Source: an uncultured Nitrospira sp.
GTDB lineage: Bacteria > Nitrospirota > Nitrospiria > Nitrospirales > Nitrospiraceae
Direction of reading: 5' to 3'
Length of the DNA stretch: 64,000 bases
Assembly: GCA_902500825.1 (NCBI GenBank)
Contig: CABVRX010000003.1
Location: 124,001-188,000, forward strand
The stretch's first letter is position 1; each line of letters begins with the position of its first letter. The notes under the pieces were generated by a model. That model was not told where the DNA came from and ran no database searches. It was given only the letters and a program-made list of their open reading frames with translations. This document shows, piece by piece, positions 1 through 64,000 of this stretch. The position numbers and the translations under genes were made by a program.

Positions 1-1
1 C

Positions 2-202
2 CTCGCCGAGCATACCGGGCAGCACAAGGGAGGGCTTTTCTTTCTTCTCATCGGCATCCAGCTGCTGATCGCCGCAGCACTTATAGGTGGCCATCGAGAA
101 GAACGCGCCTCCAAGCCACCGACCGCGACCGAAAAGGAAGATCGCAAAGAGACCGATCAGAGCGCGGTGAATGCCTCGGAGGAACGAGGAGAGAAATCGT
201 GA
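2..202 (+). CDS. C-terminal end of an unidentified membrane protein (5' truncated)
   Basis: An open frame enters from the left edge and stops at TGA 200-202. Its 66 codons encode one hydrophobic stretch (GLFFLLIGIQLLIAAALIGG, roughly residues 11-30 of the visible part), followed by a highly charged Lys/Glu/Arg-rich tail. This pattern fits the last membrane span and cytoplasmic tail of an inner-membrane protein. The family cannot be named from this fragment. No start codon is visible, so the gene begins outside the window. Confidence 0.5.
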   Translation, partial: LAEHTGQHKGGLFFLLIGIQLLIAAALIGGHREERASKPPTATEKEDRKETDQSAVNASEERGEKS

Positions 203-311
203 TAGTGCAGTGAGCGCGCGACAGATCGAATAAGCTGGACGGGATTACTATCCGAGCGATGTTCTTCCATCCTGGGCCGAACCCAATGCGTTACCTTGAA
301 GGCGGACGCTA

Positions 312-1037
312 ATGTTGAAGTTGAGCAAGTCAGAGTTGAATCAGCTACTGAAGTTTAAAGGTTATGGGAATCTGAATGGTGGTGTTTGGTTTCTAGGAAT
401 AGAGGAGAAACTTCCGACCAACTTGATTAGGAACAGAGAGCTGAGGACTCGGCTTCGGTTCGAGTCTCCAATGGACTTAGCGAAGGCGCAGACAATACTA
501 GGCAGAGAGATCCTCACTGCGAAGACGAAGACATGGAATTGGATGTCGAAGTTCGCGCTTGCTCTCTTGCACCCTGCCTATGATTGGAAAGATAGAGCAA
601 CAACAAGGTTCTATAAAGCGGAGTACTTGGGGCGCAGTAATGGGAAAACATTCCTATGGGAACTGTTTCCCTTACCAGCGGCGAGTAAAAAGACCAACCC
701 TTGTCGCGAAGAATATCGCACACGAGATGATTATGATCGGCAGGTGCTACCTGCTCGAATCCGTTGGATCAGTGACGCAATTAAGAGGCACAAGCCACGC
801 TACATCATTATCTACGGTGCCTCAAGAAAGTACAGGGATCTCATTAGTGAGGTAGGTGCACTTTTGGTAAAGAAAGTGGGGCGTGGAGAACTCTATCGCT
901 ATAAGACTACCAAAATCTTGCTGTTCAGCTTCTTTTCACGCGGTTTAAGCCTTAACCAAGTAGGGAGAGTACTTCGCTTGCTCAAGGACGATAGGATTCG
1001 AGACCACCTAAAGGGTTGGATACTTTTGTCTGCATAA
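312..1037 (+). CDS. Uracil-DNA glycosylase-fold-like hypothetical protein
   Basis: This 241-residue protein has no signal peptide or membrane span. The N-terminal motif GYGNLNGGVWFLGIEEK (about residues 17-33) and the later segment RYIIIYGASRKYRDLI resemble the nucleotide-pocket strands of uncharacterised uracil-DNA-glycosylase-superfamily proteins found in phage and accessory regions. That assignment is my recognition of the pattern and is not proven. Base composition is visibly more AT-rich than the lpx/waa genes further right, which suggests acquisition. An AAGGCGG stretch lies just upstream of the ATG. No neighbour points to a function; a role in DNA repair or in defence cannot be told from the sequence. 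Confidence 0.6.
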   Translation: MLKLSKSELNQLLKFKGYGNLNGGVWFLGIEEKLPTNLIRNRELRTRLRFESPMDLAKAQTILGREILTAKTKTWNWMSKFALALLHPAYDWKDRATTRFYKAEYLGRSNGKTFLWELFPLPAASKKTNPCREEYRTRDDYDRQVLPARIRWISDAIKRHKPRYIIIYGASRKYRDLISEVGALLVKKVGRGELYRYKTTKILLFSFFSRGLSLNQVGRVLRLLKDDRIRDHLKGWILLSA

Positions 1038-1131
1038 GTCGGTACGTCATCTGACCGCACAGCGTCGAATTTCAGGAGTCCAATCGGTGACTTTACAAGT
1101 TTGGCGATGATTTGAGAATCGCACGGCCCTC

Positions 1132-1449
1132 TCAATATACAATGGCCGGCCGCTTACCTTTGACGATCAACAGCAGCCGCTTGAATTGTAACGGCTTGTC
1201 GGGATCTCTCGTATAGTGGGTGGGATCTTCTGAAACCTCAAGATCGCTGAGCGGGATTGACAATTCCTGCCGGAGATGGGGGACGTTGGTTTCCAATTCC
1301 ACATCAACGAGGCGCTCGGTGCAGCCGGTCACAATCGTGTTGATATCGTATTGGTCGTCAAACTGCACGGTGATCCGTTCTTCGGGATTGATCCATGGCG
1401 TGATGCGGGCGACCTTTTCCGCACCACTCATCGTGGAAGCGTTATCCAT
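1132..1449 (-). CDS. Conserved hypothetical protein, 105 aa
   Basis: This small soluble protein is rich in charged residues and has no signal peptide. The family is not recognised. Support for its being real comes from inside the window: its C-terminal 28 codons (RDPDKPLQFKRLLLIVKGKR region) reappear, diverged but in frame, at 3342-3425 on the same strand (see the remnant entry). That implies a protein family with at least two copies here. The stop is TAG-like within a short intergenic gap before the UDG-like gene, which runs convergently. Function unknown. Confidence 0.55.
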   Translation of the reverse strand: MDNASTMSGAEKVARITPWINPEERITVQFDDQYDINTIVTGCTERLVDVELETNVPHLRQELSIPLSDLEVSEDPTHYTRDPDKPLQFKRLLLIVKGKRPAIVY

Positions 1450-1871
1450 GCTCCTATCATACTCCCATTCGTTCCAAAGACGTCACTCGGATATTCCCGA
1501 GCAGTTAACCCTAATCCGAAATAACTTTGCCATCAGAACGCATTACCGTTGCCGGTGGCGTGGCAAACGGGGTGATCTTTATCACCCACCCCACCTTGCC
1601 GCGCCGAGACTTCCGTCAAGTGCACGCAACGGAAGGGCCCCACTGGGGGATGGGTGGAGTGAGCACGATGGGACTGTTCAACACGACAGGACTCGCGGAA
1701 TAAATCAACGAGGACAGATTTATTTTCGAATTAGGGTTTATTCGGCGAGATGCCCAAGTCTCTCAACGATAACGGGGTGGATAGCGGTATCTGCCTAAAA
1801 GCGAATGTTTCCGAACAACGCCGATTGAGGATCAGGGTCTGCACCGGTAACGCTTACGGAGTGCTTCTTGA
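1450..1871. other. Intergenic stretch holding a MITE-like inverted repeat
   Basis: No convincing gene is seen between the 105-residue hypothetical and the PEP-CTERM gene. The stretch contains the imperfect terminal inverted repeat described separately (1505-1740), with GC-rich sequence between the arms, including a small hairpin (CTTCCGT ... ACGGAAG, near 1609-1634). Confidence 0.5.
1505..1740. repeat. Putative MITE-like element with ~20 bp imperfect terminal inverted repeats
   Basis: The left arm (1505-1524) reads TTAACCCTAATCCGAAATAA. The reverse complement of 1720-1740 reads TAAACCCTAATTCGAAAATA, so the arms match except for single-base differences and one indel. The roughly 195 bp between the arms carry no gene. 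The design (short, non-coding, inverted ends) fits a MITE or another non-autonomous element. No transposase or clear target duplication is visible. Confidence 0.4.
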
Positions 1872-2528
1872 TTAACTCTGGAACCCCCGTAGATTTCTCA
1901 ACCCTCCCACGCCCAGACCGACCAACGCAATGAGTCCAGCACCAAAGAGAAGCACTGCTGGAGGCAACGGCACAGCGGTCAGACTACTTATTTGTCCGTA
2001 ATAGGCGAAGGGCACGCCGTCAACATTCTTGAAATAGAGCCGCCACGTCTTCGTATCCAGACTACCCAAACTTGGTGGATTTTGGAGATCTGTATTTGTA
2101 AACAGCCCCTGCCCTTTACGACTCAGATAGAGATCAAAATTATATGGTGTTGTCTCCCCCAACTTGCCACCGGTAGCAGGAGATACCAACGCCCAACGAT
2201 CGCCAAAAACCCCGCCACCCAGATCGGTGTTCTGCGAGATAATCACACCGTTGAGACCTGGGGCGAAGACCGAAGTGTACACCCCTTTGTTAAACACCAG
2301 TTTGAATCCCGTTACCGCGCCGGAATACACACCACCACTCCCACTCGTCATATCGTCGAATTGAAATGTCCCGTCTACCGGGATTGCCACGCCCGGATTG
2401 TTAGTAACGCCGGTGAACGAATAGGTCACGGACGCTGCTTGCGCTGCCATGATCGGAATCGAGAGGGCACACACCATGGCAGCCGGCAGCGCGAATCCTC
2501 TCCTAAACAATCGCTTCATCATCGACAT
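1872..2528 (-). CDS. PEP-CTERM-type exported surface protein
   Basis: This 218-residue protein has an N-terminal signal peptide (KRLFRRGFALPAAMVCALSI ... AQAA, cleavage near residue 31). A beta-rich secreted region follows. The C-terminal sorting signal is VPLPPAVLLFGAG, then a hydrophobic span and a basic tail ending near LRNLR. The VPLP(P/A)A-x-x-LFG(A/S)G form is a recognised variant of PEP-CTERM signals, which are processed by exosortase during export to the surface or into exopolysaccharide. No exosortase gene is in this window. The start is supported by TAAGGAG about 8-10 nt before ATG 2528. A surface or EPS-associated role is inferred from the family. Confidence 0.8.
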   Translation of the reverse strand: MSMMKRLFRRGFALPAAMVCALSIPIMAAQAASVTYSFTGVTNNPGVAIPVDGTFQFDDMTSGSGGVYSGAVTGFKLVFNKGVYTSVFAPGLNGVIISQNTDLGGGVFGDRWALVSPATGGKLGETTPYNFDLYLSRKGQGLFTNTDLQNPPSLGSLDTKTWRLYFKNVDGVPFAYYGQISSLTAVPLPPAVLLFGAGLIALVGLGVGGLRNLRGFQS

Positions 2529-3341
2529 AGACAGCGCTCCTTAGCTAGTGCGTGACATCTTTGAACGAAGCACTGAGCAGCAATTCCCAGACCAGGGCCG
2601 ATAATTCCATATTATTGAAAATTAAGATGATTGATGAGGGCTCGTAGCTGCTACTCTGTGGATATTCGTGCAATGGTGTTCAAATATGCATCAGCCGTTG
2701 ACCGGACGGGAAAAACTTCCTTTCTCAATACATAACGGCTTGGCGTTTTCGCTTGGCGGTCGACAGCAGCCGTTCATGGTTTATGTATCTTCAGCTGCGA
2801 TTTGGTATCGCACAGGCGAGGCGTGTGTTTTGTGCGGCTTGGTTCAAGGCCTTTGCGAGGTTGCCGGTTAAGGACGTCGCTCGCTCATAGACGGGAAAGT
2901 TGCAGTGGTTACGTCGGCGTCATACTGGGCAGCTTCCCGTCCCTCAACTATCATCTACTCCGTCGTCGCCGGGTATGTATCGGGGTTGATTGCAATGACA
3001 CTGTATCCGCTCGCTCAGCTGGACGGGTTTGAGCTTATCGCCATGTCGCTCCGGTTCTCTACAGGTGAAGTCGTGGTCGCGTTCTTCTGGTTTCCTATCA
3101 GGCTACTGAGCTGACTCTTTGGCGGCATAGCCGGCGTGGTTATGATCGTGATGCGTCGAAGATTCACGCTGTTCCGTAGTGAGCGAACGCAGGAATGAAT
3201 TAACTCCGTCATTCTGTGTCCCGGCAGAGGCGTGCCAACTAAAGGCCACTCCTGTTGCCCCATCGCCCACCTTGATGGCACTGGTTCTCTCCCTTCAGCG
3301 GCGGATGAAAGGGTAACTGAGGAGAGGAGTACGTGGCTCTC
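2529..3341. other. Mostly non-coding region with a possible membrane-protein relic
   Basis: About 0.8 kb separates the PEP-CTERM gene from the next plausible gene. Short open frames here look random, except for the interrupted hydrophobic frame at 2905-3198 described separately. No RNA gene or mobile-element gene was recognised. Confidence 0.4.
2905..3198 (+). pseudogene. Possible relic of a small membrane protein with an in-frame stop
   Basis: From ATG 2905 a frame encodes two hydrophobic stretches (IIYSVVAGYVSGLIAMTLYP and VVVAFFWFPIRLL) and reaches TGA at 3112-3114. The same frame then continues for 27 codons as a third membrane-like stretch with a basic tail (GGIAGVVMIVMRRRFTLFR) before a second TGA at 3196-3198. 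Such continuity across the stop suggests one gene interrupted by a nonsense mutation. The family is not identified, and chance cannot be excluded. Confidence 0.3.
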
Positions 3342-3455
3342 TTAAGACGCGATGGTCGGGCGCTTGTCTTTGATGATCAACCGCAATCGTTTGTGTTGCA
3401 ACGGCCAGGTGGGATCACGTGAGGGTGGCTGTGGCAGTACCGGGGGAATCAACAT
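3342..3455 (-). pseudogene. C-terminal remnant (or very short paralog) of the 105-aa hypothetical
   Basis: Reading the minus strand to TAA at 3342-3344 gives SRDPTWPLQHKRLRLIIKDK followed by RPTIAS. Aligned by eye to the C-terminus of the protein at 1132-1449, 16 of 28 positions are identical (RDP, PLQ, KRL, LI, KRP). The frame can open at ATG 3455 for only 37 codons, so this is most simply the tail of a decayed second copy. The DNA similarity of the two 3' ends is visible directly. Confidence 0.5.
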
Positions 3456-3517
3456 CGCGTTATGTCCACCGTCAACGGGATGTGGAAGCTTCCATCTGCA
3501 GGTTGAGTGTCCGTTTC

Positions 3518-3889
3518 TTAGTTTGGCGAGATACCTAATCCTCCCATCAACGGCATCAAGCTTTCTTCTCCTGGTCCCTTCCCCTGCTTCGATGCGTCAC
3601 TGATTTCTTCAAGCAGTTGACCGGCTTCGGGGCTCAACCGTTTCAACTTTTCTCCAAGGTGCCCGGACGTCAAACCTTGTTGAATCTCGGCGTCCGAGAT
3701 TTTCCCCTCTTTGATGCCCTGTTGAAGAATCTGCGCGAGGGACCTCACCTTTGCCTGGACGTCGGGGGGCATGCCGTTCAGGATATTGACCGCATCCTGC
3801 CGGCCACCTCCAAGTTGTGCATAGGATGGAATTGCCAACCACATAGAGAGCCCCAAAACAGCAATCACCGGTTTTCCTGTGAGCACCAT
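3518..3889 (-). CDS. Small secreted hypothetical protein
   Basis: This 123-residue protein starts with a clear signal peptide (MVLTGKPVIAVLGLSMWLAI, then PSYA-Q, cleavage near residue 25). The mature part is polar and probably helical, rich in Gln, Lys, Glu and Gly. ATG 3889 was chosen over the upstream ATG 3916 because AGAGGAGG lies 6 nt before it and the signal peptide then starts normally. No family is recognised. The periplasmic or extracellular location is inferred from the signal peptide. The gene stands alone, about 60 bp upstream of the remnant at 3342-3455 on the same strand. Confidence 0.6.
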   Translation of the reverse strand: MVLTGKPVIAVLGLSMWLAIPSYAQLGGGRQDAVNILNGMPPDVQAKVRSLAQILQQGIKEGKISDAEIQQGLTSGHLGEKLKRLSPEAGQLLEEISDASKQGKGPGEESLMPLMGGLGISPN

Positions 3890-4135
3890 GAACAGCCTCC
3901 TCTCTTTTGGCATCATGAGTCGAGTCTCCCAATCAATTTGATCTCTGCAGGATACCTGCCAGTTTCACACAAAAATGAAAATGATGCTTTAAAGAGAAGG
4001 AATAAGGTCAAGTCGATTACGGTATTAACCGATACAGTTCCGTACCCATTTGAGAAAACGAAGGATTTCAGAGCGACCGGTCTGAGAGATTCGTACGGTT
4101 TATCATCATGAAACCGAGAATGGAGGAAAGCACTG

Positions 4136-4903
4136 ATGCTTGAAGGGTGGCAATCTCCCGACGTGACGGTTTATTTCATGGCCATTCTTGGACTTATCGT
4201 CGTGTGGCAGTACTACCAGATGCAAATCATGTCCGGGCGCATTCTGGCCATCGATATCTTTGATCGTTCCGGCATTCGCATGTATATCTATGTGACTCCC
4301 AGTGACGACCATATCTGTGAGGTCTGCGCGGCATCGAATGGCTGCTTCTTCCTACCTTCCCAGGTGGCAAAGAAGAAATTTTCACCGCTTAGTGGGAAGT
4401 GTCAACGATCGACGCCCTGTATCGGTGCATTGGTCGGGCTGTACGGAGCTTGGTTGGAGGCGAGGGGCGTGTTGGAACACCTCCGTACAAATGCCAAAAA
4501 GGGCGGCATCCAGTTGTCTACGGAAGAAGTGCGGGCTTTAGTGAGCGGGCAGTGGGAACGGTGCATCAGCGCAGACACGGATCGCCTGGGGATCCATATG
4601 ATAGAAGCCCTCAGCTATGAAAAGATCAATCCGGAGGTCTCAGTCGAAGGTTATCGGTATGTGGTCAACGAGGTGAAAGAAGTGCGGCATCTGCTGTTTC
4701 TTGTTCCTGCCTACCTCCGCCTCATGCAGTTGTTGCTTCTGGCCAAAGAAGAGGCCGAAGCGTTGGAGACCATCGAGCGGTTCGAAGCTCGCTTTCCACA
4801 GACGAAACGCGGCCCTCATTTTCCGTCAGATGAGCAGAGGGCGATCATGAAAACGAAAAAATCCCAGTTGCTGAAAGACCTACCCCTCCCACTGTCCGCC
4901 TAG
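4136..4903 (+). CDS. Membrane-anchored conserved hypothetical with a Cys-rich segment
   Basis: This 255-residue protein has a single N-terminal membrane span (about residues 11-30, VYFMAILGLIVVWQYYQM) followed by a cytoplasmic or periplasmic domain. Four cysteines in the pattern CEVC ... GC ... KC ... PC (about residues 60-100) could bind a metal. The C-terminal half is alpha-helical and rich in Leu/Glu, resembling TPR-like helices (residues ~170-230). GGAGGAAA precedes the ATG by about 8 nt. The family is not recognised. The gene converges on the HD-hydrolase operon, and a degenerate repeat follows its stop immediately. Confidence 0.6.
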   Translation: MLEGWQSPDVTVYFMAILGLIVVWQYYQMQIMSGRILAIDIFDRSGIRMYIYVTPSDDHICEVCAASNGCFFLPSQVAKKKFSPLSGKCQRSTPCIGALVGLYGAWLEARGVLEHLRTNAKKGGIQLSTEEVRALVSGQWERCISADTDRLGIHMIEALSYEKINPEVSVEGYRYVVNEVKEVRHLLFLVPAYLRLMQLLLLAKEEAEALETIERFEARFPQTKRGPHFPSDEQRAIMKTKKSQLLKDLPLPLSA

Positions 4904-4958
4904 CAGGCTGTTGAAAAAACCTCCGGCTGCGTTCCCGCTACGCTTAGAGGCTCAATAT
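4904..4958 (+). repeat. Truncated copy of a dispersed repeat (cf. 39184-39349)
   Basis: Directly after the stop at 4903 the sequence CAGGCTGTTGAAAAAACCTC begins. It aligns by eye over about 50 bp with the left end of the complete element at 39184 (AGGATGTTGAAAAAGTCCGC and what follows, including GCGTTC and GGC(C)TCAA). The right half of the element is not recognisable here. Confidence 0.45.
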
Positions 4959-5007
4959 ACGACCCAGACAACAGGCCAAGGCTGCCAAGCTGCGGGCTCC
5001 AGTTTTC

Positions 5008-5028
5008 TCGTCGTTCACGAAACGACGA
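5008..5028. terminator. Perfect 8-bp stem between convergent genes, possible bidirectional terminator
   Basis: TCGTCGTT - CACGA - AACGACGA forms a perfect 8-bp stem with a 5-nt loop in the gap between two convergent genes. There is no clear T-run on either side, so an intrinsic terminator is only plausible. Confidence 0.35.
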
Positions 5029-5043
5029 TTGACTCACCCATCG

Positions 5044-6462
5044 TCAGTAGTTGGATTCGAGGCTCGTCGGTGTCTTGTTGAGGACAGTCGCGGCAGCTTG
5101 CGACAGGGCTGCGTCGTGGCGGTGGTCGGGAGAATAGATTCGAAACTGAATGAGTCTCGTGGGCAGAAGGTCTAAGAATTCTTCCAGCGGCTCGGTCGAG
5201 ACCTGCCCCGTCCCGGGATCGTACACGTACAGAGGATTTCCACGACGGTCTTTGGGATCTGGCCGTGGATCCAACAAGGCCATGTCTACGCGAAACGGCA
5301 GCCGCCTCAAGCCGGACGGCAGCTCTTTGGCAATCTGCTGCTCAAAATGCCGATGGTTGGGGAACGCCATGCCGCGTTCCTGCCCTTTTTCTTTCAACGT
5401 CGTGCTGTAGGCCATCTTCCATTTGACGTCTCGGCCTACGATCCGTGCCCACTCCTGACCCAATTGACGGCGAGTTCTGTGGCGAGACTGTTTCCATCCT
5501 CGGACTTCTTCCAAGAGCGACCAATCGGTCAGGGTTCGATACCCCTCCATATTCTTGCGCGGATCGTTGGGACAGAGCAGCTTCATCGTCTGGCCGAAGA
5601 TGTCCCTCAGATGGATGTCGATCGCTCTGGTGGTGCGATGGAAATAGACGTTGGAGTAGAGGTACATCCTAGTGTTCAGGAACATTTGCAGGGACGGGAG
5701 CCCGGTTTTGTGAATGGTGAACCCTTTCTCGGTCACGATCGTGTAATGAATCAACCTCGTCAGATCGACCGGGCCGACCGCCACACCGCACATATACGAG
5801 TCCCGCAAGACATAGTCCAAATTATCTCCGGTGTAACTCCCGGAGATCACAGGCTGTAGCATGTTCAACCATCGAGGGAGGCGGGAATTGTCCTTTCCTT
5901 TCTCCTTGAGGATCATATGGGCGATCTGGTCGGGATTCAGTTCTTCACCTTTTGTGAAAGGGCCTGACGGGCTTCGACGAATCTTCCTGATGAGAGGGGC
6001 CAAATGTTCCCGGATGATGATTTGGCCCAACCGTTCATGGGTGAGGCCGTGGGCATGGAGAAAATTGTCATCGAAGAAATGACAAAACGGACCGTGCCCG
6101 ATGTCATGCACTAAGGCCGTCACCCGCAAGAGTTCTTCGACAAAATTGGCCGACGGTACGTCTTTGACGGTTTTCTTGAGAAATGGATACAGATGCCGGG
6201 CGAATCGTCCCGCCACGTGCATCGTCCCGAGCGAATGCACGAATCGGGTATGTTCCGCCGAGGGATAAACCCAGCGGGCACTCTGGAGCTGGTAGATGTA
6301 TCGCAGCCGCTGAACCCAAGGGGAATCGATCAGGTCCTTCTCGGTGTGTTCATGTGGATCAGGCTGTGCATACGGTACGGTGAAGGTGACGTACTTGTGG
6401 ATGGGATCGGCGATGAGAGCCGATCCATCATACGGAGCGTTCGGTCGGTCTGTTGATTCCAT
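5044..6462 (-). CDS. HD-domain phosphohydrolase (dGTPase/SAMHD1-like)
   Basis: This 472-residue protein belongs to the HD superfamily of metal-dependent phosphohydrolases. The first His lies in HTRFVHSLGTMHVAGRFA, and the HD doublet is in LVHDIGHGPFCHFFDD, the arrangement seen in YdhJ/SAMHD1-like nucleotidases. The substrate is probably a (d)NTP or a nucleotide second messenger but cannot be told. ATG 6462 is chosen because it starts 15 nt after the stop of the DUF2062 gene and gives an N-terminus matching the family; longer reading would overlap that gene. It is the last gene of the lon-thiL-DUF2062-HD operon. Confidence 0.8.
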   Translation of the reverse strand: MESTDRPNAPYDGSALIADPIHKYVTFTVPYAQPDPHEHTEKDLIDSPWVQRLRYIYQLQSARWVYPSAEHTRFVHSLGTMHVAGRFARHLYPFLKKTVKDVPSANFVEELLRVTALVHDIGHGPFCHFFDDNFLHAHGLTHERLGQIIIREHLAPLIRKIRRSPSGPFTKGEELNPDQIAHMILKEKGKDNSRLPRWLNMLQPVISGSYTGDNLDYVLRDSYMCGVAVGPVDLTRLIHYTIVTEKGFTIHKTGLPSLQMFLNTRMYLYSNVYFHRTTRAIDIHLRDIFGQTMKLLCPNDPRKNMEGYRTLTDWSLLEEVRGWKQSRHRTRRQLGQEWARIVGRDVKWKMAYSTTLKEKGQERGMAFPNHRHFEQQIAKELPSGLRRLPFRVDMALLDPRPDPKDRRGNPLYVYDPGTGQVSTEPLEEFLDLLPTRLIQFRIYSPDHRHDAALSQAAATVLNKTPTSLESNY

Positions 6463-6476
6463 GACTCGTGGGCATC

Positions 6477-6992
6477 TTAGCCCACCTGGTCGGAAGGCGG
6501 CAACGGTTCGGTCGTGGGTTTGGCGGAAGAGGAGCGATGTTTGTGGAAAAACAAATAGGCGGCCGGATAGGATAACAAGGCTCCGAGCACACTGAGAACG
6601 AGTCCTCCGAGTATGAAGGGAGCTGCGTAGGGAAGGACCTGTTCGTAGATGCCGCTGAAACTCAGATCCTGCCAATCAAAATGCGGCATATCGGTCCGTC
6701 CCAAGAGCAATGCACCGGTCCAGTAGGTTGCGCCTAAGATCGGAATGATGGTCCAGGGATTGTTGACCAAGGCACCGGTGAACAAGGCCAAGAAATTGAG
6801 CCTGAACAGCCAGGTGCACAGCACGACCATCGCTGTGTGTAAGCCATAAGCGGGTGAGAACGCGATGAAGACACCCAGCGCAAATGCCAGCGCGGTGCGT
6901 TGCGGTGATTCCTGTAAATGAAGCATCTGGCGCAAGAGAGCCCGGAATGATCGGGCCCCTTGCGCTGAGGGCTGGCGGTTCATATCGAACAT
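6477..6992 (-). CDS. DUF2062 integral membrane protein
   Basis: This 171-residue inner-membrane protein has three to four hydrophobic spans. The DUF2062 hallmarks are visible: GVFIAFSPAYGLHT (about residues 40-53), and further on VNNPWTIIP, with an amphipathic N-terminal helix before the first span. Members are widespread and mostly uncharacterised; some are fused to glycosyltransferases. Its ATG overlaps the thiL stop in a TGATG arrangement at 6990-6994, so translation is probably coupled to thiL. Confidence 0.85.
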   Translation of the reverse strand: MFDMNRQPSAQGARSFRALLRQMLHLQESPQRTALAFALGVFIAFSPAYGLHTAMVVLCTWLFRLNFLALFTGALVNNPWTIIPILGATYWTGALLLGRTDMPHFDWQDLSFSGIYEQVLPYAAPFILGGLVLSVLGALLSYPAAYLFFHKHRSSSAKPTTEPLPPSDQVG

Positions 6993-8032
6993 CAGCGGAA
7001 ATGCTCGTAACTGGTGGCGGGCATCGGCTGCGTCCGACCGTCGGACGTCATCTGAATCCCGAACCGGTGCGGGCGAATCGTACCGATACGAGTCATGCGA
7101 TAGCCTCTGGTTCGTGCTTGTCGCTCAATCGTATCGCAGTCGCGGGGAGAAGCAGTGAACAGCAGCTCATAGTCTTCGCCGCCGGCGAGCGCGAGTTGAA
7201 TCGGCAGGACTTCGATCGCCGATGCATAGGCTCGACAGGCCGGAGAGATGGGCAGCTTTTCGAGTTCCACCTCTGCACCGACTCGACTTGCTTCGCACAG
7301 ACGCCGAAGATCTCCGGAGAGGCCGTCGGACAGATCGATGGCGGCGGAAGCCAGTTGCTTCTCGTTGAGCCATCGGCCTTCGGCGACCCTTGCGGTTGGG
7401 TGGGAATGGCGGCGGATAAGAAATCGCCGATGAGAGCGCAAGAGCGTGGTCTTCTGCTTTGCCAAGGGATGTGGGGTTGTGTCGCTCATCAAAAGCTTGA
7501 GGCCCGCCAGAGAGTCTCCTAATGTGCCGGAGACATAGATGCGATCTCCCACTTTGGCACCGTGCCGAAAAAGTGCCCGATGCGCGTTTGTTGTGCCGAC
7601 CAGAGTGATGCTGAGAAAGAGTCCCGCCTTGGATGCCGACGTATCTCCCCCGATGAGTGCTACGTCATATACCCGACAAGCCTTCATCAAACCGCGGTAC
7701 AACTCGTGGATGTGCGGCCGCTTCATCGTCTGAGGGATGGCGAGCGAAATGAGCAGATAGCGAGGGACGGCACCCATCGCGGCAATATCGCTGAGGTTAG
7801 CCATGGCTGCTCGGTATCCGACCGACTCAAGGGCAGCGGACCTTAGATCAAAATGAACTCCTTCAGCCAGCAGGTCCGTAGTGAGGTGCCACCAGGCTTG
7901 GGCGGAGGTCTCGATCACGGCTGCGTCGTCGCCGATCCCTTGAACGAGACCCGGTGCGCGACGTGCAAACCGATCTTCGAGGGATCGGATCAGCTCAAAT
8001 TCTTGAAGGGAGTTGGCCTGATGACGGGCCAC
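6992..8032 (-). CDS. thiL: Thiamine-monophosphate kinase ThiL
   Basis: ThiL phosphorylates thiamine monophosphate to thiamine pyrophosphate with ATP. The 346-residue length is normal. Family landmarks include FELIRSLEDRFA at the N-terminus, the ATP/Mg2+ segment GIGDDAAVI (about residues 33-41), LSDIAAMGA, GGDTSAS, AIDLSDGLSGDLRRLC and AGGEDYELLFTA. The start is GTG at 8032 with AGGATAG upstream, 9 bp after the lon stop. The enzyme supplies TPP, the cofactor also needed by the TPP-dependent protein pair at 38-39 kb, although that proximity may be coincidence. Confidence 0.95.
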   Translation of the reverse strand: MARHQANSLQEFELIRSLEDRFARRAPGLVQGIGDDAAVIETSAQAWWHLTTDLLAEGVHFDLRSAALESVGYRAAMANLSDIAAMGAVPRYLLISLAIPQTMKRPHIHELYRGLMKACRVYDVALIGGDTSASKAGLFLSITLVGTTNAHRALFRHGAKVGDRIYVSGTLGDSLAGLKLLMSDTTPHPLAKQKTTLLRSHRRFLIRRHSHPTARVAEGRWLNEKQLASAAIDLSDGLSGDLRRLCEASRVGAEVELEKLPISPACRAYASAIEVLPIQLALAGGEDYELLFTASPRDCDTIERQARTRGYRMTRIGTIRPHRFGIQMTSDGRTQPMPATSYEHFR

Positions 8033-8041
8033 GGCACTATC

Positions 8042-10540
8042 CTATGACCGTGCGGGCCGTCGATTTGCCATCACCGTGGCAGGGAGTTCGTGCGATCGCC
8101 GACCCTTGCCGGATCGCAGAGGACGGATACGTGGTGGTGCCGGAGGCGCCGATGGTTTTCTTGATGTCGGCGAAGCCTTGACGGTTCGGCGAAGAGCGAT
8201 CTTCATCACGTCGTCCATGGTGTCGGCGAATGCCAACTGAATGCCTTTGAGGAGATGTTTGGGAATTTCCTCCAGGTCTTTTTTATTCCGACGCGGGAGG
8301 ATCACCGTGGTGAGCTTCGCCCGTTTCGCCGCCAAAATCTTTTCCTTGAGTCCCCCGATCGGAAGCACGCGACCACGCAAGGTGATTTCACCGGTCATCG
8401 CCAGATCTCGCCTTGCCGGCGTACCGGAAAATGCCGAGGCGATGGCGGTTGCCATCGTGATACCGGCCGACGGACCGTCTTTTGGAATAGCCCCTGCCGG
8501 CACATGGATGTGGAGATCTTGTTTGCTGAACATGCCGGGGTTGAGATGCAAGGTCTTTTCTCGTGAACGGACGTAGCTCAGAGCCGCCTGAGCGGATTCT
8601 TTCATCACATCGCCCAAGTGTCCGGTGAGGGTCAATTGGCCTTTCCCTTTCATGACCGTCGCTTCGATGTAGAGGACATCGCCGCCCGCTTCGGTCCAGG
8701 CAAGGCCGGTTGCCACACCGATTTCGTCTTTCTCGAGTTCCGCCTCAGGCACATATTTCGATACTCCTAGATATTTATGGAGATTGGACGGTTCGATCGG
8801 AAACCCCAGACCTTTGCCCTCAGCGACTTTCTTGGCAACCTTACGCATCACATTGGCGATCTCGCGCTCAAGGTTCCGTACCCCGGCCTCTCGCGTGTAG
8901 TGCGAAATGATCTGGCGGATCGCCGGTTCCGTAAGACGGACATGTTTGTCCGTAATCCCGTGCTCTTCGAGCTGGCGGGGAATCAGGTATTTCTGAGCGA
9001 TGCCGAGTTTCTCTTCTTCGGTATATCCGGGGATCTCGATGACCTCCATGCGATCGCGCAATGCGGGTAGGATCGGATCGATCAAATTCGCCGTGGTAAT
9101 GAACATCACTTCGGTCAGGTCGAAAGGGACCCCGAGATAGTGGTCGGTGAACGCACTGTTTTGTTCAGGGTCGAGGACCTCCAGCAAGGCCGCCGAGGGG
9201 TCCCCTCGAAAATCCATCCCGACCTTGTCCACCTCATCGAGCATGAACACGGGGTTGGCGGTGCCCGCTTGTTTCATGCCCTGTATGATGCGTCCCGGTA
9301 ATGCGCCGACATAGGTGCGGCGGTGGCCCCGGATTTCGGCCTCATCCCGCACGCCGCCCAAGCTGATACGTACAAACTCACGCCCCAACGCGCGGGCGAT
9401 CGACTTCCCCAGCGATGTTTTTCCGACTCCCGGAGGGCCGACGAAGCAGAGGATCGGTCCCTTCATCTTCTCTTTCAGTTTGCGGACGGCCAAATATTCG
9501 AGAATCCGCTCCTTGACCTTTTCAAGGTCATAGTGATCGTCGTTTAACACTTTGGCGGCGGCCTTCAAATCGAGGTTGTCTTTCGAACGCTTGGACCATG
9601 GCAATTCGACCATCCATTCCAGATAGGTCCGCACCGTCGCGGATTCGGCGGTATCCGGGTGCATCTTTTCCAGGCGCTTGAGCTGCTTTTCGGTCTCCTT
9701 CAAAACCTTGTCGGGCATCTTCGCGTCTTTGATCCGTTTGCGGAATTCCGTAATTTCTTCCGCCCGCTCATCGAGTTCACCCAACTCCTTTTGAATGGCC
9801 TTCAGTTGTTCCCGCAGAAAATACTCCCGCTGGGTCTTGTCCATTTCGCCCTTGGCTTGCGCCTGAATCTTTTGCTGCATGGAGAGGACTTCGATTTCCT
9901 TTCCGAGAATGGCGCTCACCTGGCGAAGGCGCTGAATCGGATCTGAGATTTCCAAGACGGCTTGGGTGGCATCGACTTTGAGCCCGAGGTTGGAGGCCAC
10001 CATGTCGGCCAGTCGGCCAGGCTCTTCGAGGTTTTCAATGACGACCATGACATCAGGAATCAACACTTTCCCCAAGCTCACGATTCGTTCGATCTGCTCT
10101 TTCACGGTACGCATGACGGCTTCCGCCTCAAGGGTCGTGGCCGTCGGTTTCGTGTCGATCAGCTTGTCGATCCGGACGGAGTAGTAGGGGTCGGTCTGAA
10201 TGTATTTGGTGATCTTCGCTTTGGCGATGCCCTGTACCAGGATTTTAATGCGTTCATCAGGCAGCTTTAGCATCCGCATGATGATGCCGACGGTGCCGAT
10301 GGAGTGGATGTCTTTGGGAGCCGGATTTTCGACGTCGAGGGCCTTCTGAGTCGCGAGGAAAATCATCCGATTGCCGGCGAGGGCGGCTTCGATGGCCTTG
10401 ATCGACATGTCGCGTCCGACGAAAAGGGGAAGCACCATATACGGAAAGACGACGATATCACGGACCGGTAACAGCGGAAGCTGGCCGGGAACTTCAACGT
10501 TTTGCGGAGGCTGAATGTCTTGTTCGTTTGGGTCGGTCAT
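8042..10540 (-). CDS. lon: ATP-dependent Lon protease (LonA type)
   Basis: Cytosolic AAA+ serine protease of quality control. The 832 residues hold an N-terminal substrate-binding LAN domain ([20 protein letters not shown], about residues 21-40), a coiled-coil region, and the AAA+ module with Walker [10 protein letters not shown] (about residue 360) and Walker [10 protein letters not shown]. The peptidase domain carries the catalytic Ser691 in DGPSAG and Lys734 in GGLKEK. A basic, Pro/Arg-rich tail of about 45 residues follows the protease domain and is longer than in E. coli Lon. AGGCAGG lies upstream of ATG 10540. It is the first gene of the operon with thiL, DUF2062 and HD genes; a palindrome sits about 100 bp upstream. 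Confidence 0.97.
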
Positions 10541-10640
10541 GGGCCTGCCTGTTCTCTAAGATGTGGCGGGTTCGACGAATCTGGTCGTGCAACGGCTCAT
10601 CATACGTTTGAACGACATGCTCTCTCTCGTCTCCAAGTCT

Positions 10641-10663
10641 TCAGTTCCATCCTATGGAACTGA
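10641..10663. promoter_or_regulatory. Perfect palindrome upstream of lon (possible operator)
   Basis: TCAGTTCCA - TCCTA - TGGAACTGA is a perfect inverted repeat with 9-bp arms and a 5-nt centre, about 100 bp upstream of the lon start. It could be a repressor operator or an mRNA hairpin of the lon leader. The regulator is unknown. Confidence 0.35.
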
Positions 10664-10780
10664 ATGACTGATCGGGATTGCGCGATGCACCGGCTCGGAC
10701 ACTCGATCCCCTATCAAGCCTGGTGCAGATGGTCGTTGCTGGGAGTCTCGCGACTGACCGCCCATCTATAAATGATGGGA

Positions 10781-11677
10781 TCATCCTCGACGATTATTCG
10801 GGGCGGCGTGCATTCTGGTCGAAAGGTAGTCGCGGAATTCTGCTCCCAATGTCGGGTTCTTCAACGCGAACTCCACGGTGGCGATCAAAAAGCCTAATTT
10901 GTCTCCGGCGTCATGACGCTGTCCCTCGACTTCCAGCGCGTACATCGGAGATTTTTTTGCCAGTGTCTTGAGTGCGTCGGTCAGCTGAATTTCTCCATTC
11001 TTTCCAGGTGCGGTCCGTCTCAGGATCGGAAAGATGTCCGGAGGAAGGACATACCGACCGATCACGGCGAGTGTTGACGGGGCGTCGGCCGGCGAGGGTT
11101 TCTCAACTAAATCCTCGACCCGGTGCAGGCCGTGAGCCAGGCGCTTGGGGGTCACAATTCCGTACCGGCTGACATCCGCCTTGGGAACTTCTTGCACTCC
11201 CAGAACCGCCCCATGGCGCTTCTTATAGATGTGGATCAATTGCGCAAGCGCTGGAACATCGGCGTCGATGATCTCGTCTCCGAGAATGACGGCGAAGGGT
11301 TCATCGCCGATCAGGTGTTGCGCACACAACACGGCATGCCCCAAGCCGAGGGCTTCGGATTGCCGCACATAACAGAAATTCGCCAGGTTCGAGATCTGTC
11401 GGATTTGATGGAGCACCTGACTCTTGCCGGTGCCTTTCAAATTTTCTTCCAACTCGACGGACCGATCAAAGTGATCCTCGATGGCGCGTTTGCCGCGTCC
11501 GGTCACCACGATAATGTCCTCGATGCCGGAGGCCACCGCTTCTTCGACCGTATATTGAATGAGCGGTTTGTCGACCAACGGTAACATTTCTTTGGGGGAT
11601 GCCTTTGTGGCGGGAAGGAACCGTGTCCCCAGGCCGGCAGCGGGGATGACCGCTTTTCTGACAGTCAGACGAGACAT
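10781..11677 (-). CDS. galU: UTP-glucose-1-phosphate uridylyltransferase
   Basis: GalU makes UDP-glucose from glucose-1-phosphate and UTP, feeding LPS and exopolysaccharide synthesis. The 298-residue protein has the nucleotidyltransferase signature AAGLGTRFLPATKASPKEML (about residues 13-32), followed by PLVDKPLIQYTVEEA and the VTGRGKRAIEDHFD, ILGDEI and LVEKP segments typical of bacterial GalU. The start at ATG 11677 has no strong Shine-Dalgarno sequence. It is transcribed divergently from the bamA-lpx cluster, which fits a housekeeping role in envelope polysaccharides. Confidence 0.95.
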   Translation of the reverse strand: MSRLTVRKAVIPAAGLGTRFLPATKASPKEMLPLVDKPLIQYTVEEAVASGIEDIIVVTGRGKRAIEDHFDRSVELEENLKGTGKSQVLHQIRQISNLANFCYVRQSEALGLGHAVLCAQHLIGDEPFAVILGDEIIDADVPALAQLIHIYKKRHGAVLGVQEVPKADVSRYGIVTPKRLAHGLHRVEDLVEKPSPADAPSTLAVIGRYVLPPDIFPILRRTAPGKNGEIQLTDALKTLAKKSPMYALEVEGQRHDAGDKLGFLIATVEFALKNPTLGAEFRDYLSTRMHAAPNNRRG

Positions 11678-12122
11678 GAAAGGATACTATGTGATGGGGT
11701 GTGTGAAGTCAAGAAACACACGAACTCATCACATCGAAGACGACGTTTCCGCCTTCGTGAAAGGAAGACACGAGCGATTTTCACGAACCGTCATGATCGA
11801 CGCAATGTGTGGGAGCATCGCGATCAGAGCCAATCAAGATTGTACGGACATCGAATCAGAGAGCGGGGCACTCCTTTACAATGCAGGATGACCTCAATAT
11901 AATTCCGAAGTTTTGCGCGGTCGGGTAGCGCCGGAACATTCGGGTGTAGAGCTGCCGGACTGCGAATTCCCGACGAGGGTACTTGTGCGGTTCAGCGCGT
12001 GCTCCAGAACCGGATGATTGACTCGTAGGGAGTCGGCGTACGGTCGATTACAGAGAGAGGACCTGTGTGATAGGTTCAACCGCATCATCCGTCTCCATAC
12101 TTCGCTACAGGAATCCTTATCG
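11678..12122. other. Divergent intergenic region between galU and bamA
   Basis: This 445-bp region must hold the divergent promoters of galU and of the long plus-strand envelope cluster. No gene was recognised. A stem-loop close to galU is listed separately. I could not identify -35/-10 boxes with confidence. Confidence 0.4.
11689..11734 (-). promoter_or_regulatory. Stem-loop in the galU leader
   Basis: ATGTGATG (11689-11696) pairs perfectly with CATCACAT (11727-11734), and GTGTG (11701-11705) pairs with CACAC (11717-11721), giving an interrupted hairpin starting 12 bp upstream of galU. It may act as a leader structure or a protein-binding site. Confidence 0.3.
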
Positions 12123-14453
12123 GTGACCGAACACGCCGTCTACAGGCCCCGATCGTTCGTGGTCGCGGTCATGGTTGTCTCTGTCTTGTGGAGCGTGCTC
12201 GAAGGACTCGCTCAGACTCCCGACCCCAAGGTTGCTTCGATTGAAATTCGAGGAGCCAAACGAATCGAAGTTCCGGCAATTGCCGGTCGACTCACGCTGA
12301 AAACGGGCGATCGCTATACATCGGACAATGTACGCGGACAAGTAAAGATCTTATACGACACGGGGTTTTTTGCGGATGTGCAGGTTGAAACCGAATCGAT
12401 CGCCGAGGGGATGGCGGTGACCTTCCTCGTGCAGGAGAAGCCGTTCATTACCGAGATCGTCTTTGACGGGAACGAGCAGTTGACCGACGAGAAGCTGAAA
12501 GAGAAAACGACGATCAAGAGCCAGACATTTCTCGATCAACAACAGGTGAAGGAAAGTGCGGAGACCATTCGCCAGACCTACCAGCATGACGGATATTACA
12601 ACGCACAGGTCGTTCCCGTAGTCGAGACGCTGGATGAGGAACGGAAGCGCCTGACCTTCCATATTACGGAGGGGGAAAAGGCCAAAGTCAAGACGGTGAT
12701 ATTCGAAGGGCTACGTGCGGCCACGAAGAACGAGATGCTCAATGTCATGTCGACTCGGGAATGGATTCCTTGGTATGGCCTCGTGACGAGGCTCAAGCTG
12801 CCTTCGGTCGTATCCGACGCGGGCGTCTTGAAGCGTGAGGAGCTGGGCAATGATGTCGAGCGAATCAAAGAAGTGCTCCTGAATAAAGGCTACTTCAATG
12901 TTCGAGTCGGCCAGCCGTCCGTTGAGCTCAGTGAAGATAAAAAATGGTTCATCGTCAGCTACTCGATCACTGAGGGAGAGCCGTTCACCATAGCCGAAAT
13001 AGGGTTTCGAGGGCACACGGTATTTGAAGACCCGGAACTTCGGGAGGGATTGAAGATCAAGGATGGGGAGATCTTTCAGCGTGCAAAAATTCGAGATGAG
13101 ATCTCTCGCGTCACGGATCTGTACGGAAGCAAGGGATATTCATTTGCCGAAGTCGTGCCCAACGTGAATCCGAACAATGAGGAACGGACGGTCGGCATCA
13201 CCTTCAACATCAAAGAAGGGGAGATGATGCGGATCCGACAGATCAATATCTACGGGAATGACAAGACACGGGACAACGTCATCAGGCGGGAGATACGAGT
13301 GGACGAACAGGACGTGATCGACACCGCCTCCCTGAAGCGAAGTTTTCAACGATTGAACAACTTGAATTTTTTCGAGACGGTCGAAATCCTGCCCGCGCAA
13401 ATCGCACCCGACAAGGTCGATCTGAACGTGCGTGTGAAAGAAAAACCGACGGGGATGTTCAGCCTCGGCGGTGGGTTCAGTACTCTGGATCGATTGGTGG
13501 CGATCGCGGATATCACACAAGGCAACTTGGGCGGGTACGGTTATCTCGGTCGTATCCGCGGGCAACTCGGCCAGCGAAGAAGTCTCGGGTCCATCACTTT
13601 CCGCAATCCCTATTTGTACGACTCGTTGACCTCGCTGCAGCTGGACGGTTACCGCAGCATCACGAATTACCTGTCCTATTTTGAGGAACGGACCGGCGGA
13701 AACGTCACACTCGGCCGGTGGCTGTCGGAATATGTGACGGGGAGTGTCAGTCTCTTTGGAGAACAAATCACGTTTAAAGACCCTCAACTGGGTATTTGCA
13801 CTCCGGGGGCTGAACTGGTCCCTATCGTCTGTCGGCAGTTGGGGACGCAGACGTCGACGGGATTTCGCTTTGCCCTGTTCCGGGACACTAGAGACTACTA
13901 TCTCGACCCCAGATCCGGCTGGCGTGTCGGCGGAGGGTTTGATATCGGAACTCCCTATATGGGCGGGAGCAACAACTTCATTAAATATTATGTGGATGTC
14001 ATTAAGGTCACGCCGCTTCCGTTCGACCTGAGGCTGTCATTACGGGCGCGCTTCGGCGAGGTTCGAGCGCTCGGCGATAAGCAGATTCCCCTCAATGAGC
14101 GGTTCTTCGTGGGCGGCATCAATACGATGCGTGGGTTTGCTTTCGGCCGGGCCGGTCCGGTCGTTCCCACGACGAAGGCACCATTCGGCGCGGCCAAACA
14201 ATTGATCTTCAGCAACGAGCTGATCTTTACGATCTCTTCCGAGGCGAAATTGAACGGCGTGCTCTTTTTCGACTACGGAAAAGGTTTTGACGATGATGAA
14301 CCATTGTCGATGGATCTGCGGAGCGCGGCCGGGATAGAAGGGCGCTGGATCTCTCCATTCGGTCCGTTGCGCGTCGCCTATGGGCTCAATCTTGATAAAC
14401 GGACCGGTGAGCGATTCGGCGTGTTCGAATTTACGATCGGGACCTTGTTTTAG
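12123..14453 (+). CDS. bamA: Outer-membrane assembly factor BamA
   Basis: BamA is the Omp85 core of the BAM machine that inserts beta-barrel proteins into the outer membrane. After an N-terminal signal segment (VVAVMVVSVLWSVLEGLAQ) come five POTRA repeats, recognisable by pieces such as IEIRGAKRIEVPAIAGRL, DGNEQLTDEKL, FEGLRAATKNEML, FRGHTVFEDPELREGL and YGNDKTRDNVIRREI. The C-terminal 16-strand barrel includes the conserved RGF motif (NTMRGFAFG) and a terminal Phe (FEFTIGTLF). GTG 12123 is chosen (AGGA upstream, then a plausible signal peptide); the frame stays open back to 12018, and ATG 12168 is another option. It heads the lipid A cluster, as in many Gram-negatives. Confidence 0.95.
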   Translation: MTEHAVYRPRSFVVAVMVVSVLWSVLEGLAQTPDPKVASIEIRGAKRIEVPAIAGRLTLKTGDRYTSDNVRGQVKILYDTGFFADVQVETESIAEGMAVTFLVQEKPFITEIVFDGNEQLTDEKLKEKTTIKSQTFLDQQQVKESAETIRQTYQHDGYYNAQVVPVVETLDEERKRLTFHITEGEKAKVKTVIFEGLRAATKNEMLNVMSTREWIPWYGLVTRLKLPSVVSDAGVLKREELGNDVERIKEVLLNKGYFNVRVGQPSVELSEDKKWFIVSYSITEGEPFTIAEIGFRGHTVFEDPELREGLKIKDGEIFQRAKIRDEISRVTDLYGSKGYSFAEVVPNVNPNNEERTVGITFNIKEGEMMRIRQINIYGNDKTRDNVIRREIRVDEQDVIDTASLKRSFQRLNNLNFFETVEILPAQIAPDKVDLNVRVKEKPTGMFSLGGGFSTLDRLVAIADITQGNLGGYGYLGRIRGQLGQRRSLGSITFRNPYLYDSLTSLQLDGYRSITNYLSYFEERTGGNVTLGRWLSEYVTGSVSLFGEQITFKDPQLGICTPGAELVPIVCRQLGTQTSTGFRFALFRDTRDYYLDPRSGWRVGGGFDIGTPYMGGSNNFIKYYVDVIKVTPLPFDLRLSLRARFGEVRALGDKQIPLNERFFVGGINTMRGFAFGRAGPVVPTTKAPFGAAKQLIFSNELIFTISSEAKLNGVLFFDYGKGFDDDEPLSMDLRSAAGIEGRWISPFGPLRVAYGLNLDKRTGERFGVFEFTIGTLF

Positions 14454-14466
14454 TTGGAGCGTTGAC

Positions 14467-15042
14467 GTGGTACGTTGGCACAGGAATCGGTGGAAACCAT
14501 CGGCAGGATGGATGGAATGGACGTTGATGTCGGCTATCGTCGCCATCATGCTCGCGCTCAGTGGGTGTGCCGGCAGCGGAGGCAAAATTGATGCAAAGAT
14601 CGGAGTGATCAATTCACAGCGCTTGCTCAACGAGACGGGTGCGGGCAAAAAAGTCAAAGAGAATCTGACTGCCTTTTCGAAAAATCGACAGGCGCTGATG
14701 GAATTGGAGGAAAAGGAGTTGCGGAGGATGGAGGAAGACTTTGTCAAGCAGTCTTCCGTCTTGAGCCCAGGCGCGAAACGAGACCGGGAAGAACAGTTTC
14801 GCCAGCGCATGCAAGGGTATCAACACAAGGCCTCGGAGTTGAATCGGGAAGTTCAAGAAAAACAAAAAGACGTTCTGGAAGGGTTCCGTGACAAAATCGA
14901 AATCATCGCCGCGAAGGTTGCCAAACGTCTCGGGTTGCAGGTCGTCGTGGATAAGAGTAAGGGTGGTCCGACCGTCTATCATGAAGAAGGTCTGGACATT
15001 TCAGGGCCGGTCATTGAGGAGTTTAACCGAGAATATCCCTAG
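14467..15042 (+). CDS. OmpH/Skp-family periplasmic chaperone, predicted lipoprotein
   Basis: Skp/OmpH proteins hold unfolded outer-membrane proteins in the periplasm on the way to BamA. The 191-residue product has the Skp plan: a beta strand near KIGVINSQRLLNETGAGKKV, then two long helices rich in Lys/Glu/Gln that form the tentacles (about residues 60-145), and a C-terminal strand (LGLQVVVDKS). Unlike typical Skp, it has a lipobox LALSGC with the lipidated Cys at residue 34 from GTG 14467. Ala at +2 fits outer-membrane sorting. GGAG lies 10 nt before the GTG. It starts 13 bp after bamA and is followed by a second, soluble paralog. Confidence 0.85.
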   Translation: MVRWHRNRWKPSAGWMEWTLMSAIVAIMLALSGCAGSGGKIDAKIGVINSQRLLNETGAGKKVKENLTAFSKNRQALMELEEKELRRMEEDFVKQSSVLSPGAKRDREEQFRQRMQGYQHKASELNREVQEKQKDVLEGFRDKIEIIAAKVAKRLGLQVVVDKSKGGPTVYHEEGLDISGPVIEEFNREYP

Positions 15043-15061
15043 CCGCTCCGGGAGGTAGGTC

Positions 15062-15604
15062 ATGATGAGAGTCGTGAAGATGGTAGTGGTGGTCATCGCG
15101 TTGTCACTGACCCAATGGATTGAGCCGGTCTCTGCCGGTGAGGTGGTTCGGGTCGGGGTCATGGATCAACAGATGGTGATGGAACGAACGAAGGGCGGGA
15201 AACTGGCCATGGAAGATGTGAAGGGCTATTCCATGACCAGGCAGAGGATCATTAATGCCGATGAGCAAGAATTAAAAGATTTGGATCAGTCTTTACAAGA
15301 TCCGAACGCGAAACTTACCGACCAGGCGAGACAAGAGAAAGAGGAGCAGTTGCGGAGTAAGATGGAAGCGTATCAGCGCCGATTACAAGAGTTTAATCGA
15401 GAAGTTCAACAAAAACAGCGCGAGATGGTCGTGGAATATGCGCAAAAGATCGCCGCTGCTGCGAAGGCTGTGGCTCAGAAAGAGGGGTATACGGCCATCC
15501 TCGACAAAGGCAATGAGGCCCTCATCCGAATCGTGCTCTATTCTCAGCCGACGCTGGATGTGACGGACTCGGTCATCAAGGAATTTGATCGGCAGAATCC
15601 TTAA
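15062..15604 (+). CDS. OmpH/Skp-family periplasmic chaperone
   Basis: This 180-residue paralog of the preceding gene has a cleavable signal peptide (VVKMVVVVIALSLTQWIEPV then SAGE, cleavage near residue 26) and no lipobox Cys. The Skp core is conserved: RVGVMDQQMVMERTKGGKL, long charged helices including LQEFNREVQQKQREMVVEYA (the neighbour has LNREVQEKQKDV), and a final strand YTAILDKG. GGGAGGTAGGTC just upstream gives a strong ribosome site. A lipid-anchored plus soluble Skp pair may deliver different clients to BamA; that is inference. Confidence 0.88.
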   Translation: MMRVVKMVVVVIALSLTQWIEPVSAGEVVRVGVMDQQMVMERTKGGKLAMEDVKGYSMTRQRIINADEQELKDLDQSLQDPNAKLTDQARQEKEEQLRSKMEAYQRRLQEFNREVQQKQREMVVEYAQKIAAAAKAVAQKEGYTAILDKGNEALIRIVLYSQPTLDVTDSVIKEFDRQNP

Positions 15605-15641
15605 ACCGTAGAACTATCCTGGACAGAGAGGAGACGGAGCC

Positions 15642-16094
15642 ATGGCATCGGTCGAGCAGGCTGAGATTCAGGCATTACTTCCCCACCGGTATCCCTTCTT
15701 GTTGGTGGATCGAATCAAAGAGTTTGAGCCGCATAAGAGGATTGTGGGGTTCAAAAACGTGACGGTAAATGAACCGTTTTTTCAAGGACATTTTCCCGGA
15801 CGCCCCGTGATGCCGGGGGTGCTGATTATCGAAGCCATGGCGCAGGCAGGAGGCGTGCTGGTCTTCAAGTCGGGGGGGTCGGTCGGAAAAACCGTCATGT
15901 ATCTGACGGGTATCGACGAGGCAAAATTCAGGCGACCAGTGGTACCGGGCGATCAACTCCGTCTTGAGATCGAAGTACTCAAAAAGCGTCCGCCGTTCTG
16001 GAAAATGCAAGGGAAGGCATACGTAGACAATGAGGTGGTCTGTGAAGCCATGGTGACGGCGATGGTGATGGAAGAGAAGACGGACACACGGTAA
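15642..16094 (+). CDS. fabZ: 3-hydroxyacyl-ACP dehydratase FabZ
   Basis: FabZ dehydrates (3R)-hydroxyacyl-ACP in fatty acid elongation and competes with lipid A synthesis for the same substrate. The 150-residue hot-dog-fold protein carries [14 protein letters not shown] at the N-terminus and the active-site stretch [11 protein letters not shown]. The catalytic His is residue 50, and the catalytic Glu is residue 64 in [14 protein letters not shown] precedes the ATG. fabZ followed by lpxA is the classical order, but lpxD, usually between skp and fabZ, is absent here. Confidence 0.97.
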
Positions 16095-16202
16095 TGGCCC
16101 TGATCGTTCCTCGATCCCTGAAGCGTAAGGCGGAGTGTGGGCAAGGTAATGAGTGGTTGATCAATGACCGGTCATGTTTGACGCGAGTATAAGGGGGCAT
16201 GC

Positions 16203-17021
16203 GTGAAGATACATCCTACAGCGATCGTTCATCCCAAGGCGAACCTCGATAGTGACGTGGAGATCGGGCCATTCTGTGTAATCGGGGAGCATGTCGCGAT
16301 CGGAAAGGGAAGCCGATTGCTCTCCCATGTGACGATCGATGGGTGGACGGAGATCGGGGAGCGGAACGACGTGCACCCGTTTGCGTCGATCGGAGGGCCT
16401 CCTCAACACCTGGCTTACAAGGGGGAGCCGACCAAGGTCATCATCGGCCATGACAATATCATCAGGGAGTATGTCACGATCAATCGGGGAACCGTCCAAG
16501 GAGGAGGAGTGACCTCTCTGGGGTCGAAGGGCATTCTGATGGCCTACGTGCATGTGGCGCACGATTGCCGGCTTGGCGACCATATCATCATGGCCAATGC
16601 GGCAAGCCTTGCCGGGCATATCACCATCGGCGATCATTCCGTCATCGGAGGATTGACCGGTATTCTTCAGTTTGTGCGCGTCGGAGACTACGTGATGGTC
16701 GGCGGTTGTTGCGCCATTGGTCAAGATATTCCTCCATTTACGTTTGCAGCCGGTGGGTATCGCGCACATCTGTACGGTCTTAATTCGGTCGGGCTGCAGC
16801 GCCATGGTTTTTCGGCCGATCGGATTGCCCTGTTGAAGAAGGCCTTTGACCTGCTCTTTCGAGCCGGCCACCGAACAGCTGAGGCGATTCGACTGGCCAA
16901 AAAGGAGTTTAAGGGACAGGCCGATGTGGCCAAGATTCTCACGTTTATGGAAGGTACCAAACGTGGAATCTCAAGAGCTGTCAGTCCCGACCTTGAGCGT
17001 GAGTTCGATCAACCGGTGTGA
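16203..17021 (+). CDS. lpxA: UDP-N-acetylglucosamine O-acyltransferase LpxA
   Basis: LpxA transfers a 3-hydroxyacyl chain from ACP to UDP-GlcNAc, the first step of lipid A synthesis. The 272-residue length is normal. A left-handed beta-helix is visible as repeated hexapeptides (IHPTAIVHPKANLDSDVEIG and on). The catalytic His is in HVAHDC (His120). The C-terminal helical region begins after YGLNSVGLQRHGFS. The start is GTG 16203. The next gene, lpxI, starts at or just after its stop. Because a Gfo/Idh oxidoreductase is nearby, the acceptor could be a 3-amino sugar in some relatives, but nothing here proves that. Confidence 0.96.
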   Translation: MKIHPTAIVHPKANLDSDVEIGPFCVIGEHVAIGKGSRLLSHVTIDGWTEIGERNDVHPFASIGGPPQHLAYKGEPTKVIIGHDNIIREYVTINRGTVQGGGVTSLGSKGILMAYVHVAHDCRLGDHIIMANAASLAGHITIGDHSVIGGLTGILQFVRVGDYVMVGGCCAIGQDIPPFTFAAGGYRAHLYGLNSVGLQRHGFSADRIALLKKAFDLLFRAGHRTAEAIRLAKKEFKGQADVAKILTFMEGTKRGISRAVSPDLEREFDQPV

Positions 17022-17887
17022 TATCAGCCACTATGACCCAGGCCATGCCAATAGCGGACGGTCGAATCGGGGTGATCGCCGGAAATGGACGATTTCCGAT
17101 CATTTTTGCGGATAATGCCCACAAGATGGGGCTGCAAGTATTCGCGGTAGCCCACGAGGGTGAAACCGAACCGGAGCTCGAACAGCATGTCGATGGGATC
17201 CATTGGGTCAAGATCGGCCAACTCAATAAGCTGATCAACGCGTTCAAGTCCGACGGAGTGCGGAACGTTGTCATGTTGGGAGGCATCAAAAAAACTCACG
17301 TCTATAGCCATGCGCGTCCTGATTTTCGCGTGTTGGCGCTGGCCACGAAATTGGTCCTCTGGAAGGATGATGATATTCTACGGGCACTCGCCGCGGAACT
17401 TGAAAAGGATGGAATTACCATCTGTGAGTCGACGTTCGGTTTGGAAGGGATTTTGGTTGAGGAAGGGACACTCACGTCACGCCAACCGACCAAAAAAGAG
17501 TGGGTCGACATACGCTATGGCTGGGGTGTGGCCAAAGAGACGGGGCGTCTCGACATCGGCCAATGTGTCGTGATTAAAGACCGGGTCGTCGTGGCGGTCG
17601 AAGCGGTCGAAGGAACCGATGAAGCGATTAAGCGTGGTGGCGAACTGGTCAAGGATCGTGCGGTAGTGGTGAAGCGGTGCAAGCCGCAGCAGGATCTTCG
17701 GTTCGACCTGCCCGCCGTCGGCCCCAGGACTATCGAGGTCATGCGTTCCGTCAAGGCCTCGGTACTTGCAGTCGAGGCCGGTCGGTCCGTCATGCTGGAT
17801 CGAGAACTGCTGATCAGCAAGGCGGAGGAGGCTGGAATCGCCGTCGTCGGCCTCGCGCGCGAGGAGGAGCCGAGCACGGGAACCTGA
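17018..17887 (+). CDS. lpxI: UDP-2,3-diacylglucosamine pyrophosphatase LpxI
   Basis: LpxI hydrolyses UDP-2,3-diacylglucosamine to lipid X and UMP, replacing LpxH in many non-enterobacterial lineages. The 289-residue protein matches the DUF1009 family: N-terminal IGVIAGNGRFPIIFADNA, the VVMLGGIKK strand, and the C-terminal KRCKPQQDLRFDLPAVGPRT and VKASVLAVEAG segments. GTG 17018 overlaps the lpxA stop by four bases; ATG 17033 is an alternative start. Its place between lpxA and lpxB follows the pathway order. Confidence 0.95.
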   Translation: MISATMTQAMPIADGRIGVIAGNGRFPIIFADNAHKMGLQVFAVAHEGETEPELEQHVDGIHWVKIGQLNKLINAFKSDGVRNVVMLGGIKKTHVYSHARPDFRVLALATKLVLWKDDDILRALAAELEKDGITICESTFGLEGILVEEGTLTSRQPTKKEWVDIRYGWGVAKETGRLDIGQCVVIKDRVVVAVEAVEGTDEAIKRGGELVKDRAVVVKRCKPQQDLRFDLPAVGPRTIEVMRSVKASVLAVEAGRSVMLDRELLISKAEEAGIAVVGLAREEEPSTGT

Positions 17888-17925
17888 GTCAACGGAGAGG
17901 ATTTCGGAATTCAGAAAAACGGTGT

Positions 17926-18873
17926 ATGGCCAAGCTTCGTACCGGTGTCATCGGGGTCGGACATCTCGGGCAACATCACGCGAGACTGTATGCCTCGTTG
18001 CCGGACGCGACGTTAGTCGGCGTGGTCGATCACGATCATGAACGAGCTTCTCTCATCGGCCGTCAATATGGTGCCCGAGCGTTTGACGATCTGCCGGACC
18101 TTTTAAAACACGTCGATGTCGTGAGTGTTGCCGTCCCCACATCCGCTCATTATTCGGCTACCAAAGCCTGTCTCGAAGCCGGGAAACATGTTCTGGTGGA
18201 AAAGCCGATCGCCGTACTGCCGATCGAGGCTCGGGAGCTGGTGGAGTTGGCCAAAATAAATAGATGCACGCTACAAGTAGGGCATAGTGAACGGTTCAAC
18301 CCAATCATGCAGACGATGCGGCCGCACATTCGCCGGCCGGTGTTGTTCGAGGGGCAGCGGATGGGGGTCTACAGCGAGCGCGGCACAGACGTTGATGTCG
18401 TCCTGGATTTGATGATTCATGATTTGGATTTGGTGTTGTCCTGCAATCCAGGCCCGGTGGAAGAAGTACGAGCAGCCGGCCTGTCGGTGCGTTCTTCTTC
18501 AAGCGATGTCGCCAATGCATATATCCAATTTGAGAGCGGGTGTGTCGCCAGCTTGATCGCAAGTCGAGTTTCCTTGAAGGCGATGCGGCATATGCGTCTG
18601 TTTCAAGCGGATGGATACGTATCCATAGATTTCCAATCTCGCCGGGGAGTGATCGGCCGCCGATCGGTTGAGCCGGGCCTGAAGCCGATGGTGGCGGTTG
18701 AAGAGTTTCAGGCCGGCGATGATGAACCACTGAGATTACAGTTGGAGTCGTTCCTACAGGCCATTCGTGCGCAATCGTGCCCGGTCGTGTCGGGCGAAAA
18801 TGGGACGGCTGCCCTAGAGGTGGCGCATCGCGTGCTGTCCGCCATCAACGCGTTCGGACAGCGTAATGCCTGA
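17926..18873 (+). CDS. Gfo/Idh/MocA-family oxidoreductase (GnnA-like context)
   Basis: This 315-residue NAD(P)-dependent sugar oxidoreductase has an N-terminal Rossmann motif (GVIGVGHLGQHHARLY, about residues 6-21), the EKP dinucleotide-binding signature (HVLVEKPIAV) and a C-terminal alpha/beta substrate domain. ATG 17926 gives a normal family N-terminus although the frame is open further upstream. Location between lpxI and lpxB recalls GnnA, which with the aminotransferase GnnB makes UDP-GlcNAc3N for amide-linked lipid A. No GnnB is visible nearby, so GnnA function is a hypothesis only. Confidence 0.85.
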   Translation: MAKLRTGVIGVGHLGQHHARLYASLPDATLVGVVDHDHERASLIGRQYGARAFDDLPDLLKHVDVVSVAVPTSAHYSATKACLEAGKHVLVEKPIAVLPIEARELVELAKINRCTLQVGHSERFNPIMQTMRPHIRRPVLFEGQRMGVYSERGTDVDVVLDLMIHDLDLVLSCNPGPVEEVRAAGLSVRSSSSDVANAYIQFESGCVASLIASRVSLKAMRHMRLFQADGYVSIDFQSRRGVIGRRSVEPGLKPMVAVEEFQAGDDEPLRLQLESFLQAIRAQSCPVVSGENGTAALEVAHRVLSAINAFGQRNA

Positions 18874-18960
18874 GGACATCTTCCGTCGGTTGACCACAGT
18901 GTCACCTCTCGCGGTCTTGCATATCAGGCTGCAGTCATGTTCATCGTCTTGTAGAACATC

Positions 18961-20103
18961 ATGGCCCGTATCCTGATTATTTCCGGTGAGGCCTCCGGCG
19001 ACCTTCACGGAGCCAATCTAGCCAAAGCGCTGAAAGCGCGCGATCCTCAGGTCTCATTAGCAGGCATCGGGGGACGTGCGATGGAGGCGGCCGGAGTGCG
19101 ATTGGTGGAGGAGATGGGGCGATTTGACGTCATCGGCATGGTCGGCCCCTTCGCATTGGTGTCGATCATACGGCGGTTTATCACGATGCGGCGGTTATTT
19201 CGATCACAACAATGGGACACGGTGGTGTTTATCGACCACCCGGGTCTTAATATGCGTTTTGCGTATTTTGCCAAAGCGGCCGGTCTGCGGGTGGTGTACT
19301 ATATTGCGCCACAGATTTGGGCGTGGGCGCCTTGGCGGATCCATTGGGTCAAACAGCGGGTCGATCATGTCTTGGTCATACTTCCTTTTGAGAAGTCTCT
19401 CTACGACGAAGCGGGAATACGGTGTACGTTTGTCGGCCACCCCATATTGGATGCGGTCGCGGGCCGTTATAATCGGAGAGAGCTTCGCAGCGGATTCGGT
19501 TTCTCCGATGATGAGCGAGTGATCGCCCTGTTGCCGGGTAGCCGGGCTCATGAAGTGGAGGTTCTGTTGCCGATCCTCCTCGAAGCAGTAGAGAAATTGG
19601 CGCGCCGCGAACCCAAAACGAAGTTTATCCTGGCGCAAGCCTCCACCATACACGATAATCTGTTGCAGCCTCTTCTGGAGCGCAGTCCGGTTCCTATCGC
19701 ACTGGTGAAGGAGCAGGCCGCCGAAGCGATGGCCTTGTCGGATCTTGTGCTGGTGGCTTCGGGTACGGCTACGCTGCAAGCGGCCGTAGTCGGAACTCCG
19801 ATGGTATTGTTCTATCGAACCACGCCGCTGACCTTTTGGGTTGCGAATGTTGTGTTACGATTCGTGATTCGAGTCAAATGGATCGGGCTGGTCAATCTGG
19901 TGGCCGGCCGGACTGTCGTGCCGGAGTTGATCCAATCCGCTGCGACGGGGCAGCGATTGTATGAAGAAGCTCTCCGGATCTTGGAAGATCGATCGACATA
20001 CGATGAGATGAAGCGAGACTTGGCACAGGTCCGGGACGCCTTGGGTGAACCTGGTGCGTCAGCCCGAGCTGCAGAGGTGGTATTGGCGACATGTCAGGCT
20101 TAG
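18961..20103 (+). CDS. lpxB: Lipid-A-disaccharide synthase LpxB
   Basis: LpxB (GT19) condenses UDP-2,3-diacylglucosamine with lipid X to form the lipid A disaccharide at the inner membrane. The 380-residue protein shows the family N-terminus ILIISGEASGDLHGANLAKA, the segment VVFIDHPGLNMRFA, IAPQIWAWAPWR, FVGHPILD, LLPGSRAHEVE and the donor-binding ASGTATLQAAVVGTPMVLFY. Its 3' end overlaps msbA by 13 bp, suggesting co-translation. It receives the product of LpxI encoded two genes upstream. Confidence 0.97.
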   Translation: MARILIISGEASGDLHGANLAKALKARDPQVSLAGIGGRAMEAAGVRLVEEMGRFDVIGMVGPFALVSIIRRFITMRRLFRSQQWDTVVFIDHPGLNMRFAYFAKAAGLRVVYYIAPQIWAWAPWRIHWVKQRVDHVLVILPFEKSLYDEAGIRCTFVGHPILDAVAGRYNRRELRSGFGFSDDERVIALLPGSRAHEVEVLLPILLEAVEKLARREPKTKFILAQASTIHDNLLQPLLERSPVPIALVKEQAAEAMALSDLVLVASGTATLQAAVVGTPMVLFYRTTPLTFWVANVVLRFVIRVKWIGLVNLVAGRTVVPELIQSAATGQRLYEEALRILEDRSTYDEMKRDLAQVRDALGEPGASARAAEVVLATCQA

Positions 20104-21836
20104 AGCGATTCAAGCGGCTGATGGGGTATGTGAAGCCGTATCGTATACGGTTTCTGGCCGCCTTTGCCTGCTCAGGTCTGGTGGCACTGCTCAGCGGAGC
20201 CTATGCCTGGCTCGCGCGCCCGGTGTTGGACGATATCTTCATCCAGAAAGACGAACGGATGTTGTTGGTGTTGCCGTTGGCGCTCTTAGGGGTTGCAACG
20301 CTCAAGGCGGTGTTCAGCTACGGCGTGGGATATTTGATGGCCTATGTCGGCAATGGAGTCGTGGCGGACATCCGACAGCAATTGTTCCAGCAGCTGATGC
20401 GGATGTCCATCGGATTTCATGACACCAATACATCGGGACGCTTGGTCTCGCGGGTCGTGAACGATGTGGGGATGATGGCCAATGCCGCATCGAGCGTCGT
20501 CAAAGATATTTTTCAGAACGGTCTCACCTTTCTGGCGATGGTCGGCGTCATCCTCTACCAGAATTGGAGATTAGCGGCGATTTCTCTGGTTGTGATCCCG
20601 CTTTCGGCGCTGACGATGGTACGGGTGGGAAAACGGTTGAAGCGATTGGCGACCAGTGGGCAGGAACAAATGGGGGACATGGCCTCAACGCTCCAAGAAA
20701 CGTTCGCGGGCATCCGAGTCGTGAAAGCATTCGGGCGGGAGGAGGCGGAGGCTGAACGATTCAAGGAACGAAACCAGACCTTTCTTTCGACCACGTTGAA
20801 GTCCAATCAAGTCTGGTCGCTCGGCCATTCGCACATGGAGATCATCGGAGTGATCGGCGTCTCGACCATTATTTGGTATGGCGGTTACCTGGTCATTCAT
20901 GAGGCAATGACCCCCGGCGCCTTTTTCTCGTTCATGGCGGCGATGTTTATGGCCTATACTCCGATCAAAAAATTATCAGGCGCCAACAATTTGATTCAAC
21001 AGGCGCTGGCGGCGGCCGAGCGGGTCTTCGACGTGTTGGACTTGGAAACCGAACAGTCTCAGAATCGTGGTACGGTCCGGTTGGTAGGAATCAATCGGGC
21101 GATTGAATTCCAAGGTGTCTCGTTGCGGTATGAGAATCAGACGGCCCCGGCTCTGACCGATGTCGATTTCACGATTAAGCCCGGCGAAGTGGTTGCGCTC
21201 GTCGGAAGCAGCGGAAGCGGAAAGACCACATTGGTCAGTTTACTGCCGCGCTTCTATGAACCGACGATGGGTGGCATTTATATAGACGGCATCCCCTTGA
21301 CCTCATACGAGTTACAATCGCTGCGGGCCCATATCGGAATCGTTTCGCAAGAGATCGTCTTGTTCGATGATACTGTCCGAAGCAACATCGCGTTCGGAAG
21401 GGCCGGTGCCGTCCAGGCCGATGTTGAGCAGGCGGCAAAATTGGCTTATGCCCATGACTTTATTCTCCGCCTGCCGGAAGGATACGAAACGGTCATCGGG
21501 GAGCGCGGCCTCAAGCTGTCGGGCGGCGAGCGGCAGCGCCTGGCGATCGCCAGGGCTATTCTTCGCGATCCTCCGCTTCTGATCCTCGATGAAGCGACCT
21601 CGGCGCTCGACACCGAGTCTGAACGGATCGTACAGCTGGCCTTGGGCAATTTGATGAAGAATCGAACGACCCTGGTGATTGCGCATCGGCTCTCGACCAT
21701 TCAAAACGCGGATCGAATCGTCGTCTTGGATCGAGGGACTATTGTTGAAATAGGCTCTCATGACGAACTGCTTCGTCTGGGAGGCGTCTATCACCGCCTG
21801 CATGCCCTACAATTTCAGGATGTGACCAGTGTGTGA
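20091..21836 (+). CDS. msbA: Lipid A flippase, ABC transporter MsbA
   Basis: MsbA flips lipid A-core across the inner membrane using ATP. The 581 residues comprise a six-span transmembrane half (about residues 15-310) fused to a nucleotide-binding domain with Walker A GSSGSGKTT, signature LSGGERQRLAIARA, Walker B LLILDEATSALD and the H-loop IAHRLSTIQNADRI. Start ATG 20091 lies inside lpxB. Position between lpxB and the Kdo/heptose genes supports MsbA over other half-transporters, though the substrate cannot be read directly. Confidence 0.92.
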   Translation: MSGLERFKRLMGYVKPYRIRFLAAFACSGLVALLSGAYAWLARPVLDDIFIQKDERMLLVLPLALLGVATLKAVFSYGVGYLMAYVGNGVVADIRQQLFQQLMRMSIGFHDTNTSGRLVSRVVNDVGMMANAASSVVKDIFQNGLTFLAMVGVILYQNWRLAAISLVVIPLSALTMVRVGKRLKRLATSGQEQMGDMASTLQETFAGIRVVKAFGREEAEAERFKERNQTFLSTTLKSNQVWSLGHSHMEIIGVIGVSTIIWYGGYLVIHEAMTPGAFFSFMAAMFMAYTPIKKLSGANNLIQQALAAAERVFDVLDLETEQSQNRGTVRLVGINRAIEFQGVSLRYENQTAPALTDVDFTIKPGEVVALVGSSGSGKTTLVSLLPRFYEPTMGGIYIDGIPLTSYELQSLRAHIGIVSQEIVLFDDTVRSNIAFGRAGAVQADVEQAAKLAYAHDFILRLPEGYETVIGERGLKLSGGERQRLAIARAILRDPPLLILDEATSALDTESERIVQLALGNLMKNRTTLVIAHRLSTIQNADRIVVLDRGTIVEIGSHDELLRLGGVYHRLHALQFQDVTSV

Positions 21837-21845
21837 CGACGTGAG

Positions 21846-21866
21846 GTGCTGAGTGCTGAGTGCTGA
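21846..21866 (+). repeat. Three perfect tandem copies of the heptamer GTGCTGA at a start codon
   Basis: The 7-bp unit occurs at 21846, 21853 and 21860. Each copy carries a GTG, and only the middle one is in frame with the acyltransferase that follows. A change in copy number would alter which GTG is in frame. Confidence 0.8.
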
Positions 21867-22541
21867 GGGTGGGAAGAGTCTGAAGAAACTCGCCGAACAG
21901 TGGGTGAAATTCTCTCTGTTACCCCCGATTGCAGCTACTGCTATTCGCGGCATCGCACGCTCGATGCGCTATGAGACTCGCGGGCACGAAGCGGTTGATG
22001 CGCTGTATCGAGAAGGACGAAATATTATCGTGGCCTTTTGGCATGCCCAGCAGTTGATGATCCCGTTCGGCTATCGAGGAACAGGCGCCCATGTCTTAAT
22101 CAGCCAGCATGGCGATGGAGAGATTATCGCCCGGATCATCGCCCGGTTCGGCCACGAAGCGGTGCGTGGGTCGAGTACGCGCGGAGGCGCTGGAGCGCTT
22201 CGTGCTCTGATTAAGCTTGGACGGTCAGGTCAGGACGTGGCGGTGACACCAGATGGCCCGAAGGGCCCGCGTCACGTCGCAAAACTCGGAGTGATTCATC
22301 TGGCGAAAGCAACCGGCCTTCCCATCGTGCCGTTGGCCTTTGCCTGTTCAAAAAAAAACTCTTTGCGAGCTGGGATCGCTACATGGTCCCGTACCCGTTT
22401 TCCAAAGGGTTATTTCTCTACGGAAATCCGCTCTGGGTCTCGCGCGAAGCCGATGAAGCCTCGCTTGAGGCGACTCGCCTGGAGCTTGAGACGGTCCTCA
22501 ATCGGCTGACAGATCAGGCGGAACAAGACATTATTCGTTAA
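21853..22541 (+). CDS. Lysophospholipid acyltransferase-like protein (DUF374), apparent -1 frameshift at an A9 run
   Basis: The protein resembles LpxL-like/DUF374 acyltransferases found between msbA and waaA. It shows FWHAQQLMIPFGYRG (about residues 56-70), RGSSTRGGAGALRAL, the TPDGPKGPRHVAKLGVI block and LPIVPLAFACS. Read straight, the frame ends at 22509 with an atypical Arg/Ser-rich tail. Shifting to the -1 frame inside the A9 run at 22350-22358 gives a natural family C-terminus (KLFASWDRYMVPYPFSKGLF and on) ending in TAA at 22539-22541. Either one A is missing or the ribosome/polymerase slips there. The start lies in a GTGCTGA tandem repeat. Confidence 0.8.
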
Positions 22542-22602
22542 CCCCGAGCGGTACGGCCAATCTCCGTTTGACGCGTGATGAGTGGCGGTCAGTGGTGTTT
22601 CC

Positions 22603-23940
22603 ATGTGGAAGCTTCTCTATAACATCGGCCTGCTTCTCGCGACTCCTGTGATCGTGGGCGTCCTTCTGGCCAAGCCACGTTGTAGACCGGGATTTTTCCA
22701 GCGGATGGGTTGGCAGGACTATTCCCCGAACGGTGGTGGGTCGTATCAGCCGCTTATTTGGGTACATGCGGTGTCGCTTGGTGAAGTGGTGGCGGCAGCG
22801 CCGCTCGTTAAGGCGCTGCACAAGCGCCATCCGGAGTTTCGCTATATCGTGACGACGGTAACCGAGACCGGCCGTGAGGCGGTCGAACAACGCTTAAGGG
22901 GTATTGCCGAACATCGATACGCTCCGCTCGATTTTTCCTGGGCCGTGGCCGGTATGGTTCGGCGCCTGCGTCCAACACTCTATGTGTTCGTCGAGACCGA
23001 ACTATGGCCGAACTTACTGTGGACGTTACGAAAGCAGGATGTGCCCTCTGTATTGGTGAATGGACGGTTGTCTTCCCGGTCGTTTCACCGTCAGGACGTG
23101 CCCGTGATCCGGTCCTTCTATCGCTCCGTGCTTCAGACACTGACTCTCGGTCTGATGCAATCCGATCGGGATAGAGATCGTCTTGTTGCGTTGGGGGCCG
23201 ATCCGACGCGGGTTCATGTGACCGGCAATATCAAGTTCGATCAACCGCTTCCGGATGTTCGAGCGGATGAGTCGCTTCGACAAAGCTTCGGGCTTGATGA
23301 GCATGAACAGTTGATTCTCGCCGGCAGTACACATCCCGGAGAGGAGGAACAGTTGGTCTCGGCTTACCGGCAGATCGTGAAGACCTATCCCTCAGCGGTC
23401 TTGATGTTGGCACCTCGCCATATCGAGCGGACGGACCGAGTCGAATCGACGCTTCGAGAAACGGGAGTTGTCGTACAACGGAGAAGTCGGATTCTGGAGA
23501 AGCAAACCGGCCCACGCGTGATCATTTTGGATACCAGGGGAGAGTTGTCCCGCGCATATCGAGAAGCTGTCGCGGCATTCGTCGGCGGAACTCTGGTTCC
23601 CGTGGGTGGGCACAATTTGTTGGAACCGGCTGTGTGGGGCATACCGGTCATGTTTGGGCCACATACAGACCATTGCGCTGAGGTCGCGACGCTCTTGTCC
23701 CAGGCCGGAGGAGGTCGACGAGTAGCGGGAGTGGAGGATCTCGTCGCCTCGCTTGAAGAATGGCTGGGTCAGCCTGAAATTCGATATCAGGTAGGGCAGG
23801 CTGCAAGACAGGCGGTATTGGACAATCAAGGCGCGCTCACACGGAGTCTGGAGCTTATTGAAACGTGTTTCCGCGCGGCTCCTTCGTATTCCGCCCCTTG
23901 TGTGGAGCCAGGGACGGGACCTCTTATGGCCAAACGCTGA
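22603..23940 (+). CDS. waaA: 3-deoxy-D-manno-octulosonic acid (Kdo) transferase
   Basis: WaaA (KdtA, GT30) transfers Kdo from CMP-Kdo to lipid IVA at the cytoplasmic face of the inner membrane. The 445-residue product starts with a membrane-anchoring helix (MWKLLYNIGLLLATPVIVGV), then WVHAVSLGEVVAAAPLV, TETGREAVEQ, PLDFSWAV, FVETELWPNLL, GSTHPGEEEQL, and the donor-site region FVGGTLVPVGGHNLLEPA. ATG 22603 fits the family N-terminus; GTG 22582 is possible. lpxK follows directly, as in many genomes. Confidence 0.96.
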   Translation: MWKLLYNIGLLLATPVIVGVLLAKPRCRPGFFQRMGWQDYSPNGGGSYQPLIWVHAVSLGEVVAAAPLVKALHKRHPEFRYIVTTVTETGREAVEQRLRGIAEHRYAPLDFSWAVAGMVRRLRPTLYVFVETELWPNLLWTLRKQDVPSVLVNGRLSSRSFHRQDVPVIRSFYRSVLQTLTLGLMQSDRDRDRLVALGADPTRVHVTGNIKFDQPLPDVRADESLRQSFGLDEHEQLILAGSTHPGEEEQLVSAYRQIVKTYPSAVLMLAPRHIERTDRVESTLRETGVVVQRRSRILEKQTGPRVIILDTRGELSRAYREAVAAFVGGTLVPVGGHNLLEPAVWGIPVMFGPHTDHCAEVATLLSQAGGGRRVAGVEDLVASLEEWLGQPEIRYQVGQAARQAVLDNQGALTRSLELIETCFRAAPSYSAPCVEPGTGPLMAKR

Positions 23941-23941
23941 T

Positions 23942-25033
23942 ATGGCATTCTTGCATCCTGGACAACCGGTCCGTAAAGGACTTGGGTGGGTTGCTGGGTT
24001 GTACGGACTCATCATCCGATTTCGGCTGTGGTGCTATCGGAAAGGTTGGCTGACTACGACACGGCTGTCCTGTCGTGTCGTGAGTGTGGGCAATCTGACG
24101 GTCGGAGGGACAGGCAAAACCCCCATCGTCATTTTCCTGACGGAGTGGTTGTTGGCCAAAGGACAGAGGGTCGCGATCTTGAGCCGGGGGTACAAACGGG
24201 CAAGCAAGGCACCTCGTCTGCTCGTGTCCGATGGGTCGAGAATTTTGGTTGGCCCGCTGGAAGCGGGAGACGAGCCGTTTCTCATGGCGCAGCGTTGCCC
24301 ACAGGCGATTGTCGCGGTCGGAGCCGATCGAGTTGCGCTAGGGCAATGGGTCTTGGAGCAGCATCCGATCGACTGCATCGTGTTAGACGATGGTTTTCAA
24401 CATCGGTCGCTTCATCGCGATGTCGATCTGGTGCTGCTGGATGCTACCGATGCCACAGGACTTGACGCGCTGCTTCCGGCCGGAAGATTACGGGAACCCT
24501 TGACCGAGCTGTGTCGAGCGAATGCGGTCATGATTACGCGTGCCGATTCTCGTCAGGATGTGGACGCGATTCGTAGTCGATTGAAAACGATTTCTTGCTC
24601 ATCCGGCGACGCCGTTGAAGTTGTGTTTCGACCGGAGAGCGTCATCGCAATCGTTTCGGGTGAGCGGCAACCGGTTGAATGGTGCCGAGGAAAAAAAGCT
24701 TGGTTGGTCAGCGGTATCGGGAATAGCCGATCGTTCCGTCGATCAGCCGAATCTATGGGGGGTGAGATCCTGGGTGAGGCCGCATTTGAAGACCATCACA
24801 GCTATCGCCATGACGATATCGAGAAGATTCGCGCTAATCTACAGGCTACTGGTTGCGAGATCATTCTGACGACAGAGAAGGACGGAGGGAAATTGCGTCC
24901 ATTGCTCATGCCAAGCGACTCCTGGTGGATGCTTCGCCTTGGGACGGAAATCGTGCGCGGGAAAGAGCGGCTGTACAGATTGATCGATCGGTCGCTCATC
25001 GATGAAACAGTACCGGTGGAGCCTCGTGCGTAG
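23942..25033 (+). CDS. lpxK: Tetraacyldisaccharide 4'-kinase LpxK
   Basis: LpxK phosphorylates the 4' position of the lipid A disaccharide to give lipid IVA. The 363-residue protein has the N-terminal hydrophobic/amphipathic helix (GLYGLIIRFRLWCYRKGWL), the P-loop GNLTVGGTGKTP (about residues 51-62), ILSRGYKR, AGDEPFLMA, the ILDDGFQHR-like motif CIVLDDGFQHRSLHRDVDLV, and the C-terminal DHHSYRHDDIE and TTEKDGGKL stretches. ATG 23942 begins two bases after the waaA stop. The end overlaps the waaF-gmhB fusion. Confidence 0.95.
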   Translation: MAFLHPGQPVRKGLGWVAGLYGLIIRFRLWCYRKGWLTTTRLSCRVVSVGNLTVGGTGKTPIVIFLTEWLLAKGQRVAILSRGYKRASKAPRLLVSDGSRILVGPLEAGDEPFLMAQRCPQAIVAVGADRVALGQWVLEQHPIDCIVLDDGFQHRSLHRDVDLVLLDATDATGLDALLPAGRLREPLTELCRANAVMITRADSRQDVDAIRSRLKTISCSSGDAVEVVFRPESVIAIVSGERQPVEWCRGKKAWLVSGIGNSRSFRRSAESMGGEILGEAAFEDHHSYRHDDIEKIRANLQATGCEIILTTEKDGGKLRPLLMPSDSWWMLRLGTEIVRGKERLYRLIDRSLIDETVPVEPRA

Positions 25034-26747
25034 GAATCTGCCCCGCAAAATTCTGGTGCGAGCGCCGAATTGGATCGGCGATGCCGTCATGTGTGAGCCG
25101 GCCGTCCGGGGGCTGCGGTCTCTGTTCCCTGAGGCGGAGGTGACGATGCTCGCCAAACCTGCCGTCGCGGAGCTCTTCATCGCTCGCCCGGAGCTTAACG
25201 CTGTGCTGGTGTACGATGACAAGAGGGTTCATGCGGGAATTTCAGGAAAATGGTCGCTTGCCGGTACATTGCAAGGCCACCGCTTTGATTTGGCGGTGTT
25301 GTTTCAGAACGCGTTCGAAGCCGCATTTCTTGCGTGGCTCGCCGGCATTCCACGGCGATATGGGTATGCCACGGATGGAAGGGTCTTGTTTCTGACCGAA
25401 CCGGTCGCTGTTCCCAACGGTTCTGTGGCGATGCATCAGGTTGCGTACTATTGGAACTTGTTGAGACCATTGGGATTGGCCGGCGTAGCCCCTCTCCCCA
25501 CGCTGCTTGTTTCTGCAGAGGAGGATCGAAGGGTCGATGTGCGGCTTGCTTCCGCCGGTATTGATTCGTCGGATCTCATTATTGGGATCAATCCCGGATC
25601 GACTTACGGCAGCGCCAAACGTTGGTTGCCCGACAGATTTGCCGAGGTCGCGAAACGACTTGTGCGGCGATTGGAACAGGCTGAGAGCGCGCATGGCGCA
25701 GTGGTCATTCTTGGAGCGAAGGGAGAGGAATCGCTGGGGCAGGCCATTGCGGCTCAGCTTGGCGGACGATCGGTTGTCTTATCCGGCGCGACGACTATTC
25801 GTGAGCTCATGGCGGTGGTGAAACGTTGTCGCGTGCTGATTACGAACGATACTGGACCGATGCATATTGCCGCGGCTTTCGGTGTGCCGGTCGTTGCGGT
25901 GTTCGGTCCTACGGACTGGCGCACCACTGCGCCCTACGGACAAGAACGCTCGGCTGTGCGGGAAGCCGTAGATTGTGCGCCGTGTCTCCTTAGGGAATGC
26001 CCGATCGATCACCGTTGCATGACTCGCATTTCCGTTGACCGGGTGTATGACGCGGCAGTGCAACAGATTGCGGGTGTATCGAGTCTTTCTGGTCGATCCG
26101 GCGCTGCGGATCAGCCGGAACAGACCGCCCGAACAGACCACACGAACATTCTTTCCGGCTATACCATCTTTCTTGATCGAGATGGAACGCTCAATCCCGA
26201 TCCCGGCTACATCAACTCTCCCGATCAGTTTGAACTGTTTCCCGACGTGCCTGAGGCGCTCGCCAGGCTGAAGCGGGCCGGTGCTCGTTTGATCGTCGTC
26301 ACCAATCAATCAGGGCTCGCGCGAGGATTCTTGACGCGCGATGACCTCAATGCCGTGCACATGAAACTTAGGCGTCTCCTCGATGGTGTCGGTGGGTCAC
26401 TCGACGGGATCTATTTTTGTCCTCACCATCCTGACGACGGCTGCGACTGTCGAAAACCGAACCGTGGGATGATCGACCAGGCGGTGCGGGAATGGGGGGT
26501 GAATCTTGACCGATCCTATCTGATCGGCGATCACATCCGCGATATCGAGTTGGCGAAGCGGATTGGTGCGCGAAGTGTCTTGGTGACGACGGGGGTCATT
26601 TCGCCTCAGGAAGCAGAAAGTCTGAAAGCCTCGGGGGCGGTCCCAGATTGGATCGCATCCTCCCTGGCGGAGGCTGCCGACTGGCTGTTGTCCGATGTAA
26701 GCAAGTCGTCCGTGCAGCTCCGCGAGCGTCAGGTGTCGCAGCCGTGA
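25026..26747 (+). CDS. waaF-gmhB: Fusion: ADP-heptose:LPS heptosyltransferase II + D,D-heptose 1,7-bisphosphate phosphatase
   Basis: The protein has 573 residues from GTG 25026, which is preceded by GGTGGAG; ATG 25002 also fits. The first ~345 residues are a GT9 heptosyltransferase II: ILVRAPNWIGDAVMCEPA, GINPGSTYGSAKRWLPDRFA, NDTGPMHIAAAFGVPVVAVF and PCLLRECPIDHRCMTRI. From about residue 378 comes a HAD phosphatase of the GmhB family: FLDRDGTLNPDPGYI (catalytic Asp384 and Asp386), VVTNQSGLARG, the Cys/His zinc site YFCPHHPDDGCDCRKP, and LIGDHIRDIELA. GmhB makes heptose-1-phosphate on the way to ADP-heptose, so precursor formation and transfer sit on one chain. The other ADP-heptose genes (gmhA, hldE, hldD) are not in the window. 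Confidence 0.93.
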   Translation: MRRNLPRKILVRAPNWIGDAVMCEPAVRGLRSLFPEAEVTMLAKPAVAELFIARPELNAVLVYDDKRVHAGISGKWSLAGTLQGHRFDLAVLFQNAFEAAFLAWLAGIPRRYGYATDGRVLFLTEPVAVPNGSVAMHQVAYYWNLLRPLGLAGVAPLPTLLVSAEEDRRVDVRLASAGIDSSDLIIGINPGSTYGSAKRWLPDRFAEVAKRLVRRLEQAESAHGAVVILGAKGEESLGQAIAAQLGGRSVVLSGATTIRELMAVVKRCRVLITNDTGPMHIAAAFGVPVVAVFGPTDWRTTAPYGQERSAVREAVDCAPCLLRECPIDHRCMTRISVDRVYDAAVQQIAGVSSLSGRSGAADQPEQTARTDHTNILSGYTIFLDRDGTLNPDPGYINSPDQFELFPDVPEALARLKRAGARLIVVTNQSGLARGFLTRDDLNAVHMKLRRLLDGVGGSLDGIYFCPHHPDDGCDCRKPNRGMIDQAVREWGVNLDRSYLIGDHIRDIELAKRIGARSVLVTTGVISPQEAESLKASGAVPDWIASSLAEAADWLLSDVSKSSVQLRERQVSQP

Positions 26748-26875
26748 ACACGTGATGGAGATGAGGAAACTGGTCCACCCATCTTGTGTCGGATCGAGCG
26801 CCGGCGTAAGTTGTGTCGGTAGAGTGCGACGCGCAAAGGGGCGGCTGTGTTGCTCAAGAAGAGAGGAAGACGGCA

Positions 26876-27871
26876 GTGAGCCGGCAAATGAACGCTTGTT
26901 CCATTCCATGTAATCTTTGTGGCGGCATCGAGGTGTCGATCCTTTCGAACAGGAGCCGAAGCGGGAAGCCTTTACGGACCGTTATTTGTCAAGCCTGCGG
27001 GCTCGTGTGGTCGGACCCGCGCCCTCATGACGCCAGGCAGTTTTACGAGGAGGAGTATCGCCTTTCCTATAAGCAGACCTACAGCCCAAAACCGAAACAT
27101 GTCTTGCGCGCAGGTCATGTGGCCTTATCGCGATTCGAAAAGATCGAGCCGCTGCTGTCGAATCGGAAAACCGTTCTCGATGTCGGCACCGGCGGCGGAG
27201 AATTCGCCTATCTGCTTCAATCGTTGGGGCATGGCGTAAACGGGATTGAACCGAATAGAGGGTATGCCGACTATTCCATACAAAAATATGGACTCACGAT
27301 TCAGATCGGGTTCGTGCAAGATGCGGCGTTTCCCTCCGAATCGTTCGATGTGGCCACGATCTGGCATGTGCTCGAACATACGGAAGATCCGGGTCTCATT
27401 TTGGCCCTGCTCCGATCCTGGCTGAAACCAGACGGCACGCTTGTGGTGGAAGTTCCGAATGTGGAGGCGACTTGCCAGGCCCCCGGCAGCACGTTCCATG
27501 AAGCCCATCTCTATAATTTCAATGTCGTGTCGTTGCGCCGGTTGGCCAAGAAACACGGGTTGTACGAAGTCAAACATCTGATCTCTCGCGATGGCGGCAA
27601 CATCACGATGTTCCTGTCCCGCGCGGAGCCGCTCATTGAGGATCATTACGAAGCCGCTATCCCAGGCAACCACGAGTGGATCACGAGAATTGTGCGTCAA
27701 CACAGCAACGTGCGACGCCACTTGACGCCGCTGCCGTATCTGCGGGCTTGGCATCGCCTCTGCCGATCGCTTCAAGAGCGGCGTGAAACCGCGGATGAGC
27801 CGGGCGGAAAGGCACTACTCGACAAACTCTATTCTCCTCAGCTGCAGCTCCATTCCGTAGGGCTGCCATAG
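26876..27871 (+). CDS. SAM-dependent methyltransferase with N-terminal zinc-ribbon
   Basis: The 331-residue protein begins with a four-cysteine knuckle (CNLCGG ... CQACGLVWSDPRP), as in many methyltransferases of natural-product and LPS clusters. A class I domain follows: motif I VLDVGTGGGEFAYLLQSLG, then a FDVATIWHVLEHTEDP segment and LKPDGTLVVEVPNVE. GTG 26876 is preferred (AAGAGGAAGA upstream); GTG 26813 is possible. Sitting between heptosyltransferase genes, it probably methylates a core or O-chain sugar, which is inferred from context only. Confidence 0.82.
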   Translation: MSRQMNACSIPCNLCGGIEVSILSNRSRSGKPLRTVICQACGLVWSDPRPHDARQFYEEEYRLSYKQTYSPKPKHVLRAGHVALSRFEKIEPLLSNRKTVLDVGTGGGEFAYLLQSLGHGVNGIEPNRGYADYSIQKYGLTIQIGFVQDAAFPSESFDVATIWHVLEHTEDPGLILALLRSWLKPDGTLVVEVPNVEATCQAPGSTFHEAHLYNFNVVSLRRLAKKHGLYEVKHLISRDGGNITMFLSRAEPLIEDHYEAAIPGNHEWITRIVRQHSNVRRHLTPLPYLRAWHRLCRSLQERRETADEPGGKALLDKLYSPQLQLHSVGLP

Positions 27872-27884
27872 AGAGATTCAGATC

Positions 27885-29033
27885 GTGCAAGGATTAGTGA
27901 CACGCATTCTCTCTTCGTCGTCGGTCTCCGACGAGCGAGGTTTGCTGAAAGGATGTCCGGCGCCATCTGTCAACCATCCGGGGAGTCGTTCCTCATCTGC
28001 GTTGAACAGCGCCCGTATTCTTTTGATCAAGCCCAGTTCTCTTGGGGACATCGTTCACGCCTTTCCCGTTGTCTCGGCGATCAAAGCGCAATGGCCGGGA
28101 TCGCATATTACATGGCTGGTAAAGCGCCAGTGGGCTGATCTCGTCGAACGGGCGGAAGGAGTCGACCAGGTCTGGCCTGTGGAGATGACGGTGACGAGTT
28201 GGATCGAAGCAGGGCGTGCGCTACGCGCACAGCGGTTCGACCTTGCCATTGACCTACAGGGACTGTTTCGTAGCGGCATCTTGGCGCGGCTCAGCGGTGC
28301 TCCGACACGTATCGGATTCGCGAATGGGCGGGAAGGAAGTCCATGGTTCTATACTCAACGCGTACCGGTGCTCAGCCCCGATCTCCATGCCGTTGATCGA
28401 TATCTTTCGGTTGTCGCAGCGTTGGGGGCCTCTCTGCCTGACAAACCGCGATTTAGATTCAGATTGTCGGAAGAAGACATGACCGTCGTGAGAAAGCTTT
28501 GTCAAAGCAAAGGTTTGTCGGTGGACAAGCCGTGGGTGGCGATGAATATCGGCGCACGCTGGCCGACAAAACGCTGGTCGCCGTCGTCGTTCGCCGCCGT
28601 CGTGGATCAGCTGCATGAGGTGCAACTTGATCCTGTCGTCATGATAGGAGGCGCAGAAGAACGCGCGTATACGAATACGTTGAGAGCTCTGACGGACCGC
28701 CCGTTCATCGATTTGAGCGGTGAGATCCCATTGGGATATTTGCCGGCCCTGCTCTCGAAAGCGACCGCCATGATCACAAACGATTCCGGCCCAATGCATA
28801 TCGCGGCGGCGCTCGGGGTTCCCGTGGTCGCGATATTCGGACCCACGAGCCCGGCGCGGACTGGACCATATGGAGGCGGCCATCAGGTACTGACCAGTCG
28901 GATCCCTTGCAGCCCTTGTTTCAGTCGTGTCTGTCGGCACGTTCCTGAATTGGAATGTCTTCATCGTATTCAGCCGACCCAAGTGGTCGATGTCATACGG
29001 CCGTTGTTGACGGCTCATGTACCATGTCGATGA
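27885..29033 (+). CDS. waaC: ADP-heptose:LPS heptosyltransferase I-like protein (GT9)
   Basis: This GT9 protein (382 residues) likely adds the first L-glycero-D-manno-heptose to Kdo. Landmarks are ILLIKPSSLGDIVHAFPVVS, DLQGLFRSGILARLSGAPTR, GFANGREGSPWFYTQRVPV, NIGARWPTKRWSP, TNDSGPMHIAAALGVPVVAI and a C-terminal PCSPCFSRVCRH. The GREGSPWFYT pattern is like that in WaaC. The annotated GTG 27885 gives 39 extra polar residues before the conserved start; TTG 28002 (LNSARILL) may be the true start. The 3' end overlaps the next gene. Confidence 0.88.
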   Translation: MQGLVTRILSSSSVSDERGLLKGCPAPSVNHPGSRSSSALNSARILLIKPSSLGDIVHAFPVVSAIKAQWPGSHITWLVKRQWADLVERAEGVDQVWPVEMTVTSWIEAGRALRAQRFDLAIDLQGLFRSGILARLSGAPTRIGFANGREGSPWFYTQRVPVLSPDLHAVDRYLSVVAALGASLPDKPRFRFRLSEEDMTVVRKLCQSKGLSVDKPWVAMNIGARWPTKRWSPSSFAAVVDQLHEVQLDPVVMIGGAEERAYTNTLRALTDRPFIDLSGEIPLGYLPALLSKATAMITNDSGPMHIAAALGVPVVAIFGPTSPARTGPYGGGHQVLTSRIPCSPCFSRVCRHVPELECLHRIQPTQVVDVIRPLLTAHVPCR

Positions 29034-30046
29034 ACGTCTTGATCGTTCGCCCGGACGGCATCGGCGACGTCCTGCTCTCTCTTCCCGTGGCGACCCAACT
29101 CAAACGGCTTATGCCGGGAGTCACAGTCGGGTTTCTCACCAGTCCTACCGTCGCGTCCCTTCTCGATCGCCATCCAGACGTGGATTATGTGCGAACGATT
29201 CGCCTTACAGATCCATTCAAAGAACTTCGTCTCGCCTTTTCACGAGGAATCGAGGCGGCGATTTTTCTGAAGCCGTTTCGTCGTCTGATGTGGGCCGCAT
29301 GGGCGGCCGGTGTCCCGATTCGAGTTGCGACGGGATATCGTTGGTATAGCGTGTTGGCCAATCGTTATATTTATGAACATCGCAGCGAATTTTCGAAACA
29401 TGAATCAGAGTACAACGTTGAGATGTTGAAGGGCTTGGGGTTACGCCCTCAGCCTGTAACCCCGCCGGTGCTCACGTTGACGGAGGACGAACGGGCCGGC
29501 GGTGCATCTCGATGGTCGGTGTTGCCGAGTCCTCGCGTCGTGGTTCACCCGGGAGGAGTGTCTGCACGCCGCTGGAAGCTGGAGCATTATCGTGACCTGG
29601 TCATGGCACTGACGGACAACGGGTATGGTGTTGCGCTTACAGGCAGCGATCAGGAGCGAGCCGCGTTTGGCGGCGTCGCGCCTGAAATGCCGCCTTCATC
29701 AGGAATAGTTGATCTTATGGGAAAGCTGTCGCTGCGAGAATTGATGTCGGTGATCGCTAACGCCCATGTCGTCGTCTGCGGAGCGACCGGACCGGCTCAT
29801 CTCGCAGCGGCCCTGGGTATCCCCACCGTCACCTTGTTTGACCCTCGACGAAACAATTTGCCGGTGAGATGGAAACCGCTTGGGACAGGAGTCTTGCTGC
29901 GACCAGATGTTCCCACTTGCGAAAAATGTATCGGGGAGGTCTGCCCCCACTGGGATTGTCTTGATCGGTTCACTGTGGCAAAGGTCATGTCCGCCATCGC
30001 CAGAGTTTCAGAGCTCCCGTCAGCGCTTACCGTGCTTCATATGTAA
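29024..30046 (+). CDS. Glycosyltransferase family 9 (third heptosyltransferase-like protein)
   Basis: The 340-residue GT9 member has MNVLIVRPDGIGDVLLSLPV at the N-terminus, VVHPGGVSARRWKLEHYRDL and GATGPAHLAAALGIPTVTLF near the donor site. The usual DSGP is changed to GATGP, so it is divergent from WaaC/WaaF. C-terminal Cys residues (CEKCIGEVCPHWDC) resemble those of heptosyltransferases. It overlaps the previous gene (ATG 29024, or ATG 29030 in an ATGA overlap), so the two are translationally coupled. The likely role is adding a further heptose or another sugar to the core. Confidence 0.85.
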   Translation: MSMNVLIVRPDGIGDVLLSLPVATQLKRLMPGVTVGFLTSPTVASLLDRHPDVDYVRTIRLTDPFKELRLAFSRGIEAAIFLKPFRRLMWAAWAAGVPIRVATGYRWYSVLANRYIYEHRSEFSKHESEYNVEMLKGLGLRPQPVTPPVLTLTEDERAGGASRWSVLPSPRVVVHPGGVSARRWKLEHYRDLVMALTDNGYGVALTGSDQERAAFGGVAPEMPPSSGIVDLMGKLSLRELMSVIANAHVVVCGATGPAHLAAALGIPTVTLFDPRRNNLPVRWKPLGTGVLLRPDVPTCEKCIGEVCPHWDCLDRFTVAKVMSAIARVSELPSALTVLHM

Positions 30047-30109
30047 AGCGATCATCATTGGGCGAAGATTTTGTTCTCCGGATCATGCTTGACTCCAAGT
30101 CGCTTCTGT

Positions 30110-30124
30110 GTTCATATTCTGAAC
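30110..30124. promoter_or_regulatory. Small palindrome upstream of the regulator gene
   Basis: GTTCA - TATTC - TGAAC lies 17 bp before the start of the winged-helix gene. It is a candidate operator, possibly for autoregulation, but the arms are only 5 bp long. Confidence 0.25.
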
Positions 30125-30140
30125 GCATGGTTCTAACTAT

Positions 30141-30728
30141 ATGAATCTCCAAGGGCAACGAGATCTTCTCCTGCTGACCGAGGTAGAACGAGATGGTGCG
30201 GTTACTCAGCGCTCTCTCGCTTCCAAGTTAGGGGTTGCTCTGGGTCTGACCAATCTCTATCTTAAACGATTGGCACGGAAGGGCTATATCAAGATCACCA
30301 CGATTCCCTCACACCGAGTTCGGTATTTGCTGACTCCGCAAGGGTTTGCCGAGAAATCCAGGCTGACCTACCTTTATATGGAGTATTCGCTCTCACACTA
30401 CCGCGATATGCGTGCGCGGCTGCGAGACGCGCTTTCCCAGGTGGTCACAAGCGGAGCGAAACGAGTCGTCATATATGGAACCGGCGAACTGGCGGAGATG
30501 GCTTACCTGTCGCTCAGAGAAATGCAGATGACCTTGGTCGGATTTGTCGGTGATAGCCGGCAAGAGTCGTTCTTATCCTATCCGGTCTGGCCGCCGGAGG
30601 CACTGCGTGAATGGGAGTTCGATGCGGTGCTACTCACGGAGATTGAACGAACGGTACGACACCGTGAAATATTGGGGCAGTCTCACGTTCCAGATGTGAA
30701 AATTCTCGCGCTGGTCCCGTCGGTCTAA
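30141..30728 (+). CDS. Winged-helix regulator with a Rossmann-like C-terminal domain
   Basis: The 195-residue protein has an N-terminal MarR-like winged helix (RDLLLLTEVERDGAVTQRSL ... LTNLYLKRLARKGYIKI, residues ~7-65). A C-terminal domain follows with a nucleotide-binding-type loop VVIYGTGELAEMAYLSL (GTGE at 113-116). Such two-domain proteins often open extracellular or O-polysaccharide clusters next to a NusG-like gene. It sits exactly between the core LPS genes and the O-polysaccharide genes and is followed by that antiterminator, which suggests cluster-level regulation. A sensing role for the Rossmann part, for example of a sugar nucleotide, is inference. Confidence 0.78.
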   Translation: MNLQGQRDLLLLTEVERDGAVTQRSLASKLGVALGLTNLYLKRLARKGYIKITTIPSHRVRYLLTPQGFAEKSRLTYLYMEYSLSHYRDMRARLRDALSQVVTSGAKRVVIYGTGELAEMAYLSLREMQMTLVGFVGDSRQESFLSYPVWPPEALREWEFDAVLLTEIERTVRHREILGQSHVPDVKILALVPSV

Positions 30729-30782
30729 GCGCTTGAAGGATAGACGAGTTTTTCCGTTCACTGTAAGTGAGAGGGCGAAGCT

Positions 30783-31289
30783 GTGTTCGAGACCAAGACG
30801 AACCGTCTTCACTGGTACGCGCTTCGTACGAAATCTCGCCATGAAAAATTCGTGCGGGATCAGCTTCACAAACAGGGCATCGAACCGTTGTTGCCGACGG
30901 TGAAGCGGCTCAGTCAATGGAAGGACCGCAAAAAGGAAATCGAAGTGCCGTTATTTTCCGGCTACTGTTTTGTGCGATTCGGGCAAGAGGGAAAGCTACC
31001 GGTGCAGAAGGTAGTGGGAGTTCTCGAAGTTGTCGGCAACAAGCGACCGGAGCCCATTCCCGAGGAGGAAATAGAATCACTGAAGACTTTGATGACCAGT
31101 ATCCTTCCGTTTGATCCGCATCCCTATCTGCATGAAGGCATGAAGGTCGAGGTCATTCGCGGTCCCTTGCAGGGAGTTCATGGAATTCTCTTACGGAAGG
31201 AAAAACGACATCGGCTCGTGATCGGAGTTCGAGTGATTCAGCAAGCGGCGGTAGTCGAAATTGATGTGAAAGACGTTGTGCCGGCGTGA
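30783..31289 (+). CDS. NusG/RfaH/UpxY-type transcription antitermination factor
   Basis: The 168-residue protein starts with an NGN domain (WYALRTKSRHEKFVRDQL, PLFSGYCFVRFGQ, about residues 10-105) followed by a KOW motif (EGMKVEVIRGPLQGVHGIL, about residues 119-137). This is the specialised NusG paralog type (RfaH/UpxY/LoaP) that lets RNA polymerase read through long polysaccharide operons. Its location immediately before the O-polysaccharide genes fits that role. GTG 30783 is the start. I see no E. coli-like ops element (GGCGGTAG) in the following leader. Confidence 0.88.
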   Translation: MFETKTNRLHWYALRTKSRHEKFVRDQLHKQGIEPLLPTVKRLSQWKDRKKEIEVPLFSGYCFVRFGQEGKLPVQKVVGVLEVVGNKRPEPIPEEEIESLKTLMTSILPFDPHPYLHEGMKVEVIRGPLQGVHGILLRKEKRHRLVIGVRVIQQAAVVEIDVKDVVPA

Positions 31290-31383
31290 GAAGCTTGTCG
31301 TTCAACCAGGTCGTTTCTACCCCATGTAAGTCGGCAGTCAGCACCGATGTCTGTTGTAATAGGCTGATTCGCTTGCCCGAAGC

Positions 31384-31860
31384 ATGAAGAACTCCAAGAT
31401 TTGCTCCATGTATGGGAACAGGGTCGTGGATGGGATGTGTGTACGCGTGGGAGTCGGGGTGGTTGTGCGAGGTCCAGGAGAAGCCATCCTGTTGGAAAAG
31501 CGTCGTGACTGTGGATGGTGGGGGTTACCGGGAGGAAGGGTAGAGCCGGGTGAGTCTCTGATTGAAGCAGCCGTACGAGAGGTGCTTGAAGAGACCGGCC
31601 TCACGGTGGAAGTGACGCATCTGATCGGCGTGTATTCCGACCCCGATGGCCGTATTGTGACCTATCCGGATAACGGCGATGTGGTCCAGTTGATCGATGC
31701 CGTCGTTGGCGCGCGGGTTCTGTCCGGACAAATCATATGTAGTCATGAGAGTGAAGAGGTCAGGTTTTTCTCCCCGTCTCAATTGCCGGAACAGATTGTG
31801 CCTCCGGCGCGACAACCCCTTGCCGACGCATTCGAAGGGCGACGCGGAGTCCTGCGCTAG
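31384..31860 (+). CDS. NUDIX hydrolase
   Basis: The 158-residue protein has a perfect Nudix box, G-x5-E-x7-REVLEETGL, beginning at GRVEPGES and continuing to REVLEETGL (about residues 44-66). It hydrolyses a nucleoside diphosphate linked to another moiety. In a polysaccharide cluster the substrate might be a sugar nucleotide such as GDP-mannose, but housecleaning ADP-ribose-type hydrolysis is equally possible. The stop lies 12 bp before the flippase gene, suggesting co-transcription. Confidence 0.88.
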   Translation: MKNSKICSMYGNRVVDGMCVRVGVGVVVRGPGEAILLEKRRDCGWWGLPGGRVEPGESLIEAAVREVLEETGLTVEVTHLIGVYSDPDGRIVTYPDNGDVVQLIDAVVGARVLSGQIICSHESEEVRFFSPSQLPEQIVPPARQPLADAFEGRRGVLR

Positions 31861-31872
31861 AATGGGCTTGTA

Positions 31873-33384
31873 ATGACACCATTCCGCGATCTTCTCGTGC
31901 TCGGTCTTGGACGGGGGCTTCAAGTCCTTGCAGGACTTGTCACGATCAAGACCGCGACAACGATATTGTCACCAGGTGAAGTCGGGAGCATGAACCAGCT
32001 GATGAGTTTAGCCATTTTAGGGACTTCAGCCTTGTTGATGCCCATGACTGCCTATATCGGTCGTGGATGTTTGGAGTGGATGGATGCTGGAGTATTGAGC
32101 CGAAGGTTGAACTCCTATCTGCTCATTATTTTGGCTATCGCTCTGCTCTGTGGTTCGATCGTTTGGGTCATTCAGGTTCAGTTGACGGTCGTTTCAGGAA
32201 TGACTCCAATTTGGGCCGCAGGATTAGTCGTGCTCTATACAGTCGGTTTTGCGTTACATACGATGGGGGCCTCGGGACTGAATCTTATCGGCCATCGTTT
32301 TCTCTACATCCTGTTCGTGAACCTCGCGGCCTGGGGAGGGCTTCTGTTAGCGATGTGGTGGTCGAAACAGGAAGCAAGTCCGGAGATGTGGTTGCTCGGA
32401 ATCTTTTGCGGCTTTCTTCTCTCGTCCCTTTCCTATGTGATTTTAGACCGACGTGCCAGAGAGTCTGGTCAAGCGAGAGCAGCTCACTTGCCGGGCATAC
32501 TGGCGTTCGATTGGTGGACACTATTGATGTTTGTGGGGCCCCAGGCGATAGCGTTCCTGTTTTTCTGGATCCAAACACAAAGTTATCGGTTTGTTCTCAG
32601 CTGGGTTGCCGATATCACCACCGTCGGCTTGTTTGCAGCAGGGTATATGATTTGCTCGGTACCCATGCAGACTTTGGAAAATCTTTTCAACGAGTTTTAC
32701 AGTCCGATGTTGTTTCGAGCCCTGAAAGGGCAAGATAGGGAGGGGATTGCGCGCGCATGGAATGACTATGCGGCAGCCTACATTCCCACTGTCATTTTGT
32801 TCGGCGCGTTCCTAATCGGGAATGCCGCATTTATGGTGAAACTCCTCTTAGGTGAACAGTTTCAAGCAATAGCATCGATTCTTGTTTGGCCTGCGTTAAC
32901 CGAGACCTTTCGAGCCATCTCGTCGACACTTCACCATCTCGGTTTGGCGAAGGTCGATATGACGGTCAATGTCTTGCCTGTCGCGCTTGGTGCGCTTGTC
33001 GCGCCCATACTCGTATACCTTCTGGCTTCCCAGGAACCGCTATTGGGGACGGCGTTGGCGCTTCTTGCGGCAGCCGTGGTTGCATTTGCTGCGGTGATTC
33101 CCATCAGTCGCCGCGCTTTACCGGTCGTATGGCCCGTGAGGCGAATCATGTACGCTGTCGCATTAGCCGTTCCATTGTGCTTGCTGGGACATGCGATGGG
33201 TGTCGGGTTTGGAGAATTGTCTGAAAGCAAGGCCATGGTTGCGTTGGTGATCTCCGGACTCACCATGCTGTTTCTTCAGTATGTGATGGCGAAGGAATGG
33301 ATTCGTCAGGCTCGTCCCGTCGTGGGTAGGGTCTCGGGGGAGATCGAGGCGTGCCCCCAATATGGGACGAGTTCTCAAGGGTAA
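31873..33384 (+). CDS. Polysaccharide flippase, Wzx-like (MOP superfamily)
   Basis: The 503-residue integral membrane protein has about 12 hydrophobic spans spread evenly along its length and no signal peptide. It starts with FRDLLVLGLGRGLQVLAGLV and a typical KTATTILSPGEVGSMNQL segment, as in O-antigen/teichoic acid exporters that flip undecaprenyl-linked repeat units. The stop overlaps the next ATG as TAATG. The window also encodes a Wzm/Wzt exporter at 42.4-44.5 kb, so two export routes may coexist. Confidence 0.85.
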   Translation: MTPFRDLLVLGLGRGLQVLAGLVTIKTATTILSPGEVGSMNQLMSLAILGTSALLMPMTAYIGRGCLEWMDAGVLSRRLNSYLLIILAIALLCGSIVWVIQVQLTVVSGMTPIWAAGLVVLYTVGFALHTMGASGLNLIGHRFLYILFVNLAAWGGLLLAMWWSKQEASPEMWLLGIFCGFLLSSLSYVILDRRARESGQARAAHLPGILAFDWWTLLMFVGPQAIAFLFFWIQTQSYRFVLSWVADITTVGLFAAGYMICSVPMQTLENLFNEFYSPMLFRALKGQDREGIARAWNDYAAAYIPTVILFGAFLIGNAAFMVKLLLGEQFQAIASILVWPALTETFRAISSTLHHLGLAKVDMTVNVLPVALGALVAPILVYLLASQEPLLGTALALLAAAVVAFAAVIPISRRALPVVWPVRRIMYAVALAVPLCLLGHAMGVGFGELSESKAMVALVISGLTMLFLQYVMAKEWIRQARPVVGRVSGEIEACPQYGTSSQG

Positions 33385-34319
33385 TGTTCTTGGATTTGGT
33401 AGACGTTTCGCAACCCGTGATTTCAGTCGTGACTCCGTCACTCAACCACGGACGCTTTCTCCGGCAGACCATCGAAAGCGTAGCAGCGCAGACCTTCCGA
33501 AGCTTTGAGCATATTGTTGTCGATGGAGGATCGACAGATGGGACGGTTGAGATTCTCAAGAAATTCCCCCATCTCCGGTGGATATCTGAACGGGACGACC
33601 ACGTTGTTGAGGCCTATCAGAAAGCCTTGGCTATGGCGAGAGGGCAGTACATTATTCAATGCTGTGTCTCGGATGGATTTCTTGATCCGAACTGGTTCAG
33701 AAAATGCATTGAGGTGCTTGAAAAGGATGATGAGGTGTCGTTGGTGTGGGGCTTTGCCCAAACCATGTCCGAGGAGGGCGATCTGCTGAATGTCTGCTTT
33801 CAGGATTTTTTTGCGGATCCCCCTCCACAGAAGCGAGACTTTCTGGCGTTTTGGCTGGTAAGCGGATTTCCATTACCCGAAGGGAACTATTGCGTGAGGG
33901 CCAAGGTGATTCAGACGTTGTTTCCCGATACTCAGTCGAGCGATTGGTTTCGAACCTGTCCGCATCTCGGGTTCATGTACAAGTTTTTTACGGAAGGGTA
34001 CAACCCATCTTTTATTCCGGTGGTCGCAAATTTCGGTCGTTTGCACCACGATCAGCGCAGCCGGCGTTTGAGCGATGTGGAGAAGCCTGGACAAGTCGCT
34101 TATCTCAAGGCTGTGAAAGAGTATGGGAGGAGCATTCTCAGTGGACGCGCGATCCATCGCTTTCGCAACGGCAAGTCGCAGGTGATCGGGCAGATTCAGC
34201 CGCAGGACCTCCCTTCGCTGAGGAGAACGATGTGGCGGCATCGGTTGCTCCGTTCCCCTCTGCTTCGAATCGATCCCTATACTCTGGCGGTAAAGCTCGG
34301 CGCGCGAATGTTCAGTTGA
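33384..34319 (+). CDS. Glycosyltransferase family 2
   Basis: This 311-residue GT-A glycosyltransferase has the classical N-terminus VISVVTPSLNHGRFLRQTIE and the nucleotide-sugar motif VVDGGSTDGTVEIL; no DxD of standard form was seen, but the CCVSDGFLDPNWF stretch takes its place. ATG 33384 overlaps the flippase stop (TAATG); GTG 33351 would overlap that gene. The acceptor and sugar are unknown; it likely builds the O-polysaccharide repeat. Confidence 0.87.
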   Translation: MFLDLVDVSQPVISVVTPSLNHGRFLRQTIESVAAQTFRSFEHIVVDGGSTDGTVEILKKFPHLRWISERDDHVVEAYQKALAMARGQYIIQCCVSDGFLDPNWFRKCIEVLEKDDEVSLVWGFAQTMSEEGDLLNVCFQDFFADPPPQKRDFLAFWLVSGFPLPEGNYCVRAKVIQTLFPDTQSSDWFRTCPHLGFMYKFFTEGYNPSFIPVVANFGRLHHDQRSRRLSDVEKPGQVAYLKAVKEYGRSILSGRAIHRFRNGKSQVIGQIQPQDLPSLRRTMWRHRLLRSPLLRIDPYTLAVKLGARMFS

Positions 34320-34445
34320 AGCGAGCCATGGCGACGTTTCAGCTCGTGTTCTTTTTGTAATTGCAGTTATGTAGTGGGCCTGGCATGATGAGCGGGCCAT
34401 TCTCGTGAAAAATATCCCACTGCAAATCGAAGAGAGGTAGAGAGA

Positions 34446-36005
34446 GTGATGGCTGCATCACGCATGCCTTCCAAAAGGCTGGATGTGCTTTTTGTCAACG
34501 CCGATTCGTCGTTGCAGGCCTATCAAGGGTTGGCGAAGACCTATTCCGCCATTGAGCCCCCTACATGGGCGCTGTTGCTCGCACAGTCATGTCGAGCGAA
34601 GGATTTCGGCGTGGCGATACTGGATTGCGATGCGGAGAAGTTATCGTTGTCCGAAGCCGTGAGTCGGATTCAGAGCGCGAATCCTCGACTGGTCGTGTTC
34701 GTGGTGTACGGACAGAATCCCAACTCCGGGACGACGGGAATGATCGGAGCCAGCGCGCTTGCAAAAGAACTGAAGCAGCAATATCCGGAGTGCCCGATTT
34801 GTTTCGTCGGCTCCCACACGAGTGCTCTGCCGCTCGATGTCTTGGGCCTTCCGTTTGTGGATTTCGTGCTCCTCAATGAAGGTGTGTATGCGTTGCACAA
34901 TCTTTTGCGGACCGACCTGCGTTCAGGGCTGAAGGCGGTGAAGGGTATTGGATACAAAGTGGATGATTCCAAGGACAATCGCCGACCGGTCTTGAACGAG
35001 CCGCAATCCGTGGTGCCGCAAGATCGGATGGATATCGACATGCCCGGCTACGCATGGGATCTTCTGCCATACCGGTCGCGTCCGCTGGATCTGTATCGGG
35101 CACACTTTTGGCACGCAGAGTTCGATCATGAGAAACGCACTCCCTTTGCCGCGATCTACACGTCTCTGGGGTGCACATTTGCCTGCGATTTCTGCATGAT
35201 CAACATCGTGAATCGCGTAGATAACGGAAACGGAATCGATGCGTCCCATTCACGAGGGATGCGGTTTTGGAGTTCGAAGTTGATCGCGGGCGAGATCGAA
35301 ACACTTGCAAAGATGGGAGTGGAGACGATCCGTATCAGTGACGAAATGTTCTTCTTGAATCGGAAGTACTACGAGCCGCTCTTAGGTGACATCATCGAAC
35401 GTGACCTGCGCTTGCGGATGTGGGCCTACGCCAGAGTCGATACGGTCCGTCATGAATATATTGACTTGTTCCGGCGGGCCGGCATCAACTGGCTGGCGCT
35501 CGGGATCGAAGCGGGGAACCAAACAGTACGGCAAGAAGTCTCAAAGGGATCGTTTCAAGAGGTCAATATTCGAGCCGTCTGCGACAAGGTGCGGGCTGCC
35601 GGGATGAACGTCATCAGCAACTACATTTTTGGATTTCCCGACGATACGCCGGAGACGATGGGGGAAACATTGGATTTAGCGCTTGAATTGAATACCGAAA
35701 TGGCCAATATGTATCCCTGTCAAGCCTTGCCGGGAAGTCCGATGTACCACATGGCCAAACAACAAGGGTGGCGGCTGCCGGATAGCTATAGCGGGTACGC
35801 CTTCCTGTCGTACGACAGTCAGCCGCTCCCGACAAAGCATGTGACGGCGGCGGAGGTGCTGAAGTTTCGAGATGAGGCATGGCAAAAATACTTTTCAAAT
35901 CCGGCGTACCTGAACTTGGTTGAAACGAAGTTCGGTGAGAAAGAACGGGCCAACGTCGAAGCCATGGCCAAAGTGCGGTTGCGCCGGAAACTCCTCGGTG
36001 ATTGA
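34446..36005 (+). CDS. Cobalamin-binding radical SAM protein
   Basis: The 519-residue protein combines an N-terminal B12-binding Rossmann domain (residues ~10-170: LFVNADSSL, EPPTWALLLAQSC, VGSHTSALP) with a radical SAM core carrying the [4Fe-4S] ligands Cys243, Cys247 and Cys250 (LGCTFACDFC). BchE-like members methylate or rearrange unactivated carbons using methylcobalamin. AGAGAG precedes the ATG. It directly precedes the sugar-kinase gene and does not carry the C-terminal GYN module seen in the later radical SAM proteins. C-methylation of a sugar is a possible role, as inference. Confidence 0.87.
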   Translation: MMAASRMPSKRLDVLFVNADSSLQAYQGLAKTYSAIEPPTWALLLAQSCRAKDFGVAILDCDAEKLSLSEAVSRIQSANPRLVVFVVYGQNPNSGTTGMIGASALAKELKQQYPECPICFVGSHTSALPLDVLGLPFVDFVLLNEGVYALHNLLRTDLRSGLKAVKGIGYKVDDSKDNRRPVLNEPQSVVPQDRMDIDMPGYAWDLLPYRSRPLDLYRAHFWHAEFDHEKRTPFAAIYTSLGCTFACDFCMINIVNRVDNGNGIDASHSRGMRFWSSKLIAGEIETLAKMGVETIRISDEMFFLNRKYYEPLLGDIIERDLRLRMWAYARVDTVRHEYIDLFRRAGINWLALGIEAGNQTVRQEVSKGSFQEVNIRAVCDKVRAAGMNVISNYIFGFPDDTPETMGETLDLALELNTEMANMYPCQALPGSPMYHMAKQQGWRLPDSYSGYAFLSYDSQPLPTKHVTAAEVLKFRDEAWQKYFSNPAYLNLVETKFGEKERANVEAMAKVRLRRKLLGD

Positions 36006-36047
36006 CGCGGATCCGGTTTTGATGAAGAAACAGTTGAGGCTTGAGGC

Positions 36048-37049
36048 ATGATCATTACGCGAACACCGTTCCGTATTTCATTTTTCGGCGGCGGCACCGA
36101 CTATCCCGCTTGGTATCAAGAGCATGGCGGAGTTGTGTTGGCGACCTCGATCGATAAATACTGTCACATCAGTTGCCGGTACCTCCCGCCTTTCTTCGAG
36201 CACAAGCACCGCATCGTCTATTCGCTTATCGAGAATGTGCGCTCCGTCGAAGAGATCAAACACCCGGCTGTCCGCGCCGTCCTTGCCTGGGCAGGGTGCG
36301 ATGATCGGGGGCTCGAAATTCATCACGACGGCGACTTGCCGGCACGGTCGGGTCTCGGATCCAGTTCGTCTTTTACGGTGGGATTGATTCATGCCATCGC
36401 CGCGTTGCGGGGGAAGTATATTTCCAAAGACGAATTGGCCGCCCAAGCCATCCATATGGAGCAGCAGGTCATCAAGGAACATGTCGGTTCGCAAGATCAG
36501 ATCTCGGCCGCATTCGGTGGGTTCAATCGAATCGACTTTAAGAGGAACGATACCTTCCAAGTGTCGCCTATCATTTTGACCAAAGACCGGGTGCAAGAGT
36601 TTCAGTCCCATCTGATGCTGTGTTTCACGGGTTTTTCAAGAATTGCGTCGGAGGTTGCCAAATCCAAGATCGAGAACTTTAAGAGTCGCAGAACTGAGTT
36701 GAGTCGCATGAAGGAGATGGTGGATGAAGCCATCCAGATCCTTCAGAGCCCCAGGGCGCCGATCGAGGAAGTCGGCCGATTGCTCCACCAAAGCTGGATT
36801 TGTAAGCGTAGTCTTTCGGGAAAGGTCTCTACGCCCGAGATCGATCATCTGTATGAGGAAGCGATGAGGGTGGGTGCGGTGGGAGGGAAGCTTCTTGGCG
36901 CCGGCGGCGGGGGCTTTCTGTTGTTGTTCGTAAAGCCGGAACTGCAGTCAAAGGTCCATGAACGACTGAAGCATCTGGTGCATGTGCCGTTTCGGTTTGA
37001 AAACTCAGGTAGTCGAGTCGTGCTGTATCAGCCGCATGGACTTTCTTGA
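36048..37049 (+). CDS. hddA: GHMP kinase, D-glycero-D-manno-heptose 7-phosphate kinase-like
   Basis: The 333-residue kinase shows TRTPFRISFFGGGTDYPAWY at the N-terminus, ATP-binding motif LPARSGLGSSSSFTVGLI (about residues 103-120) and a C-terminal GGKLLGAGGGGFLLLF. These match HddA-type GHMP kinases, which phosphorylate heptose-7-phosphate at C1 for GDP-heptose synthesis. Related L-fucose kinases share the motifs. With the HddC-like gene at 40.6 kb it suggests a GDP-sugar route. Its stop overlaps the region of the next start. Confidence 0.82.
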   Translation: MIITRTPFRISFFGGGTDYPAWYQEHGGVVLATSIDKYCHISCRYLPPFFEHKHRIVYSLIENVRSVEEIKHPAVRAVLAWAGCDDRGLEIHHDGDLPARSGLGSSSSFTVGLIHAIAALRGKYISKDELAAQAIHMEQQVIKEHVGSQDQISAAFGGFNRIDFKRNDTFQVSPIILTKDRVQEFQSHLMLCFTGFSRIASEVAKSKIENFKSRRTELSRMKEMVDEAIQILQSPRAPIEEVGRLLHQSWICKRSLSGKVSTPEIDHLYEEAMRVGAVGGKLLGAGGGGFLLLFVKPELQSKVHERLKHLVHVPFRFENSGSRVVLYQPHGLS

Positions 37050-37054
37050 ACGCG

Positions 37055-38017
37055 ATGATGAAGCATGATGCCGTCATTTATGTTGCAGGCCATGCCGGTC
37101 TCATCGGCTCGGCGGTCATTCGGCGGTTGGAGCAGAATGGGTATCGAACTCCGATCACCAGACGACGTGGTGAATTGGACCTTCAGAATTCCGGACAGGT
37201 CTCTGAGTTCTTCGAGGAGGCGCATCCGGAGTATGTGATTCTTGCTGCCGGACGAGTCGGCGGAATCGTAGAAAATCAGACATTTCCCGCTGATTTCATG
37301 GATGAAAATATGGCCATTCAGCTCAATCTGCTGAAGGCTGCGCGTCGGGTCGGGGTGCGGAGGCTGATTCTATTCGGCTCTTCCTGTATGTATCCTAGAG
37401 AATGTCCTCAGCCGATGGCTGAACATGCGCTCTTATCCGGCAAGCCAGAGCCGACGAGCCTACCGTATGCGATTTCCAAGCTCGCGGGAACCTATCTGTG
37501 TCTGGCGTATAACAAGCAAGATCACGATACCCGCTTCATTCCAGTGATTCCGAATAGCGCCTATGGGCCGCACGACAATTTTGACCCAAAATCAGCTCAT
37601 GTCTTGTCCGCGCTGATGGCACGCTTTCATCAGGCCAAGGTGAGTGGCGCAGAATCGGTCGTCTTGTGGGGAAGCGGCTCGCCGAGACGAGAGTTTATCC
37701 ATGCGGACGATATCGCTGATGCCTGTGTGCATCTCCTAAGACAAGACGATCTCGCTGTCGAGCTTCCCATCAACATTGGCGTGGGTCAGGATGTATCCAT
37801 TAAAGAACTGGCAGAGTTGATCGCTGAAGCGGTGGGGTACCAGGGGCGAGTGGAATGGGACCGGACGAAACCAGATGGCGCGCCACGAAAGCTGCTCGAT
37901 AGCGAACGAATCCGTTCTCTGGGATGGAAGCCAACGGTTACGCTTGCCGAAGGGATTGCCGCCACCTACCAGTGGTACCTCAACCATGTTGACAGAGAGA
38001 CCTCACAGGTCTCGTAG
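37055..38017 (+). CDS. NAD(P)-dependent epimerase/reductase, GDP-L-fucose-synthase-like
   Basis: The 320-residue extended-SDR protein has GHAGLIGSAVIRRL near the N-terminus, the Fcl-type segment FGSSCMYPRECPQPMAE, catalytic YAISK (Tyr-x3-Lys) and NSAYGPHDNFDP. Overall it resembles GDP-L-fucose synthase, which epimerises and reduces GDP-4-keto-6-deoxymannose. ATG 37055 is preferred over TTG 37046. Next to HddA/HddC-like genes it may act on a GDP-heptose intermediate; no 4,6-dehydratase was seen in the window. Confidence 0.83.
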   Translation: MMKHDAVIYVAGHAGLIGSAVIRRLEQNGYRTPITRRRGELDLQNSGQVSEFFEEAHPEYVILAAGRVGGIVENQTFPADFMDENMAIQLNLLKAARRVGVRRLILFGSSCMYPRECPQPMAEHALLSGKPEPTSLPYAISKLAGTYLCLAYNKQDHDTRFIPVIPNSAYGPHDNFDPKSAHVLSALMARFHQAKVSGAESVVLWGSGSPRREFIHADDIADACVHLLRQDDLAVELPINIGVGQDVSIKELAELIAEAVGYQGRVEWDRTKPDGAPRKLLDSERIRSLGWKPTVTLAEGIAATYQWYLNHVDRETSQVS

Positions 38018-38036
38018 CGTTGCAAAGGACAGGAAG

Positions 38037-38636
38037 ATGACGAAAGAAGAGCTGATTGCCTTTGAGGAAGAGATTGCATCGTTGTTCAACGCGGGTAAGA
38101 TTCGCGCGCCCATTCATCTGTATTATGGAAATGAGGAGGCGATCATCCGAGTGTTTCGCAACATTCGTGCTCAAGACTGGGTGTTCTGCTCGTGGCGGTC
38201 CCATTATCAGTGTTTGCTCAAGGGGGTGCCCAAGGATCGTGTCCGAGACGAGATTTTGGGCGGACGATCGATTTCACTCTGTTTTCCCGAGCAGCGTGTG
38301 TTCTCTTCGGCCATCGTCGGTGGTGTCTTACCGATTGCCGTCGGTGCGGCGATGTCGATCCGGCAGCGTGGAGAGGATGCAAAAGTCTACTGTTTCATGG
38401 GTGACATGACGGCGGAAACGGGGGTTGCGCACGAAGCGATCAAATACAGCCGGAACCATCGCTTGCCGATTCACTTCATCGTCGAGGACAATGCCAAGTC
38501 CGTCTGTACCGACACCAGAGAGGTTTGGAATCAGCCTCGTCTGAGTTTTGAAGATGCAGCCGATGAGTACATCAGCTACTATCGCTACGAAACGAAGTAT
38601 CCGCATGCGGGCGCCGGCGTGCGGGTTCAATTCTAA
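38037..38636 (+). CDS. TPP-dependent enzyme, alpha-type subunit (short)
   Basis: The 199-residue protein corresponds to the TPP-binding domain of E1-alpha/transketolase subunits. The cofactor motif GDMT-x26-N (Gly122-Asp123 to Asn152, GDMTAETGVAHEAIKY ... FIVEDN) is present, along with SWRSHYQCLLKGVP. It is far shorter than pyruvate dehydrogenase E1-alpha (~320-400). ATG 38037 has AGGAAG upstream. The partner beta gene follows after 9 bp. Known relatives in polysaccharide clusters are mostly uncharacterised. Confidence 0.8.
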   Translation: MTKEELIAFEEEIASLFNAGKIRAPIHLYYGNEEAIIRVFRNIRAQDWVFCSWRSHYQCLLKGVPKDRVRDEILGGRSISLCFPEQRVFSSAIVGGVLPIAVGAAMSIRQRGEDAKVYCFMGDMTAETGVAHEAIKYSRNHRLPIHFIVEDNAKSVCTDTREVWNQPRLSFEDAADEYISYYRYETKYPHAGAGVRVQF

Positions 38637-38645
38637 GGGTGAGAC

Positions 38646-39182
38646 ATGAAATATTTTGATGAACTGAAGCGGTCCATGAATTTCCTGGCGCAAGACTCGA
38701 GGACAGTTTTTCTCGGACAAGCCGTGTCGGTTGCGGGAACGGCAATGAGCAACACGCTCAAGGAGGTGCCGTCCCACCGGTTGATCGAGCTTCCGGTCGC
38801 CGAGGAAATGCAGATGGGGATGACGACCGGCTTCGCTCTGACCGGACTCGTTCCCGTGAGTATTTTCCCGCGATGGAATTTCCTGCTCTTGGCGATCAAT
38901 CAATTGGTCAACCACTTGGACAAAATTCACGTGATGTCCAACGGTGGGTACAAGACCAAGGCTATCATTCGGACGGGAATCGGGTCTCAACGTCCGCTCC
39001 ACCCTCAGCATCAGCATGTGGGTGACTTTACGGAAGCGATCCGGATGATGTGCAGCACGATAGAAGTCATTCGGTTGGAGGAACCGAAAGACGTGTTCCC
39101 CGCCTATGAGTGGGCGCTGCTGCGTGACGATGGGCGCAGTACCATCGTGGTCGAATATGGCGATTACTATGGCGAGAAATAG
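38646..39182 (+). CDS. TPP-dependent enzyme, beta-type subunit (short)
   Basis: The 178-residue protein matches the pyrimidine-binding domain of transketolase/E1-beta subunits, with the catalytic Glu region ELPVAEEMQMGMTTGFALTG and SIFPRWNFLLLAINQLVNHL. The C-terminal transketolase_C domain is missing. With the 199-residue alpha subunit it would form a minimal heteromeric TPP enzyme. GTGAG upstream of ATG 38646 serves as ribosome site. A dispersed repeat follows its stop directly. Confidence 0.8.
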   Translation: MKYFDELKRSMNFLAQDSRTVFLGQAVSVAGTAMSNTLKEVPSHRLIELPVAEEMQMGMTTGFALTGLVPVSIFPRWNFLLLAINQLVNHLDKIHVMSNGGYKTKAIIRTGIGSQRPLHPQHQHVGDFTEAIRMMCSTIEVIRLEEPKDVFPAYEWALLRDDGRSTIVVEYGDYYGEK

Positions 39183-39183
39183 T

Positions 39184-39349
39184 AGGATGTTGAAAAAGTC
39201 CGCCAGCTTCGTTCTCGCATCGCTCAAGGCCTCAACGCACCAACCGCGTACGCCTCGGCTTTTCGCTCGCTGCGGCCTTGCCCGTGGAGAGGCGCGTCTC
39301 GGCGCGCTGGGGTTGGGCGGGTGAGATCAGCAGCCTTTTTGAACATCCT
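39184..39349. repeat. Complete 166-bp inverted-end repeat (MITE/REP-like) inside the sugar operon
   Basis: The element starts AGGATGTTGAAAAAG (39184-39198) and ends CTTTTTGAACATCCT (39335-39349); the ends are inverted repeats matching at 14 of 15 positions. The middle is GC-rich with no gene. A truncated related copy lies at 4904-4958. Transcripts of the operon would carry it as a long hairpin between the TPP beta gene and the PLP gene. Confidence 0.7.
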
Positions 39350-39399
39350 GCATCTATCCCATCCGGTTTGAGAGCTTCCATTGGAGGGCGAATAGGTTT

Positions 39400-40569
39400 A
39401 TGAAATTTCCGTTGATGCGCAACAACATCCTCCGTGAAGATTTGGATGCAGTGATTGAGCACCTCAAACAGGAGGATCCGATCCTGACGCATGGTCCGAA
39501 TGTGCGGGCTTTTGAGGCCGAATGGTCTGCCTGGTTGGGCGTGAAGCACAGTGTTTTCGTCAATTCCGGAGCGTCGGCGAATCTCTTGACCATGGCTGTC
39601 CTCAAGATCCGTCATCCGGAAGGAGGAGAAGTCATTGTTCCACCGTTGGCCTGGGTGTCCGATATCGCGTCGGTGCTGCAGAACGGATTCAAGCCGGTCT
39701 TCGTCGATATCGATCCTCAGACCCTGGGGATGGATCCTGCAAAAATTTGTGCCGCCATCACGGAAAGGACACGCGCGGTGTTCCTGACACACGTGCAAGG
39801 CTTCGATGGGCTGGAAGACCGTTTGTTGACTGAGTTGCGGCAGCGGCGCGTTCCGCTGATTGAGGACGTGTGTGAGTCTCATGGCGCCACGCACAATGGC
39901 CGCAAACTGGGGAACTTTGGATGGGTGTCGAATTTTTCCTTCTACTATGCGCATCACATGAGCACGATTGAGGGGGGGATGATCTGCACGAATGACCAGG
40001 AGGTCTACCAGCAGGTTCGCATGTTGCGCTCTCATGGCATGGTTCGTGAGGCCAATGACCCAGCCGTCCAGGAGGCCTACCGATCTGCGGACCCTGAATT
40101 GAATCCCGATTTTATCTTTGCCTTCCCGGCCTATAACACCAGGAATACGGAGATCGGCGGCATCCTCGGTCGGAGCCAACTGAAGCGTTTGGATCGCAAC
40201 GTGAAGCGACGAACGGAAAATCTGATGCGATTTCTGAAGCAGATCGATCCTACAAGGTACCGCACCGACTTCAAGGTCGAGGGGTCGAGTAATTATGCGT
40301 TCAATCTGATCCTCAAGCGTCCCGATGCTGAACTGGTTGAACGTGTCATGAAGGTCATGCGCGAGTCGGGAATCGAGTTTCGGCGGGGAAGCGCAGGCGG
40401 CGGCAATCAGATTCGCCAGCCGTACCTGAAAGGCGTCGTCCCCAAAGATTACCATTTGCTCTTCCCTGAAACCGAGCATGTCCACTTCTATGGTTTTTAT
40501 ATCGGCAATTATCCGGATCTGCGAGATGAGGAAATTGATGAGTTGTGCAAGGTTCTAAACTCCGCGTGA
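39400..40569 (+). CDS. DegT/DnrJ-family PLP enzyme with His in place of the Schiff-base Lys (ColD/RfbH-like dehydratase)
   Basis: The 389-residue protein has the sugar aminotransferase fold: SVFVNSGASANLLTMAVL, VIVPPLAWVSDIASVLQNG, LIEDVCESHGA and NFSFYYAHHMSTIEGGMICT. In normal aminotransferases the last stretch reads FSFYPTKNL with the PLP lysine; here His185 (codon 39952-39954) takes that place. ColD (GDP-4-keto-6-deoxymannose 3-dehydratase) and RfbH/E1 have the same His and remove the C3 hydroxyl using PMP. The protein therefore probably deoxygenates C3 of a 4-keto sugar nucleotide rather than transferring an amino group. It sits between the TPP pair and the guanylyltransferase. Confidence 0.85.
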   Translation: MKFPLMRNNILREDLDAVIEHLKQEDPILTHGPNVRAFEAEWSAWLGVKHSVFVNSGASANLLTMAVLKIRHPEGGEVIVPPLAWVSDIASVLQNGFKPVFVDIDPQTLGMDPAKICAAITERTRAVFLTHVQGFDGLEDRLLTELRQRRVPLIEDVCESHGATHNGRKLGNFGWVSNFSFYYAHHMSTIEGGMICTNDQEVYQQVRMLRSHGMVREANDPAVQEAYRSADPELNPDFIFAFPAYNTRNTEIGGILGRSQLKRLDRNVKRRTENLMRFLKQIDPTRYRTDFKVEGSSNYAFNLILKRPDAELVERVMKVMRESGIEFRRGSAGGGNQIRQPYLKGVVPKDYHLLFPETEHVHFYGFYIGNYPDLRDEEIDELCKVLNSA

Positions 40570-40576
40570 GAGTGTC

Positions 40577-41278
40577 ATGCCCTCGGCCGTGATTCTTGCC
40601 GGTGGACTTGGGACCAGATTGCGCAGTGTGGTGTCGGATCTTCCCAAACCGATGGCCCCGATCAACGGCCGGCCCTTTCTCGAACATCAGCTCGATTACT
40701 GGATTGCTCAAGGGATCAACGGCTTTGTCCTGTCAGTCGGGTACCGTCATGAGGCCATCACGGGACATTTTGGACCTCAATACAAAGGAGTTGAGATCGA
40801 GTATGCCGTTGAGGAGCAACCGTTAGGGACTGGGGGAGGGTTTCTGCTTGCTGCGGAGAAAGCCTGCCGTTGTGGACCATTCTTGCTCCTGAACGGAGAT
40901 ACCTACTTCGAAGCGGATTGGAATGTATTGAATGCCTATGCTCTGGCGCATGACGCAGACTGGTGTTTTTCTTTGTTCAGGACCAGAGAAAAGGGGCGGT
41001 ACATGGGCATCGAGTTGTCGCCTCAAGGGCGGATCGTGTCGCTGAAATCCGGCGTTGAGCAGGGACCCCGCCTTGCCAACGGCGGAGTGTATTGGGTACA
41101 TCCGCGAGCATTGCGTGGGACCAGGGTGTCAGGTGAGAAGGCCTCGCTTGAAGACAACATATTTCCTGACGCACTCGCCGCTGGCCAGCGGTTATTTGGA
41201 CTCGAATTCACGAAGACGTTTATCGATATCGGAGTGCCCGATGACTATCATCAGGCCGCTACGTTGCTGGCAGGGTAG
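40577..41278 (+). CDS. hddC: Sugar nucleotidyltransferase, HddC-like
   Basis: The 233-residue protein has the signature AVILAGGLGTRLRSVVSDLP followed by KPM (about residues 4-26), then HQLDYWIAQGINGFVLSVGY and the NGDTYFEADW metal-binding region. This is the HddC/RmlA-like NTP_transferase fold; HddC makes GDP-D-glycero-D-manno-heptose. The nucleotide (GTP versus CTP/UTP) is not provable from the sequence; the HddA-like kinase upstream favours GDP-heptose. Confidence 0.83.
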   Translation: MPSAVILAGGLGTRLRSVVSDLPKPMAPINGRPFLEHQLDYWIAQGINGFVLSVGYRHEAITGHFGPQYKGVEIEYAVEEQPLGTGGGFLLAAEKACRCGPFLLLNGDTYFEADWNVLNAYALAHDADWCFSLFRTREKGRYMGIELSPQGRIVSLKSGVEQGPRLANGGVYWVHPRALRGTRVSGEKASLEDNIFPDALAAGQRLFGLEFTKTFIDIGVPDDYHQAATLLAG

Positions 41279-41320
41279 GCTCACGAGATCACAGTTCAAT
41301 CAGCAGAAGAGGACACGTCC

Positions 41321-42259
41321 ATGAGTTATAACATTCTCGTTACCGGTGGCGCTGGCTATCTTGGTTCTACCATGGTTCCTGATCTGCTTCAGCTAGGCCA
41401 CAAGATTACGGTGCTGGATAGCTTCATGTACAAGCAGTCCAGCCTGAACCATGTGTGCCATCATCCCAACTTTTCAGTCGTGAAAGGCGATATCCGCATC
41501 GAGAGTGTGATGGCTCCGTTGATCAAGAAGGCCGATGTGGTGATTCCGTTGGCCGCGTTGGTGGGAGCGCCGATGTGCAGCCAGGACCCCGTTGGCGCAA
41601 CAACCGTCAACCACGACGCCATTATGCTCATGCTGAGGCTCCTGTCGAAGCAGCAAATGGTCCTGATGCCCACTACCAACAGCGCCTACGGGACCGGGGA
41701 TCAAAATAACTTCTGTACCGAAGATTCACCGCTCAATCCGATTTCCCTCTATGCGAAGGAAAAAGTCGGTATTGAGAAGGAACTGATGCAGCGGGAGAAC
41801 GCGATCAGTTTTCGTCTGGCCACCGTGTTCGGGATGTCGCCGCGCATGCGGATTGATTTGCTGGTCAACGATTTTACCTACCGGGCCGTTTACGACCGCT
41901 TCGTCGTGTTGTTTGAAAGTTCCTTCAAACGCAACTATGTGCATGTGCGTGATGTCTCGCGTGTGTTTCAGCATGCCATCGCCGATTTCGACAAGATGAA
42001 AGGCCAGATCTACAACGTCGGCCTGTCCGATGCCAATGTGTCGAAGCGAGAGTTGTGCGAACACATTCAGAAGCAGGTTCCTGACTTCGTGTTTCTGGAT
42101 GCGCCGGTCGGAAAAGACCCCGATCAACGTAACTATATCGTCTCCAATGCCAAGATCGAAACCACCGGGTTCAAGCCGATGTACTCGCTTGATGCGGGAA
42201 TCAGAGACTTGATCAAGGGATATACGATGATTAAGAACACGCGCTATGGGAATGTGTAA
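41321..42259 (+). CDS. NAD-dependent epimerase/dehydratase (extended SDR)
   Basis: The 312-residue protein shows TGGAGYLGSTMVPDLLQLGH (Rossmann), the PTTNSAYGTGD loop and catalytic YAKEK (Tyr-x3-Lys), then FRLATVFGMSPRMRIDLLVN and RNYVHVRDVSRV. These are typical of UDP/GDP/CDP-sugar 4-epimerases and related reductases. The substrate is unknown. It closes the sugar-nucleotide block before the ABC exporter. Confidence 0.85.
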   Translation: MSYNILVTGGAGYLGSTMVPDLLQLGHKITVLDSFMYKQSSLNHVCHHPNFSVVKGDIRIESVMAPLIKKADVVIPLAALVGAPMCSQDPVGATTVNHDAIMLMLRLLSKQQMVLMPTTNSAYGTGDQNNFCTEDSPLNPISLYAKEKVGIEKELMQRENAISFRLATVFGMSPRMRIDLLVNDFTYRAVYDRFVVLFESSFKRNYVHVRDVSRVFQHAIADFDKMKGQIYNVGLSDANVSKRELCEHIQKQVPDFVFLDAPVGKDPDQRNYIVSNAKIETTGFKPMYSLDAGIRDLIKGYTMIKNTRYGNV

Positions 42260-42387
42260 ATAAACGAGAGGTTTCCGCCTGGTAGGCTGGGGCAGCTACA
42301 GCAGTTTCACGCCTCACCCAAGCTTCACGTCGTCTACTGCCGCCGTTATCCAAGCTGAGTGCAGTGATCATATAAATTTCGTTGCAT

Positions 42388-43182
42388 ATGGTCGTACGTT
42401 TGCTCAGTTCTGTTTATCGCTATCAGGCCATGATTTATGCATTGGCGTGGCGGGATCTGCAAAGCCGGTACGCAGGAACATTGGGCGGGATTCTGTGGAC
42501 GTTTGCGCATCCGCTTGCGGTGATCACGATATTCTATTTTGTATTTGCGGTCGGGTTCAGATCTCAGGGGCCGGATGGAGTCCCGTTCTTACTCTGGTTC
42601 GTATGCGGGTTGGTGCCATGGTTCTTCTTCAATGAAACGCTGCTGGCCGCGACCGACTCGATCACTCGTCACGCGCATTTGATCAAGAAAACCGTCTTTC
42701 CATCTGAGATCCTTCCCATGGTCAATATTACCGCTGGCCTCGTTCCGCATTCGATCTTTCTGCTCATTGTGGCAGGCTTGCTGGCCTGGTTCCAGGTTCC
42801 GTTCTCGGCAGGGCGATTGCTGGTCGTCTATTTTCTCCTCTGTACCTGCGTCTTACTCATCGGACTCGGTTGGCTGCTCTCTGCGATACAGGTGTTCTAT
42901 CGCGATGTTTCGCATGCGTTGGCCATTGTGCTGAATTTGCTGTTCTGGACTACGCCGATCGTCTGGTCGCCAGACATGATACCTGAAAGCTATCGTGACC
43001 TGTTGTTCTGCAACCCGATGTATTACGTCATCGAGGGGTATCGAGGCCTGCTGGTCTTCCATGAAACAGTATGGCCGAGCGCGGCACATACAGCTTATTT
43101 TTGGTGTGTCGTGACGGCGACCTTTCTGGCCGGCGCCTATGTGTTTAGTCGGCTCAAGCCTGAATTTGCGGACGTGATGTAG
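42388..43182 (+). CDS. wzm: ABC-2 polysaccharide exporter permease (Wzm-type)
   Basis: The 264-residue membrane protein has six hydrophobic spans and the family start YALAWRDLQSRYAGTLGGIL then WTFAHPLAVITIFYFVF. The NPMYYVIEGYRGLL segment near the end is characteristic of ABC-2 O-antigen/capsule exporters. ATG 42388 is used; TTG 42382 is an alternative. It pairs with the ATPase gene that begins 16 bp downstream and exports a completed polysaccharide on undecaprenyl carrier. Confidence 0.92.
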   Translation: MVVRLLSSVYRYQAMIYALAWRDLQSRYAGTLGGILWTFAHPLAVITIFYFVFAVGFRSQGPDGVPFLLWFVCGLVPWFFFNETLLAATDSITRHAHLIKKTVFPSEILPMVNITAGLVPHSIFLLIVAGLLAWFQVPFSAGRLLVVYFLLCTCVLLIGLGWLLSAIQVFYRDVSHALAIVLNLLFWTTPIVWSPDMIPESYRDLLFCNPMYYVIEGYRGLLVFHETVWPSAAHTAYFWCVVTATFLAGAYVFSRLKPEFADVM

Positions 43183-43198
43183 CATCTTTAATCACCAG

Positions 43199-44533
43199 AT
43201 GATCGCCATCTCAGTCAAAAACGTGTCGAAGAAATTTAGGCTCTTCACCTCTCCCAAGGACCGTCTCCTAGAGACGTTTCATCCGTTCCGAAAGCGCTAT
43301 CATCGAGAATTCTTGGCCCTTAATGGCATTAGCATTGATGTTCCTAAAGGACGGACTATTGGAATTATCGGGCGAAATGGATCAGGTAAATCCACTCTAC
43401 TGCAGATCATTGCAGGAATACTCAGGCCGACCGAAGGAAGCCTGTCCGTAAATGGCCGTGTCTCGGCTTTGCTTGAGCTCGGGGCTGGGTTCAATCCAGA
43501 GTTCACAGGACGTGACAACGTCCTGCTCAACGGAGCCATCTTGGGAATTCCTCGTGGCGAGATGATCGAGCGCATGACGAACATTGAAGCGTTTGCCGAT
43601 ATCGGCGAGTTTTTTGATCAGCCCGTTAAGACGTATTCGTCGGGTATGTTCGTGCGGGTTGCGTTTGCAGCTGCGATCCACGTGGACCCTGATATTCTGA
43701 TCGTTGATGAAGCGCTGGCGGTTGGAGATGCGAAATTTCAGCACAAGTGTTACCAGCATTTGTCGACGTTGCGCGAGCGAGGCATAACAATTTTGTTTGT
43801 GACTCACAGTACTGCGTTGGTCACAACCTATGCTCAACAGGCCGTTCTTCTGGATCATGGGGAGTTGATAGCGATCGGTGAGCCTGGATTTGTTGTCGAT
43901 AAGTATCATGAGCTGCTCTTTGGTAGAAACGGTTCCGAGCAAAGCTTGCGGAGCATCACCGAGAAAGAAAAGATTAAAAGCGTGAATTGTGAAGCTCTCG
44001 ATATGCTTGGTAAGCCTTCCGAGGGCGATCTCTGCTCTGCTCGGAGAAGCTACAATAAGACCGAAACGCGATTTGGAAACGGTGAAGCCAAGATCGTAGA
44101 CTATGCACTTCAATGTGATGATCTGTGGGATGCCGTAGATGTCCCTTTTCGGTCGAAGCTCAATATTTATGTGAAAGCAGTATTCTTTAGCGATGTGTCA
44201 GAGCCTGCAGCCGGATTCTGCATTAAGACTGTCGAGGGAATTTATGTCTATGCCACCAATACGATTATTATGGGTAGAAAGCTGAGTCCTGCTTCTAGCG
44301 GAGATGTCTGGGTATTCAAGTTTTCATTTACGCTAACCGTTGGTCCTGGGGATTATTTCCTTGATCTTGCTATTCTGGAAGTAGATGGTACTCGAGGGGG
44401 ATGTGTGCTGGATGTCCGCCGATCGATTGCTCATTGCGTGGTGTCCTTGGAGCGAGACCGACCGTTTGATGGTCTCGTCGACCTCGATCCGAGCTTTGAG
44501 GTTCTAGAGGCGCAATCACGAGTCCGACCTTAA
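43199..44533 (+). CDS. wzt: ABC polysaccharide exporter ATPase with C-terminal substrate domain (Wzt-type)
   Basis: The 444-residue protein has an ATPase domain with Walker A GIIGRNGSGKSTLL, the O-antigen-type ALLELGAGFNPEFTGRDNV, signature YSSGMFVRVAFAAAIH, Walker B PDILIVDEALAVGD and the H-loop FVTHS. A C-terminal beta-rich domain follows (~residue 260 on; NKTETRFGNGEAKIVDYAL ...), like the carbohydrate-binding Wzt_C domain that recognises the terminal modification of the chain. The chain-capping modification may be made by nearby methyltransferase or acyltransferase genes, as inference. The gene is somewhat more AT-rich than wzm. Confidence 0.92.
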   Translation: MIAISVKNVSKKFRLFTSPKDRLLETFHPFRKRYHREFLALNGISIDVPKGRTIGIIGRNGSGKSTLLQIIAGILRPTEGSLSVNGRVSALLELGAGFNPEFTGRDNVLLNGAILGIPRGEMIERMTNIEAFADIGEFFDQPVKTYSSGMFVRVAFAAAIHVDPDILIVDEALAVGDAKFQHKCYQHLSTLRERGITILFVTHSTALVTTYAQQAVLLDHGELIAIGEPGFVVDKYHELLFGRNGSEQSLRSITEKEKIKSVNCEALDMLGKPSEGDLCSARRSYNKTETRFGNGEAKIVDYALQCDDLWDAVDVPFRSKLNIYVKAVFFSDVSEPAAGFCIKTVEGIYVYATNTIIMGRKLSPASSGDVWVFKFSFTLTVGPGDYFLDLAILEVDGTRGGCVLDVRRSIAHCVVSLERDRPFDGLVDLDPSFEVLEAQSRVRP

Positions 44534-44561
44534 TTTCACGATTGACTCAAGGAGTCAAACA

Positions 44562-46145
44562 ATGAATCGTTACTTCGATATGGATGGGATGCTGTCCTTG
44601 CCGAAAATGATCGAAATCGACCCGGTGGAGACGTGTAACCTTCGATGCCGCATGTGTCATGTCAGTTTCATGCCTTCAGAGAAACATCCGGTTTTTGACG
44701 TCAATCTGGTTCCCAAGTTAAAGGCATTGGAGGGAGCCTTCGCTTCCATCGGTTCCGGTTTCGAGCCGCTGTTGTATAACGATTTTGATCGACTCATGGG
44801 TGGGCTCGCCGATCTGGGCGTTCGAATGCAGCTCATTACCAACGGGACGCTGCTTAATAAGAGTAAATTACAGAGATTGCTTGAGTGCGATATGGATATC
44901 ATCAATTTTTCCTTCGATGGCATTCGAAAAGAAACTTTTGAGCATATCCGCCGTGGAGCCGACCATGCCGACACCGTGAGGAATATTTTGGACACCCGGG
45001 CGGGGTTTGTGGGTAGGCAAACGGCATTCCTTATCAATACTACAACGATGAGAAGTAACCTTGATGAATCAATCGAGATTCTCGACTTTTGGGATGGTCA
45101 TGATTTTGATGTCGTGCGGTTTTTACCGATGGTGGTTCGCTACCCCGATCAAGAGTTGATCCGGGAAAGCCTGTATCCAGCCAGAGAAGATATGAAGAGG
45201 GTGTTTGATAGTGCGGCGGTGCATTTGATCGAGAATAATCTGAAGACGGTCATGCTCCTTCCATATTTATACACCTCTCAGGTCCGAGAAAGGTTTCCTG
45301 AGAATTACGATGGGTTATATGTCTGTTCCAATAATTCGGCGAAGCGAAAGATTCTGAGCTTACGGGAAAGATTTCAGCTTGGCGATCATCCGCTGATGCG
45401 TTTCTATGACTGCCGTGCGGCATTTACAACTGCCACCATCTTGGCTAATGGCGATATCCAACTCTGTTACAAGTATTCGATTGGCAATCTTCACAAAGAC
45501 AGCTTCGAGGATATCTGGTTCGGTGAAGAAGCGAATCGCGTGCGGCAACTGATAGTCGGCGAGCCAGTAGATTGCGCGGCGTGCGACTGTTTCAAATTCG
45601 GTATCGCCTTTCATAAGCTTGATGCGGACTGCGTTGAAAACTATTTCACGGCGGAGCTAAGTCCCTACGTCAACGATATTGATTTTATGACTGGGGTGAT
45701 CCACGCCAAGGTTACCCCTAAGCCCCCCAGACTCGTGCTTTCAGAAGGGGACTACAACATCATAGCCTATAGCGACAAGTATTTCGGAATACCGCATACT
45801 CTGGGGCCTTTGGAGGTAGATAAGGTCGATTTCTCAACCATTCCAAACGTAATTGTGGAAGGTCGATTTAGTTCGGCACTCGCACGCGTTCGCACGGCCT
45901 CTTCCGAAGCCAGGTGTAACCCCGCTAAGATCACTTCTAGGCCCCCCCAGCTCGTGCTGTCAGAAGGGGGCTACAACATCGTGGCGTATGATGGTAAGTA
46001 TTTTGGAATACCGCATTATCTAGGACCTTTGGAGGTAGATAAGACCGATTTCTCGACCATTCCCGATGTAGTGGTAGAGGAAGAATTTGAGTCGGCTCTG
46101 TCGGGCGTCCGAAAAATGGCTAAGTCTAGGGTGGTCTCCAGGTAG
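44562..46145 (+). CDS. SPASM-type radical SAM protein with two C-terminal GYN modules
   Basis: The 527-residue protein opens with the radical SAM cluster motif at Cys25, Cys29 and Cys32 (CNLRCRMC), followed by a TIM-barrel-like region. A SPASM-like set of later Cys residues (YDCRAAF ... GDIQLCYKYSIGN ... CAACDCFKFG, about 285-345) would bind extra Fe-S clusters. Residues 388-444 and 461-517 are two near-identical copies of the GYN module, arranged in tandem with a 73-codon period. Radical SAM/SPASM enzymes dehydrogenate or cross-link peptides or sugars; the substrate is unknown. It is the first GYN-tagged gene, right after wzt. Confidence 0.85.
   Translation: MNRYFDMDGMLSLPKMIEIDPVETCNLRCRMCHVSFMPSEKHPVFDVNLVPKLKALEGAFASIGSGFEPLLYNDFDRLMGGLADLGVRMQLITNGTLLNKSKLQRLLECDMDIINFSFDGIRKETFEHIRRGADHADTVRNILDTRAGFVGRQTAFLINTTTMRSNLDESIEILDFWDGHDFDVVRFLPMVVRYPDQELIRESLYPAREDMKRVFDSAAVHLIENNLKTVMLLPYLYTSQVRERFPENYDGLYVCSNNSAKRKILSLRERFQLGDHPLMRFYDCRAAFTTATILANGDIQLCYKYSIGNLHKDSFEDIWFGEEANRVRQLIVGEPVDCAACDCFKFGIAFHKLDADCVENYFTAELSPYVNDIDFMTGVIHAKVTPKPPRLVLSEGDYNIIAYSDKYFGIPHTLGPLEVDKVDFSTIPNVIVEGRFSSALARVRTASSEARCNPAKITSRPPQLVLSEGGYNIVAYDGKYFGIPHYLGPLEVDKTDFSTIPDVVVEEEFESALSGVRKMAKSRVVSR
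45723..45893 (+). repeat. GYN module, copy A1
   Basis: Residues 388-444 of the radical SAM protein: SEGDYNIIAYSDKYFGIP then HTLGPLEVDKVDF and IPNVIVEG. 43 of 57 residues are identical to A2 by hand alignment. Confidence 0.85.
45942..46112 (+). repeat. GYN module, copy A2 (tandem duplicate of A1, 219-bp period)
   Basis: Residues 461-517: SEGGYNIVAYDGKYFGIP then HYLGPLEVDKTDF and IPDVVVEE. DNA similarity to A1 is also high, so this is a recent internal duplication. Confidence 0.85.
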
Positions 46146-46152
46146 TATTTCT

Positions 46153-47424
46153 ATGATCATTCATAAGAACGCATCGCCATCTTCACCGCGATTATCCATT
46201 ATCCTATTGGATTGGGGTTGTCGCGAGCGATTCACTACCCTCGATTGGTTGCTGCAACAAGATGTGCCCAAGGATCAGTACGAGTTGATCTGGGTGGAAG
46301 TCTATGACCGTGTCGTCGATGAAGTGATGAAGAAAGCGGATATCGTCATTACATGCAATCAGCAGGGCATCTATCACAAGCATGTGGGGTATAACGCCGG
46401 TTTGCTGCACGCGCGCGGTGAACTGATCTGCGTGTGTGATAGCGATGCAGTATTTCCGCCCGATTTTGTGCGTTCTGTGTTTCGTTCGTTTCAGATGGAC
46501 GGCGATGGATCGGCCATTCCGCTGGTGCTCATGCACTATGAGTGGCGCACGTCCCTACTCTATCCGGAGGACTTGACCGACACTGAAACACTCAAAGACC
46601 GTGCGCGTTGGCAATGGTGGCCCCTCATTGTCAACGAAGGCGCCTGCATGACCGTGCGCCGAGCTGATGCGATCCGATTCGGAGGGTTTGATGAACATCC
46701 CAGCTATAAAGGCTATCTGTGTGGGCCCTACGATTTAGGTTGGCGGCTGATCAATGCCGGTTGGCCGGAAGTTTGGCACGATGAGTCCGTGGCGCTATGG
46801 CATTTTGCTCATCCGGACCCAATCGGCACAAATGGCCAGCGGGCGTCGCTGAAACAGCTGATGGAAAAGGCCTACCCACATGTTGATGGCCATGCGCTGA
46901 CGGCCGTAGAAGCGTTTTCTACAGGACGATTTCAACCCTTGCGTGAAAATCCCGACATCTGGAAGTTGCGGATGCGGGACCGGCGTATCGGATCCGAGCT
47001 TGAAACCCGGTATGCCGATTTGACCGGACAGGGCGGCTACTCTCCACGCACCATGCTGTCGTTATGGGTGTCGCTGGCGAGAGAAATTATAGGACGCTAT
47101 TGCGAGGATCACTTGTGGAACCCCATTCGCAAGGGCATTGTCTCCCTTATCGGGCAACGTATCGCTGGAATGCTCCGCGCTTTTTATCGAAATCATATCA
47201 CCCCACGAAGAGTTAATCATGACGTGCCTGCGGATCATCCGACTCTGCTCTGTTCCGTGAGAGGGTACAATATCATAAAAGTCAAAGATGCCTTCTACGC
47301 TGCGCCTCAGAGCGTCGGCAAGCTCGATCTGTCATCAGATGAGGGAAGGGTCCATCCGGATCTGCTTGTGTCCGAAAGCTATGATGTGCTCCTGGAAAAA
47401 GTCCACGTGGCATCTAGGGGTTAG
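46153..47424 (+). CDS. Glycosyltransferase family 2-like with one C-terminal GYN module
   Basis: From ATG 46153 the protein has 423 residues. It starts with a GT-A nucleotide-binding core (LSIILLDWGCRERFTTLDWL, ELIWVEVYDRVVDEV), the acid pair in CVCDSDAVFPPDF (DxD), and a GT2-style acceptor region (GACMTVRRADAIRFGGFDEH). After a helical linker, residues 363-423 form a GYN module in the FYAAPQ variant. The gene begins 7 bp after the radical SAM stop; an open extension upstream overlaps that gene and is not used. Sugar specificity unknown. Confidence 0.83.
   Translation: MIIHKNASPSSPRLSIILLDWGCRERFTTLDWLLQQDVPKDQYELIWVEVYDRVVDEVMKKADIVITCNQQGIYHKHVGYNAGLLHARGELICVCDSDAVFPPDFVRSVFRSFQMDGDGSAIPLVLMHYEWRTSLLYPEDLTDTETLKDRARWQWWPLIVNEGACMTVRRADAIRFGGFDEHPSYKGYLCGPYDLGWRLINAGWPEVWHDESVALWHFAHPDPIGTNGQRASLKQLMEKAYPHVDGHALTAVEAFSTGRFQPLRENPDIWKLRMRDRRIGSELETRYADLTGQGGYSPRTMLSLWVSLAREIIGRYCEDHLWNPIRKGIVSLIGQRIAGMLRAFYRNHITPRRVNHDVPADHPTLLCSVRGYNIIKVKDAFYAAPQSVGKLDLSSDEGRVHPDLLVSESYDVLLEKVHVASRG
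47239..47421 (+). repeat. GYN module, copy B
   Basis: Residues 363-423: VRGYNIIKVKDAFYAAPQSV, GKLDLSS, then HPDLLVSESYDVLLEKV. It is diverged from A1/A2 but keeps YNI, FY and the final amphipathic helix. Confidence 0.75.
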
Positions 47425-47456
47425 ACCAGGTATTGATCGATTGCGGAAAGCTCATA

Positions 47457-47915
47457 ATGACGAATTCGAAAACGTACGATCTTTTTGTTACTCACGCCTG
47501 GCGTTTTCATGAGGATTGGACGAAGTTCACAGAACTCATGGACAAGATGTCGGGACTCCTGTGGCGCAACTTTAGTCTGCCCTGGCATGATCCTGCCATA
47601 AGTCCGAATACGGAAGTCGGAGGCCGATTCATTCGCAGTTCCCTGGAAAGCCAGATCATCCCCGTACATGTCGTTGTGTTGCTTGCAGGGGTATACGAAA
47701 TTAGGAGCGCACGGATTTGGGTCGATATGGAAGTCGAAATGGCCAAAAAACACAATAAACCCATCATCGGGATGCCCGCAATCAATAAGGACTCAATACC
47801 GGACGAGCTCCTTGCGCTGTGCGACGCGAACAGTAAATGGAATGCGACGCAATTGATCGCCACCATCGATGAAGTGCGGGCCATGCCAAGATACGCATCT
47901 CAGTCTTTAAGATGA
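47457..47915 (+). CDS. TIR-like domain protein (DUF1863/ThsB-type)
   Basis: The 152-residue protein is a single TIR-like domain. Landmarks are YDLFVTHAWRFHEDW (strand A, about 7-21), SLPWHDP (BB-loop-like region), SSLESQIIPVHVVVLLAGVY, RIWVDMEVEMAKKHNKPIIG (helix with the usual acidic residue) and the terminal SKWNATQLIATIDEV. DUF1863 proteins include the Thoeris sensor ThsB, which signals with cyclic ADP-ribose isomers, as well as many unassigned members. ATG 47457 has GGAAAG upstream. No thsA, NAD-binding effector or other defence gene is adjacent; instead it is flanked by GYN-tagged glycan enzymes. Confidence 0.85.
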   Translation: MTNSKTYDLFVTHAWRFHEDWTKFTELMDKMSGLLWRNFSLPWHDPAISPNTEVGGRFIRSSLESQIIPVHVVVLLAGVYEIRSARIWVDMEVEMAKKHNKPIIGMPAINKDSIPDELLALCDANSKWNATQLIATIDEVRAMPRYASQSLR

Positions 47916-48127
47916 TGATTTTGGAGGATGGAAACTGTTTCCTGGAAGATGCTGGTATGGCATGTGATCGTGAACGGTCAGAAAGTTTAGTTGATACCGC
48001 ACATCTGCTTGTGTATTTTTATTAGTAGTTACTCGGTCGCTATCATTCCCTACCCGACGGAAGAAATCTCGTGAAGGACCGAGTAAGGTTTGAAGTATCG
48101 CGATTCTCTAATTTTGATATGAGGTAA

Positions 48128-51100
48128 GTGATGTCCGATACAGCCGTCGTTCTAACTCTTAAGAAAGGCCATGCAACTGCCAAGCTGGAGGGGACACGCG
48201 TCACGTTCAGCCCTCACCAATGCTTTGCCTTCGACAATGGGCCGGACGATGTGGCCTGTCTGCGCGCGGTCGGGGCGCATCTCATGACATTGCCCGGCCT
48301 GACCCTGGTTGGTTCGAAGAGGTTTGTCGATTATCTCTTGCGCCATGCTCCTGGTCTCAATGCCTGGATTATGGGCATTGTGCCGTACGAAAATTTTCCG
48401 GAGACGCATCAGCCGCATGGCCTAGCCGACATCACGCTTGGAGCGTTGCCTCACGAAACACAAACCGCTTTTCTCTGCGAAACATTGGCGTTGCCGCGCA
48501 TGCAGATGATGAAGCAGCTGCCTCAATCGGTCACGATCATCGATCTCATGATTTTGGCGGACATTGCGCCCGACGTCATCCCCGCCCGCGGGTGGACACC
48601 GTTACCGCGCAATATTTATCCGATCGAGATCCCGGAGATCCGGTTCGAGAAGGATCTGGACGTAGCCATCGTCGACTGCCCCTCACGCAACCTGTCCTTG
48701 ATGCCCAATGGATTGGGATATTTGAACAATGCCCTGAAGAAGACGGCGGTGTCCTTTCAAATCGTCGATCTCGATATTATTTCCTACCATCGGTTTCATA
48801 TTCACCGGCTCTTTGATATGGGTGGCCGCATCACGCTCGCCGGTGATTTGGTATTGCCGGAAGATCCTTGGCAGGCGGAGCACTACGACTTGTGGACGGC
48901 AACGGGTGGAGGGGCTTCCGGTCCGACTGGGCGCAACGAGGTATTGGAGTTCTTCAGGCCCGTCATCGACGAGACGATCGCGGCGTTGGTCGCAGCACGG
49001 CCAAAAGTACTCGGGCTTTCGATCCAAGGATGTAATGAGGCGGCGGCGCGGGAGGTTGCGCTCGGCGTCAAGGCCCAGTTGCCGGATATCATGATCGTGG
49101 TGGGAGGGTTCAGTTGCTATAACGCGGATGTCGGCCGCCGAGCATTCCCGGAATGCGACTACATGTGCATCGGCGAGGCGGACCTCACGGCGGGTCCGCT
49201 GTTGGAGGCATTGGCCGGGGGCGAACGGCCGTTCAACCAGCCGGGTGTGCTATCCCGTTTCGATACAGCCGATTATGCGTATATTCCGGCGCCTATGATC
49301 CATAACCTCGATCAGATCGAATTTCCCAAGTACGAGTGGTGCGATCTGAGCGTGTACAGAAATTTCAATGACTACCAACTGACGCCCATTATCGCAAGCC
49401 GGGGCTGTCGGTGGTCTCGCTGCACGTTCTGCGCCGAACGGTTTTACTGGCGCATTCGCACCAAGGAAAATTTCGTGGATGAACTGGAGTGGTTGGTCGG
49501 ACAGGGGTGCCATCTGTACATGTTTAACGAGAGCGATCTTGGCGGCATGCCCGAGCGCGTCATGGAGATTTGTGATGAGATCATTCGCCGCGGTCTTCAT
49601 CGCAAGGTGAAGCTCACCGGCCAGCTGCGCGTCAACAAGAAACAAAACCGAGCCTTCTTCGAGAAGCTGCGAGAAGCCAATTTCGTCGCGCTTCGTTTCG
49701 GGATCGACGCGTTTTCGGAGCGCACGTTGCGATTGCAGATGAAGGGGTACACGGTCGACATGATCACCCAAAATCTGAAGGACTGCTGGGAGGTTGGAAT
49801 CTTTACCGAGGTCAACTGGGTCATCGGCGTTCCAGGAGAAACCGACCAGGATGTTGAGGAGGGGATCGAGCTTATTCTCAAGGACCGCAAATATATCGGT
49901 CGCTTGGCGAACATCAACCCGCTGATATTAGTGAACGGCAGTGTCTACTGGATTGATCCGGCTTCTCACAACATTGTCTTGAAGGAACCTCAGGAAACCA
50001 TGTACGAGAAGTATCCGAGAGCCCTTCCCGCAGACCAGTGGTACAGCACCGATCCGTACATCGATGCCCAAGTCCGCAAGGAGCGATTTGAGCGTATCGT
50101 CTTGGCCCTATACGATGCGGGCTTCAACGTAGGGGCCTGGGCGAGCCGCGTTATCGAGGACGTCAAATTCAATCGCGACAAGGCCCGGACGGGAACGTCC
50201 GGCACATCGGTCAGCGCCGGAGAATTTGAAGTGGCCGGTGGTCACGACGCGTCGAATATTCTGAGTCCGACAGAAGAGGAACGGGCGCTTGAGGTTGCCG
50301 GCCAGCGTTCACCGCTTGCTGAGGAAAACCAGGTACGCACAGCAAAAACACTTCCTATGTATTCTGCGGAGGATGCCCACTCACCGGAGGCCGACAAACC
50401 GTTGGCGGAACCTCCGTTATTCAGGATCGCGGGAGAGTCGCCGCGTATGATGCGCAAAATGGACACGCATACGATTCTTTTCTATAACGGGTGGTACTTT
50501 GGCATTCCCGCCGCATTAAGCACTGTTGACGTGACAAGCCCTGAATCGACTGCGATCGCGGGAATTCTCCGATATCCGACTGAAGAGGAAGTCATCGCGG
50601 CTATTGAAGAGAGCGCCCGATGGGCGAATTCACGCGGTCATTACGATGATCAAAAGAAACAGCGAGCGTCCGGATCCTACATGCGTGCGGATAGCGTCGG
50701 CGAAATGTCCGAATCCGTTGAGATTTCCAACAGGCCTCGCATTCTGCAATTCGACAAGATGCATATCGCTGTGGATCGGGACGCCTTACAGGATCCGTTC
50801 GGTCGGAGATCCGTTATTGAAAGAAAATCCGGGAGCCAGGGAGAAAGCAAACGCAACATCAGTCTATGGCGCAGGGTGGCCGAGCTGCTGCCTGCTTCAT
50901 TTGAAGAGGAGCTTCGGCGTCTCATCCGTCAGGAACGATTTAACAAGGGAAACGGAGGGTACCTGAGCGATGTGCAACTCGCCCGTATGCTCCCACGCGC
51001 GGTAGCTGTCGCCTATCTCAAAGAGCCCCTGAAGCGTCTCATGCGATCTGTGTCCGGACAGGGCGCCGGTAACGAAACGCAGGCCGGAGTACCGGTGAAA

Positions 51101-51610
51101 GGAGCGGATTTCTCCATCCTGTCCGTGGTGACCAAAAACGCTCAGCCGGAATTGTTATGGACCATCGGTAATTACAATCTCGTGAAATTTGACGGCAGGT
51201 TCTACGGGGTGCCTCATGGGGCTTATGTGGAATGGGACTCTGGTTTCGTCGCATCGATTCCCGGCATGCTGGTCGGAGAGAGCATTGGCGAAGTAGACGG
51301 TATGATCAGGGACCTGCGAGGGGAGTCCGGGGAGGTTTCTCTCTCTCCAACTGACGGTCGCTCTCACGCATCTGGGTTTACCAAATCGCCTGTATTGCTT
51401 CGTAGCATGCCGGAGGAAGGCTATGACGTCATCTCCTATGAGGGTTGGATCTACGGTATGCCGCATGCCTTAGGTTCTATTGATCTGACCGAGATCGATG
51501 TCATTGAGATGCCGGGCGTCATTCGAGACGTGTCCCGTGATGCCGTTGAAAATGAAATTCTTGCGCTGGGCCGAAACAATAACAGGTCGTGCAGCACAGT
51601 CGAAGTATGA
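48128..51610 (+). CDS. Large cobalamin/radical SAM protein with three C-terminal GYN modules
   Basis: The 1160-residue protein has an unidentified N-terminal region (1-170), a B12-binding-type Rossmann domain (about 175-390: DVAIVDCPSRNLSLMPNGLG, GLSIQGCNEAAAREVALGVK, VVGGFSCYNADVG) and a radical SAM core. In that core the cluster ligands are Cys427, Cys432 and Cys435 (RGCRWSRCTFCAERF), a CX4CX2C spacing rather than CX3CX2C. After a Ser/Glu/Ala-rich linker come GYN modules C1 (771-832), C2 (1007-1064) and C3 (1088-1148). The helical region 880-1000 between C1 and C2 is unassigned. Its stop overlaps the SDR start (ATGA at 51607), so it is translationally coupled. Confidence 0.87.
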   Translation: MMSDTAVVLTLKKGHATAKLEGTRVTFSPHQCFAFDNGPDDVACLRAVGAHLMTLPGLTLVGSKRFVDYLLRHAPGLNAWIMGIVPYENFPETHQPHGLADITLGALPHETQTAFLCETLALPRMQMMKQLPQSVTIIDLMILADIAPDVIPARGWTPLPRNIYPIEIPEIRFEKDLDVAIVDCPSRNLSLMPNGLGYLNNALKKTAVSFQIVDLDIISYHRFHIHRLFDMGGRITLAGDLVLPEDPWQAEHYDLWTATGGGASGPTGRNEVLEFFRPVIDETIAALVAARPKVLGLSIQGCNEAAAREVALGVKAQLPDIMIVVGGFSCYNADVGRRAFPECDYMCIGEADLTAGPLLEALAGGERPFNQPGVLSRFDTADYAYIPAPMIHNLDQIEFPKYEWCDLSVYRNFNDYQLTPIIASRGCRWSRCTFCAERFYWRIRTKENFVDELEWLVGQGCHLYMFNESDLGGMPERVMEICDEIIRRGLHRKVKLTGQLRVNKKQNRAFFEKLREANFVALRFGIDAFSERTLRLQMKGYTVDMITQNLKDCWEVGIFTEVNWVIGVPGETDQDVEEGIELILKDRKYIGRLANINPLILVNGSVYWIDPASHNIVLKEPQETMYEKYPRALPADQWYSTDPYIDAQVRKERFERIVLALYDAGFNVGAWASRVIEDVKFNRDKARTGTSGTSVSAGEFEVAGGHDASNILSPTEEERALEVAGQRSPLAEENQVRTAKTLPMYSAEDAHSPEADKPLAEPPLFRIAGESPRMMRKMDTHTILFYNGWYFGIPAALSTVDVTSPESTAIAGILRYPTEEEVIAAIEESARWANSRGHYDDQKKQRASGSYMRADSVGEMSESVEISNRPRILQFDKMHIAVDRDALQDPFGRRSVIERKSGSQGESKRNISLWRRVAELLPASFEEELRRLIRQERFNKGNGGYLSDVQLARMLPRAVAVAYLKEPLKRLMRSVSGQGAGNETQAGVPVKGADFSILSVVTKNAQPELLWTIGNYNLVKFDGRFYGVPHGAYVEWDSGFVASIPGMLVGESIGEVDGMIRDLRGESGEVSLSPTDGRSHASGFTKSPVLLRSMPEEGYDVISYEGWIYGMPHALGSIDLTEIDVIEMPGVIRDVSRDAVENEILALGRNNNRSCSTVEV
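50438..50623 (+). repeat. GYN module, copy C1
   Basis: Residues 771-832: MDTHTILFYNGWYFGIPAAL, STVDVTS, IAGILRYPTEEEVIAAIEES. Tyr-Asn is changed to HT, but the YNGWYFGIP core is kept. Confidence 0.75.
51146..51319 (+). repeat. GYN module, copy C2
   Basis: Residues 1007-1064: TIGNYNLVKFDGRFYGVPHG, VEWDSG, IPGMLVGESIGEVDGMI. It matches the consensus well. Confidence 0.8.
51389..51571 (+). repeat. GYN module, copy C3
   Basis: Residues 1088-1148: PEEGYDVISYEGWIYGMPHA, LGSIDLTEIDV, MPGVIRDVSRDAVENEIL. This is a full-length copy at the extreme C-terminus. Confidence 0.8.
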
Positions 51611-52479
51611 GGTTATTTCAAAAATGTGTTTCCACTCCCGGCATCTTGCAGAATGTTCATCCGGCTTCCTGGCGGGATCATCGTTTCGGTTTACCGCAAG
51701 CCAGGTGGGAAGCGCTTAAGGGGAGGAGTTTTTGGATCACCGGCGCAGGAACCGGATATGGCCGGTGCATTGCGCTGGCTCTTGCCGCGGCAGGAGCGCG
51801 AGTCTTTATTTCCGGAAGACGAATTGAAAAATTGCGCGAGACTGTGGAAGAGGGCGAGGCCCTTGGCATTGATGCCGGCCGCTGTATGTCCGTTCCAGTG
51901 GATATTCGATCGGAAGAGGATCTTACCCGCGCGGTGAGAAGCATCCAACACGTAACCACCAGCCTGTATGGGTTGGTGAACAGCGCCGCCCTTCCGCAAT
52001 CACCAGGGACGGTGTTTCCGCTCACCGACCAAAATATGGCGAGCTGGACGAATCTTCTGACGACGAATGTGACGGGATCATGGTTGACCTGTAAGGCGGC
52101 GATGCCGCTTTTGGACAATGGAGAGGGATTTCGTATTCTCTTCCTGTCTTCCTTCGCGGGATGGGCGTCGACGCCTGGGTTTGGTTCATACAATATCAGT
52201 AAGTCGGCTCTCAACACGCTTGGAGCGTCTCTTGCTGCCGAATGTGCGGCGAGATATCCGGATAAGGACGTTCAGATCAACGTGTTGGTTCCCGGCGAGG
52301 CCCGCACCGAGATGAATCAGGGATCGACCGAAAGTCCTTACGCGGTGGTCAGCATGGTGCTCGTTCTCTTGTCCCATCCTCCGGGAGGGCCCAACGGGTT
52401 TTTCTTCAATCGCGATGGGCGCCACCTCGCATTTGCCTATACGCAGGAATATCCTCAACCGCTCTTGGCGGTGCGCTAA
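51607..52479 (+). CDS. Short-chain dehydrogenase/reductase (SDR)
   Basis: The 290-residue classical SDR has the NAD(P) motif WITGAGTGYGRCIALALAAA, NSAALPQSPG, the active-site Ser segment FLSSFAGWASTPGF and catalytic YNISK (Tyr-x3-Lys). The substrate is unknown; in this setting it may reduce a keto sugar or another small precursor. ATG 51607 overlaps the preceding stop (ATGA), and its own stop overlaps the next ATG (TAATG at 52477-52481). The GYN module is absent. Confidence 0.87.
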   Translation: MRLFQKCVSTPGILQNVHPASWRDHRFGLPQARWEALKGRSFWITGAGTGYGRCIALALAAAGARVFISGRRIEKLRETVEEGEALGIDAGRCMSVPVDIRSEEDLTRAVRSIQHVTTSLYGLVNSAALPQSPGTVFPLTDQNMASWTNLLTTNVTGSWLTCKAAMPLLDNGEGFRILFLSSFAGWASTPGFGSYNISKSALNTLGASLAAECAARYPDKDVQINVLVPGEARTEMNQGSTESPYAVVSMVLVLLSHPPGGPNGFFFNRDGRHLAFAYTQEYPQPLLAVR

Positions 52480-54707
52480 TGCGTCGCGTCTTACGCATCG
52501 CGGTTCCTTGGAACCTGAGTCACTATATTCCCTTAGATGGCTTTCATCCGCTCTATCGGGCATTGTTCGATCATGTTTCGGATGGTGTCAAGATTGCTGC
52601 CTGGGATAACGTCAAGCTGTATCGCAAGTTTCGAGATGATGCTGCTGTGGGCAGGACAGTCGTAGAGAAAGCAAGGTGGGAAGCGCATCGCCGCGATCAA
52701 CTTGACGGAAGTTCAATTGCGAAACGGTATCAGGAGTATTTCTGGCCTCCTGATCATGTTCTGACGACCGCTCTCGAAGGGGATCTGGAGTTTCATCATA
52801 CCGCGCCATTTCCCTCACTCACACGGCCGTTTGTTTTTCACTGCGAGTCGTTTGCGCCGCTCTTGTTCCCGTTTGCTCAACAAGGGAGCGGCGACATTGA
52901 AAACTATGAAGAGCTCAAGGAACATTACAGAAGCCTTTTTGCCCATCCTCTGTGCCTTGGAATCTTTTCCCATGTGCCGGACACGCTTCATGCACTCAGC
53001 CTGTTCTTATCCGACTCAACCATCGATGGGAAGTTGTTTTCCTCAAGAACGGGGTTGAGTGCCGATGCATCCTCTCTTCACGAACCAGAGCCAAACCCGT
53101 CGCTTTCCAGGCCGCGATTCTTGTTTGTCAACTCTGCCAACCAGAATCCGGTGAATTTCTTTCGGCGCGGCGGGCATCTTGTCTTGCGTTTCTGGAAGGA
53201 GCTGGTTGCCGACGGTCGAGACGGCATGCTGATGCTGCGTTGTGCGATGCCCGACGATATCGAGTTGCGTGAATATGGTGTTGATGTCGCTTGGGTCAAG
53301 CATGAGATCGGTCGAAGCATCGTCTGGGATCAAGGCTACCTGGCCGCCCATGAAATACAGTCCTTAATGTCCGGCGCGCATTTTCTCTTGCTTCCCAGTA
53401 TGTCGCTGCACTCTGTCTCGATCATGGAGGCCATGAGAGCAGGAGCGATTCCCGTCGTGTCTGATACTGTGGGCACCTCGGTGTATGTGACTGATGAGGA
53501 GAATGGGATTGTCTTGTGCGGTGTACGTGAGAAAGTCAGGCCTCAAGAGGGAGAAACGGACCATGTGATGGGCAGATATGGTCGATGGTCGGAGCTTGAC
53601 AACTTTCTTGTCGAGCAAATGATAAACCGTGTGTGTGCCTTGTTGGACAAGCCTGGGGTCTATCGGGATGTGCAGAGGCGTATGCTTTCCCATGCGAAGG
53701 AACGATTTTCCGGGCAAAGTTTTGCCCTGGACTTCTGGAACTCCATATCGGATCTTTATGCGCAATCCGGACCAGCATCGAGTAACGAGGAGACCGGTTC
53801 CGATCGCCTGGGCCGGTCCTTGAACGAGTGTACGATTCAGCGTGATGGCTGGGCGCGAGTGTTTGAAAGCCCCCCACAACCGATGTTACGCATTAAGACG
53901 GAGTTCGGCACGGTATGGGAACTGGGCGGCGCCATGATCCAAACGTATGGGAATCCTCGCATCGAACTGAATGACTGGTCCGTATTGGCGCGCTACTATA
54001 AGCCAAATGCTCCGCCACAGACGTACGCCAATAATTTGGAAGAACTGGAAGGCAACTACCTTCATCCGCTCGGAGGGCGCCGCGAAGGAGTGCGGCGCAA
54101 GCTGGTTCGATGGGTTTCCAAAACGCTCAGGCCATTCCCTGCCTTGTATTGCTATGCCGCCCAGGTTCTCGCGGTGTATCGTCGACATGGAGGGCTCAGG
54201 TTGGCCAGGCCAAAGGCGGAACCAGAGATCGAGCTCGTGCGTCAGGGAGTAAGCGGATATAACATTATCCGTCATCGTGATCGATACTATGCCATTCTTC
54301 AGCGCGAAGGAGAATTTTCTCCGGAGAAGGCCGAGGCCGGCGGCTATTCATCGTGTTATCGAGGGCATTCCGTCGATGAGGTGCTTCGAAGTATCGCTGC
54401 AAATATTTCGGCATCGAGGTCGTTCGTCTGCGAAGAAGGCGCTGAACCTGCGCAGGTCATCGTAGAGGGGTTTCATAATTTCAATATCGTCCGTCAAGGC
54501 AAGGAGTTTTACGCCTTCTTGCAAAGCGAAAGCGAATCGGCCCGATCGAAATTATTCTCAAAACACTATGCCCCCTCTTTTTCAGGTCTCTCGCTTGAAG
54601 AGGTTCAGCGCAAAATTCTGAATGCACTCACTGCCGAGTCGGAGTGGCTCCAAGGCTGGAAGAATCCCGTAGATTCCGTCGAAGCGTCGCGACGAGGCAC
54701 CCGCTGA
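52479..54707 (+). CDS. GT4-like glycosyltransferase with two C-terminal GYN modules
   Basis: The 742-residue protein has a GT-B architecture. The acceptor domain is N-terminal, and the donor side shows LPSMSLHSVSIMEAMRAGAI followed by PVVSDTVGTSVYV, the E-x7-type signature of family 4. A middle segment (~400-560) has no recognised domain. Residues 582-642 and 657-717 are GYN modules D1 and D2, in which GIP is replaced by AILQ/AFLQ. ATG 52479 overlaps the SDR stop. It probably elongates the same glycan handled by the tagged neighbours. Confidence 0.83.
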   Translation: MRRVLRIAVPWNLSHYIPLDGFHPLYRALFDHVSDGVKIAAWDNVKLYRKFRDDAAVGRTVVEKARWEAHRRDQLDGSSIAKRYQEYFWPPDHVLTTALEGDLEFHHTAPFPSLTRPFVFHCESFAPLLFPFAQQGSGDIENYEELKEHYRSLFAHPLCLGIFSHVPDTLHALSLFLSDSTIDGKLFSSRTGLSADASSLHEPEPNPSLSRPRFLFVNSANQNPVNFFRRGGHLVLRFWKELVADGRDGMLMLRCAMPDDIELREYGVDVAWVKHEIGRSIVWDQGYLAAHEIQSLMSGAHFLLLPSMSLHSVSIMEAMRAGAIPVVSDTVGTSVYVTDEENGIVLCGVREKVRPQEGETDHVMGRYGRWSELDNFLVEQMINRVCALLDKPGVYRDVQRRMLSHAKERFSGQSFALDFWNSISDLYAQSGPASSNEETGSDRLGRSLNECTIQRDGWARVFESPPQPMLRIKTEFGTVWELGGAMIQTYGNPRIELNDWSVLARYYKPNAPPQTYANNLEELEGNYLHPLGGRREGVRRKLVRWVSKTLRPFPALYCYAAQVLAVYRRHGGLRLARPKAEPEIELVRQGVSGYNIIRHRDRYYAILQREGEFSPEKAEAGGYSSCYRGHSVDEVLRSIAANISASRSFVCEEGAEPAQVIVEGFHNFNIVRQGKEFYAFLQSESESARSKLFSKHYAPSFSGLSLEEVQRKILNALTAESEWLQGWKNPVDSVEASRRGTR
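54222..54404 (+). repeat. GYN module, copy D1
   Basis: Residues 582-642: GVSGYNIIRHRDRYYAILQR, then a longer variable loop and SVDEVLRSIAAN. Confidence 0.75.
54447..54629 (+). repeat. GYN module, copy D2
   Basis: Residues 657-717: GFHNFNIVRQGKEFYAFLQS, then a loop and SLEEVQRKILNAL. The most diverged copy together with D1. Confidence 0.75.
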
Positions 54708-55669
54708 AGAAGCCTTCAATTCATTGTTGGGTCTACAATCATCAATTGTATGGGATCGGTGACCAGGTGAGCTTTGCGGTCGCCGCATTCCGAGAACACG
54801 GCTATCCGGTTTCCATTGGGAGACAGCCGAGCCCTTCATCTCTGAATGTCGTTATTGAAGGGTTTCCCTCGGAAAGCAGTAGGGATGTGTTGCTGAATTT
54901 TTGCCGATCATCACGGAAACGAGTCGCAGTGATCATGACGGAGCATTTAGATTTCCAGCATGGCCAGGTCTATTTCCACGGCGCTCCGCTTGGCAGTCAC
55001 AACGATTACATGCACTCCTCCACGATCCTGACACGGATGAAGCATCTGTTGGAGTGCGTGCCCTATCTCCGCTGTTTCTTCGTCTTGGGAGACTTACCGG
55101 AGTTACGGAATATCTCGACGCTTGTGCCGGGTATTGATGTGTGCGCCATTCCATTTCCCTCTCTAAGCGGAGGCCGGTGCGCAGCTGTTGCAACGTCTTG
55201 TGATACCGTTCACGATCTTGTATTTACCGGAGCCATGACGGACTATCGCACCAAGCTGATCGCGTTGTTGGAGGCCGAGGGGTTGTCAGTGGCCTGCCCG
55301 CGGAGGTTTCTATCGAGGAATCGCCGCAACGCCCTCAATCGATCGGGGAAAGTGATTGTGAACATTCCTCAGCGGGGAGGTTGGCAATGGCTGTCATTAA
55401 TGCGAATTATCGCCGGCCTTCAAACAGGCCGCCCCACAGTCTCATTGGGAACACATGATGCCTCTCAGATAGCTTCCTGTTGTACCCAGTTGGATATTCA
55501 AGACCATGATTGGGTGAGTAAGGTGAAAGAGTGCGTCGATGGTTGGAGATCGCTCTACATGAGGGATTTCATGAGCTATGCCGCCATGGCGCAGAAGTTT
55601 GAGCGGGAAAAATCGTTTCCGCATGACATCTTCGAATACTGGGGTGTCACAGATAGAGTTTGCAGTTGA
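54644..55669 (+). CDS. Probable glycosyltransferase (CgeB-like), family uncertain
   Basis: The 341-residue protein starts at GTG 54644, the only start in frame that keeps the N-terminus, and therefore overlaps the preceding gene by 64 bp. The C-terminal half has LVFTGAMTDYRTKLIALLEA, VIVNIPQRGGWQWLSLMRII and GLQTGRPTVSLGTHD, a layout reminiscent of the donor side of CgeB-like GT-B enzymes. The N-terminal half (QLYGIGDQVSFAVAAFREHG) is unusual. No GYN module. Function in glycan assembly is inferred from position. Confidence 0.6.
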   Translation: MAPRLEESRRFRRSVATRHPLKKPSIHCWVYNHQLYGIGDQVSFAVAAFREHGYPVSIGRQPSPSSLNVVIEGFPSESSRDVLLNFCRSSRKRVAVIMTEHLDFQHGQVYFHGAPLGSHNDYMHSSTILTRMKHLLECVPYLRCFFVLGDLPELRNISTLVPGIDVCAIPFPSLSGGRCAAVATSCDTVHDLVFTGAMTDYRTKLIALLEAEGLSVACPRRFLSRNRRNALNRSGKVIVNIPQRGGWQWLSLMRIIAGLQTGRPTVSLGTHDASQIASCCTQLDIQDHDWVSKVKECVDGWRSLYMRDFMSYAAMAQKFEREKSFPHDIFEYWGVTDRVCS

Positions 55670-55887
55670 GAAGGAGTTGCCATCCAGCCGTCCAGGTTAT
55701 CAGGTGTTATTCAAGCCTTTAGCGTAACAATCAACTCAGGTGGCTTGATTACCGGGGAGCATTACCATCAGCTCCTAAGCTAATATCGCATTGTCCCATG
55801 GATGCTGTTCTAGTTATTCCAACTTGAAGGATTCAAACAGCTCTGCTTCTTTGATGCCACGTTACCATCCACAAAGGTGATAATAAT
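55670..55887. other. AT-richer gap before the acyltransferase
   Basis: These 218 bp contain no gene that I can support. The composition shifts to more A+T here and stays so through the acyltransferase gene. Confidence 0.4.
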
Positions 55888-57306
55888 TTGGGCTCGCTGA
55901 GATTGATTCTGGCTCTATCGGTATTTTTTTGGCATATCCCCGGTCACCCTTTTCGCTTGGTTCATGGAGGTATCGCTGTCGAGGCATTCTTCATGATATC
56001 CGGGTTCTACATGGCGCTCGTTATTAATGAAAAGTACTCTCGCCTTCCCCACTCCTCATGGATTTCCACGTTTTACCAAAGTCGCATATTACGATTGGCG
56101 CCGACATATTTTGTTATTTGTCTAGTAGAAGGCCTTTTGTATATACGCAGTAACACGCCGAATATCTTCTCAGGCAATGATCTGACTCTACAGGCAAGAT
56201 CTGCGCTATTCTTTATGAATTTTTTCATATTTGGACAGGACACGTGGCAAACAATCCTGTCCCATTCCGCCACCAACATTCCAAACTCCTTTATTCAATC
56301 AGCGGTAAATTTCTTCGGCAAGAACGCTCTTGAACCTATCTATATCTACATCGGTCAAGCCTGGTCGCTTGGCATCGAATTGATTTTTTATGCAATGGCT
56401 CCATTTGTCGTTTTATCTAGAATAAGAGTCATTGCGCTGTTTATTGCCTGCCTGCTTATTCGATTCTACTTCGTTGAACACGCCGATCTATTCCCCAACG
56501 ACCCATGGCGTTCCCGTTTTTTCGCAAGCAATATGACCTTTTTCTTTTTGGGAACCATGAGCTATTGGATTTATGCCCGAGCTGTAAGTTTCGAGTATGC
56601 CAAGACCGTTGGTCGCATGGTGGCCATATTAGGAATGTGTTCCTTGATTGGCAGTGTGTATTTCGCTGGAGGCATGTTTCTTTTTGATGGCCCTGAGGAT
56701 TACGACCAGATCAGGTTATGGATCTTTTATCTTTTGTTTACAGCCGGAATGCCATTCCTGTTTATCCTGACGAAGGACATCAAGTGGGACAGCTATATAG
56801 GAGAAATATCTTATCCGCTATATTTGGTCCATGGATTTATCATTGGATCGTTGAACTATTTGCGTTTCAGCCCATCTGTTAAACTCGCTCTCATCATCGC
56901 AGCGACACTGGCAATATCAACTGCCTTATTCGTGTTTGTTGATCGTCCAGTAGACCGTTTTCGACATAAATTGACAACATCGCCTAAAACCATAGGCGTG
57001 CGGTCATCACTGTATAGGAGCGTTAGATATTCTCTTTCTGCTGTACCCGTCTTGCTGTTTCTACTTGTCCTATTCCGGCCCACTACTGAAGCCAGCCCCG
57101 TGCCGCATTTAATTAAAGAGGTTGGGCACTATAACATTGTGGCCTTTAATGGGAAATTTTATGGCATTCCGCAGGGTATAGCGGTTAACTGGCAGAAGGA
57201 TGATTTGCTTGCCATTCGTGGAATGCTTGTCAGCACCACCGCAGAAAACACAGAACAATTAATTGTGATATCGCTCAAGGCTATTCAAAATACCCCTCAA
57301 TTATGA
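55888..57306 (+). CDS. Membrane O-acyltransferase (acyltransferase-3 family) with one C-terminal GYN module
   Basis: The 472-residue protein has about ten membrane spans. Acyltransferase-3 features are the early His in FFWHIPGHPF (residues ~11-20), GGIAVEAFFMISGFYMALVI and the Arg-rich loop FYQSRILRLAPTYFVI. It would O-acetylate a sugar of the glycan at the inner membrane. After the last span, residues 406-467 form GYN module E. The start is TTG 55888, preceded by AAAGGTGA. Base composition is clearly lower in GC than the neighbours, a sign of separate origin, even though the GYN module is attached. Confidence 0.88.
   Translation: MGSLRLILALSVFFWHIPGHPFRLVHGGIAVEAFFMISGFYMALVINEKYSRLPHSSWISTFYQSRILRLAPTYFVICLVEGLLYIRSNTPNIFSGNDLTLQARSALFFMNFFIFGQDTWQTILSHSATNIPNSFIQSAVNFFGKNALEPIYIYIGQAWSLGIELIFYAMAPFVVLSRIRVIALFIACLLIRFYFVEHADLFPNDPWRSRFFASNMTFFFLGTMSYWIYARAVSFEYAKTVGRMVAILGMCSLIGSVYFAGGMFLFDGPEDYDQIRLWIFYLLFTAGMPFLFILTKDIKWDSYIGEISYPLYLVHGFIIGSLNYLRFSPSVKLALIIAATLAISTALFVFVDRPVDRFRHKLTTSPKTIGVRSSLYRSVRYSLSAVPVLLFLLVLFRPTTEASPVPHLIKEVGHYNIVAFNGKFYGIPQGIAVNWQKDDLLAIRGMLVSTTAENTEQLIVISLKAIQNTPQL
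57103..57288 (+). repeat. GYN module, copy E
   Basis: Residues 406-467: EVGHYNIVAFNGKFYGIPQG, AVNWQKDD, IRGMLVSTTAENTEQLIV. The predicted location is after the last membrane span. Confidence 0.8.
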
Positions 57307-57515
57307 GTTTGCCGGCTCGCAGAGAGCTCTCTGTGAGGATTCTGAGAGACAGGGAGATGGCGATGGCATCCGAATCAGGACCACCTATTGAGCGGTGGAT
57401 GGCGAAGCAGGAGTTGAAGGCCTCCGATGTGAAGCTGCTGAAAGCATTGAAGTATGAGAATAGCCGATCTGTCATATCCCACCTCGGTTGGCTGCCTGCG
57501 GGTCAGCCTTCATAG
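57303..57515 (+). CDS. Possible small translationally coupled protein, 70 aa
   Basis: ATG 57303 overlaps the acyltransferase stop as ATGA, the pattern of coupled genes. The product is charged and helical (LKASDVKLLKALKYENSRSV), and no family is recognised. Its 3' end overlaps the next gene's longest start by about 60 bp. It may be a real small gene or simply an open frame. Confidence 0.35.
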   Translation: MSLPARRELSVRILRDREMAMASESGPPIERWMAKQELKASDVKLLKALKYENSRSVISHLGWLPAGQPS

Positions 57516-58296
57516 TGTCAATTCTCATAGCGTGAGACATCTTTTCCGCCACAGTGCGATCGTCCGATGGGGCGCCGCGTTTCTTGGCCCCCACTTTTTT
57601 GCCAGCCTTGGAGCATTGCCTCGCTATCTCGGGGAATGGAAAACCTACAATAAGCAGGCCGCTGCACAGCAGATCGCTTTCCGAGATTCGTATCCATGCC
57701 TTGCTGATCGTACCGTGGCCACGCCGTTCGATCCGCACTATTTCTTTCAGGCCGCGTGGCTCGCACGGCGGTTACAAGGATTCCGCCCGGCCTTTCATGT
57801 CGACGTCGGTTCCAGCGCGATGATGATCAATGTGCTGAGCGCCGCCGTGAAAACCGTGTTCGTTGATTATCGCCCGCTTCATGTGCGCCTTTCCAACTTT
57901 ACGTCGCTGGCAGGAGATATTGTGCAATTACCATTTGTTGATGACAGCATTGCCTCGCTGTCCTCCTTACACGTCATCGAACATGTGGGCCTGGGCCGAT
58001 ACGGCGATCCGCTGAATCCTGCCGGCAGTCAACTCGCTGCTTCAGAACTCCAGCGCGTGTTGATGCCTGGTGGCAGATTGTTCCTGTCGGTGCCGGTCGG
58101 ACGCGAGCGGGTGTGTTTCAATGCACATCGAGTATTTTCGTTGAACACTGTCAGGGGCTTCTTCCAGGAACTCCAGCTCAAGGCGTTTTCTCTTGTTGAC
58201 GATGCCGGGCGGTTCAACGAAGAGGTTCCACCGGAAGCTGTCGCCGATCTCGAGTATGGGTGCGGTCTTTTCGAATTTGTGAAGGCACATGAGTAA
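57454..58296 (+). CDS. DUF268-like methyltransferase-fold protein
   Basis: The 280-residue protein resembles DUF268 proteins of sugar clusters: FHVDVGSSAMMINVLSA, VFVDYRPLHVRLSNF, VIEHVGLGRYGDPLNPAGSQ, LQRVLMPGGRLFLSVPVGRE and VCFNAHRVFS. These segments follow a class I methyltransferase-like layout. ATG 57454 is the longest start and GTG 57531 an alternative that avoids the overlap with the small frame upstream. The end overlaps the next gene by 8 bp. Confidence 0.8.
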   Translation: MRIADLSYPTSVGCLRVSLHSVNSHSVRHLFRHSAIVRWGAAFLGPHFFASLGALPRYLGEWKTYNKQAAAQQIAFRDSYPCLADRTVATPFDPHYFFQAAWLARRLQGFRPAFHVDVGSSAMMINVLSAAVKTVFVDYRPLHVRLSNFTSLAGDIVQLPFVDDSIASLSSLHVIEHVGLGRYGDPLNPAGSQLAASELQRVLMPGGRLFLSVPVGRERVCFNAHRVFSLNTVRGFFQELQLKAFSLVDDAGRFNEEVPPEAVADLEYGCGLFEFVKAHE

Positions 58297-59044
58297 TGGT
58301 CTACGAGCCTGGCTGGCTCAGAGTGAGCTCTTCGCCTATAACGTCGTGCGGCGCGATCATTGGATCGCGCAACAGGCGGCGCTGGTTCCGAGCGGGACGA
58401 AGGTGCTGGATGTCGGCGCCGGGTCCTGCCCGTATCGTGTGCTGTTTGCACACTGCGACTATCGTACTCAGGATCTTGCGCCGTTGCGTGGTGATCAACT
58501 GCGACATGGCGGCTATGGGGCGCTCGACTTTGTGTCGGACGTGACGGCCATTCCGGTTCCTGACGGCAGCTTCGGAGTAGTGCTTTGTACGGAAGTCTTG
58601 GAGCATCATCCCGAGCCCATACGGGTGGTTCACGAATTGGCGAGGATTCTTCAGCCGGGAGGAACGCTCGTGCTCACCGCGCCGCTTGGATCAGGAATTC
58701 ACCAAGAGCCGTACCATTACTATGGCGGCTACACGCCCTGGTGGTACGAACGATTCCTGAAGGCCGCCGGATTCGAGGAAATCAATGTCGAACCGAACGA
58801 GGGGTCGTTTCGATTTTTCGGGCAGGAATCTTTACGGTTTGTTCAAGCGACCAGTCCGTGGAGCGCGAGTCTCCCGGTAGGGATTCGGCTGCTCTGGCTT
58901 CCGATCTGGATCGTGCTCTTTCCCGTCCTTGCTTTGATCGTCCCTGTATTCTGCAAATGGCTGGATACGTTCGACCGCGAGAGGCGTTTTACAGTCGGCT
59001 ACCATGTGACGGCGCGTCGGGCAACCATCGCCTGTTCCTCGTGA
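58289..59044 (+). CDS. Class I SAM-dependent methyltransferase
   Basis: The 251-residue protein has motif I VLDVGAGSCPYRVLFAHCDY, post-motif acidic residues, VLCTEVLEHHPEPI and LQPGGTLVLTAPLGSG, as in Methyltransf_11 enzymes, and a C-terminal hydrophobic segment (IRLLWLPIWIVLFPVLALIV) that could anchor it to the membrane. ATG 58289 overlaps the preceding stop. It likely methylates a lipid-linked sugar, consistent with the membrane segment; the target is not known. Confidence 0.87.
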   Translation: MSNGLRAWLAQSELFAYNVVRRDHWIAQQAALVPSGTKVLDVGAGSCPYRVLFAHCDYRTQDLAPLRGDQLRHGGYGALDFVSDVTAIPVPDGSFGVVLCTEVLEHHPEPIRVVHELARILQPGGTLVLTAPLGSGIHQEPYHYYGGYTPWWYERFLKAAGFEEINVEPNEGSFRFFGQESLRFVQATSPWSASLPVGIRLLWLPIWIVLFPVLALIVPVFCKWLDTFDRERRFTVGYHVTARRATIACSS

Positions 59045-59173
59045 ATGTTCTTGATCATTCGGGAATATGAATGGATGCGATCACGTTATGTTGGAATGTT
59101 CTGCGCCGGGTCCGTCATGTCCAGAGCGTCGAGGTTCGGAAAGACAGGCAGTGAATATCAAGAATAGGGAGCT

Positions 59174-59923
59174 ATGGGGCTAGTCAGCCGACTTAGGCGG
59201 CGGTTCAGTCATTTGGCCAATTGGGCGATCGGATCTGAAAAGATCTCCTATGCTCAGTGTGGGGAAGATCTCATCGTCGATTATGTCTTGGCCGTGCTTG
59301 ATGTCGGGAAAGTGTCCTACCTTGATATCGGCGCGCATCATCCTCGATACCTCAGCAACACGTACTATTTCTATAGACAGGGTGGACGTGGTGTTTGCAT
59401 CGAGCCTGACCCGAATGCCCTCAGGGCATTCAAACAAGCTCGCCCTCGTGATGTCTGTTTGCCGGTGGGCATCGGAGCTGTGCCCGGCACGGCAGATCTT
59501 TTCTTGATGACCACTTCGACCCTCAATACTTTTTCCCGTAAAGAGGCCGAGCGGTATCAGGGGTATGGGGCAGAGCGGATTGAACGCGTGATTCCAGTGG
59601 AGATCAAAACGGTCAATCAAGTTCTGGAGGAGTATTTCGAGTCGGCGCCGGACTTTGTGTCGATTGATGTGGAAGGGATGGATGTCTCGATCCTGAAAGA
59701 TTTTGATTTCGAGCGGTTCAGGCCGAAGGTAGTCTGCGTTGAAACGCTGACCTATACGGAAGACGGAGGCGAGGAGAAAATAATCGAGCTGCAGAACATT
59801 TTGCAACAGAACGATTATGTGATTTATGCGGATACCTATATCAATACGATCGCTGTCGATCGCCATGCGTGGATGAATCGGAAATTACTCCAGACCCGCA
59901 AGCGTGTTTCCACCGGACCGTAA
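59174..59923 (+). CDS. FkbM-family methyltransferase
   Basis: The 249-residue protein matches FkbM: SYLDIGAHHPRYLSNTYYFY, RGVCIEPDPNALRAFKQARP, GIGAVPGTADLF, and the typical SIDVEGMDVSILKDFDFERF. FkbM enzymes O-methylate sugars and polyketides. A run of 129 bp without a gene separates it from the previous gene; the ATG follows AGGGAGC. Target sugar not determinable. Confidence 0.9.
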   Translation: MGLVSRLRRRFSHLANWAIGSEKISYAQCGEDLIVDYVLAVLDVGKVSYLDIGAHHPRYLSNTYYFYRQGGRGVCIEPDPNALRAFKQARPRDVCLPVGIGAVPGTADLFLMTTSTLNTFSRKEAERYQGYGAERIERVIPVEIKTVNQVLEEYFESAPDFVSIDVEGMDVSILKDFDFERFRPKVVCVETLTYTEDGGEEKIIELQNILQQNDYVIYADTYINTIAVDRHAWMNRKLLQTRKRVSTGP

Positions 59924-60049
59924 TGTCTTCGTGCATCAGCATCCGATACGGACTTGCCGTACAGGTTGTGAGGACGATGAATTGACCCGTCCCGATGTAC
60001 GTGAGCGATCTGTGCATCGTGCCCGATCGTGCGGAAGAATGTTTCATTG

Positions 60050-61264
60050 ATGCGCATCTTCTGCGTCTTTGGTCGACACAACTATGGCGATCCCATGCGT
60101 GGGGATGGGTATGAGTTCAAAAATTTTGTGCCTGCATTTCGGGCATTGGGACATGAAGTTTCGTTTTTTGATTCCTGGGATCGGTCTGCCTATTGTAACT
60201 TTGCGGAGTTGAATCGAGCATTTCTACGCCGAGTCGAACAGGAGCAGCCGGACGTGATCTTTTGTGTGCTCCTGGGTTACGAGTTGTGGGGGGAAACGCT
60301 GGATATTGTTCGGTCTAACGGGTCCGTTGCCATCGTCAACTGGGGTACGGACGACTCCTGGAAGTACGAACAGTTTTCGCGCTTCGTCGCTCCGCATGTC
60401 GATTGCTATGCGACGACCTATCCGAAGGCACTGGAGAAAGCGTCTTACCATGGGTTGGACAACTTCGTGCTGACTCAGTGGGGGGCGAGCCGGGACACGT
60501 TGGTTGAGCCGTTGCCTGCCCGGCGGTGCAAGTATCCCGTGACGTTCGTGGGCAGTGCGTATGGCAACAGGAGGAAGTGGATCGACATCCTACGTGCTAG
60601 AGGCATTCAGGTCGCGTGCTTCGGTCACGGTTGGCCGGCCGGGCCGGTCTCTGCCGAGGATCTTCTGCGTATCTACCGTGAGTCTGTGCTCACCCTGAAT
60701 TTCGGAGACTCGGGTATTCAATTTCGAGGGCTGTTGCCGTACCGTAGTCGCCAAATTAAGGCGCGGGTATTCGAAGTGCCTGGTGCCGGTGGGTGTCTGC
60801 TCACTGAACCCGCTCAGTATCTTGAAAAGTATTTTCGCATCGGTGAGGAAATCGTCGTGTTCGATGGCCCGGATGAACTCGCCGAGCGCATTACGTATTT
60901 GTTGGCCAATCCTGAAAATCGGGACACCGTTGCCTATCGAGGATTTAAACGGGTCAGCAGCGAACATACCTATGACCGTCGATTTGAGGCATTGCTTGAA
61001 AAATTAGCTCCGCGGGTTAGTCGGCCCCCCATTCGTGCCATCGATTGGCCGATCTTTGAACAAGCCGCCCGTCGCCACAGGATGGGACCATGGGTAACAT
61101 TGCTCAGAGCGTTATGTGTTTCATGCGCCAGGTTGATTTGGGGAAAGCATCGCGGTCCACGTGCCGCGCGTCGTCTGGCCTTCGAGCTGTCCTGGCGTCT
61201 GCGGGGAGCCTGGACCTACAGCGCCGCCGGATGGCCCGGTCGGATGTTTTACAAGGAAAGTTGA
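60050..61264 (+). CDS. CgeB-like glycosyltransferase
   Basis: The 404-residue GT-B protein has MRIFCVFGRHNYGDPM at the N-terminus, VIFCVLLGYELWGETLDIV, NWGTDDSWKYEQF, a donor domain with VTFVGSAYGNRRKWIDIL, and KARVFEVPGAGGCLLTEPAQ, followed by EIVVFDGPDELAERI. These are hallmarks of the CgeB/Glyco_trans_1_2 type. ATG 60050 is used; GTG 60029 would add seven residues. The following GT2 gene starts at the base after its stop. Confidence 0.85.
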   Translation: MRIFCVFGRHNYGDPMRGDGYEFKNFVPAFRALGHEVSFFDSWDRSAYCNFAELNRAFLRRVEQEQPDVIFCVLLGYELWGETLDIVRSNGSVAIVNWGTDDSWKYEQFSRFVAPHVDCYATTYPKALEKASYHGLDNFVLTQWGASRDTLVEPLPARRCKYPVTFVGSAYGNRRKWIDILRARGIQVACFGHGWPAGPVSAEDLLRIYRESVLTLNFGDSGIQFRGLLPYRSRQIKARVFEVPGAGGCLLTEPAQYLEKYFRIGEEIVVFDGPDELAERITYLLANPENRDTVAYRGFKRVSSEHTYDRRFEALLEKLAPRVSRPPIRAIDWPIFEQAARRHRMGPWVTLLRALCVSCARLIWGKHRGPRAARRLAFELSWRLRGAWTYSAAGWPGRMFYKES

Positions 61265-62152
61265 TTGAGCGCACCGCCTCTGGTCACTGTTGCGATGTCG
61301 GCGTACAACGCGTCCGGGACCATCGATCTTGCGTTGCGGTCGATTCTGACCCAAACCTATCAAAACTGGGAATTGATCGTCGTCGATGATGGTTCGACCG
61401 ATCGGACTGCGGAGAGCGTGTCGCATGTGCAGGACTCCCGAATCCGATTCATTCAAGAGCCGTCAGGGAATATGGGGCTCGCTGCACGGTTGAATCAGTG
61501 TGTGCGTCTCGCAAAGGGACAGTATGTCGCCAGAATGGATGCCGACGACGTGGCGTATCCTCAGCGTCTTGAACGACAGGTTCAGTTTCTTGAAGCTCAT
61601 CGCGAGATTGATCTACTGGGAACCGGCGCCGTGATTTTCAGGGGAAAAGGCGAGATCGTCGGCTGCTATCCAACGGCAAGCTCACACGAGACTATTTGCC
61701 GAAGACCATGGTGGGGATTTCCGCTTGCTCATCCGACATGGATGGGCAAGCGGGCCTGGTTCTTATCGCATCCCTATTCCGATGAAGATACTCGGTGTGA
61801 AGATCAAGTACTCCTTCTTCACAGTTTTACTCACAGTCGCTTTGCGGCGCTGGAGGAAGTCCTCTTGGGCTACCGTGTGGCTGAAATCGAAGCTGGAAAA
61901 TTGGGCCGTGGGCGACTGAACTATTGCCGACGCTTAGTGGCGAGGGTCACTGACCTGTCATCATTGAAATGGGCGATGATGGGTTTTGGCGTGCATAGCA
62001 TCGCTTTTTCAAGAGACGTAGTCCTCCAGTTTTGTCGCGCCAGTGGAAGCGGATCTCGCAGATCCTGGGGTTCTGTCGGCCAATCAGAGAGAGACCAGTG
62101 GCAATCCGTGTGGGCCGGAGTGGTGTGCGACCATACGGTTCTTCATGCCTGA
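61265..62152 (+). CDS. Glycosyltransferase family 2
   Basis: The 295-residue GT-A enzyme has VTVAMSAYNASGTIDLALRS, IVVDDGSTDRTAESV, the metal-binding ARMDADDVAYPQRLERQV (DxDD) and WWGFPLAHPTWMGKRAW, all typical of WcaA-like family-2 transferases. The TTG start at 61265 directly abuts the preceding stop; the N-terminus fits the family. The C-terminal tail remains in frame and conserved in style, so I see no frameshift. Confidence 0.88.
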   Translation: MSAPPLVTVAMSAYNASGTIDLALRSILTQTYQNWELIVVDDGSTDRTAESVSHVQDSRIRFIQEPSGNMGLAARLNQCVRLAKGQYVARMDADDVAYPQRLERQVQFLEAHREIDLLGTGAVIFRGKGEIVGCYPTASSHETICRRPWWGFPLAHPTWMGKRAWFLSHPYSDEDTRCEDQVLLLHSFTHSRFAALEEVLLGYRVAEIEAGKLGRGRLNYCRRLVARVTDLSSLKWAMMGFGVHSIAFSRDVVLQFCRASGSGSRRSWGSVGQSERDQWQSVWAGVVCDHTVLHA

Positions 62153-62176
62153 CCATTCAATGCGTTTGGTACGCTG

Positions 62177-64000
62177 ATGTGCGGCATTGCCGGAATGATG
62201 TCCTATCGGGGGCCTGCCCTCGGCCGTATTGTTTCGGGAATGGTCGAGATGATTCGTTATCGCGGTCCCGACAATTCAGGAGTGTGGTGCGATGCCGACC
62301 ACGGACTTGCCCTCGGCCATGCCCGCCTGTCGATCCTGGATCTGTCTCCCGCTGGCCATCAACCCATGGAATCGACCTCCGGTCGGTATGTCATCGTCTT
62401 CAACGGCGAAATCTACAATCATCTGGAACTCCGAGGGCAGCTCACGGGCCTGCCGTGGCGCGGGCATTCGGACACGGAGACACTGTTGGCGGCCTTTGAA
62501 ACCTGGGGTGTGGAAAAAACGCTTCAGGCCACCGTTGGGATGTTTGCGTTGGCCTTATGGGATCGCCTTGAGCGGCACCTAGTTCTGGCTCGTGACCGGA
62601 TCGGAGAGAAGCCGCTGTACTATGGATGGTCCAACGGGACATTCCTCTTTGCCTCTGAGCTGAAGGCGTTGGAAGCCTACCCGGATTGGCGCGGTGAAAT
62701 CGATCGGGATGCCCTGGCTTTGTTCATGCGCTACGCCTATGTGCCGGTACCACACTCGATCTATACCGGGATTCGAAAGCTCTTACCTGGAACGTATGCG
62801 ACGATTCCTTCCGAATGTCCGGCCCGCTATTTGCCGGAACCCACCACCTATTGGTCTGCGGCGGCGGCTGCGAGACAGGTTCGTCCATGCGATTGGACCG
62901 ATAGCACGGCGGCGGATGAGCTGAACCGGTTATTGAAGGACGCCGTCAAGGGACAAATGCTTGCCGATGTGCCTCTCGGTGCGCTGCTATCAGGCGGGAT
63001 CGATTCCTCGACCGTGGCGGCGCTCATGCAGGCTCATTCGTCTCGTCCGGTCAAGACCTTCTCGATCGGCTTCCATGATGATGAGTACAATGAGGCTCAG
63101 CATGCGAAAGCCGTGGCGGCGCATCTTGGAACCGACCACACAGAGTTCTACGTGAGCTCGGCCGATGCCTTAGCCGCGATTCCGTTCTTGCCGTCGATGT
63201 ATGACGAGCCGTTTTCCGATCCGTCCGCCATTCCTACTCATCTTGTCGCCCAGCTGGCCAAACAGCATGTCACCGTCGCGCTCTCCGGGGATGGTGGCGA
63301 CGAGTTGTTCGGAGGGTACAACCGGTATTCCTGGGGAAGGTTGATCTGGCGCCGAATCGCGCGAGTGCCCGTTCCCATAAGGGCAATGGCGGCATCCGCC
63401 CTGACCCGGCTGTCGCCTGAGCAGTGGGATAGGATCGGCAGGACACTGAGGTCAGGGCTCCCGGCTTCCCTCCATCTGTCGACCCTCGGGGAGAAGGTGC
63501 ATAAACTTGCCGCAGTCTTGGATTCGGAGAGTCAGGCGGAATTGTATCGCCGGCTCCGGTCGGTACAACGAGAGACTGTTTCCTTGGTCATCGGGGCTCA
63601 GGACAAACCGATCTGGGCCGACGTTCAAGGGCGACTGATGGGGGATCGGGATTTCAGCGAAGCGATGATGCTTCACGATTTGGTCGGATATTTGACCGAC
63701 GATATCTTGGCCAAAGTCGATCGGGCTGCGATGGCGATCAGCCTGGAAACCAGGATGCCGCTGCTGGACCATCGCGTTGTGGAATTTTCTTGGAGTCTTC
63801 CGCTTTCGATGAAGATCAGGGCAGAAAGCCAAGGGAAATGGCTGCTTCGACAAGTGTTGTATCGCTATGTCCCGAAACATCTGGTTGAACGACCCAAGAT
63901 GGGTTTTGGCATCCCGTTGGACTCCTGGCTCAGGGGCAGCTTGAGGGACTGGGCAGAGGCGTTGTTGGAGGAGTCGCGGCTCAGACGTGAAGGATATTTC
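62177..64000 (+). CDS. asnB: Asparagine synthetase (glutamine-hydrolysing), 3' end beyond window
   Basis: The frame starts at ATG 62177 and runs open for 608 codons to the window edge without a stop. The N-terminal glutaminase has the nucleophile Cys2 in MCGIAGMMSYRG, followed by RGPDNSGVW and ARLSILDLSPAGHQPM. The synthetase half has the PP-loop LSGGIDSSTVAALM, VALSGDGGDELFGGYNRYSW and ETRMPLLDHRVVEF. In polysaccharide and exosortase-linked clusters AsnB-like proteins may amidate glycan carboxyl groups, so simple asparagine synthesis is not certain. Position next to the GT2 gene suggests co-transcription. Confidence 0.93.
   Translation, partial: MCGIAGMMSYRGPALGRIVSGMVEMIRYRGPDNSGVWCDADHGLALGHARLSILDLSPAGHQPMESTSGRYVIVFNGEIYNHLELRGQLTGLPWRGHSDTETLLAAFETWGVEKTLQATVGMFALALWDRLERHLVLARDRIGEKPLYYGWSNGTFLFASELKALEAYPDWRGEIDRDALALFMRYAYVPVPHSIYTGIRKLLPGTYATIPSECPARYLPEPTTYWSAAAAARQVRPCDWTDSTAADELNRLLKDAVKGQMLADVPLGALLSGGIDSSTVAALMQAHSSRPVKTFSIGFHDDEYNEAQHAKAVAAHLGTDHTEFYVSSADALAAIPFLPSMYDEPFSDPSAIPTHLVAQLAKQHVTVALSGDGGDELFGGYNRYSWGRLIWRRIARVPVPIRAMAASALTRLSPEQWDRIGRTLRSGLPASLHLSTLGEKVHKLAAVLDSESQAELYRRLRSVQRETVSLVIGAQDKPIWADVQGRLMGDRDFSEAMMLHDLVGYLTDDILAKVDRAAMAISLETRMPLLDHRVVEFSWSLPLSMKIRAESQGKWLLRQVLYRYVPKHLVERPKMGFGIPLDSWLRGSLRDWAEALLEESRLRREGYF

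Follow-up and report, generated by a model that had tools for sequence, protein, structure and literature searches.

The Nitrospira genome considered here carries, between msbA and waaA, an acyltransferase gene that spans 21853-22541 when both of its reading frames are counted, and the question raised by this locus is how a complete enzyme could be made from a gene that changes frame at a run of nine A's. Frame 0 reads TCA AAA AAA AAC TCT TTG at the run, and its ORF of 218 aa ends in a non-canonical tail. Stepping one base back (-1) at the A9 reads KKKLFASWDRYMVPYPFSK... up to the stop at 22539-22541; the C-terminal peptide in this frame includes GLFLYGNPLWVSR, and the recoded product is 229 aa long if counted from the GTG at 21853. 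A first-pass annotation of the window, by which we mean the whole 64,000-nt stretch that was analysed, had placed the run exactly where a -1 shift restores a normal C-terminus, and our analysis located it at that point. The features are collected in Table 1.

Table 1. Features of the lpxJ-like locus and its neighbours, with positions in the window
Feature	Position	Strand	Remarks
msbA, upstream neighbour	20091..21836	+	TIGR02203 624.7 bits, above the cut-off of 602
GTGCTGA x3 spacer repeat	21846..21866	+	clade-limited; outside the proposed mechanism
lpxJ-like (DUF374) frame-0 ORF	21853..22509	+	218 aa; PF04028 E 4e-28
A9 run (putative slippage site)	22350..22358	+	within TCA AAA AAA AAC (22348-22359); same codon in relatives
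-1 frame part, canonical C-terminus	22356..22541	+	stop 22539-22541; dN/dS 0.148 past the run
Frame-0 tail of the unshifted product	22360..22509	+	not conserved as protein; dN/dS 1.43; stop positions vary
Trp-Asp codons, W172 and D173 of Rickettsia typhi LpxJ by spacing	22371..22376	+	-1 frame only
waaA/kdtA (Kdo transferase), downstream neighbour	22582..23940	+	PF04413 E 3e-61

The acyltransferase ORF matched PF04028 (DUF374) with 97.2 bits against a cut-off of 26.8, and no NCBIfam model matched it. DUF374 is the LpxJ family of late lipid A acyltransferases (PMC6148475), and on its domain content the gene is a DUF374/LpxJ-type lipid A late acyltransferase; the effect on lipid A acylation proposed by the first-pass annotation is plausible because of this family membership. 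The host genome (3.79 Mb, 99.8% complete) gave one match to the profile of the gene, which is thus single-copy, and the lipid A cluster around it has the order lpxA, lpxI, oxidoreductase, lpxB, msbA, lpxJ-like gene, waaA, lpxK. No match to the LpxL/LpxM family, PF03279, was found in the host genome; the same search was positive in 4 of 14 control genomes, E. coli included. Acyl transfer to a lipid A precursor is a putative function that the gene neighbourhood and the absence of PF03279 support. The NCBIfam matches of waaA/kdtA all fell under their cut-offs, and the true start of that ORF may lie further in. The start of the lpxJ-like gene may be the GTG at 21853 or the codon at 21880, 3' of the heptamer repeat, because relatives have a start codon (ATG or GTG) in the place corresponding to 21880. 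Elsewhere in the window, a single ORF (25002-26747) fuses a glycosyltransferase family 9 (heptosyltransferase) domain with a HAD-type hydrolase domain.

In R. typhi LpxJ, alanine at W60, H61, D86, D132, W172 or D173 abolishes activity (PMC6148475). The Nitrospira gene has equivalents of all six residues, as judged from residue spacing, and the last two are encoded in the -1 frame only. The distances are 24 against 25 in R. typhi from His to D86, 70 against 71 from His to D132, and 40/41 in both from D132 to Trp/Asp; the Trp-Asp codons begin 12 bases past the run, and the pair was invariant among 37 in-frame homologues. Because the product of unshifted reading lacks this essential pair, it should be inactive. 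A structural model of the in-frame homologue L077 from Malonomonas rubra (pLDDT 94.0, pTM 0.90), which stands in here for the window's own product, has the LPLAT fold, with Z scores of 13.9 for PatA, 13.7 for PlsC and 11.4 for LpxM. In this model, the part beyond the site folds into the final strands and a C-terminal helix of 25 residues. When solved structures were searched by sequence, PlsC came out at E 0.0014, along with weaker matches.

Substitution patterns across 31 loci of the genus showed a dN/dS of 0.080 in frame 0 upstream of the run, and downstream of it the ratio was 0.148 in the -1 frame versus 1.43 in frame 0. Since protein-level selection past the run acts only in the -1 frame, these values show this frame to be translated in nature, selection being silent on the mechanism. 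Frame 0 stayed open over 46 codons in 26 of the 31 loci, against 18.6 +- 2.2 in synonymous shuffles; we do not rely on this as a sign that frame 0 is kept open on purpose, because the loci share ancestry and, in other lineages, a stop follows immediately. Among the six loci of family f15, five (L156-L160) read CTC TGA right after the run, which gives a short unshifted product, and the stop of L155 comes later.

A lone A9 in 64 kb is unsurprising, with a shuffle mean of 0.63 and at least one such run in 35 of 100 shuffles; chance fails on the placement of the run at the frame change and on its conservation there. A protein search gave matches in 57 of 59 genomes, the host genome counted. All 34 matching genomes of the genus (L002-L035, every one read) have the A9 at the same codon, with the C-terminus in the -1 frame throughout save for L034, in which an upstream N blurs the register. 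Families f2 and f3 have the same arrangement with A9, or A10 in L039 and L040. The f4 loci L038, L043 and L046 are in frame and have no run, and the f4 match L041 is a more distant copy, also in frame.

A genome-wide pattern search (A9, then 11-12 bases, then TGGGAY, with the reversed pattern as a control) gave matches in 117 of 295 Nitrospirota genomes, compared with one for the control. By our own count, the pattern occurred in 40/40 genomes of the genus, 37/39 other genomes of the family, 18/18 of f3 and the single genome of f2 (1/1). G207 and G211, which belong to the same family and have genomes of 1.7-1.8 Mb, gave neither the pattern nor a gene-profile match at E <= 1e-15. The matches in at least two genomes, G185 and G244, are probably due to chance, because these are absent among the genomes with a gene-profile match. 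The same run and register were also found in single-contig genomes (G022, G024 and G194). In G159, L177 (G159:C20:268800-270400) is an lpxJ 3' fragment with an intact A9 and -1 C-terminus and unrelated sequence upstream, apparently reflecting either a rearrangement or a misassembly.

After removal of repeated N-terminal proteins, our comparison set comprised 207 sequences, 131 split at the run and 76 in frame. Protein similarity alone had selected 107 of the split sequences and all 76 in-frame ones, and the pattern had selected the other 24. The label "split" required a run of at least seven A's, and the converse was tested separately on the other 76: Trp-Asp was in frame 0 in 76/76, with none split without a run, and the longest stretch of A's at the site, within 24 bases, was four. 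The split sequences had nine A's in 108 cases and ten in 23 (131/131), always with the C-terminus in -1, and the Trp-Asp codons were in the -1 frame in 131/131 and in frame 0 in none. They cover two codon phases (101 and 30 sequences), and the base after the run was C in 100, G in 19 and T in 12.

The conserved run, its constant register and the selection acting in -1 beyond it strongly support the first-pass suggestion of programmed slippage at the A9. The reading that we prefer, and judge likely, is an LpxJ-type gene split at A9 or A10 whose active enzyme would arise through RNA polymerase slippage. The polymerase would slip on the A's and add one A, or drop two, in part of the transcripts, and ordinary translation of the slipped transcripts would yield the active 229-aa enzyme. 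Unslipped transcripts would give a protein that has the catalytic His and Asp but neither the essential Trp-Asp nor the last strands and C-terminal helix, and it should be inactive. Less surely, the slipped fraction may set the amount of active LpxJ, with the MsbA and WaaA of the cluster read in ordinary frames. It is possible, with the balance somewhat against it, that the split gene is a regulatory recoding switch in Nitrospirota and other phyla, one that came or went several times at the same codon and in which the ratio of active LpxJ to a catalytically dead N-terminal form would set lipid A acylation.

That slippage is merely tolerated has a chance only a little short of even. Here a base would have been lost or gained at an A-rich Lys run and the enzyme rescued ("saviour" slippage) with no regulatory value, so that the disagreement with the switch concerns the purpose of slippage and leaves its mechanism as in our preferred reading. 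The lack of conservation of the frame-0 tail is in keeping with mere tolerance, as is the occurrence of in-frame, run-free copies in family f4 and in L143. A second phylum, that of G321, bears on the point through its interleaved in-frame and split copies, in-frame A8 and A9 relatives included. The pattern occurred there in 27 of 345 genomes (control 9; own count), 26 of the 27 being confirmed as the lpxJ-like gene, and a later sample took the best 30 protein matches of the 240 matching genomes among the 345. Nine of these were split, all with 9 or 10 A's and from genomes already represented, and 21 were in frame, including one with A9 (L242) and two with A8 (L246 and L264). The idea that all run-bearing copies are out of frame is refuted by these three; the run therefore does not force the split, and exit from the split state is possible. 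A one-base change of the run would, however, end the dependence on slippage, yet no in-frame copy was found in the readable loci of f1 and f3, for which reason we lean towards selection for the split. The close relatives L242 (G451) and L243 (G389) of this second phylum have in-frame Lys runs, with A9 followed by GG in the former and an AAG interruption in the latter, and resemble the split form in mirror image or in a state of transition.

Beyond the order, the loci read from f5, f8, f9, f14, f15, f18 and f25 and one of two from f6 were split, whereas those read from f17, f20, f21 and f31 were in frame, with the run absent at the site. The small phylum of G325 had the pattern in 3 of 9 genomes, whose loci were read. 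In L075, L089, L103 and L119, the split gene has waaA next to it downstream and, upstream, a two-domain ABC exporter that its position identifies as msbA. An N-terminal tree of 182 sequences showed that the split state is clustered (5 label changes against a shuffled mean of 58), and on a tree of 111 sequences, which required 7 changes, the grouping of the split sequences in one clade was not rejected (AU p 0.62). A 117-sequence tree, in which the 21 in-frame sequences were added and many distant ones omitted, gave 11 changes, at least 3 of them forced by starred branches, and weakened the case for a single origin. On these counts and trees, the split state was gained or lost several times and has a patchy distribution in two further groups of phylum rank.

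The same product could in principle come from programmed -1 ribosomal frameshifting on A9 transcripts, the ribosome slipping one base back on A AAA AAC. We consider this unlikely as the route to the enzyme, transcriptional slippage being the more likely of the two mechanisms on the sequence evidence. The slippery heptamer is present in every run, as A AAA AAC at 22353-22359 in the window and as A AAA AAG or A AAA AAA in relatives. Against two control stretches, the RNA past the run also shows slightly greater stability (mean z -1.04 versus -0.46 and 0.17; -1.86 in the window), and the window's own sequence folds a GGGAYC/GGUCCC hairpin downstream. As a conserved stem, however, this hairpin was rejected, since no compensatory (both-sided) changes were found in 37 sequences and RNAalifold gave -0.06 kcal/mol; a Shine-Dalgarno-like element upstream of the run was seen in just 3 of 131 split sequences.

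Codon usage at the run speaks more directly to the mechanism. The codon containing the first A was TCA in 99 of 101 sequences and TTA in 2, against TCA in 86 of 914 Ser codons (9%) elsewhere, although these sequences are phylogenetically related and hence not independent draws. The first A is thus fixed by TCA even though the ribosomal heptamer has no need of it. Lys codons outside the run in the same genes were AAA in 287 of 699 cases, and in the other codon phase (30 sequences) the run was again at least nine long. The silent positions are frozen as A, so that the length of the run appears to be protected beyond the need of A AAA AAN. Synonymous divergence was minimal at the run (0.077 in a 9-codon window versus 0.481 overall). 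Silent-site divergence within the genus is also low over 22335-22390, several codons to each side of the run and beyond the run itself, a constraint that is unexplained by slippage on the A's alone or by shared RNA structure.

A9 runs are apparently scarce in the host genome (7 against about 37 extrapolated from the shuffle mean of one window), which resembles genomes in which A9 is slippage-prone (PMC1088944), and its six other A9 runs, judged by eye, showed no clear frame disruption. At G000:C15:33895-33903 (L205), an in-frame A9 lies in what appears by eye to be the gene of a peptide chain release factor; slippage there would shorten the protein.

Phase variation, in which replication slippage would change the length of the run or of the heptamer repeat and toggle the gene, is very improbable. 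Homopolymers and tandem repeats are mutable and both are present, and the three GTGCTGA copies over the start do place each GTG in another frame, as the first-pass annotation had pointed out, because 7 mod 3 = 1. The exact triplet has no second occurrence in the genome, and a two-copy pattern with at most one mismatch had 2 matches in the window, with 0.02 expected from shuffles. The register of the run is, however, constant and out of frame in all 131 split sequences, and a single in-frame A9 was found, among the 21 in-frame sequences of the second phylum. The same annotation had proposed a comparison between strains; across the genomes compared here, the A-run is conserved, in line with programmed slippage, whereas the heptamer is absent from 24 of the 33 genus loci L002-L034, single in 3, doubled in 2 and tripled in 4, which argues against phase switching. 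The in-frame GTG of the repeat is that of the second copy from the end, so that gain or loss of copies would leave the gene unswitched as long as two remain. Homopolymers are error-prone and the ORF would look odd in a single genome, but the sequencing error once suggested is ruled out and a decayed pseudogene has next to no chance, since the same out-of-frame run and register recur in many separately assembled genomes and dN/dS values of 0.08 before the run and 0.15 after it are unlike those of a pseudogene.

Among known systems, dnaX of Thermus thermophilus resembles the lpxJ-like gene as a chromosomal gene with an A9 and two products (PMC1088944; PMC3711429). In dnaX, the full-length protein comes from the templated frame and the shorter one from slippage, which has been measured, whereas the full lpxJ enzyme would need the slip, which we infer (PMC1088944; PMC3711429). 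Closer in this respect is tssM1 of Citrobacter rodentium, where transcriptional slippage at an A11 is needed for the full-length protein and both short and long forms are made (PMC4256274); it differs in being a secretion gene, described in two species, in contrast to a lipid A gene that extends across the order and into other phyla. The GeneTack survey, which covered one Nitrospirae genome, describes a magnesium chelatase cluster with an A7, A9 or A11 run at a conserved -1 transition, and a "Tetraacyldisaccharide kinase /acyltransferase" cluster, for which it considers frameshifting possible and describes two translationally coupled genes (PMC3711429). The latter is near lpxJ in function, and the main text of that paper does not name DUF374. 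The LpxJ proteins of Rickettsia and Epsilonproteobacteria share DUF374 and the essential residues, whose spacing is identical or almost so; unlike for the Nitrospira gene, the sections covered of the paper describing them mention no frameshift (PMC6148475). The literature searched, with subscription papers mostly outside it, contained no account of frameshifting in lpxJ/DUF374; "LpxJ" and "frameshift" occurred together in one paper, on jujube, and the first 300,000 of the 475,107 characters of a review (PMC5009743) contain none of "acyltransferase", "lpx" and "Nitrospira".

In the papers compared here, insertion sequences form the largest group of slippage-dependent genes (PMC1088944), and chromosomal cases are scattered; lpxJ would add a chromosomal envelope gene, one that appears to be slippage-dependent in almost all of the Nitrospirales genomes sampled. 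Gene callers are expected to call the split lpxJ truncated or broken, and the probable lipid A acyltransferase of these nitrite-oxidising bacteria would thereby go unnoticed. With split copies, in-frame copies with A8 or A9 and run-free relatives all occurring naturally, the choice between regulatory and tolerated slippage is testable.
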